Shown: positions 1 to 33,285 of the stretch, one piece after another | How positions within the stretch are numbered: the first letter of the stretch is position 1 | Layout: each line of letters starts with the position of its first letter | Source of the DNA: Gammaproteobacteria bacterium | Lineage (GTDB): Bacteria > Pseudomonadota > Gammaproteobacteria > Pseudomonadales > Azotimanducaceae | DNA length: 33,285 nucleotides | Direction: 5' to 3' | Assembly: GCA_026707735.1 (NCBI GenBank) | Contig: JAPOWH010000021.1 | Location: forward strand, 1 to 33,285 | The notes under the pieces: generated by a model | Databases searched by the model: none | What the model was told of the DNA's origin: nothing | Seen by the model: only the letters and a program-made list of their open reading frames with translations | Translations under genes and position numbers: made by a program

Positions 1-214
1 AGCGCGAGGTCCGAAGATCCCCCGCTTTCACCCTTAGGTCGTATGCGGTATTAGCCCGAGTTTCCTCGAGTTATTCCCCACTACCAGGTAGATTCCTACG
101 CGTTACTCACCCGTCCGCCACTGGGTTCACAGCCGAAGCTGCATCCCCGTACGACTTGCATGTATGAGACCTGCCGCCAACGTTCAATCTGAGCCATGAT
201 CAGACCCTTCATTT
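1..214 (-). rRNA. rrs: 16S ribosomal RNA, 5' end (partial)
   Basis: Read on the minus strand, this is the first ~214 nt of 16S rRNA. It contains the near-universal block GATCATGGCTCAGATTGAAC (rev. comp. near 184-203), then the GCGGCAG region and, at the left edge, a segment reading TAATACCGCATACG followed by AAGCGGGGGATCTTCGGACC, typical of Gammaproteobacteria. The mature 5' end is placed at about 214 by aligning AAATGAAG with the E. coli start AAATTGAAG. The gene runs off the left edge, so 23S, 5S and spacer tRNAs are not seen. Helix h1 carries two substitutions relative to the usual AGAGTTTGATC sequence, but both positions can still pair. Confidence 0.97.
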
Positions 215-320
215 AAAGTACTTGTTCTGACTGCCGCACACTAGGTGTACGAAGTCAAACTGAATTGTCTGCTCTCGGCTTCAACTCGATCACGAGCGCC
301 CACACGAATGGCTTGTTTGA

Positions 321-334
321 TTCTTAAAGATCGT
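321..334 (-). promoter_or_regulatory. boxA-like antitermination element in the rrn leader
   Basis: On the minus strand, about 110 nt before the 16S 5' end, the sequence reads CGATCTTTAAGAA. This resembles the rrn boxA consensus TGCTCTTTAACA, which binds NusB/S10 and recruits the Nus antitermination complex. Position and orientation fit an rrn leader. The match is partial, so this is a candidate only. Confidence 0.45.
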
Positions 335-403
335 GCCAATTACCAGTCGAATTCCGCCTGCTGGAGGCGCGATTCAACGATAAATTTCGGCAAAGGGAGA
401 GTG

Positions 404-431
404 ATTATAAGAATAGCGTTGCAACATGCAA
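404..431 (-). promoter_or_regulatory. candidate rRNA operon promoter
   Basis: On the minus strand a perfect -10 hexamer TATAAT (409-404) lies 16 nt downstream of TTGCAT (431-426), a good -35. Transcription would begin near 397, about 180 nt before the mature 16S end, a normal rrn leader length. The DNA upstream (432-470) is A/T-rich on this strand with runs of A and T, which could act as an UP element. A boxA-like element follows. The remainder of the gene-free stretch 215-802 shows no convincing gene; a 118-codon open frame at 245-601 on the plus strand crosses this promoter and looks like chance. Confidence 0.6.
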
Positions 432-763
432 CCACAATTTGTAGCAAATGTCGAAAACTTGGACCTTTTGCTTTCAGGATGACAGTGCAGCGGGGTGTTT
501 ACATATGGATGAGTTTCTTCGCAAGCCATGCAAACGCACGAGTCGTTTTAAAGGTGGGATTCTCTGTGCATCGAGTTGAAGCTACTCTTGCTGCGCTCTA
601 GTTTCGGCAAAATCCGCGACAAAGAACACTCACAATTCAATTTCGCCATCCTCTTAATTGTCACAAAGGGGACTTCCATACACCACGTGAAGAATTCGCG
701 CCGGCGTTTACGTCCACTGCGCCCGATCGACTAAATGACTTGAATCGGATCCGTAGGATCCAT

Positions 764-787
764 GCGCTACGGCAAATCTTGTAGCGC
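764..787. other. inverted repeat between lipoprotein gene 1 and the rrn promoter
   Basis: GCGCTAC (764-770) and GTAGCGC (781-787) form a perfect 7-bp stem with a 10-nt loop. It lies 16 nt beyond the stop codon of the leftward lipoprotein gene ending at 803. No run of T follows on either strand, so it is not a classical intrinsic terminator; it may stabilise the mRNA 3' end. Confidence 0.35.
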
Positions 788-802
788 TTCTTATCTCATG
801 AT

Positions 803-1465
803 TTACTGTGGACAATTGGGGACTTGAGTTTCCCCCGATTGCCTTGCTCCGCTGAGAAAGGACCTCATGCGAACAGTTGGAACTTGAATTCTCGAATCCT
901 TCACATACTCGCCCCTCGTGGAAATCGGAAAGCTCTGCAGACTACAGGACCGGTCAATTGCTAGCCTGAGAGAAAACGGGGTATCACTCCAAACAAATTC
1001 ACCGTACTTGGCATCGCTCCACCCGAAGTAGATTTTCTCACCTCCTCTTTGAAGACAAAAGGTGACGTCGATCGGCCGATCGGACACGTTGTCTTCAAAT
1101 CGCCTACCATGAACATGTGGTGCCTCAAAACCGTCCTCGAATTCCTCGTCAATGAACGGGTGGTCTACGGACTCGTTTGCGTACCCGTCTAGAAGCTCGC
1201 TGGGAACTCCTTGTTGAGCAAGAGCGTTGGAGGAGTCTTGGACAAGCGTGGGATACGTTTCTTGCTGTAGTTCATCAAGTTCTTCGATGCCCCATCTCTC
1301 CTCAAAGCTCAACTCCTCGTGATAGCCGTCGAGGTACGATTGGTATCCTCTGACGGTCGAGCAAAAGTACTTGTCGTCGCTGAATTTCCCAATGTTCGAC
1401 TCGATGCTGGCACAGCCCGATAAAGTAGCGACGACTGCTAGCGCTAGAAGTCTAAAGAGTTCCAT
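803..1465 (-). CDS. cysteine-bearing lipoprotein, tandem paralogue 1
   Basis: A 220-residue predicted lipoprotein of a family I do not recognise. The signal peptide ends in the lipobox LSGC (Cys18) followed by Ala, which favours outer-membrane sorting. The mature protein starts ASIESNIGKFSDDKYFCSTV. It shares with its two neighbours the blocks RRFEDNVSDR, IDVTFCLQRGGEKIYFGW, DAKYGEFVWSD and GARQSGETQV. Besides the lipid cysteine there are four cysteines (FCST, FCLQ, RSCS, NCPQ) present in all three copies, possibly two disulfides. This copy has an acidic insertion between the first and second blocks that the other two lack. The ATG is supported by GGAG five bases upstream. Resemblance of the N-terminus to YceK-type lipoproteins is only the GC-A-S-I start and is not enough to assign it. 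Confidence 0.85.
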   Translation of the reverse strand: MELFRLLALAVVATLSGCASIESNIGKFSDDKYFCSTVRGYQSYLDGYHEELSFEERWGIEELDELQQETYPTLVQDSSNALAQQGVPSELLDGYANESVDHPFIDEEFEDGFEAPHVHGRRFEDNVSDRPIDVTFCLQRGGEKIYFGWSDAKYGEFVWSDTPFSLRLAIDRSCSLQSFPISTRGEYVKDSRIQVPTVRMRSFLSGARQSGETQVPNCPQ

Positions 1466-1533
1466 GGCTACTCCAATGCTGAGTTTTGATTAGCTGTAGC
1501 GAATGAAATCGTTATCAAACCATCGTAACAGCA

Positions 1534-1562
1534 AGTATATGCCCTTAAGGGCCTAATGACTA
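1534..1562 (-). promoter_or_regulatory. candidate promoter of lipoprotein gene 1 with a palindrome in the spacer
   Basis: On the minus strand TAGTCA (1562-1557) and TATACT (1539-1534) are separated by 17 nt. The spacer contains GCCCTTAAGGGC (1541-1552), a perfect 12-bp palindrome. Transcription would start near 1527, giving a leader of about 60 nt before the ATG at 1465. A palindrome in the spacer is a common operator position, but no regulator can be named. Confidence 0.4.
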
Positions 1563-1683
1563 CTCAAGAAGACTTGGCTTGCACTCGCCGCTCGCATTCC
1601 ATGTGTCAGGAACGGCAAGGTCTGCGTTGACTAGGTTATGATAGAGATCTTAATTTTGGTGGCTACAGAGTGCCAACCTAATG

Positions 1684-2289
1684 CTAGCGTCGCGCCCTAT
1701 ACGTCAGTGCCGGCGGACAATCTGGGACTTGTCTTTCTCCTGACTGCCTCGCTTTACCAAGAAATGACCGCACATGTGCAGACGGCACCTGAATTCTAGA
1801 TTCCTGCACATGTAGACCTCCTGTGGATAGAGGAAAGCTCGATAGCGTACATGATCGTTCAGTAGCCAATCTGAGGGAAATCGGCGTTTCGCTCCACACG
1901 AATTCTCGATACTTGGCATCCGCCCAACCGAAATAGATTCGCTCCTCCCCTTTTTCGAGACAAAACCTAACATCAATCGCTCGATCCGAAACGGCATCTT
2001 CAAGACGCCTACCCGGCTCATGCGGTGCATCGAACACGTCGTCATCGACCTCTAGCTGTAGTTTTGACTGAGCCTCGGGTACCAAGAGCTCGGGAACTTC
2101 AACTCCATCTATCTCAATTGTTTCATTAATGCTCAGTTCAATATGTTCACTCTCAAGGTAGGACTGAAACCCTCTGACGGTCGAGCAAAAGTACTTGTCG
2201 TCGCTGAATTTCTCGCTACTCGAGTGTATGCTTGCACAACCCGCCAATGCACCAACAAACACAAGTGCGATTATTCTCAAGAACATCAT
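1684..2289 (-). CDS. cysteine-bearing lipoprotein, tandem paralogue 2
   Basis: About 201 residues, the same unrecognised family as its neighbours. The chosen start is the first of two adjacent ATG codons (2289, 2286); a longer frame from 2367 exists, but the signal peptide MFLRIIALVFVGALAGC begins here and TTAAGGAAA lies 10-12 nt upstream as a ribosome-binding site. The lipobox is LAGC followed by Ala. Family blocks: KFSDDKYFCSTVRGFQSYL, RRLEDAVSDR, IDVRFCLEKGEERIYFGW, DAKYREFVWSE, RSCTLSSFPLST, KARQSGERQVPDCPP. All four family cysteines are conserved. It has a slightly longer basic tail (YRARR) than copy 1. The gap to copy 1 is 218 nt, which suggests separate transcription units. Confidence 0.82.
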   Translation of the reverse strand: MMFLRIIALVFVGALAGCASIHSSSEKFSDDKYFCSTVRGFQSYLESEHIELSINETIEIDGVEVPELLVPEAQSKLQLEVDDDVFDAPHEPGRRLEDAVSDRAIDVRFCLEKGEERIYFGWADAKYREFVWSETPISLRLATERSCTLSSFPLSTGGLHVQESRIQVPSAHVRSFLGKARQSGERQVPDCPPALTYRARR

Positions 2290-2600
2290 AGCAATTGTTT
2301 TCCTTAAGTGTTGGGACGTCATGATCTCCAAAACGGCAAGAGTAGGTTCAGTACAAAGTTTACTCAAAATTGGCTACTTTCACGAAGTCGCAGGGCATTT
2401 TGCTACTTGAGCGACGAGAGATTAGATCTCCTACTTCCTCATGTGAGGATACGAAACGTTTGAATTGCCTGAGTAGAGCACCGGCCAGCAGCCTATCCTT
2501 ACAAATCCCATGGAGAAGCCAGCGCTTGGCTGGCGCGGTGTATGCCACAATCTCGAGCGTGTCCCGGTCGTCTTGGCAATGCGGGCCGAGCGGACAAGAC
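2290..2600. other. gene-free spacer between lipoprotein genes 3 and 2
   Basis: This 311-nt spacer holds no convincing gene. Several open frames cross it on both strands, but none has a recognisable product or ribosome-binding site. A stem GCCAGC/GCTGGC (2518-2523, 2529-2534; 5-nt loop) lies about 70 nt beyond the stop of lipoprotein 3 and lacks a T-run. Any promoter for lipoprotein 2 would be expected here; I see no strong -35/-10 pair. Confidence 0.5.
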
Positions 2601-3194
2601 CTACTGTCGCCGAGTCTGCGGCTGCGTAGACGGGCAATCCGAAACTTGTGTTTCCCCAGATTGCCTCGCACCGTCAAGAAAGGATCGCATGCGGTCGGTT
2701 GACACCTGAATTCTCGAGTCCTTCACATATTCGCCACGTGTGGACAACGGAAAGCTTGACAGAGTGCAGGACCGTACAATGGCAAGACGCAAAGAGAAGG
2801 GCCTCTCACTCCAAATGAATTCTCGGTACTTTGCGTCTTTCCAACCAAAGTAGATTCTCTCCCTTCCCCGTTCGAGGCAAAACCTGACATCGACCGGACG
2901 GTCGGACACGGAGTCTTCTAAACGTCTACCGGGCGCATGCGGCGCATCAAAAGTCTGATCATCGATTCCGACTTGCAAGCTTGCGGCGGCGTTGGAAACC
3001 AACTGGCCAGGTATGGCGCTATCAGTTGCGTCAACCGGGTCCCCATCGTGATAGCTCTCAAGGTAGGATTGGTACCCCCTGAGAGTTGAGCAGTAGTACT
3101 TGTCGTCGCTGAATTTCCCAATGTTCGATTCAATGCTTGCACATCCCACTAAAGCGAGAGCAAACGCTATGACGCAAAGTCTCAAAAATTTCAA
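2601..3194 (-). CDS. cysteine-bearing lipoprotein, tandem paralogue 3
   Basis: About 197 residues, same family. The start is assigned to TTG at 3194 rather than the upstream ATG at 3251. From TTG the signal peptide (MKFLRLCVIAFALALVGC) has the same length as in copies 1 and 2, and AGGAG sits five bases upstream exactly as GGAG does for copy 1. The leader sequence TCAGTATAGGAG also resembles TCAGCATTGGAG before copy 1, so the upstream regions are duplicated too. The mature start ASIESNIGKFSDDKYYCSTL is almost identical to copy 1, while the central block (APGRRLEDSVSDR, VDVRFCLERGRERIYFGW) is closer to copy 2. The four family cysteines are conserved. Probably an outer-membrane lipoprotein; function unknown. 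Confidence 0.82.
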   Translation of the reverse strand: MKFLRLCVIAFALALVGCASIESNIGKFSDDKYYCSTLRGYQSYLESYHDGDPVDATDSAIPGQLVSNAAASLQVGIDDQTFDAPHAPGRRLEDSVSDRPVDVRFCLERGRERIYFGWKDAKYREFIWSERPFSLRLAIVRSCTLSSFPLSTRGEYVKDSRIQVSTDRMRSFLDGARQSGETQVSDCPSTQPQTRRQ

Positions 3195-3515
3195 ACCGGC
3201 TCCTATACTGATTGTTGAACGACACTGGGGCGATATGTGCCGCCAAACCATTAAAGATTTGACCGCCCCAACCTACATTTGATGCCTTAAACATCAATTT
3301 GGTTAACGTTTTTGCCTTCCGCTCGCAACTAGCGGAAGCGGATACGCGGCGCCGTAAGAAGTCTTACTGTATCAACAGCTAGATGGCGGCTATCACTTTT
3401 GGCAAACACTGCTTCGAGCGAATTGTCTTCTTCACGCCTTAGACCTTCATGAGTGCTGATTGTTCGTTGTTACGCGATGGCTGTAGACAAACTTCTGTCT
3501 AACCTCAAGAGCTGA
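3195..3515. other. gene-free spacer between tyrS and lipoprotein gene 3
   Basis: No gene is apparent in this 321-nt stretch. It contains a perfect 8-bp stem CTTCCGCT/AGCGGAAG (3316-3323, 3331-3338; 7-nt loop) roughly 180 nt beyond the tyrS stop. Read leftwards it is followed by GCAAAAACG rather than a T-run. A smaller stem AGACA/TGTCT (near 3486-3501) lies closer to the tyrS stop. The promoter of lipoprotein 3 should lie here, but I cannot identify it. Confidence 0.45.
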
Positions 3516-4796
3516 TTACTCATCGTCTAGATCCATGTGCCGTGCGATGCACCACGACTTGCGTCCGCGCTTAATCAGGTGAAATCGTCCGAACATGGCA
3601 TCGGCGTGAGACAAACGGGCATCTTCGTCGCTGATTCGCACGCCGTTTGACTCAACGCTGCCACTTCGAATCAACCGCCGGGCAGCGCCTCTAGACGGTG
3701 CCAATCCCGCCTCTGTCAGCGCCACAACGACAGGGGTGGACTCGTGGACTTCCGCACGATCCAGACCGTCTTGCCATAATTGTTCGAGTTCGCTCATCCC
3801 AAGACTCGACACATCCGCCTGAAACAAAGCCTCCGTGATCTTCTCGGCCGAACGAGTTGCACTTGCACCGTGCACAAGCGTGGTCAGCTCCTTTGCCAGG
3901 GTCATTTGGGATTCTCGTTTCTGTGGCTCCTCGAGCCTCGATTCACGCAAGCCCGCTCTCGTTTCTCGAGTGAGAAATGTGAAGGTTGCCAACAGCTGAT
4001 CCACATCTGCGTCAGCTGAGTTCATGAAGTATTGATAAAACGAATAGGGAGAAGTGAGTTCCGGATCCAACCACAAAGCGCCGGACTCGCTTTTTCCAAA
4101 TTTTGTGCCGTCATCTCGTGTAAGCAAATTGAAAGTTAAACCGAAGACATCCTGCCGAAGAATCCGTCGGACCAAGTCCATCCCACTGACAATGTTGCCC
4201 CACTGATCGGATCCCCCAATCTGTAGCGTGCAACCGTACTTGCGCGCCAATTCCAAGTAATCGTTCGCCTGTATCAGCATGTAACTGAACTCGGTAAACG
4301 AGATGCCGCTACCTTCGCGGTCAAGCCGCGACTTCACGCTGTCTCGTTGAATCATGGCATTGACGGAGAAATGCTTCCCAATTTCTCGCAAGAATCCAAT
4401 CATTCCCAGCGATTCGGTCCAATCAAGATTGTTGACTACTTGAACGGAATTCTCCACCTCGTCGTCGAAAAATCGATTGATCTGCGCTGTTATGCGCGAC
4501 ACCCAATCCTCAATCGTCGCACGGTCGTTCAGAGACCGTTCGTCAGTTCGTCCTGACGGGTCCCCTATGAGCCCAGTTGCGCCGCCGACCAGTGCTACAG
4601 GTACGTGACCAGCAAGTTGGAATCGGCGAAGTGTCAGTAGAGGAACGAGGTTGCCTAGATGGAGGCTCGGTGCGCTCGGATCGAAACCAGCGTAGACTAC
4701 TCGATGGGATGCGGCAAGATGGTCAATCAAGCCCTCCCGGTCCGAAATCTGCGCAACAACGTTTCTTTCTTCCAATTCTGAAATTAGAGAATTCAC
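3516..4796 (-). CDS. tyrS: tyrosyl-tRNA synthetase
   Basis: Class I aminoacyl-tRNA synthetase that charges tRNA-Tyr with tyrosine in the cytoplasm. Signatures: YAGFDPSAPSLHLGNLVPLL with the HIGH-type motif HLGN; VALVGGATGLIGDPSGRTDE; QIGGSDQWGNIVSG; and the KMSKS-type motif KFGKS, characteristic of the TyrS rather than the TyrZ class. A C-terminal S4-like RNA-binding domain contains PSRGAARRLIRSGSV and ends FGRFHLIKRGRKSWC. The frame is open to TTG at 4826, but alignment with E. coli TyrS (NLIKQLQERGLVAQ against NSLISELEERNVVAQ) supports GTG at 4796 (or 4799), giving 426 residues. No clear Shine-Dalgarno precedes any candidate. Its position upstream of an rrn operon and back to back with mepM matches the gene order recalled in Pseudomonas. 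Confidence 0.95.
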   Translation of the reverse strand: MNSLISELEERNVVAQISDREGLIDHLAASHRVVYAGFDPSAPSLHLGNLVPLLTLRRFQLAGHVPVALVGGATGLIGDPSGRTDERSLNDRATIEDWVSRITAQINRFFDDEVENSVQVVNNLDWTESLGMIGFLREIGKHFSVNAMIQRDSVKSRLDREGSGISFTEFSYMLIQANDYLELARKYGCTLQIGGSDQWGNIVSGMDLVRRILRQDVFGLTFNLLTRDDGTKFGKSESGALWLDPELTSPYSFYQYFMNSADADVDQLLATFTFLTRETRAGLRESRLEEPQKRESQMTLAKELTTLVHGASATRSAEKITEALFQADVSSLGMSELEQLWQDGLDRAEVHESTPVVVALTEAGLAPSRGAARRLIRSGSVESNGVRISDEDARLSHADAMFGRFHLIKRGRKSWCIARHMDLDDE

Positions 4797-4831
4797 CACA
4801 GAGACTACAACTATCCAACTGAACAATAACT

Positions 4832-4850
4832 GCGCGGATGGAGTCCGCGC
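4832..4850 (-). promoter_or_regulatory. stem-loop in the tyrS 5' leader
   Basis: GCGCGGA and TCCGCGC form a perfect GC-rich 7-bp stem with a 5-nt loop, about 36 nt before the preferred GTG start of tyrS. Read leftwards it is followed by AGTTATTGTT, only moderately T-rich. It could be a weak attenuator or leader structure; it is not a textbook T-box (no specifier-loop or T-box sequence is seen). Confidence 0.35.
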
Positions 4851-4957
4851 TTACGAATTCTAAGCACAGGGACCGGTTTCGGAAAACGTATGAGTGCCAT
4901 TCGAAACTCGATCCCGCCAAGCGGCTTCGATTTTTCCTGCGGACAGGGAACTTTCCG

Positions 4958-4963
4958 TATAAT
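4958..4963 (+). promoter_or_regulatory. candidate -10 element for the mepM-anmK unit
   Basis: A perfect TATAAT lies in the divergent tyrS/mepM region. No good -35 is seen at 16-18 nt upstream (best is TTCCTG), so activator dependence is possible. Transcription from here would give a leader of about 150 nt before mepM. Confidence 0.35.
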
Positions 4964-5100
4964 CAGGTGCTTACGCAATCTGCTTTGCGATTTACAGGAC
5001 GTGAGAGTGAATGGGGGTCCGGTCGCATTCATCCCTTCATTGACGATGTGATCGCGACTCAGATTGGTCGAGTTTGCATTTAACCAATAGGACTTCCACC

Positions 5101-5127
5101 GTGACATTGGCAAGCATCCATGCGTAA
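5101..5127 (+). CDS. possible 8-codon leader peptide coupled to mepM
   Basis: GTG at 5101 opens a frame encoding MTLASIHA and ends at TAA 5125-5127. AGGA (5089-5092) lies eight bases before GTG, a good ribosome-binding site, whereas the mepM ATG at 5120 has none of its own. The leader stop overlaps the first codons of mepM, so ribosomes ending the short frame could restart at mepM (translational coupling). So short a frame can arise by chance. Confidence 0.3.
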   Translation: MTLASIHA

Positions 5128-6508
5128 GTTTCCTATAAAGCACGTTGCAACCTGCTCAATGCTGGTAATCGCGTTGTTCGTCTGCTTCATCTTGTTCACC
5201 GAAAAGCCGGTTGCTCTAAGCGTCGCGGACGGCTCAACCGACTTTGAGGAGAGCGTTCGTTCCAATCTCGGTCCATTGGAGCAATCGACAATAGATGCAG
5301 GTAGGTCTGCTCTACCCGACGAACTCGTTGATGAATTGAGCGAATACTCATCAAATGGCAGTCACGCGAGCTGGCGCGAGAGCGCTGAATTAGTTCAAGT
5401 CGAGATTCGAAATGGCGACAGTTTGTCCACTATTTTCAATCGGGCGAATATTCCTCATGCTGATCTCATATTGGTGCAGCACGCGAGTCCAGACCAATGG
5501 CAGACCCAAAGGCTTCTTGCAGGTCGCCACCTCCGATACCAATTGAGCGACGACGGCGATCTCGAGTATATGGAGTATTCGCCAGAGGACCTCACGGTAT
5601 TTTCGTTTACGCGCATTGACGACGAATTGACCTGTGAGGTTCGTACCCGGAAGATTGTTTCAAAAGAGACTTACCACTACGTATCAATTGAAAGCGGCGA
5701 TTCGGTAATCAGTGCAGGTTTGGCAGCGGGTGTCAAACAGGAAAAAACCGTCTGGAAAATTCCAAAGCTTCTGCAATGGGATCTCGACTTCTATCATGAC
5801 ATTCACCCAGGTGATTCCTACCAAATCTTGTACTACGAGCAATTTGTCGATGGCGAGTACTACGGAGATGGAGAAATTATCGCACTGCAATTCGTGAGTG
5901 GCGATCAGACTTACGAACTTGTTCGCTATGAAGAAAACGGAATCTTAAACGGCTATTTCACGCCAAAGGGATATGCCGCGCGCAAGAGATTCTTGCGATC
6001 GCCGGTCGAATACACTCGAATTTCCTCCGGCTTTAATCCAAGGCGATTGCACCCAATATATAAGGTGCACAAACCCCATCGTGGAATCGACTATGCGGCA
6101 CCGATTGGCACACCTGTGTATGCCACAGCGGACGGCACAGTCTCGGAGTTTGGAAAGAATAGGCTAAATGGTAACTATGTTTTCCTGAAGCACGATAGGG
6201 TTTACGCCACGAAATATCTGCACTTGCATAGGATTGACCCCTCCGTCAAGAAAGGAGCAGAAGTCAAGCAAGGCCAGAGAATCGGCAGCGTTGGATCCAC
6301 GGGTGTCTCGACTGGTCCGCATCTGCACTACGAATTCATCGTAAACGGCGTGCACCAAAACCCAGCTACCGTGCACTTGCCGGAAGGCGAACCGCTATCG
6401 GAAAGTGAAATTGCACGATTTCAAGCCCACGCAAACGAGCTAGTTGCTCGAATGGAAGCCCTCAAGACCAAGTATCAAGCTAACTCGCCCTCACTCGTAA
6501 AGAACTAA
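5120..6508 (+). CDS. mepM: M23 (LytM-type) murein endopeptidase, MepM-like
   Basis: A 462-residue zinc metallopeptidase predicted to cleave peptide cross-links in peptidoglycan. One N-terminal membrane segment (about residues 9-27) anchors it facing the periplasm. Residues ~90-165 form an OapA/LysM-like region (IRNGDSLSTIFNRANI). The M23 domain spans ~300-420 with HRGID (His320, Asp324), YLHLH (367-370 region) and GPHLHYE (His401, His403), i.e. the zinc ligands and catalytic histidines are intact. Length is close to E. coli MepM (about 440). The ATG at 5120 lacks a Shine-Dalgarno and may depend on the overlapping short frame at 5101. It is followed 24 nt later by anmK, a conserved pairing of murein cleavage with murein recycling. 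Confidence 0.93.
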   Translation: MRKFPIKHVATCSMLVIALFVCFILFTEKPVALSVADGSTDFEESVRSNLGPLEQSTIDAGRSALPDELVDELSEYSSNGSHASWRESAELVQVEIRNGDSLSTIFNRANIPHADLILVQHASPDQWQTQRLLAGRHLRYQLSDDGDLEYMEYSPEDLTVFSFTRIDDELTCEVRTRKIVSKETYHYVSIESGDSVISAGLAAGVKQEKTVWKIPKLLQWDLDFYHDIHPGDSYQILYYEQFVDGEYYGDGEIIALQFVSGDQTYELVRYEENGILNGYFTPKGYAARKRFLRSPVEYTRISSGFNPRRLHPIYKVHKPHRGIDYAAPIGTPVYATADGTVSEFGKNRLNGNYVFLKHDRVYATKYLHLHRIDPSVKKGAEVKQGQRIGSVGSTGVSTGPHLHYEFIVNGVHQNPATVHLPEGEPLSESEIARFQAHANELVARMEALKTKYQANSPSLVKN

Positions 6509-6532
6509 CTCGCTCGGAGGCAAGTAACAGGC

Positions 6533-7642
6533 ATGTCCTTCTTTGTGGGTGCCATTTCAGGTACCAGCATCGATGGGCTCGACGTGGCGTTGATCGAGGT
6601 AGCCGAAGAACGTGTTCGACTAATTCAGGGAAAAACCTTTCAATTCCCCAATAGTTTGGCAACTCGCCTTGGGCGCCTCGCAAACCCCAACCCTAATGAA
6701 ATCCAAGCTTTGGGACGCGCGCATGCCGCCCTTGGGACCTTCATTGGTCGCACGATCGGTTTGTTCCTCGACGAAACAGGGATTCGTTCCAATGATGTCA
6801 CTGCCGTAGGCAGTCACGGTCAGACAGTGCGACACTTTCCCAGTGGAGTCGAAGCATTCTCCCTGCAAATCGGCGACGCAAGTCGAATCGCAGAAGTCAC
6901 CGGAATCGATACTGTGGCGGATTTCCGTTCTCGTGATATTGCTGCCGGCGGTGAGGGAGCCCCCTTGGTTCCAGACTTCCACCGCAGGTTGTTCCACTCT
7001 ACAGCAAGCGATAGGGTCGTGCTCAATATTGGAGGAATAGCCAATGTAACTACTCTACCTGCAAGAGAACCGGATAGTTGCGCGGGATTCGACACTGGAC
7101 CTGGAAATGGACTGATCGACGCCTACATGCAGAAAAAGTTCAGCCAACGATACGACCGCAATGGGAGCATTGCCTCGTCGGGGCAAATACATCCAGCTCT
7201 ACTTGCCCAATTGATGTCCGACGAGTGGCTGCAACATCAGCCACCCAAGAGCACTGGGAAGGAACACTTCAACTACGAGTACGTGCAGAATGCTATTCGT
7301 GCGGCAGTGGTGCAATTGGACGATGCCGACGTGCTAGCGACACTCACAGAACTAACAGTCTTGTCGATTCGGGATGCGATCGCAAAATGGTGCTTCCGTT
7401 CGGGCGAGCTAGTCGTATGCGGAGGCGGCCGACTCAATGCCTACTTGATGCAGCGGTTGGCAAAAAGCTGTCCAAGTTTCCATGTCATGCCCTGCGAATC
7501 GCTTGACGTGGACGGAGATTCAGTGGAAGCGGCGGCATTTGCCTATCTTGCGTATCTACATGTAAACGGGAAGACAGGAAATGTGCCGCAGGTAACGGGA
7601 GCGAAGGGAGCCCGCGTCCTAGGGTGCCTTTATCCTGCTTGA
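6533..7642 (+). CDS. anmK: anhydro-N-acetylmuramic acid kinase
   Basis: A 369-residue cytoplasmic kinase, the same length as E. coli AnmK. It opens the anhydro ring and phosphorylates 1,6-anhydro-MurNAc to MurNAc-6-phosphate for peptidoglycan recycling. Signatures: the phosphate-binding loop GAISGTSIDGLDVALI near the N-terminus, GSHGQTVRH around residues 94-102, DFRSRDIAAGGEGAPLVPDFH, NIGGIANVT, GFDTGPGNGLID and CGGGRLNAYLM. GGAGG lies 12 nt upstream of the ATG, rather far but usable. It is probably cotranscribed with mepM. The downstream neighbour erpA is convergent, with only 6 bp between the two stop codons. Confidence 0.96.
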   Translation: MSFFVGAISGTSIDGLDVALIEVAEERVRLIQGKTFQFPNSLATRLGRLANPNPNEIQALGRAHAALGTFIGRTIGLFLDETGIRSNDVTAVGSHGQTVRHFPSGVEAFSLQIGDASRIAEVTGIDTVADFRSRDIAAGGEGAPLVPDFHRRLFHSTASDRVVLNIGGIANVTTLPAREPDSCAGFDTGPGNGLIDAYMQKKFSQRYDRNGSIASSGQIHPALLAQLMSDEWLQHQPPKSTGKEHFNYEYVQNAIRAAVVQLDDADVLATLTELTVLSIRDAIAKWCFRSGELVVCGGGRLNAYLMQRLAKSCPSFHVMPCESLDVDGDSVEAAAFAYLAYLHVNGKTGNVPQVTGAKGARVLGCLYPA

Positions 7643-7648
7643 CCTAAA

Positions 7649-7984
7649 CTAGATTGCAAAGGAATTTCCGCAACCACAGGTACTAGATGCGTTGGGGTTC
7701 GTCACAATGAATTGCGAACCCTGAAGGTCTTCCTTGTAGTCAATTTCCGATCCCGCCAAATAGGGATAGCTCAATGGATCGATAAGCATGGTTACGCCGT
7801 CTCGTTCAATCACAGCATCGTCTTCAGCCACAGTCTCGTCGAAGGTGAACCCGTAGGAAAAGCCACTGCAGCCGCCCCCCGTAACGAAAACTCTGAGCAT
7901 TAGCTCGCTGATTCCTTCTTCTTCGACCAGAGCTGCTACTTTTGCAGCAGCGCGCGAGGAGAATTGAATGTCCAATTCGGTCAT
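7649..7984 (-). CDS. erpA: iron-sulfur cluster insertion protein ErpA
   Basis: A 111-residue A-type carrier that passes Fe-S clusters to apoproteins, in E. coli notably to the isoprenoid enzyme IspG. The three cluster-binding cysteines are present: Cys39 in TGGGCSGF, and Cys103 and Cys105 in STCGCGNSF. The frame is open to 8047, but [16 protein letters not shown] at 7984 matches the usual N-terminus and length of the family. There is no Shine-Dalgarno; a perfect TATAAT ends seven bases before the ATG, which suggests a leaderless transcript. Its place after mepM-anmK is conserved in related bacteria. Confidence 0.95.
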
Positions 7985-7991
7985 GGCAAAA

Positions 7992-7997
7992 ATTATA
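7992..7997 (-). promoter_or_regulatory. -10 element giving a possibly leaderless erpA mRNA
   Basis: On the minus strand TATAAT (7997-7992) is followed by TTTTGCC and then the erpA ATG at 7984. A spacing of seven bases places the usual transcription start on the A of the ATG. The -35 is weak (TTGCTA at a 19-nt spacing). No IscR or Fur operator can be recognised with confidence. Confidence 0.45.
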
Positions 7998-8047
7998 TGA
8001 ACTATGCTTCTTGAAGTAGCAAGTACAACTGGTTCAGGACCGCGCAC

Positions 8048-8362
8048 CGAAGAGAGCTGGCCTCGCTCACTTTGGCGCTCCTACAGCGCAGCACCCTAGG
8101 AGATAAGTTGCCTTCCTTGTGTTGTGGCCGCGGTGGAGCACCAGGGGCCGCCGCGTCCGCTGCTAAATGCATGACCAATGAGTTCTGGGAAACTGACGTT
8201 ACGTACAATCGTTTGGTCAAATCACCAATGAATGCAGTGAACGGAAGAACCGCGTTGGCGACGGCACCTAGTAGCTGCTAGTACATCGTTCGGCAAACCA
8301 ATGCCGTTAGCGGCTGATCACGCGAATTTAAGCGCGTTAGCCAGGAAATCAAGCCCTCCTTT
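8048..8362. other. gene-free divergent region between erpA and the ClC gene
   Basis: No gene is apparent. It holds a short stem GCGCT/AGCGC with a 5-nt loop (near 8074-8088) and G/C-rich sequence around 8120-8160. The promoter of the ClC gene should lie here, but no convincing hexamer pair was found. The frames crossing it lack recognisable content. Confidence 0.4.
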
Positions 8363-10132
8363 ATGATTCTAGAACGCCTCAAATCGCGTCTGCGCCATGC
8401 CGTGAGCGGCGGAGAAAGGGCAAGCGTTTGGGATGGAATAGAGGATCTCCCTCTCCTCACAGCCATCGCTGCTGCTATCGGGATCGTCGTTGGGTTGCTT
8501 GTTGCTGGGTTTCGAGCATTCATCGATCTAGGGTTGAGCTACCTGCCTCGATTGAATGCCCAGGAGCACTTCCAACTATTTGGCCAACTCCATCACTTTG
8601 TACTGCCGGTTGTTGGTGCATTGATTGCAGTATTGTTGCTTGCGGCGTTGGGGAAGAGCAGTCGGGTCGTTGGAGTTGTACATGTAATGGAACGGTTCAG
8701 CTCCAGTGATGTCCGTATGCCCCTAAGAAACACTGTATATCAGTTTCTTGGCGGAAGCCTAGCGTTGATATTCGGGATTTCGGGGGGAAGGGAAGGACCT
8801 GCCATTCACCTTGGCGCATCGGCCAGCAGTTGGATCGCCCACAGGCTGCGATTGCCCCACAACGCGGTTCGTGTCCTGGTTGCCTGCGGAATTGCCTCAG
8901 GCATCGCCGCATCGTTCGACGTACCCATCGCTAGCGTTGTGTTCACTGTGGAAGTGATAATGATGGAGTACACCATAGCGACATTCCTTCCGCTGATGCT
9001 CGCCGCGTTCACCTCGACGTTCCTGGTGCAACAAATCTACCCCTATGAACCCATCTTTCCGGTTTCTACCTACACGCTTTCTAATTACTGGGAGCTTCCC
9101 TACATTGTTGCTTTAGGCGTCGCAATTGGCATTGTCGCTTCGTTTTTCAAGTATGCGACGGAGCTTGTCGCGGAGGTCAAGACAGGCGAAATCTGGCATC
9201 GCATGATGACAGCCGGCATTTTGACAGGTGCCGTCGCCTTGGTTTTTCCACAAGTCTTGGGCATGGGTTGGGAGACCGCATCTTTGCTGTTGTCGGAGAC
9301 TACGGAACCCATCGCTAATCCCATATGGATAATCCTTGCACTAGTGATTGCAAAGATTGTGGTTACGAGCGCATGCGTCGGCTCTGGCCTACCCGTAGGA
9401 ATCATTGGTCCGTCCATCGTAATTGGCGTAATGCTTGGAGTACTTGGCGGGGACGTAGGACGTCTCCTCGTTCCGACGGGCGATGCATCAGATCCAGCGT
9501 TCTACGCATTGCTTGGGACTGTTGCCATGCTCTCCGCAGTGCTAAATGCACCACTAGCCGCATTGTTGACTGTGGTGGAATTAAGCGCGAACCACCACGT
9601 GGTATTGCCAGGGCTTCTCGCCATAGTCGCGGCTACCCTTACAACGTATGTCTTGTACGGAAGAAAGTCCATTTTCGTCCAGAGGTTGCATGCGCTAGGC
9701 ATTTCCTACCCTCCAAGTCCAAGCGTCCAGTTTCTCAGGCGCAATAGCATTGCAGCTTCGATGAATGCAAGAATCGCAATCACAGAATCCAAAGACGAAG
9801 CTCTTTCTCATATAGTGAAAGAACAACCCAAGGAAGTGTCAACAGAAAAGGCAGAATGGGTAGTCGAATGGCAGTCGCACGATAGTGCTCGAGTGTACGA
9901 AGTAAGCACTGCCCCCAAAAGTCTTCATGGGATTTGCGTTCCTATCATTAGTTCGCGGAGTTCTTTGGAAGAAGCTCTCACTCTAATGAACCAAAAAGAT
10001 GTCGACCTAGTGTGCGCTTCGGAACGCAGGACACCAAACGGGATAATTGGCGTGCTGACGCGTTCAGCGATAGAGAATCTGCAAACACAATCCCCACGTC
10101 CTACACAATCCGGGAACAGGTCTTCCTCGTGA
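8363..10132 (+). CDS. ClC-family chloride channel/transporter with C-terminal regulatory region
   Basis: A 589-residue inner-membrane ClC protein moving chloride or related anions. Hydrophobic segments occur from about residue 30 to 430. The gating-glutamate motif GREGP is at 142-146 (Glu144, equivalent to E148 of E. coli ClcA), and GSGLPVGIIGPS is at 340-351. Two departures from ClcA are visible. The first GSGIP motif (central serine) is replaced by VVGVVHVME (102-110). The internal proton glutamate E203 aligns with Val198 in FTVEVIM. Both are also found in channel-type or uncoupled ClC relatives, so proton coupling is doubtful. Residues ~490-585 look like a weak CBS-type nucleotide-binding region. 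No clear Shine-Dalgarno precedes the ATG. Its TGA overlaps the hemJ GTG. Confidence 0.9.
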   Translation: MILERLKSRLRHAVSGGERASVWDGIEDLPLLTAIAAAIGIVVGLLVAGFRAFIDLGLSYLPRLNAQEHFQLFGQLHHFVLPVVGALIAVLLLAALGKSSRVVGVVHVMERFSSSDVRMPLRNTVYQFLGGSLALIFGISGGREGPAIHLGASASSWIAHRLRLPHNAVRVLVACGIASGIAASFDVPIASVVFTVEVIMMEYTIATFLPLMLAAFTSTFLVQQIYPYEPIFPVSTYTLSNYWELPYIVALGVAIGIVASFFKYATELVAEVKTGEIWHRMMTAGILTGAVALVFPQVLGMGWETASLLLSETTEPIANPIWIILALVIAKIVVTSACVGSGLPVGIIGPSIVIGVMLGVLGGDVGRLLVPTGDASDPAFYALLGTVAMLSAVLNAPLAALLTVVELSANHHVVLPGLLAIVAATLTTYVLYGRKSIFVQRLHALGISYPPSPSVQFLRRNSIAASMNARIAITESKDEALSHIVKEQPKEVSTEKAEWVVEWQSHDSARVYEVSTAPKSLHGICVPIISSRSSLEEALTLMNQKDVDLVCASERRTPNGIIGVLTRSAIENLQTQSPRPTQSGNRSSS

Positions 10133-10554
10133 TTCTGTATCTGAAGGTTATTCACCTCACTTTTGCATTTGCTTGGTTCGCAGCTCTGTTCTACCTGCCT
10201 CGCCTGTTCGTCTACCACTCTCAGGCTAGCGACGAAATAAGCAATGAGCGATTCAAGACGATGGAGCTTCGGTTGTATCGAGGAATAATGACTCCAGCAG
10301 CGTTGCTCACCTTGGTTTTTGGGCTCTGGTTGACTGCCTACCAGTGGACAATCTATACGTCCTCAACCTGGTTCTGGCTAAAAGTCGCTTGCGTTTTCCT
10401 ATTGTTCGGCTTCCACGGGATGTGCGGCAGGATGTGCCGCGACTTTGCTAACGATCGAAATACGCGAACCCATGTGTTCTATCGCTGGTTCAACGAATTG
10501 CCGTTAGTGCTTCTGGTCGCGATCCTGCTGCTCGCCATTGTGAAACCCTTCTAA
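10129..10554 (+). CDS. hemJ: protoporphyrinogen IX oxidase HemJ
   Basis: About 141 residues, a four-helix inner-membrane protein that oxidises protoporphyrinogen IX to protoporphyrin IX. Family signatures: LKVIHLTFAFAWFAALFYLP followed by RLFVYH near the N-terminus, and YRWFNELPLVLLVAI ending VKPF at the C-terminus. The frame is open to 10012 inside the ClC gene, but HemJ proteins are ~140 residues and start just before this conserved histidine helix, so GTG at 10129 is chosen. It overlaps the ClC stop as GTGA, implying translational coupling. hemL follows after 39 nt, giving two haem-pathway genes in a row. HemJ is the oxygen-independent alternative to HemG and HemY. Confidence 0.92.
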   Translation: MILYLKVIHLTFAFAWFAALFYLPRLFVYHSQASDEISNERFKTMELRLYRGIMTPAALLTLVFGLWLTAYQWTIYTSSTWFWLKVACVFLLFGFHGMCGRMCRDFANDRNTRTHVFYRWFNELPLVLLVAILLLAIVKPF

Positions 10555-10593
10555 TCCACTTTTTCGAGTCGTTTGTCCATTTAAGGATCGAAT

Positions 10594-11880
10594 ATGGTTC
10601 TAGCTCTGTCTGACGAACTTTTCCAACGAGCGCAACAGGTGATCCCGGGAGGAGTAAACTCGCCCGTTCGAGCCTTCAAGAGCGTCGGTGGCACACCCGT
10701 TTTCTTCGTTTCTGGAATGGGTCCCTACCTTACTGACGTGGACGGAAATCACTACATCGACTACGTTGCCTCTTGGGGACCGATGATCAATGGATTCAGC
10801 TATGAACCCGTCGTTCACGCCGTGCGTGAACAATCGATACGCGCCACTAGTTTCGGAGCCCCTACAGTTCAGGAGATCGAGCTAGCAGAGCTTGTTGCTC
10901 AACGGATGCCTGCGATCGACAAGATTCGCATGGTCAACTCGGGCACTGAAGCAACCATGTCGGCGATTAGATTGGCCCGAGGCTATACCGGTCGTGACAA
11001 AATCGTGAAGTTCGAGGGATGTTTCCATGGCCACGGCGACTCGCTATTGGTCAAAGCAGGTTCGGGGGTCATGACTCTCGGTCTTCCCGATTCACCGGGT
11101 GTGCCAGCGGACTTGGCAAAGCACACTCTAACACTTCCCTTCAACAACACTGAAATGGTGCAAGCCCTGTTCGAACAATTAGGCCAGGAAATCGCTGCGG
11201 TCATTGTGGAGCCTATAGCCGGCAACATGGGTTGCATTCCGCCCGTCGACGGCTTCTTGGAGTCCTTACGGAAATCCACAACTGAGCATGGATCCCTGTT
11301 GATTTTCGATGAAGTCATGACGGGATTTAGGGTGGCTGCCGGGGGAGCCCAAGAACTGTACGAAATTCGACCGGACCTCACCACGCTCGGCAAGGTGATC
11401 GGAGGAGGATTGCCAGTTGGCGCTTTCGGCGGGAAGGCGGAAATCATGGATTGCCTAGCTCCGGTCGGACCCATCTACCAGTCCGGTACTTTGTCTGGCA
11501 ATCCTTTGGCCATGTCGGCAGGGCTGGCATTGCTGCGGTCTCTTGACAACAATTTCTACCAGGTTCTCGAACACACGACAAATCAGATTGTGGACGGATT
11601 GAAAGATGAAGCTCGGTCGGCGGGAATCGGGCTACACATCAACGCCGTATGCGGAATGTTCAGCCTTTTCTTTACAACCCAATCCAATGTGCTGAACTAC
11701 GATCAGGCGGCGAGTTGCGACAGTGAGCTATACAGAAAGTTCTTTCACGCAATGTTGGAACGCGGGGTCTACTTTGCACCGTCTCCCTACGAATCTGCTT
11801 TCGTCAGTGGCAGCCACACGAAACTTGAGACTGACGAGACGGTTAGGCAAGCGGGAGAAGCCTTCCGCAGCGTTGCATGA
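10594..11880 (+). CDS. hemL: glutamate-1-semialdehyde 2,1-aminomutase
   Basis: A 428-residue PLP enzyme converting glutamate-1-semialdehyde to 5-aminolevulinate, the committed precursor of haem in the C5 pathway. Signatures: VIPGGVNSPVRAFKSVGG at the N-terminus, NSGTEATMSAIRLARG (115-130), KFEGCFHGHGDSLLVKAGSG (139-158), IFDEVMTGFRV (237-247), and the PLP lysine Lys267 in TTLGKVIGGGLPVGAFGG. Length matches the E. coli enzyme (426). AAGGA lies six bases before the ATG. It sits behind hemJ, and its TGA overlaps the next gene's ATG (ATGA). Confidence 0.97.
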   Translation: MVLALSDELFQRAQQVIPGGVNSPVRAFKSVGGTPVFFVSGMGPYLTDVDGNHYIDYVASWGPMINGFSYEPVVHAVREQSIRATSFGAPTVQEIELAELVAQRMPAIDKIRMVNSGTEATMSAIRLARGYTGRDKIVKFEGCFHGHGDSLLVKAGSGVMTLGLPDSPGVPADLAKHTLTLPFNNTEMVQALFEQLGQEIAAVIVEPIAGNMGCIPPVDGFLESLRKSTTEHGSLLIFDEVMTGFRVAAGGAQELYEIRPDLTTLGKVIGGGLPVGAFGGKAEIMDCLAPVGPIYQSGTLSGNPLAMSAGLALLRSLDNNFYQVLEHTTNQIVDGLKDEARSAGIGLHINAVCGMFSLFFTTQSNVLNYDQAASCDSELYRKFFHAMLERGVYFAPSPYESAFVSGSHTKLETDETVRQAGEAFRSVA

Positions 11881-12872
11881 TTTCCTACGACATATACGGA
11901 ATTGGCAACGCCCTTCTCGATACGGAATATGAGGCGACAGACGAGTTCCTCAGGCGCAATCGCGTAGACAAAGGACGCATGACATTGATCGACAACGCTC
12001 GTCGATCTCAACTGCTAGCAGCCGTAAACAGCGCACCTCACGACGTAGCCGCGGGCGGCTCCGCGGCCAACGCAATATACGCAGCGCAAGGTTTCGGCTG
12101 CCGCAATTACTTTGCCGGCCTGGTGTGTGGCGACGCGGTCGGAAATACCTTCAGAAGTGAACTTGCAAAAGCGGGCATTGACACACTGCCGCCAGACGGG
12201 AATCCCAATGCGCACTCTGGCCAGTGCCTGATCTTTGTTACGAAGGATGGTCAGAGAAGCATGAATACCAGTCTGGGCATCTCCGAATCCATTGACACGA
12301 ATCACGTCGATGAGACGACTGTGGCTACGAGCCAATGGACATATGTCGAAGGCTACTTAGCAAGTTCCGTTACCGGAGCGAATGCAGCGAAGCATGCGAT
12401 GGAAATTGCCAAGGCTCATGGAAGAAAAACTAGCCTAACGCTTTCGGACGTTTCCATAGTCGAGAACTTTCGGGCCGCTTTGGCCGAGATCATGGGGCAA
12501 GGAGTCGACTTGATTTTCTGCAACGTCGAGGAAGCTCTGGCTTGGTGTGAGACGGACCGACTCGACATTGCAGGCCGCAGGCTGTTGGACATTGGTCGCA
12601 ATGCTGTCGTTACAGTCTCCGAAAAGGGCTGCTATTTGTCCACGGCTGAGCAGGTGAACGTAAAAGTTGACGGCTTTCCAGTCCAACCGGTGGACAGCAA
12701 TGGGGCTGGGGACATGTATGCGGGGGCGTTCCTCGCTTCGTTGCGGCAGGGAACGAGACTCGACCAGGCAGCTCGGTTCGCGAATTTCGCTGCTTCCCAC
12801 ATCGTCCGCCAATTCGGACCACGGCTCAAGTCGTTCGAAGCATACGGTGAAATTGCCGGTCACTACCGCTAA
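11877..12872 (+). CDS. PfkB-family carbohydrate kinase, probable adenosine kinase
   Basis: 331 residues of the ribokinase/PfkB fold. The N-terminal substrate loop AAGGSAANAIYAAQGFG and the C-terminal ATP/anion-hole signature DSNGAGDMYAGAFLASL (with the catalytic Asp of GAGD) are both clear. The N-terminal motif YDIYGIGNALLDTEYEAT resembles bacterial adenosine-kinase-like proteins more than ribokinase or fructokinase. The expected reaction is ATP + adenosine giving AMP + ADP, but the substrate cannot be proved from sequence. The start overlaps the hemL stop (ATGA). Its TAA overlaps the stop codon of the convergent sfsA by three bases. Confidence 0.82.
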   Translation: MISYDIYGIGNALLDTEYEATDEFLRRNRVDKGRMTLIDNARRSQLLAAVNSAPHDVAAGGSAANAIYAAQGFGCRNYFAGLVCGDAVGNTFRSELAKAGIDTLPPDGNPNAHSGQCLIFVTKDGQRSMNTSLGISESIDTNHVDETTVATSQWTYVEGYLASSVTGANAAKHAMEIAKAHGRKTSLTLSDVSIVENFRAALAEIMGQGVDLIFCNVEEALAWCETDRLDIAGRRLLDIGRNAVVTVSEKGCYLSTAEQVNVKVDGFPVQPVDSNGAGDMYAGAFLASLRQGTRLDQAARFANFAASHIVRQFGPRLKSFEAYGEIAGHYR

Positions 12873-13561
12873 TCCGGCAATTCGAAGGGAATTTGCTCGC
12901 TCAGTCGCCATTCGCTCGGCGAAACGCACCACCGGTATGCAAACATTTCCACTCCTTCAGTGCAAGCTTGGACAATGGCTGCAGCGTAATCAGGGTCTAC
13001 ATCCGATGCAATTGTCATGGAGTGGATCCCATTGTGAGGAACGCAAAACAACAGCACAGCTCGCCAACCATCGGCCGCACATGCTTGCAGAGCTTTCACA
13101 TGCCTCGTGGCACGAGAGCTCACTGCGTCGGGGAAGACTCCAATGCCCTGCCGTAGCCACGAGACCATCTTTACTTCCACAACGATGTTGTCGGCCGCAA
13201 AATCAAGCCTTCCATGCGCGTTCGGAATGGACACCTCTCGATTCCATTTCTCGCACCCAGCCAGCTGTTTGATTTGACGTTTGTGCAACGCTTCGCCAAC
13301 AAGCTGATTGGCTCTAGCCGTGTTTACGCACACCAAGTGCCCAGATTGCGTTTCTACCAATTCGAGAGATCGGCTCAGCTTGCGTTGGGGATTGTCGCTA
13401 ATCGAATACCAGACCTTGCTACCGGGGTCCGAGCAACCATGCATGGCGCCGGTATTTGCGCAATGTATTGTCGTGACCAGGCCAGCCTCTCTTATGTCAG
13501 CAAGGAATCTCTTGTAGCGTCGTATCAGCACCGCTTCAGCGAGCTCAGGGCAAAACTTCAT
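12869..13561 (-). CDS. sfsA: SfsA family protein
   Basis: 230 residues, the usual SfsA length. Family motifs: LIRRYKRFLADI near residue 12, HCANTGAMHG (33-42), VNTARANQLVGEAL (79-92) and FPDAVSSRATRHVKAL (143-158). The central RLDF plus VVEVK (Asp120, Glu129, Lys131) has the D...ExK arrangement of restriction-endonuclease-like folds, as in other SfsA proteins. E. coli SfsA was named for stimulating sugar fermentation and has been described as DNA-binding; its molecular role is still uncertain. In E. coli sfsA precedes dksA on the same strand; here it is divergent from dksA with about 100 nt between the start codons. Confidence 0.94.
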   Translation of the reverse strand: MKFCPELAEAVLIRRYKRFLADIREAGLVTTIHCANTGAMHGCSDPGSKVWYSISDNPQRKLSRSLELVETQSGHLVCVNTARANQLVGEALHKRQIKQLAGCEKWNREVSIPNAHGRLDFAADNIVVEVKMVSWLRQGIGVFPDAVSSRATRHVKALQACAADGWRAVLLFCVPHNGIHSMTIASDVDPDYAAAIVQACTEGVEMFAYRWCVSPSEWRLSEQIPFELPD

Positions 13562-13663
13562 GAATCAGTTTGTCGAGGAATTAAAGCGATTGGCTAGCAA
13601 TCATGCGTGATTTTTGGTAATTTTGCAGACTTGCAATCTTGGGCATCATGCAACGAATCGAAA

Positions 13664-15583
13664 ATGACGTCTCCAACCAAATCGAAAAGCAACGCGCCGG
13701 ACAAGGCAACCAGTTCCACTGAGGCAACGCATTCCAGTGTAACGGCAACTGACGGCAGCGGTGCACAGAGCCCGGCGCCAGCGACCAATAAATCGTCTGC
13801 GAGCGGTAAAGCGAAGTCTAAAGCTACCAAGAAGCCCGCTTCTAAGAAATCAGTGCCCAAAGTAGCTGCCAAAGCGGCAACGGCGAAAAAAGCAACCCCA
13901 AAATCCGCACCAGCGAAGCCAAAACCCAAACCCGCTGCCAAAAGGGCCACTGCAAAGCCCGCAGCAAAAGCCAAAACTTCGGTTAAGAAGAATGCAGCGA
14001 AGGCCGCTACCTCTAAGGCAAAGGCAAGAGCCAAATCCACTGCCAAGTCCTCATCTGAAAAAGCTGTACGGAAACCGGTGCCCAAGAAGGCTAGCGCTGT
14101 GTCAACAAAGAAGTCCCCGGCCAAGAAAGCTGCTGCGCGCGGAAAGAAATCGGCCGCTACGAAGAAAACTCCTCCCAAACCTAGAGCCACAACTAAAGCC
14201 GCAAAGTCATCGACACGTGCAAAAGCAAAGAGCTCCAGGTCTGGCCCCAAATCTGCGGCAAAGACTAGTACGCCGCGAACCCAGGCAAAAGCCAAGCCCA
14301 AGACATCCTCAAGCTCAAAAGTCTCCTCAACTAGAGCGGTTGCGTCGACGAAGACAAGAAGAGCCGCGTCCTCCAAGGCAGCAAGCAAGCGTTCGCAATC
14401 GACGAAAGCAACCAGTGCAAGAAGAAAACCAACTTCCGCGAAATCGAGACGCCCAACCAAGCGTTCAATGGAAGCAACCACAAGGGTTATTGCTGAAGCT
14501 TTGCTCGACTTGATTCAGATGGCGTTGGAAACCAAGGAGGAGTTAGCTTCTTCAAAACCAGTTGCGCCTCGCAGAGCCGCCAAAGCAGCGACAACGAAGA
14601 CAAAGACAACGGCCCGCAAACCCTCCGCAAGGAAGTCAAGTCCCAAGAAATCGGCGAAGGCGACTAAAACAAAGACTTCTGCCAGACGAACCCCCACTAC
14701 GACCGCAACCAAGAAGAGTGTTGCCAGGCCAACGAAGAAAACGCCCACAAAAAAGACGGTCTCCAAGTCCACACCCAAGAAGTCTTTAGCGACGACAGCA
14801 AAGCCTAAGCGAGCTACCGCATCGAAACGCGCCAAACCAGCACCGAAAGCCAAGAGCGCGACTACGAAACTCACTCCAAAAAAAGCAGCCGCTACTGCCT
14901 CGAAAGCAAAACGAGCGACAGCAGCTGAACGCAAAAAATCGGTTCGCGCGGCGCCAAGTGCAGCCAAAAAGGCAAAATCTAAGACACGCAAAACCGCTAA
15001 GAAGGCCGAAGATCCCAGTAGATCCGAGCCGGCTAGATCGGCTCTAGAGGTCCATACTTCGGCCAAGATGGAGAAGCTGGCGGCAATATCCTCTCCCAAG
15101 CCGCCACCTCCGCGGAAGGCAACCTGGTCCATCGGTCCGCTTGGCACGGCGTCAACGACGGGATTCCTTAGAAATCTTGGAATCGAGCCCTACGATCCCC
15201 CACGCGGGGAACCCTACATGTCGCAGACTCAGCATCAGCACTTCCACGAAATATTGGTGCGATGGCGCGAGAAGCTCATGGAGGATGTAGACCGCACGGT
15301 CAACAACATGCAAGGCGAGGTGTCCAACCTTCCCGACCCAGTTGACCAAGGTACCAACGAAGGAATATTCGAAGGAGAATTGCGCACTAGAGACCGTGAA
15401 CGACAGTTAATCAAGAAAATTGCACGGGCGTTGGAGAAGTTGGAGATTCAGGACTACGGATACTGTGACGATTGCGGCATTGAGATTGGACTGCGCCGAC
15501 TTGAAGCTAGACCCATCGCCACAAAATGCGTCGACTGCAAGGAACGCGACGAGGTTCGAGAAAAGCAAGAGCGCGGTGGATAA
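13664..15583 (+). CDS. dksA: DksA fused to a large histone-H1-like Lys/Ala/Ser/Pro-rich N-terminal domain
   Basis: A 639-residue fusion (from ATG 13664; a GTG at 13607 would add 19 residues). Residues 1 to ~470 are very low complexity: Lys, Ala, Ser, Thr, Pro and Arg with SPKK/TPKK and KKPAxK-like units, similar in style to AlgP/AlgR3 and other bacterial H1-like proteins; likely disordered, highly basic and DNA-binding. This tail is interrupted at about 269-295 by a predicted amphipathic helix (MEATTRVIAEALLDLIQMAL). Residues ~488-639 are a full DksA (E. coli DksA is 151 residues): GIEPYDPPRGEPYMSQTQ, WREKLMEDVDRTVNNMQGEV, LRTRDRERQLIKKIARALEK and a four-cysteine zinc finger (Cys601, 604, 622, 625). 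The coiled-coil tip reads DPVDQG (558-563), keeping both aspartates but replacing the Ala of DxxDxA by Gly. DksA binds RNA polymerase in the secondary channel and, with ppGpp, controls rRNA and other promoters. Confidence 0.93.
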   Translation: MTSPTKSKSNAPDKATSSTEATHSSVTATDGSGAQSPAPATNKSSASGKAKSKATKKPASKKSVPKVAAKAATAKKATPKSAPAKPKPKPAAKRATAKPAAKAKTSVKKNAAKAATSKAKARAKSTAKSSSEKAVRKPVPKKASAVSTKKSPAKKAAARGKKSAATKKTPPKPRATTKAAKSSTRAKAKSSRSGPKSAAKTSTPRTQAKAKPKTSSSSKVSSTRAVASTKTRRAASSKAASKRSQSTKATSARRKPTSAKSRRPTKRSMEATTRVIAEALLDLIQMALETKEELASSKPVAPRRAAKAATTKTKTTARKPSARKSSPKKSAKATKTKTSARRTPTTTATKKSVARPTKKTPTKKTVSKSTPKKSLATTAKPKRATASKRAKPAPKAKSATTKLTPKKAAATASKAKRATAAERKKSVRAAPSAAKKAKSKTRKTAKKAEDPSRSEPARSALEVHTSAKMEKLAAISSPKPPPPRKATWSIGPLGTASTTGFLRNLGIEPYDPPRGEPYMSQTQHQHFHEILVRWREKLMEDVDRTVNNMQGEVSNLPDPVDQGTNEGIFEGELRTRDRERQLIKKIARALEKLEIQDYGYCDDCGIEIGLRRLEARPIATKCVDCKERDEVREKQERGG

Positions 15584-15592
15584 GTAGCCACA

Positions 15593-16468
15593 ATCTCAGA
15601 GAGACAGTATGTAGGCAGATTCGCCCCGACCAATTCCGGTACGCTGCACTTAGGATCGCTTGTAGTGGCAGTGGCTAGCTTTCTGGATGCCCGTTCACAC
15701 CATGGAAAATGGCTTCTCCGTATCGACGATCTCGATGTCCCTCGCGTAAGCAAGCAAGCAGAACTGCAAATAGTCGAATCACTGCTCGCGCACGGACTCA
15801 ATTGGGATGACCCGATAGTTCACCAACAGGACCGCCGAGAGCTCTATCAAGCGTTTCTTGGCGCGTTAAGAGATCGATGTGAAACATTTTTTTGCACTTG
15901 CAGTCGTAGGGAGATTGACAGGATTGTTGGGTGTGTAGCGTCGTGCAGGTTCGTTCGCAACGACCCGACGCAACCGCATACCATTAGGATTCACATGGAA
16001 CCTTACAAGATTTCATTCGATGATCGCGTTCAAGGACGTTTTCAAAGCATGGAACCGAGAGAGACCAACATTGCCGTTTGGAGACGCGAGGCAATTCCAA
16101 CATATCCTCTATCCGTTGTAGCAGACGACGCTGCTTCTAGCGTTACTCATGTTGTGCGCGGGGCCGATCTCCTTGCCAACACCGCCCATCAGATTTTCCT
16201 CCAACAGCAACTGCAACTGAATCCAACATCATTTGCCCACCTTCCCGTGCTCAACGAGAGAACAGGCGTTAAGCTCTCCAAACGCGATGCCGCAACCTGC
16301 ATCCACGATAGCCATGCGCACCAAAACCTAGTCTGGGCGTTACAGCTGCTAGGTATGGACCCTCCCCAACAGCTAAGAATTGACTCGCTGTTAGAGTGGG
16401 CAATAGCTACCTGGAACATCGATAAGATCCCTTCGGAGACCGAGATTTCGGATTTCGTTAGCCTCTAG
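15593..16468 (+). CDS. gluQ: glutamyl-Q tRNA(Asp) synthetase
   Basis: About 291 residues. A tRNA-independent GluRS paralogue that attaches glutamate to queuosine in the anticodon of tRNA-Asp. Signatures: YVGRFAPTNSGTLHLGSL with the HIGH-type HLG, LLRIDDLDVPR, and the KMSKS-type KLSKR. There is no ATG, GTG or TTG between the in-frame dksA stop (15581-15583) and the essential YVGRFAP. ATC at 15593 aligns exactly with the Met of E. coli GluQ (ISERQYVGRF against MTDTQYIGRF), so an ATC start is proposed. Starting at GTG 15665 would delete the ATP-binding motif. Zinc ligands appear as Cys101, Cys103, Cys114 and Cys118; the third is Tyr115 in E. coli. The dksA-gluQ pairing is conserved. Confidence 0.9.
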   Translation: MSERQYVGRFAPTNSGTLHLGSLVVAVASFLDARSHHGKWLLRIDDLDVPRVSKQAELQIVESLLAHGLNWDDPIVHQQDRRELYQAFLGALRDRCETFFCTCSRREIDRIVGCVASCRFVRNDPTQPHTIRIHMEPYKISFDDRVQGRFQSMEPRETNIAVWRREAIPTYPLSVVADDAASSVTHVVRGADLLANTAHQIFLQQQLQLNPTSFAHLPVLNERTGVKLSKRDAATCIHDSHAHQNLVWALQLLGMDPPQQLRIDSLLEWAIATWNIDKIPSETEISDFVSL

Positions 16469-16528
16469 CAATGATGATTCTCAAATCATTCGATCAATCA
16501 CTGCCACACAGCAGCGTCGGGTAATCTG

Positions 16529-17839
16529 TTGGCCGTGAATATCTGTGGTGTGTTCCCTGACGCGAAGGAGGGACAGCTCGTCCAGAATTGGCTGTCGTCA
16601 AGCGAGATCGAAATACAGCTTTGGTCATTCGATCAGGTAGCCGACGCAGCCCTTCGAAGCTCGTTTGAGGCGATAGTCGTGTCGCCTCAGCTAGTTGACA
16701 GTCCAAACAAAGTTCAGCAGCTGTCAGCTTATGCTCCCGTGATCGTGGTTGACGACAACCCACGCATTGAGAAGGCAGTCATCGCGATCCGGGGTGGCGC
16801 TCACGACTATCTGCCAACGCACCCCGTCGATCAATTGGCCGATCGCATTTCGAGCTCAATTCGTACGTTTCATCAAAACCGTCAGCAGTTCGATTTGCCA
16901 ATTCAAATCGTTGGGAATAGTCCGCAAATCAGCGAGTTGAGATCTCACATACAAAGTATCGCGCCAACCGACGGGTTGGTGCTTATATGCGGCCCTACAG
17001 GCGCAGGAAAGAACCTCGTAGCAAAGTGCATTCACGCGGCAAGCGAGCGTTCACAAAGACCACTCATTACGCTCAATTGCGATCGCGTGCCGCCGGATAT
17101 GGTGCTTACCGAGCTGTTCGGTGATTCGCGAGATGCCGAACCCCAGGGTCGCATAGCGAGTGCCCACACTGGAACGTTGTTTCTCAACGAAGTCGGATCT
17201 CTGTCCTTAGACGCACAAGCCCGATTACTGCAGTTCGTAGAGTCAGGTGAAATTCGGCAGTACCCGTCCAACAAGACATTCGCGGCTGACGCTAGGATTC
17301 TTGCGGCTAGCCACCGCCCCCTCGAAGATCTGGAAGAAATGGGAAACTTCAGGAAAGACCTTCTGGTAAGGCTAAGTCAGTTCGTCGTGACCCTGCCTCA
17401 ACTCATCGAACGTGGGAACGACATTCAGTTGCTGGCAACTTGGTTTTTGGCAAAACACCAAAAGAAATTTGGCAAAACGAACCTCGAATTGCACGCTGAC
17501 TCCCTCAGTTTGATGTCCTCCTACCATTGGCCCGGCAATGTCCGGGAACTTGATCAAGCCATCGAACGTGCGGTGTTGTTCTGCGAGGGACGCACGGTTC
17601 TTCCCCAACATCTGGCAATCGTTGCAGATGAACCAGAACAAACGGAATCGGATCATTCGAGCGACGAGTACACAACATTGGACGACTATTTCATTGAGTT
17701 CGTCCGCGCCAATGAAGACCGCTACACGGAAACGGAAATTGCCGAAAAACTCGGCATATCCCGCAAGAGCCTCTGGGAGAGACGCAACAAGTTTGGCATA
17801 CCTAGGCGCAAGACGCGAATCAAGCGTCTGCATTCGTAG
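16529..17839 (+). CDS. degenerate NtrC/CbrB-like AAA+ regulator
   Basis: A 436-residue protein with the layout of an NtrC-type response regulator. Residues 1-115 form a receiver-like domain that lacks the acidic pocket, phospho-Asp (AIVVSPQL at the expected site) and conserved Lys. The AAA+ core spans ~125-365 with Walker A GPTGAGKN (155-162), arginine fingers FRKDLLVRL (274-282) and WPGNVREL (334-341). A Fis-type helix-turn-helix is at 400-427 (EIAEKLGISRKSLWERR). The GAFTGA loop that contacts sigma-54 is gone: after ELFG (195-198) comes DSRDAEPQG, about seven residues shorter than usual. Walker B is GTLFLNE with Asn for Asp. It occupies the cbrB position between gluQ and pcnB as recalled in Pseudomonas, but no cbrA is present. 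Probably a DNA-binding regulator not acting as a classical sigma-54 activator. Start TTG 16529 or GTG 16535. Confidence 0.85.
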   Translation: MAVNICGVFPDAKEGQLVQNWLSSSEIEIQLWSFDQVADAALRSSFEAIVVSPQLVDSPNKVQQLSAYAPVIVVDDNPRIEKAVIAIRGGAHDYLPTHPVDQLADRISSSIRTFHQNRQQFDLPIQIVGNSPQISELRSHIQSIAPTDGLVLICGPTGAGKNLVAKCIHAASERSQRPLITLNCDRVPPDMVLTELFGDSRDAEPQGRIASAHTGTLFLNEVGSLSLDAQARLLQFVESGEIRQYPSNKTFAADARILAASHRPLEDLEEMGNFRKDLLVRLSQFVVTLPQLIERGNDIQLLATWFLAKHQKKFGKTNLELHADSLSLMSSYHWPGNVRELDQAIERAVLFCEGRTVLPQHLAIVADEPEQTESDHSSDEYTTLDDYFIEFVRANEDRYTETEIAEKLGISRKSLWERRNKFGIPRRKTRIKRLHS

Positions 17840-17918
17840 TTTGGCTACTCGGCAAGCTTGCTCCCGAACCATAATGTAGAATCCGTCGCTACGCCGCTCC
17901 GTCGAGTGTGCCCAACTC

Positions 17919-19166
17919 TTGACTCCCGTAAGTAGCATCAAGCACACAATTTCCGCCCGTGAAATCCCCAGTGCGGTTCGGCGGATCGTAACTAAGCTTG
18001 AAGACAACGGATACGACTCGAAGATTGTCGGGGGTTGCATCCGCGATTTGCTGTTGGACCGGAAACCCAAGGACTTTGACGTTGTTACCGAAGCAAGACC
18101 CAATCAAATCAAGGGGTTGTTCCCTAGCTCAAGGATCATCGGACGACGATTCAAGCTCGTGCACGTCCGATCGGGCAAGAACACGATCGAAGTTTCCACT
18201 TATCGCCGCCGAACCGGTCGTCCGAGCGGCAAAGCCATTCATAGACATTTGAATCTCTACGGATCAGTTGACGAGGACTACTGGACACGTGACTTCACTG
18301 TCAACTCCCTCTACTACGATTGCAAGGCAGGAGAAATACTCGACTATGTAGGAGGATTGAACGACATCGATCAAGGAGTCTTGCGATGCATCGGTAAGCC
18401 GCGGCGACGAATCGTCGAGGATCCTTGCCGAATTCTCCGTGCTGCGCGTTTCATAGCCAAGCTCCCGCTAGCTCTTGATCTCGAATTGGAAGAGGCGATC
18501 TACGAAAACCGAAACCTCATTTCTCAACTCAAACCTGCACGACTGCAGAACGAAATGGAGAAGATGTTCCTAACGGGCAGCGCCGTTTCTACCTATCAAG
18601 CATTGCACGATCTCGATTTGTTGCAGATCCTGTTTCCCCAGTCAACGGACAACAGCCCGTTGGCGTTAGCCGCGATGCAAAGTACAGACTTTCGATTTTC
18701 TGAGAACAAGCCTGTCAAGCTAGGCTTTTTGATTGCAGCTATACATTGGGAGCAGTTCCGGCGACTTGGCCGATACGACCCCTCCGGACGAATGTCGATC
18801 GACAAAGCAATGGAAAGCGCGGAATGCATCATCAAGAGACAACGGGAAACTCTTAGCATGCCGCTTCACATTCGGGACTTTGTGCGTGATATGTGGATCC
18901 TGCAGACACAAATTGAGCGAACTCGACCAAAACGCGTCAAGCAACTACTCGAGCACATGCGTTTTCGAGCCGCCTACGACCTGCTAGTTTTGCGCGCTTC
19001 CGTGGGTGATGCCGATGCCAGCATGGCACAATGGTGGACGGACCTTCAAGAAATGGACGAACCGCAGCAGGATGCCGCAATAGTGAAGAAAGAACGGCGT
19101 CATAGGCAGAAGCGCAATCGGCAGCGCGATCCCGTTGCACTCCCTTCGGCAGCTGTCTCGAATTAG
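17919..19166 (+). CDS. pcnB: poly(A) polymerase I
   Basis: A 415-residue class II nucleotidyltransferase that adds 3' poly(A) tails and marks RNA for decay. Signatures: VGGCIRDLLLDRKPKDFDVV with the catalytic Asp pair, RDFTVNSLYYD, DYVGGLNDIDQGVLRCIG, and the tRNA-nucleotidyltransferase-like core RIVEDPCRILRAARFIAKL. The C-terminus is basic (KKERRHRQKRNRQRD), as in E. coli PAP I. In-frame stops leave TTG at 17919 as the only canonical start before the conserved domain; no good ribosome-binding site is seen. E. coli pcnB also has a rare start (ATT), so weak translation may be a shared way to keep this enzyme low. folK, normally next, is missing. Confidence 0.95.
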   Translation: MTPVSSIKHTISAREIPSAVRRIVTKLEDNGYDSKIVGGCIRDLLLDRKPKDFDVVTEARPNQIKGLFPSSRIIGRRFKLVHVRSGKNTIEVSTYRRRTGRPSGKAIHRHLNLYGSVDEDYWTRDFTVNSLYYDCKAGEILDYVGGLNDIDQGVLRCIGKPRRRIVEDPCRILRAARFIAKLPLALDLELEEAIYENRNLISQLKPARLQNEMEKMFLTGSAVSTYQALHDLDLLQILFPQSTDNSPLALAAMQSTDFRFSENKPVKLGFLIAAIHWEQFRRLGRYDPSGRMSIDKAMESAECIIKRQRETLSMPLHIRDFVRDMWILQTQIERTRPKRVKQLLEHMRFRAAYDLLVLRASVGDADASMAQWWTDLQEMDEPQQDAAIVKKERRHRQKRNRQRDPVALPSAAVSN

Positions 19167-19176
19167 GATGTGAATA

Positions 19177-19191
19177 ACCAGGATTCCTGGT
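19177..19191. promoter_or_regulatory. 15-bp interrupted palindrome between pcnB and panB
   Basis: ACCAGGATTCCTGGT is a perfect 7+1+7 inverted repeat, 10 bp after the pcnB stop and 25 bp before the panB start. It may be an operator for panBC or a small hairpin at the pcnB 3' end; no T-run follows. Confidence 0.35.
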
Positions 19192-19216
19192 AGACCCAAC
19201 ACAAATTGAGGGCACA

Positions 19217-20038
19217 ATGAGCAGCCAATCGCGTCAATCGCCAATATCCATAAATACTCTAGCCGCTCGCAAGCGCAACGGTCAAAAGTTCGCATGTCTC
19301 ACAGCTTACGACGCGCTCTTTGCCGAACTGATTAGTTCGAGTGGCATTGAAGTCATGTTGGTGGGAGACTCCTTGGGCATGGTGCTTCAAGGCCACGACA
19401 GCACTTTGCCAGTGACGCTTGATGACATGGAATACCACATGAACTGCGTGCGTCGTGGTAACCAAGGAAGCTTGATCATGGCGGATCTTCCGTTCATGAG
19501 CTATGCGTCTGCAACCCAATCCCTTGAAAGCGCAGCTGCTCTGATGCGATGTGGGGCTCACATGGTGAAATTAGAGGGTGGTGCGTGGTTGGCTGAGAGT
19601 ACTCGACTGCTCTATGAACGCGGAATTCCCGTGTGCGCCCATATGGGTCTCACCCCACAGTCCATTAATCGTTTTGGTGGGTTTAGAGTACAGGGTCGAA
19701 ACCCGGAGCAGGCTTCAAACATGATTGACGAGGCCTTGATTCTTGAGGACTCGGGAGCGTCGGTCCTACTTCTCGAGTGTGTTCCCACCGACTTGGGCAA
19801 AACTATTGCCAACCGGCTGGAAATACCAGTCATTGGAATAGGCGCAGGCCCTCACACGGATGGCCAAATCATGGTTCTGCATGACATGTTGGGGGTTACG
19901 CCGTCGTCTATCAAAGTTCCTAAATTCGTTAAGAACTTCCTGCCTGAAAGCGAGGATGGAATACGAGGAGCGCTGGAGGCCTACGCCAAAGCTGTGAAGG
20001 ACGGTGCGTTTCCAGGACCTGAACACTGCTTTACCTAA
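19217..20038 (+). CDS. panB: 3-methyl-2-oxobutanoate hydroxymethyltransferase
   Basis: A 273-residue cytoplasmic enzyme that makes ketopantoate from 2-oxoisovalerate and methylene-tetrahydrofolate, the first step of pantothenate synthesis. Signatures: KFACLTAYDALFAELISSSG, VMLVGDSLGMVLQGHDSTLP with metal-binding Asp residues, ADLPFMSY, VKLEGG, VCAHMGLTPQS and GIGAGPHTDGQIMVLHDMLG. GAGGG precedes the ATG by about six bases. It is followed after 6 nt by panC, so both pantothenate genes form one unit. Confidence 0.97.
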   Translation: MSSQSRQSPISINTLAARKRNGQKFACLTAYDALFAELISSSGIEVMLVGDSLGMVLQGHDSTLPVTLDDMEYHMNCVRRGNQGSLIMADLPFMSYASATQSLESAAALMRCGAHMVKLEGGAWLAESTRLLYERGIPVCAHMGLTPQSINRFGGFRVQGRNPEQASNMIDEALILEDSGASVLLLECVPTDLGKTIANRLEIPVIGIGAGPHTDGQIMVLHDMLGVTPSSIKVPKFVKNFLPESEDGIRGALEAYAKAVKDGAFPGPEHCFT

Positions 20039-20044
20039 GCTGAT

Positions 20045-20890
20045 GTGGACTTAGTTCGTACTAAGGAGGAATTGCGCGTAGCCCGCGCCGCAATCGAATC
20101 ATCCGCGCTAGTTGGTCTTGTCCCCACGATGGGCAATCTTCACGCCGGCCACTTAGAGCTGGTCGACAGGGCCCGGTCGCAATGTACAAAGGTCATTGCC
20201 ACCATTTTTGTAAATCCGCTGCAGTTTGGCTCCGGTGAGGATTTCTCGACCTACCCCAGAATGCTCGAGCAAGACTCCGATCTATTGATGGGCAGGGGGG
20301 CCGATTTGCTATTCGCGCCCTCCGTCGAAGAGATGTATCCACGTGGAAGAATCGACCATACGAACGTGACCACTGCTCATTTGACCTCAATGCTGTGCGG
20401 TGCGAGCAGACCAGGGCATTTCGATGGCGTAGCCACGGTTGTCAGCAAGCTCTTTAACCTGATTCGACCGCACGTTGCTTTGTTTGGGGAAAAGGATTGG
20501 CAGCAAATGACTTTGATTCGTGCAATGGCTAGCGATCTTGACTTTCCGATTGAGGTTGTTGCCGTTCCAACGGTTAGGGAACGTAGTGGATTGGCGTTAT
20601 CCAGTCGGAATAGCTATTTGAGCGATCAAGAACGAGAGAAGGCTCCATTGCTCTACTCCACATTGGTTGGTGTCAAAGAAAAGGTTCTCCAAGGAGACTC
20701 GCGCTATGGATTCCTGGAGCAGGAAGCTTGCGCCATTCTGGCCAAGTCTGGCTTCGTACCCGACTACGTGTCTATAAGGGAAGGTAGCACCTTAAAGAAC
20801 GCCAACACTGGGAGCACCGATCGACGAGTTTTCGGTGCCGCCCACCTAGGCAAAGCGCGCCTAATTGACAACATCGCCATTGATGCGTGA
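20045..20890 (+). CDS. panC: pantothenate synthetase
   Basis: A 281-residue ATP-dependent ligase joining pantoate to beta-alanine. Signatures: VGLVPTMGNLHAGHLELVDR with the HxGH motif, IFVNPLQFGSGEDFSTYPR, SRPGHFDGVATVVSKLFN, ALFGEKDWQQM and SGLALSSRN (KMSKS-like). The start is GTG at 20045; an ATG at 20042 in another frame stops at once. There is no clear Shine-Dalgarno, so translation is probably coupled to panB. Its TGA overlaps the pgi GTG. panD, which would supply beta-alanine, is not between panC and pgi as it is in Pseudomonas. Confidence 0.97.
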   Translation: MDLVRTKEELRVARAAIESSALVGLVPTMGNLHAGHLELVDRARSQCTKVIATIFVNPLQFGSGEDFSTYPRMLEQDSDLLMGRGADLLFAPSVEEMYPRGRIDHTNVTTAHLTSMLCGASRPGHFDGVATVVSKLFNLIRPHVALFGEKDWQQMTLIRAMASDLDFPIEVVAVPTVRERSGLALSSRNSYLSDQEREKAPLLYSTLVGVKEKVLQGDSRYGFLEQEACAILAKSGFVPDYVSIREGSTLKNANTGSTDRRVFGAAHLGKARLIDNIAIDA

Positions 20891-22476
20891 ATAGCGTGGG
20901 AAACACTCGTCAATTGGAGAATCGCGACGCCGCCTGGGAATCCGTCGCATTGGAGGCGCGTAGACTAGTTGGCATCCACGGGGCACGAGTTGCCCAAGAT
21001 CCGGCTAGATTTGCTAATAACCACCAGAGAATTCACGGAATTCTTGTCGACTGGTCGCGACAACGCATAGACCAAAAAGCATTTGACGCCCTTGATCGCT
21101 TGGCGACGAGCAGCGACGCACTTGGTTTTCTATTCCGTCTGGCGCGTGGCGATGTCCTAAATGCGTCCGAAAACCGAAGTGTCATGCACATGGCGCTACG
21201 AGTCCTCGATTTGGACGAAGGTTCGAATTCATCGGACGACATTCGTGCCGAACGGCAACGAATGCTGGATTTCGCAACACATGTGCGACAAGGAAAACAC
21301 ACTGGCTATGACGGAAGGAGCTTTACAGACGTACTGCACATTGGTATTGGGGGCTCCCATCTAGGCCCAGCCTTCATATGCGATGCATTGGCCTCCGATT
21401 GCTCTCTCGGTGTTCATTTCTGCACAAACGCAGACCGCCGCGAAATTCGCAGAACCCTACGCAAGCTCTCCCCTGGACGAACATTGGTTGTCGTTGCGTC
21501 AAAGTCTTATACGACCCATGAGACTCTGGAAAATGCTGCATTTGTCCGAAGCTGGTATGCAGAAAGGGTCGCAGCTGATGTCGACATTTCGCGCCACTTT
21601 GTCCATGTCACCGCCAACGAAAGAGCAGAGATCGGCAACGAACGCGTCTTCCGCGTACCAGACACCATTGGAGGACGGTTTTCGCTATGGTCGGCGATGG
21701 GATTGCCCATAGCACTGGCCATTGGTCCGCAAAAGTTCGTAGAGCTGCTACAGGGCGCTCAATCAATGGACCAGCACGTCTTAAGTACACCAGTCGGCAC
21801 AAATGTTGGCCTGCGATTGGCACAACTGGCGTTGTGGAACGTCAACTTCCTGGGATCCACCTCGCACTTGGTACTTCCCTACGACACGCGGCTACGCATG
21901 TTTCCAGCTTTCTGTCAACAATTGGAGATGGAAAGCAACGGCAAAAGCGTTGATGTACACGGTGATCCTGTCGCCACCCATACAAGTCCCGTTGTCTGGG
22001 GAGGATCCGAAACCGATGGTCAACACGCGTGGCACCAATTCCTCCACCAAGGAACACAGAGATACAGCGCAGACATTCTGACAACACTTGACACGGCTCC
22101 ATCGCCGGGCGATCAGACGGTTCATCGGTGGATTCTCGCAAACGCGCTGGCGCAAAGTTCCGTCATGTTGTATGGTAGGAGCGATAGCGGAGACGAAACA
22201 CACAAGAACATCGCCGGCAACCACGGTTCGACGGTGATTCTCCTAGATCGCCTCGATGCAAAAACCCTAGGCGCTTTGATTGCACTATATGAGCATAAGG
22301 TCGCATTTCTGGGGTGCATGCTGGGAGTCAACTCCTTCGACCAATGGGGAGTCGAGGAAGGAAAGGTGATGGCCACTGCATTGGATCAGGCTCTCGACGG
22401 CAAAAACGTGGGACTTATGGACAGTGCCACCGCAGAGTTGCTACGTACAATACGGGCGCGAATCAAGAACGCTTAA
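20887..22476 (+). CDS. pgi: glucose-6-phosphate isomerase
   Basis: A 529-residue cytoplasmic enzyme interconverting glucose-6-phosphate and fructose-6-phosphate. Signatures: [55 protein letters not shown] (PGI signature 1), [13 protein letters not shown], the catalytic His region [10 protein letters not shown], and [19 protein letters not shown] followed by WGVEEGK (signature 2). The start is GTG 20887 overlapping the panC TGA, implying coupling; GTG 20896 is an alternative. Slightly shorter than E. coli Pgi (549). Confidence 0.96.
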
Positions 22477-22493
22477 CAAGACGGAGTGCGTCG

Positions 22494-24428
22494 ATGTCGA
22501 AGACCTATCCCGTACCAAGTGATTTCCAAAAGAATAGCCACATTGACAGCGAACGCTACGACGAACTCTATCGTCAATCGATCGAAGATCCAGACGAGTT
22601 TTGGGGAAGTCAAGCTCGATCAAATCTGGATTGGTTCCAACCGTTCAATCGTGTATACGAAGCATCGTTTGTGGACGGTAGGTTTGACTGGTTCAAGGGT
22701 GGAACACTCAATGCATCCTATCTCTGCATAGACCGTCACCTGCAATCGCACGGCTCGAGAACGGCAATCATCTGGGAAGGCGACGACAGTTCCCAAAGCC
22801 AAGAAATCACATATAACGAGCTGCACGAACACGTGTGCAGGCTCTCCAATGCTCTACTTGAACGCAATGTTGGTCGAGGAGATCGGGTCTGTATCTACCT
22901 TCCCATGATTCCCGAAGCTGCATACGCGATGTTGGCGTGCGCGCGGATTGGTGCAGTTCACAGTGTTGTGTTTGGCGGCTTTTCCGCCAACTCTCTCCGA
23001 GACCGAATTTTGGACTCAGATTGCTGCGCAGTGATCACCGCCGACGAAGGCGTGCGTGGCGGAAGGACCGTGAATCTCAAGGCCAACGCAAATCAAGCCC
23101 TAGCTGATTGCCCCAATGTGCATACAGTGGTCACCGTCCAGAGAACTGGCGCCGCCGTTGAGATGCATCCCAGCCGCGACATCTGGTATCACGACGTGGT
23201 GGATCGTCAATCGAGTGTTTGCACGCCGGAACACATGCGGTCGGAAGATCCGCTCTTCATCCTGTACACGTCCGGTAGTACGGGGAAACCCAAGGGAGTA
23301 CAGCACGGCACAGCGGGCTACATGTTGCATTCCATGCTGACGCACAAGTACATCTTCGATTATCACGAAGACGACGTGTATTGGTGTACGGCCGACGTGG
23401 GCTGGATCACGGGCCATTCGTACATCGTGTACGGTCCACTGGCGAACTGCGCTACAACCCTGATGTTCGAAGGTGTTCCAACATTTCCAGACTCGTCGCG
23501 ATTCTGGCAGGTGGTCGACAAGTATGAAGTAAGCATCTTCTACACGGCTCCCACCGCCATTCGACAACTAATGGCGGAAGGCAACGAGTTTGTGCAATGC
23601 ACTTCGCGAAAGTCGCTGAGGCTGCTTGGAACTGTCGGTGAACCGATCAATCCAGAAGTTTGGGAGTGGTATCACGGCGTCGTGGGCGAACGCAGGTGTC
23701 CGGTAGTCGACACATGGTGGCAGACCGAAACTGGAGGAATCATGATTTCTCCGTTGCCTGGCGCCACTGACCTGAAACCGGGTTCAGTTACTCGACCGTT
23801 CTTTGGTATCAAGCCCGCGTTGGTCGACCAAAACGGCGAGATCATCGAGGAAAGCGAGGCCACGGGTAACCTTGTCATGCTTCAAGCCTGGCCAGGCCAG
23901 ATACGAACGGTTTACGGCGACCACCAACGCGTAATAGACACCTATTACGCGCAGTATCCTGGCAAGTACTTCACTGGTGACGGCGCTCGGAGAGACAAAG
24001 ATGGCTACTACTGGATCACTGGACGAGTCGACGATGTCATAAACGTTTCAGGCCATCGTTTAGGAACGGCAGAAATCGAAAGCGCTCTCGTATTGCACGA
24101 CGACATCGCCGAAGCCGCTGTAGTGAGTTCACCACACGACATAAAGGGTGAGTCGATCTACGCCTTTGTCACTCCCATGACTAGCGTGGAACCCAATGAA
24201 GAACTTAGACAGGAACTAGTGCAGCTAGTACGTGCAGAAATTGGACCAATCGCTCGACCCGATGTGATTCAGTGGGCTCCGGGATTGCCCAAAACCCGCT
24301 CTGGCAAGATCATGCGACGAATCCTGAGAAAAATCGCGGCTGACGAAGTGGATGATTTGGGAGATACCTCGACACTCGCCGATCCTTCAGTAGTTGAAGA
24401 CTTGCTGAAGAATCGAATCACTCAGTGA
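22494..24428 (+). CDS. acs: acetyl-CoA synthetase
   Basis: A 644-residue AMP-forming acetate:CoA ligase. The open frame extends to 22314 inside pgi, but ATG 22494 has GGAG seven bases upstream and gives the usual length (E. coli Acs 652). Motifs: [20 protein letters not shown] (AMP-binding loop), [50 protein letters not shown], and the C-terminal [17 protein letters not shown] whose Lys605 is the residue regulated by acetylation in homologues. It provides acetyl-CoA from acetate. It begins 17 nt after pgi and is probably cotranscribed with it; the pgi-acs order is also recalled in Pseudomonas. Confidence 0.97.
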
Positions 24429-24811
24429 GTTGGCATCGATTAGGCGAATCCCGGAATTGTGGGTGGGCCTGACAGACTCGAGTCTATTGCGATCTGTCTG
24501 ATGCTCGGCCTTTGGTGACGACCCAATGCACGCTCACCGGCAACCTTCCATAATCAAATACAGTCGTTTGCATTGCGTAGTCCAAATTAGATTCTGGACC
24601 TACGAGATTACCTAGCGGATGCGTTCGTCAATCGCTCGTAGACTGCACTCTCCCCAGTTTTCTGCAACTCCTCAGTACACGCGTTCAATGCTGACCCGAG
24701 GGAGCGGAATTCGACTTTTATATCGACAAGCTCGAAGGGGATCGTCTAGAACTTCAACGCACTAAATGCGCCGCGAGCGCGAGACGCAGGTTACGCTAAC
24801 CACTTAGCGTC
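24429..24811. other. gene-free convergent region between acs and pnp
   Basis: 383 nt with no supported gene. It contains a perfect 12-bp palindrome AGACTCGAGTCT (24474-24485) nested in a larger inverted pair GACAGA/TCTGTC (24471-24476, 24493-24498), about 45 nt after the acs stop, and a 7-bp stem directly after the pnp stop (listed separately). None is followed by a T-run, so termination here may be Rho-dependent. Confidence 0.5.
24793..24810 (-). other. stem-loop one base after the pnp stop codon
   Basis: ACGCTAA and TTAGCGT pair perfectly over 7 bp with a 4-nt loop. On the minus strand the stem begins one base beyond the pnp TAG (24814-24812). No T-tract follows, so it is more likely a 3'-end stabiliser or decay/processing signal than an intrinsic terminator. 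Confidence 0.45.
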
Positions 24812-26902
24812 CTACGCGCTTCCATCCACATCCTTCATAGAAAGAGACACACGGCCTCGATTGTCAATCTCGAGCACCACTACCTCAACCTCCTGACCCT
24901 CCTTGAGATAGTCTGACACGCGTTCCACGCGCCCAGGGGCAATCTTGGATATGTGTACAAGGCCATCTTTGCCAGGCAGGATGTTCACGAATGCACCAAA
25001 GTCCATTATTGTCTTGACTTCGCCTCGATAAATCTTCCCGACCGCGGGTTCTTCGGTCAGGTCGTTGATCATTTTTCTAGCGATTTCTGCGGCACGAGTG
25101 GTCTCGGCATACACCTTGATGACTCCTTCGTCGTCAATTTCGATTTCCGCGCCCGATTCCTCCTGAATGGATCGAATGGTTGCACCACCCTTACCTATCA
25201 CTTCTCTAACCTTGTTTGGATGCACCTTGATCGTCTCGATCGTCGGGGCGAACTCCGAAACCTCCTCACGCGGCTTTGAAATGACAGCATTCATGGCGTT
25301 CAGAATGTGCAGCCTTGCGGAATGTGCCTGCGCAAGAGCTATTTCCATGATCTCTTCGTTGATGCCCTCGATCTTGATGTCCATCTGAAGCGCTGTGACT
25401 CCCTTGGCTGTGCCGGCAACTTTGAAATCCATGTCTCCGAGATGGTCTTCATCGCCCAGAATATCTGTAAGTACCGTAAATCTATCATCCGCTTTCACAA
25501 GACCCATCGCCACGCCCGCAACAGCGGACGAAATCGGTACTCCACCGTCCATCAACGCCAAGGACGCGCCGCAAACGCTTGCCATGGAACTTGATCCATT
25601 GCTTTCAGTGATTTCGGACACCACACGAACGGTGTAAGGAAATTCGTCTTGGCTAGGGAGCACGGCTTCGACCGCTCGTCGAGCCAATCGCCCATGACCC
25701 ACTTCTCGTCGAGCCGGTCCGCGCAACCGTCCAGCTTCGCCCACGCTAAAGGGGGGAAAGTTGTAATGCAACAGGAAGTGATCCCGGGTATTGCCGCTTA
25801 ATGCGTCGATCAGTGCGGCGTCTCGAGACATGCCCAGCGTAGCTGTGACGATTGCCTGTGTCTCTCCGCGTTGGAAGAGCGCCGACCCGTGCGTTCGGCG
25901 CAACACTCCCACTTCGACGTCCAGGTCTCGCACTTCGTCAGACCGTCTCCCGTCGATGCGAGGCTCCCCGTTCAAGATTCGTTCCCGAACAGTACGCTTT
26001 TCCAACGACGAGAAGTACTTGAGCACTTCTTCTTCGTTGGACTCTTCGTCGTCGGCCCCGCCAATTTTTTCGACAACGCGGTCTCGCAAGCCGCGTACTT
26101 CGGTAAGCCGTTCCGCCTTGCTTGTCACTCTGTAGGCATCCCCTAACTCGGCGCCAATCGATCGTTCAATCTCTTCCGCAAGTTGATTGTTTTGCGGAGG
26201 CGGCGAATAGTCCCACTTTTCCTTGCCCGCCACTTCCACCAGTTGGTTGATGGCTTGAATTTGAACTTGCATTTCCTGATGCGCGAACAGCACGGCACCC
26301 AGCATCTGGTCTTCAGAGAGTTCCTTCGCCTCACTCTCCACCATCAGTACGGCATTTTCTGTACCAGCAACCACCATGTTCAATCTGGACTCTTCCAACG
26401 ACGAAATCCTGGGATTAAGCAAGTAGGTGTTGTTAAAGAATCCGACTCGGTTGGCTCCTATGGGTCCAGCGAATGGCAGACCTGATATGGCAAGCGCGGC
26501 GGACGTTCCAATCAACGATACGATATCTGGATCGACGTCACGGTCCACCGACATGACAGTTGCTATGACATGCACTTCATTGCGGAATGCATCTGGAAAT
26601 AACGGTCGTATAGGACGATCAATAAGGCGACAAGTCAGCGTTTCCTTTTCGCTCGGCCTTCCTTCTCTTCGAAAGAAACCTCCTGGTATGCGACCAGCGG
26701 CATACATGCGCTCCTGATAATCCACAGTGAGAGGGAAAAATCCCTGATTTGGCATGGCTTCCGGCGCAGCTGCTACGGTACACAGCACAGAGGTGTCGTC
26801 CATGTGAGCCATAATGGCTCCCGTGGCCTGCCGTGCAATTCTGCCGGTTTCTAGTCTTACGCGATGATCGCCTAGCGCGAACTCGACTTTTCTTGGTTTC
26901 AA
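24812..26902 (-). CDS. pnp: polynucleotide phosphorylase
   Basis: A 696-residue 3'-to-5' phosphorolytic exoribonuclease and degradosome partner. Two RNase PH-like domains span ~1-545, with [29 protein letters not shown] and the catalytic [23 protein letters not shown] domain follows ([20 protein letters not shown]), then an S1 domain ([20 protein letters not shown]) ending near the C-terminus. The start is TTG at 26902 with AAGGGG six bases upstream. It is 19 nt downstream of rpsO. In E. coli a longer rpsO-pnp spacer holds the RNase III hairpin used for PNPase autoregulation; there is no room for it here. Confidence 0.97.
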
Positions 26903-26921
26903 ACTGTTCCCCTTAACGCTG

Positions 26922-27191
26922 TTAGCGTCTAATGTCCAGTCGCGAAATGAGGAACGTATAACGATCTACATCTTTCGACTTCAAATAGTCCAGAAGCTTG
27001 CGTCGACGCGCAACCATAATCTGCAGTCCTCGGCGGGAGTGATTGTCCCCCTTGTGAACCCTCAAGTGTTCTTGCACAGAATTTATGTTCTTGGTCAGCA
27101 GCGCTATTTGAACCTCCGGGGAGCCTGTATCGCTGTCACCACGACCAAACTCCTTCAAGACCTCATACTTCGCTTCGGCAGTCAATGCCAT
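26922..27191 (-). CDS. rpsO: 30S ribosomal protein S15
   Basis: 89 residues, exactly the E. coli S15 length; binds 16S rRNA helices in the central domain and bridges to 23S. Conserved [31 protein letters not shown] and RRRKLLDYL are present. AGGAGG lies seven bases before the ATG. The Shine-Dalgarno lies in the loop of a small ACCC/GGGT hairpin (27208-27192), which might take part in S15 feedback, though the stem is short. It is located 47 nt after truB and 19 nt before pnp in the conserved operon. Confidence 0.98.
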
Positions 27192-27238
27192 ACCCTAGCC
27201 TCCTGGGTGTCGTTGTTCTTGTAAATTGGTTGCTTTTT

Positions 27239-28162
27239 CTACTTTGCGAGGATCCGTCTCGGCGCAACACGCCCATCAACAAGAACCTCACCTACACCGA
27301 GGAACTGTTCTTGTTCCGATTCCCTAGCTGTCTCGCAAAGCCGCACCCATCCTCTTTCAGGTGCTTCAGGCACACGAATTGGCTGGCCGTGCTTAATGTC
27401 GAAAGCAGTTGGACCTGACACATACACGGCCGGCCACTTGCCCACTGCGCTGGATATCGGTAAGAGCAACTCTTCAACGCGGCGTTCGGCACTTGCTTTC
27501 TCAATCTGTTCCATAGTTACGAGACCGCTCTCGTCAAATGGCCCGACCTCTGTGCGGCGCAAGGCGGTCACATGAGCGCCGCACCCCAACTCTTCACCTA
27601 TGTCAGCCACCAAAGTGCGCACATAGGTTCCTTTACTGCAATGGATCTTCAAGCCAAACTCGGGATTTCGAAACCATTGCAGCTCATTGCAGAAAATTTG
27701 AACAGGCCTTGGATCCCGTGGCAGCTCCACACCTTGACGTGCTAATTTGTACAGTGGCTGTCCGTTAACCTTGATGGCTGAGAACATCGAAGGCACTTGC
27801 TCGATGTTTCCCTGAAACTTCCGCAGCACGCCACGGAGGTCCGACTCCACAACATGATCCGCTCGTCGCGTTGAGCAGACCTCGCCTTCCGCATCACCAC
27901 TATCCGTGGACACTCCCAGCGTCGACGTGACTAAGTACGTCTTGTTTGCATTGAGCAGAAACTGCGAGAACTTGGTCGCATCGCCGAGACAGAGAGGAAG
28001 CAGTCCCGTCGCAAGAGGATCTAGACTACCGGTGTGACCAACCTTGCGAGCTCCAACCAAACGTTTGACCTTCTGCAATGCTTCGTTCGAAGTGATGCCG
28101 GCTGGTTTGTCCAAGACAAGCATCCCATGGACGTCGCGGCCACGTGTTCTTCGTCTAGTCAT
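27239..28162 (-). CDS. truB: tRNA pseudouridine(55) synthase
   Basis: About 307 residues. It makes pseudouridine 55 in the T-loop of most tRNAs. Signatures: HGMLVLDKPAGITSNEALQK, KVGHTGSLDPLATGLLPLCL with catalytic Asp48, TYLVTSTLGVSTDSGDAEGE, and CSKGTYVRTLVADIGEELG. ATG 28162 is preferred over the GTG at 28171; it overlaps the rbfA stop by 8 nt, implying coupled translation. Confidence 0.96.
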   Translation of the reverse strand: MTRRRTRGRDVHGMLVLDKPAGITSNEALQKVKRLVGARKVGHTGSLDPLATGLLPLCLGDATKFSQFLLNANKTYLVTSTLGVSTDSGDAEGEVCSTRRADHVVESDLRGVLRKFQGNIEQVPSMFSAIKVNGQPLYKLARQGVELPRDPRPVQIFCNELQWFRNPEFGLKIHCSKGTYVRTLVADIGEELGCGAHVTALRRTEVGPFDESGLVTMEQIEKASAERRVEELLLPISSAVGKWPAVYVSGPTAFDIKHGQPIRVPEAPERGWVRLCETARESEQEQFLGVGEVLVDGRVAPRRILAK

Positions 28163-28571
28163 CAGCAACACCGTCTACGGTGGATTCACGTTCCATAGCT
28201 CTATCAATGAGTGCGTCCAATCTCTGGCCAACCTCTTCCGTATCGTCGTAGTGGAATCGCAACTGCGGAGTCAATCGCATAGCGAGACGTTGCGCCAATT
28301 CTGTCCGCAAGAATCCAGCCGCTCCGTCGAATATGGCAACAATGGCTTCGCGTTGATCAGAATCTGCAGAGCCCAAACACTGAAAGTACACGTCGGCAAA
28401 CGCCATGTCCCGTGTGACCCTAACATCCGAGATTGAGATCTCAGAAGCTTCAACGCGCGGGTCGCGCATCTTCTTCCTAACGATATCGGTCAATTCCTGA
28501 CGGATATGTTCTGCAACGCGAAGTTCTCTACCAAATGAACGGGACCGATGTAGAACACGTACTCGACGCAT
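28155..28571 (-). CDS. rbfA: ribosome-binding factor A
   Basis: 138 residues; a KH-like cold-shock assembly factor for the 30S subunit that acts on the 16S 5' helix and 3' region. The conserved core runs from SFGRELRVAEHIRQELTDIV through KKMRDPRV, SISDVRVTRDMAFADVYF to LRFHYDDTEEVGQRLDALID. A longer frame goes back to 28661 inside infB, but ATG 28571 gives family length and forms TAATG with the infB stop, indicating coupling. Confidence 0.95.
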   Translation of the reverse strand: MRRVRVLHRSRSFGRELRVAEHIRQELTDIVRKKMRDPRVEASEISISDVRVTRDMAFADVYFQCLGSADSDQREAIVAIFDGAAGFLRTELAQRLAMRLTPQLRFHYDDTEEVGQRLDALIDRAMERESTVDGVADD

Positions 28572-31351
28572 TACAACGCGCGCGCCACTTCGCGCGCTTC
28601 GAAGACTTCTATTCGATCTCCCTCTCGCACGTCGTTGTAGTTTCGAACTCCAATGCCACATTCGAAACCGTTGCGGACTTCCAAAACGTCGTCCTTGAAT
28701 CTTCGCAGCGACTCCAGTTCTCCCTCATAGATCACTGTGCTGTCGCGTAGCACGCGAATTTTCTTGTTGCGGAACACAGATCCTTCGACGACCATGCAGC
28801 CTGCGACATTGCCGAACCGCGGCGAATGAAACACATCGCGAACCTCAGCTGTTCCAACGATCTCCTCGCGCAATTCGGGGACGAGCATGTCCTCCAGAAT
28901 GCTCTTGATGTCGTCAAGCAGTTCGTAGATGATGCTGTAGTATCGAACCTCTATGCCGTTTCGCTCGACAATGGTCTTCGCGGCATTGTCCAGCCGCACG
29001 TTGAATCCAAAAATCATGGCATCGTAGGCGATCGACAGGTTCACGTCCGATTCTGTGATCCCACCGACTCCCGAGCCGAGAACCTGAACACCTACTTCCT
29101 CGTTGCCCAATTCGCCGCAGGCTTGCGAAATCGCTTCTAGCGAACCGCGAACGTCTGCTTTCAATACAACATTCAGAATGCGTTTCTCGCCCTTTCCAAG
29201 ATTCGCAAACATCGACTCGAGACGGGAACTCTGTCGAATCATCGTTTGTTTCTTCTGACTCTTGTCCAAACGTGCGGACGCCAGCTGGCGAGCTTGTTTC
29301 TCGTCCATGGTGACGTTAAAGTCGTCGCCCGCTGAAGGTGCACCGTTCAGACCCAGCACTTCAACGGGTATGGAGGGACCCGCCTCGTCCACGGCTTCTC
29401 CACGATCATTGAGTAGCGAACGCGCTTTTCCGTAGCACTCTCCTGCCAATACGACGTCTCCTTTGCGCAATGTGCCGTTTTGCACGAGGAGGCTGGCAAC
29501 TGGACCACGACCACGATCAAGTTTGGACTCAATGACTACTCCTCTAGCAATCGCCTCTGGAAACGCCCTGAACTCATGGACTTCCGCCAGCAACGAGATT
29601 GCCGTCAAGAGGTCCTCCACGCCTTCGCCCGTCTCCGCAGATACATCAACAAATTGCGTATCGCCACCCCACTCTTCTGGAGAAACGCCAATCGTGTTTA
29701 ACTCGTTGCGCACGCGTCCCGGATCGACTCCAGGCAGATCAATCTTGTTTACCGCAACGATGATCGGTACCTCTGCAGCCTTTGCATGTTGAACCGCCTC
29801 CTCGGTCTGGGGCATGACCCCATCGTCGGCGGCGCAAACAAGCACAACTATGTCGGTCGCATTAGCTCCTCGAGCGCGCATCGCAGAAAATGCCGCGTGC
29901 CCTGGAGTATCTAGAAACGTGATGGATCCTTTTGGTGTCTCTAGATGGTATGCGCCGATGTGTTGGGTAATGCCCCCTTGTTCCTCGCTCACAATTCGTG
30001 TCTTGCGGATGTAGTCGAGCAACGAAGTCTTGCCGTGGTCGACATGTCCCATAACCACAACAACAGGGGAACGTGTTGCGGAATCGCCCACAGACTGTTT
30101 AGCGGATACAAGCTGCTCTTCCATTGGATCGCTAGAGACCAGCTGCGCTCGATGACCCATTTCCTCCACGACAAGTGTCGCGGTGTCTACATCAACCAAC
30201 TGATTGATCGTCACCATTTCGCCTAGATTCATCAAAGTCTTGATTACCTCGGCGGACTTTACGGACATCTTGCGCGCCAACTCGCCAACCGTAATTGCCT
30301 CAGAGAGCTCAACGTCGCGAACTATTTTTTCAATAGGCTTGGAGAATTCTCCTCCTGTTTTGGTAACTTCAAATGCCCGTTTCTTTGCACGATCGCGAAT
30401 GGAACGTCGACGACGGTCTCCTGCTCTTCTCGTGCCAGTAGAAGAAAAGTCGACAGTCTCGCGTTGTGCGGCCTTAACTGTCTTTTGTTTCCTCTCGTCG
30501 CGCCTCTTGCCGCCTTTCTCCGTAGCGAAGGCTTCGGCTTCGGCACGCGCCAAGCTTTCCGCGGCTGCGATTCGTCTTTGATTTTCTTCTTCGCGAGCTC
30601 GTTCTGCAGCATTCTCACGCTCAATTCTCGCCCTCTCAGCCTCCTGCGCTTTGAGTTGCTCGGCATCTTGTCGCTGCTTGGCCTTCTCTTGACGCTCCTG
30701 CTGCTTCCGGCGAATCTCCTCTTCGGCGGCAACCCGTTTGTCTTCCTCCTCGTGAATTCGCTCCTTTTCCAACTCCAGTTGAGTCGCGCTTTCTTGTGTA
30801 GTAGCGTGTTGGGCGTCCTGCGGTTGTTTCAATTCCGAAGCGGCATCGGTGTCCGTGGTGGTTGTGGGTTCCGTCAAACCTTCCGCTGGCGAGATTCTCG
30901 GTGACTGTTGGTCTTCGTCCGACGTACCTCGGGCTGTAGCGATGCTTGGCGTAGCTGCGACAGCCGCACCGTCTGGAGGCGCGGCGCCCTTGCGCACAAT
31001 TCGACGACGCCTGACCTTTTCTACCTTTACCGTGTTGGCTGGCCGTTGAATACCCAGCGTACCTGTGCGGGGCCGCGTAAGCGTTCCAAGACCACCACCA
31101 GACATCTCACGTCTTGCCGAAGGAGGCGATGTCCGTTCTATTCGGCGTAGTCCGGACTCGTCGTCCCCGCTACCTCGAGCTTGTCTCTCCTTCATATAGG
31201 CGACAAGCAATGCGACATCCTTGCTCGATATCGAGTCGCTAGACTCTTTTTGGGGCAATCCTGCCTGCGCGATGTTGTCGAGCAAAAGCTGCACGTCAAT
31301 GTTTTGCCGCTTAGCAATATCCGCTACAGTGTCTTGGACTGGTGTGTTCAT
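28571..31351 (-). CDS. infB: translation initiation factor IF-2
   Basis: A 926-residue GTPase that places fMet-tRNA on the ribosome. An N-terminal IF2-N helical domain ([20 protein letters not shown]) is followed by a long charged Glu/Arg/Lys linker (~170-300), a second IF2-N-like segment ([20 protein letters not shown]), then the G domain from about residue 430 with [12 protein letters not shown] (G1), DTPGHAAF (G3), NKID (G4) and SAETGEG (G5). C-terminal domains contain [16 protein letters not shown] and [18 protein letters not shown]. Length is similar to E. coli IF2-alpha (890). No strong Shine-Dalgarno is seen before ATG 31351. It is 43 nt after nusA. Confidence 0.97.
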
Positions 31352-31394
31352 GTAGTCAATCGACCGTTCTGTGTCTCGTATGTTCCCAACCTAT

Positions 31395-32975
31395 CTAACT
31401 ACCTGACACTCCGAGCATAGGCTCTCGTGCGGTCATGATGAGCTTTCCGGCGAACTCTGCGTCTACGCCGATTTCCATCTCCAGAATGTCTGGTATCGCT
31501 AAATCAGCCAATTCCGAAACCGTGCGGACGCCCTGCGAAGCTAAACGCCAAGCTATGACGTCCGTCATTCCCTCCATGCTCAACAGTTCCACTGAAGGCG
31601 CATCTGACTGCGCATCCGACTCCTCTTCGCCTACTTGCTCCTGAAGTGCTGCAGCAGCGCGTTCTCGCAAAATCTGCACGATTTCTTCAGTAAAGCCTTC
31701 AATTTCAAGCATTTCGTTGATGTCGACATAAGCAACTTCCTCAAGCGAGGTAAAGCTCTCCTCTACCAAGACCTGCGCTAGTTCCTCGTCAGCTTCAAGT
31801 CGCGACATGAACATCTCAACAAGTTTCAGTTCTCTTTCTTCCTGTTCCTTAATCGCGTCGTCATAGCGCCTAATATTGAGCTTCCAACCACTAAGTTCGC
31901 TGGCGAGCCTAACGTTCTCCCCATTTGAACCGATTGCAATTGCGTGGTGTTCCTGGCGGACCAGAATGTCCATGGAATGCAAGTCGTCGTCTCGCATGAT
32001 CTGCTCAATGGGTACAGGGCTCATTGCGTTGACAACCAGTTGCACTGGATCCGCATCCCATTGAACGACATCAATTCTTTCGTTGGCCAGTTCGTTGGAA
32101 ACTGCTTGTACCCGTGAGCCGCGCATCCCTACGCACGCGCCCACGGCATCAATGCGGCGATCGTTGGTGGTAACCGCGATCTTCGCTCGTTGACCGGGAA
32201 TCCTAGCTGCGCCCCGAATCTCAATGACCTCTTCAGCGATTTCCGGCACCTCCAGTTTGAAGAGCTCCACAAGCATTTCAGTGCAGGATCGCGACAGGAT
32301 CAGCTGCGGTCCTTTGCTGTCCGGATCAATCCGCAAGAGATACGCTCGTACGCGCTCCTCGACACGATGAATCTGTCGTGGTATCAGATGCTCTCGATAG
32401 AGCGCACCTTCAACATTGTTGCCCAAATCTAGCGTTACCATCGAGTCCCGGTGCGACCTCTTCACAGTACCGCTGATCAGCTGACCGACCTTGTCCTGGT
32501 ACTCCGTAGCGACGCGTTCGCGTTCCGCTTCTCGCACCTTCTGGAAAATGACTTGGCGGGCAATTTGCGCCATGATCCGTCCAAAATCGACGTTGGGCCA
32601 AGACTCTTCCCATGTATCGCCTATTTCCAGTCCTGACTCCTTTTCCCGGGCTTGCTCAAGGGTCAGATGCGCATCGGGATTGAATATTTGGTTTTCCCAG
32701 CCGACCAATTCCTGTGTTCCGATGCCAATCTGATGATCGGGCTCCGGAACCGGCACTGCGTTCATTCTGTCTGGGTCGACAACCGTCCAAACACGAAAGG
32801 TGTCACAGGTGTTTGCTTCCCAGTTGATGGAAACGCGAAACTCCGCGTTTTCTCGAACACGTCTTTTCGTCGCCGTGGCCAAGGCAGCCTCAATTGCGCC
32901 GAAAACCACATCTTCCGAGATTCCTTTTTCATTGGAAACGGATTCCACCGCATTCCTTATTTCCTTGAAATTCAT
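31395..32975 (-). CDS. nusA: transcription termination/antitermination protein NusA
   Basis: A 526-residue RNA-polymerase-binding factor. The N-terminal domain starts MNFKEIRNAVESVSNEKGIS; then S1 (IIS-type VGQLISGTVKRSHRDSMVTL), KH1 (DAVGACVGMRGSRVQAVSNE) and KH2 (HAIAIGSNGENVRLASELSG) domains, followed by two acidic AR-type repeats (LEIEGFTEEIVQILRERA; LSMEGMTDVIAWRLASQGV), as in enterobacterial NusA. The frame continues upstream to 33146, but that part overlaps rimP and is unlike NusA, so ATG 32975 is chosen. It is 13 nt after the rimP stop. Through boxA complexes NusA would also act on the rrn operon at the left end. Confidence 0.96.
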   Translation of the reverse strand: MNFKEIRNAVESVSNEKGISEDVVFGAIEAALATATKRRVRENAEFRVSINWEANTCDTFRVWTVVDPDRMNAVPVPEPDHQIGIGTQELVGWENQIFNPDAHLTLEQAREKESGLEIGDTWEESWPNVDFGRIMAQIARQVIFQKVREAERERVATEYQDKVGQLISGTVKRSHRDSMVTLDLGNNVEGALYREHLIPRQIHRVEERVRAYLLRIDPDSKGPQLILSRSCTEMLVELFKLEVPEIAEEVIEIRGAARIPGQRAKIAVTTNDRRIDAVGACVGMRGSRVQAVSNELANERIDVVQWDADPVQLVVNAMSPVPIEQIMRDDDLHSMDILVRQEHHAIAIGSNGENVRLASELSGWKLNIRRYDDAIKEQEERELKLVEMFMSRLEADEELAQVLVEESFTSLEEVAYVDINEMLEIEGFTEEIVQILRERAAAALQEQVGEEESDAQSDAPSVELLSMEGMTDVIAWRLASQGVRTVSELADLAIPDILEMEIGVDAEFAGKLIMTAREPMLGVSGS

Positions 32976-32988
32976 AACGTCAACGCTT

Positions 32989-33285
32989 CTAGCTGAACGA
33001 CGGCACGAGCCGAGCCCGGCGCAATTGATCGAATTCCACGACGAACTCTTCGTTTTCAAAGTCGATGCCGAATTTTTCCGCGTCGCTAAATCGCAATCGA
33101 CCGCGTAGGTGCGAACGTCCGGACTTGGGCCACAAGAGACGCACATCGATCAATTCGCCCAAATACGACTTGAACTGCTCAGGCTTGAAAAGCACTCGAT
33201 CCAATCCTGGTGAGGAAACCTGAATGGTCAAGTTTCTGGGCAGCACCTCCTCCACATCCAGCACGGCCTCGATTTGATTGCTGAC
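32989..33285 (-). CDS. rimP: ribosome maturation factor RimP (partial, 5' end outside window)
   Basis: The C-terminal ~98 residues are present; the frame stays open to the right edge. VSNQIEAVLDVEEVLPRN, then LTIQVSSPGLDRVLFKPEQF, matches the RimP core (VSSPGLDRPLF in E. coli), and the end FDQLRRARLVP matches the family C-terminus. RimP helps 30S subunit assembly. It is the first visible gene of the leftward rimP-nusA-infB operon; its promoter lies outside the window. Confidence 0.94.
   Translation of the reverse strand, partial: VSNQIEAVLDVEEVLPRNLTIQVSSPGLDRVLFKPEQFKSYLGELIDVRLLWPKSGRSHLRGRLRFSDAEKFGIDFENEEFVVEFDQLRRARLVPSFS

Follow-up and report, generated by a model that had tools for sequence, protein, structure and literature searches.

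The dksA gene in the stretch of DNA analysed here (33,285 nucleotides; the window) encodes a protein in which a complete DksA is preceded by a basic tail resembling histone H1. In these bacteria, ppGpp acts through DksA to reset transcription. The gene is the ordinary dksA of the organism, to which a sequence for the H1-like tail has been added in frame at the 5' end, and the fusion of the two parts in a single polypeptide is well supported. We are dealing with a real DksA at an ordinary locus, which shows an extreme form of a widespread feature that, as far as we found, is undescribed: a search of the open-licence literature (titles, abstracts and some passages) yielded no description of an H1-like tail on DksA, and papers on H1-like tails in bacteria, passages of PMC11839049 among them, contributed nothing about DksA. 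New, again as far as found, are the spread of such tails, the extreme length of this one, the helix-like segment embedded in it and the altered tip of the coiled coil, where A76 is changed to Gly. The tail presumably is a disordered polycation that would anchor a functional DksA on DNA, RNA or polyphosphate, and we give this mechanism a probability of about one half.

The reading frame was claimed in an earlier note to run uninterrupted from the basic region into a complete DksA. It is indeed open throughout, from the ATG at 13664 to the stop codon at 15583 (639 residues; ORF analysis), and it ends in matches to both Pfam and TIGR02420. Pfam recognizes DksA_N (PF21157) at residues 523-592 and zf-dskA_traR (PF01258) at residues 597-630; at an E-value of 0.001, it detects nothing in the tail, nor anywhere else outside the DksA part. 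The TIGR02420 dksA model is passed with a score of 139.9 bits (cut-off 115.5), and the cut-off of PRK10778, the equivalog model of the E. coli type, is missed (170 vs. 289 bits). In a phmmer comparison, the final 142 residues align to residues 15-151 of E. coli DksA (E 3.8e-48). No other PF01258 match was found in the genome, which is 95.8% complete and consists of 29 contigs. Family matches identify, besides the neighbors listed in Table 1, hemL and genes for a PfkB-type kinase and a sigma-54 activator in the window; together with sfsA, gluQRS, pcnB, panB and panC, they give the region the look of a standard dksA locus. The proximity of gluQRS and pcnB to dksA, present in the window, is also the arrangement of E. 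coli and Pseudomonas.

Table 1. Features of the dksA region, in positions of the window.
Feature	Position	Strand	Basis or remark
dksA gene, 639 aa, basic tail and complete DksA in a single frame	13664..15583	+	ORF list, Pfam, TIGR02420
Basic low-complexity arm 1, residues 1-263	13664..14452	+	Sequence
Helix-like hydrophobic segment in tail, residues 264-302, PTKRSMEATTRVIAEALLDLIQMALETKEELASSKPVAP	14453..14569	+	By-eye counterparts in G063 and G140
Basic low-complexity arm 2, residues 303-447	14570..15004	+	Sequence
Conserved linker before DksA domain, residues 448-477, AEDPSRSEPARSALEVHTSAKMEKLAAISS	15005..15094	+	Alignment with G140 and G063
DksA domain, aligned to E. coli DksA (1tjl chain A) residues 15-151	15155..15580	+	Pfam, TIGR02420, phmmer
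Coiled-coil tip motif DPVDQG	15335..15352	+	Both Asp kept; A76 to Gly, R75 to Gln
Four-cysteine zinc finger (C601, C604, C622, C625)	15464..15538	+	Pfam, alignment
sfsA, divergent neighbor	12869..13561	-	Family matches
gluQRS, downstream neighbor	15665..16468	+	Family matches; GTG start as listed by the tool
pcnB	17919..19166	+	Family matches; followed by panB (19217-20038) and panC (20045-20890)
Antisense shadow frame over arm 1, probably not a gene	13594..14481	-	ORF list; compare the antisense gene proposed for withdrawal in Xanthomonas
Second antisense shadow frame over the tail, probably not a gene	14515..15147	-	ORF list

The DksA part has the zinc finger, the tip aspartates, K98, R129 and K139 in common with E. 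coli DksA (PDB 1tjl, 5vsw, 5w1t). It retains D71, D74, K98, R129, K139 (E. coli numbering) and all four cysteines. K98, R129 and K139 are residues of the ppGpp site. Across the 106 long-tailed genomes discussed below, K98 and R129 are conserved without exception (106/106), K139 in 103/106, and the four cysteines in 103-106/106. In contrast, E. coli DksA lacks a long tail and has A76 and R75 at its tip, whereas the window protein combines a tail of 497 residues with Gly and Gln at these positions. Its tip departs from the DxxDxA motif in that the Asp pair is present and the Ala is replaced by Gly. A Gly at A76 was found in 9/106 long-tailed and 0/89 short-tailed genomes, a count that excludes 16 intermediate genomes, and all nine belong to g1, the genus code of the window genome; among the intermediate genomes, G151, also of g1, has this Gly as well. 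An imperfect DxxDxA motif has been proposed as a partial cause of the lower activity of TraR relatives (in passages of PMC9239242).

The tail had been put at ~470 residues in the earlier note. A long tail is indeed present, and it is slightly longer than estimated: 497 residues precede the DksA homology, 453 of which lie in basic low-complexity windows. Lys, Ala, Ser, Thr, Pro and Arg constitute 87% of the tail (A 108, K 105, S 74, T 66, P 44 and R 34 of 497), and the net charge amounts to +123 over the 497 residues. Judged from this composition, the tail is probably disordered; a charge-hydropathy measure flags the folded DksA domain, too, as disordered and, therefore, discriminates nothing. 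Between the two basic arms, there is a hydrophobic segment to which a helix fits better than a strand (hydrophobic moment 0.35 vs. 0.10). The segment starts with RRPT in the window genome (G000) and in its nearest relatives, G063 and G140; the three copies were matched by eye, and MAFFT left the window copy out of register with those of G063 and G140. Hydrophobic segments located more than 30 residues from both ends of the tail occur in 7/18 g1 genomes as compared to 5/89 long tails outside g1, and, with a margin of 20 residues, these numbers become 12/18 and 9/89. Other segments in g1 are of an RRTPN type near the N-terminus or of a AEVVSIGIVARR type near the domain, and they relate to the segment at residues 264-302 by resemblance rather than by demonstrated homology.

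Comparison with G140 and G063, the tails of which comprise 373 and 451 residues, respectively, points to a translated tail. The first ATG of the window gene is aligned with the first ATG in both relatives, and the proteins start with M-T-S or M-T-L. Across 366 aligned codons, the tails of G140 and G063 share an identity of 54%, whereas shuffling of the codons yielded 31% on average and 35% at most (40 shuffles). Differences between them at codon positions 1, 2 and 3 amount to 0.35, 0.24 and 0.61 per codon, respectively (0.57, 0.49 and 0.72 in the shuffles); hence, third positions are the most and second positions the least divergent, which is a coding-like pattern. The identity of the window tail to the two relatives (0.364 and 0.386) barely exceeds the maxima of shuffled sequences (0.352 and 0.355; 30 shuffles each) and, thus, composition rather than position appears to be kept at that distance. 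Within the 900 bases that precede the DksA domain, the DksA frame encodes at least 100 basic residues in 106/211 genomes, vs. 29 and 3 genomes for the other frames of the same strand and 0, 0 and 0 for the antisense frames. This concentration in one of six frames argues that the tail frame is not a product of chance. Synonymous codon usage is uninformative and does not set the tail frame apart. The single frame, the aligned start and the coding-like divergence agree with the earlier claim that tail and DksA are made as one polypeptide, and this claim is correct as judged from sequence comparison.

An assembly artefact, which would have undermined the fusion according to the earlier note, is disfavored. 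Tandem Repeats Finder detected no tandem array in the DNA of the gene, which argues against the collapse or expansion of a repeat during assembly, and the two sister genomes share the architecture, their starts being aligned and their divergence being of the coding type; no sign of an artefact was seen in either respect.

The earlier note had also proposed to search relatives for the same architecture, and it had suggested that N-terminal DksA extensions may exist in other Gammaproteobacteria. Such extensions do exist, as basic DksA tails of at least 100 residues were found in 106/211 genomes spanning 34/71 family codes. The detailed examination covered 211 genomes (85 in f1, the family code of the window genome, 49 in the order and 77 in the class). 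Long frames or high scores guided part of the choice and, therefore, the genomes represent an enriched, not a random sample. At least 100 basic residues before DksA were counted in 51 genomes of f1, 14 of the order and 41 of the class; 16/211 genomes have 60-99 such residues, and 89/211 have fewer. The tail of the window protein is the longest of all 211, and the longest one outside g1 measures 353 residues. Within f1, 171/200 genomes match the DksA domain at 1e-15. All 18 listed g1 genomes carry long basic extensions, 17 of them according to a script (at least 120 basic residues) and G151 as read by eye, because the script misplaced the edge of its domain. For several of these genomes, the DksA domains are only ~55% identical within g1, so the genus code looks too broad.

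In the order and the class, the matches examined were those with a frame of at least 230 residues, which could hold such a tail. Among the matches listed, these were 20/150 for the order, where 14 of 19 genomes examined qualify, G316 having contributed a second copy as the twentieth match, and 61/149 for the class, which were all examined and of which 41 qualify. The listed length of a frame is an upper limit only (for G057, 451 listed vs. 161 by script) and, therefore, served solely to exclude tails. Of the class genomes beyond those listed that were retrieved in a phylum-level search and read by eye, G444, G539, G596 and G704 carry long Lys/Ala/Pro-rich tails; the extension in G655 is shorter and not as basic, and G827 has no such tail. 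In G444, G704, G596 (L283, L285, L287) and G539 (L284), the long tails are attached to DksA proteins with cysteine-depleted fingers (CVDTGEE, CEETGEP). Among 90 sampled genomes of the same phylum outside the class, one of which gave no DksA match, no long basic tail was found. Their best matches listed have frames of at most 235 residues, with a single exception of 307 residues, and no Lys-rich tail is present in G809, G853 and G837, which have the longest frames. Thus, the feature is not peculiar to the window organism and is common among the Gammaproteobacteria-type genomes sampled. A further example is a metagenome-assembled genome, Gammaproteobacteria bacterium NP964 (L038), with a 212-residue tail of 40% Lys plus Arg before the DksA domain.

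On a tree of DksA domains (FastTree), the distribution of long and short tails requires at least 24 changes, a count that is rough because the tree is based on one short domain and on FastTree; 50 sets of shuffled labels required 57-72. Tails are, therefore, clustered by descent and yet have often changed. The repeat units vary by lineage (AKKA, KPAA, SKKK, TTKT), while the basic composition persists.

An extended DksA has a precedent in Xanthomonas euvesicatoria, where the extension is said to be rich in Lys and Ala. Peptides detected by mass spectrometry and start-codon mutagenesis demonstrated in 2017 that the protein comprises 256 and not 147 residues; a processed variant was found as well, and withdrawal was proposed of a gene annotated antisense over the extension (passages of PMC5559785). 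Likewise, the window protein is extended at its N-terminus from an upstream start and overlapped by antisense frames, but its tail of 497 residues compares to an extension of only ~109 residues in Xanthomonas.

In the mechanism that we favor, the DksA domain would still enter the secondary channel of RNA polymerase and work together with ppGpp. The N-terminus of DksA is located outside this channel in the E. coli structures and, therefore, the tail could hang free. It would bind polyanions without sequence specificity, in the first place nucleoid DNA, with RNA or polyphosphate as alternatives, and DksA would be kept enriched on the nucleoid close to the polymerase. A coupling of transcription to nucleoid state, polyphosphate or ppGpp, as raised in the earlier note, would be conceivable. 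The embedded helix-like segment may add a site for self-association or for a partner. The tether is favored by the completeness of DksA with its kept residues, the presence of the tail in all 18 listed g1 genomes, the coding-like divergence between the sisters, the persistence of the composition and the clustering on the DksA tree. Counted against it are the near-shuffled identity between the window tail and those of the sisters, the uninformative codon usage, and the 89/211 genomes that, like E. coli, lack a tail of 60 basic residues.

Two other protein families add to the case. AlgP of Pseudomonas aeruginosa also contains an H1-like, Lys/Pro/Ala-rich basic region, which is predicted to be disordered, and DNA binding in vitro is reported for KPAA peptides as well as for part of the AlgP tail (passages of PMC9239181), which we count in favor of the tether. 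However, AlgP is a separate protein with an N-terminal helical domain of its own and a C-terminal tail, whereas the window tail is N-terminal, longer and rich in Ser and Thr. Of the link to AlgP drawn earlier, the compositional part stands, as an AlgP-type Lys/Ala/Pro-rich basic low-complexity region is present in the window tail and the DksA tail of G052 (L226) contains 17 KPAA units; tandem KPAA repeats as in AlgP are not seen in the window tail, which has only 2 of these units. The second family is HU (PF00216). In G140 (G140:C2:11656-12171) and G063 (G063:C4:7761-8291), an HU-family protein retrieved with an AKKA-type query carries an N-terminal AKKA tail of 60-70 residues (L241, L243, L245, L246), which is similar to that of DksA, although HU, unlike DksA, has a DNA-binding fold of its own. 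By analogy, these proteins support, but do not prove, the notion that such tails serve DNA contact in the lineage. In the window genome, the HU protein (G000:C18:417169-417477, L247) is 81% identical in its core and has only a short basic lead, which counts against the tether. Relatives of HU were found in 8/18 g1 genomes at 1e-6, and the basic leads of the remaining five are intermediate in length.

Alternatively, the tail could be made and then cut off, so that one gene would deliver a free H1-like polycation and a DksA of normal size, perhaps in a growth-dependent ratio. The processed variant of the extended Xanthomonas protein makes processing possible in the window protein as well and would weaken a lasting tether, and the conserved linker immediately precedes the DksA domain, stopping ~20 residues upstream of it. 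However, no cleavage site could be identified, the linker may just as well be a motif for interaction, and regulation of the processed form is not mentioned in the passages available from the Xanthomonas report (PMC5559785). We consider cleavage rather unlikely. It is decidedly unlikely that the tail binds mainly polyphosphate or RNA instead of DNA and takes DksA into starvation granules or condensates. AlgP, with its similar basic KPAA-rich tail, does associate with polyphosphate granules and requires the tail for their spacing (passages of PMC9239181), and a net charge of +123 over 497 residues would suit such a ligand, but the sequence does not distinguish between DNA, RNA and polyphosphate.

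The tail might also be near-neutral low-complexity sequence, the length of which changes in both directions by slippage and which an exposed N-terminus tolerates. The strongly different lengths among relatives, with at least 24 changes on the tree, the lineage-specific repeat units and the barely elevated identity of the window tail to those of the sisters would fit. Nevertheless, we regard this explanation as improbable, given the tail in each of the 18 listed g1 genomes, the positions aligned well above shuffles and the coding-like codon divergence between G140 and G063, the lack of a tandem array in the DNA, and the helix-like segment kept in the three nearest genomes. Finally, an internal translation start that yields a short DksA and leaves the upstream frame untranslated, a refutation foreseen in the earlier note, is hardly credible: codon usage does not favor the tail frame and a Met in the domain, M519, is invariant (35/35 aligned proteins), but a start there would cost ~31 residues of an E. 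coli-type DksA, the Met nearest to the domain (in MEKLAA) is no Met in either sister (three-way alignment), the first ATG at 13664 aligns with theirs, and Xanthomonas uses an upstream start (passages of PMC5559785).

A wider picture can be drawn tentatively, with the odds against it: in many Gammaproteobacteria, DksA may be a nucleoid-tethered transcription factor whose H1-like tails were repeatedly gained or lost, and the extreme tail, the helix-like segment and the A76G/R75Q tip may have produced here a combined nucleoid-binding and RNA-polymerase-regulating protein. The solved structures of DksA that were found by search are those of tail-less proteins. If a sizeable share of gammaproteobacterial DksA proteins carries a polycation of 100-500 residues, it may be necessary, for those species, to revise models of the location of DksA in the cell, of the amount open to polymerase, and of the links among starvation, compaction of the nucleoid and polyphosphate. 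As the tail is cleanly removable, its role is directly testable. There is also a warning for annotation: the start of dksA is readily placed too far downstream, and spurious antisense genes are readily predicted over the tail. Both antisense frames in the window are long, have hydrophobic translations and are likely to be mis-annotated as genes.

Queries with tail sequences retrieved little. An AKKA-type tail gave matches in 4/50 genomes, none of them at the listed DksA position; since the query missed the DksA tails that many of these 50 genomes carry, the absence of matches says little. With the window tail as the query, no second locus was detected in its own genome at an E-value of 1, in a search that is insensitive, as tail queries miss known tails. 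Separate frames that consist largely of KKPAA/AKKA repeats were observed in G022 (L242) and G052 (L244), and the match in G052 crosses one stop codon.
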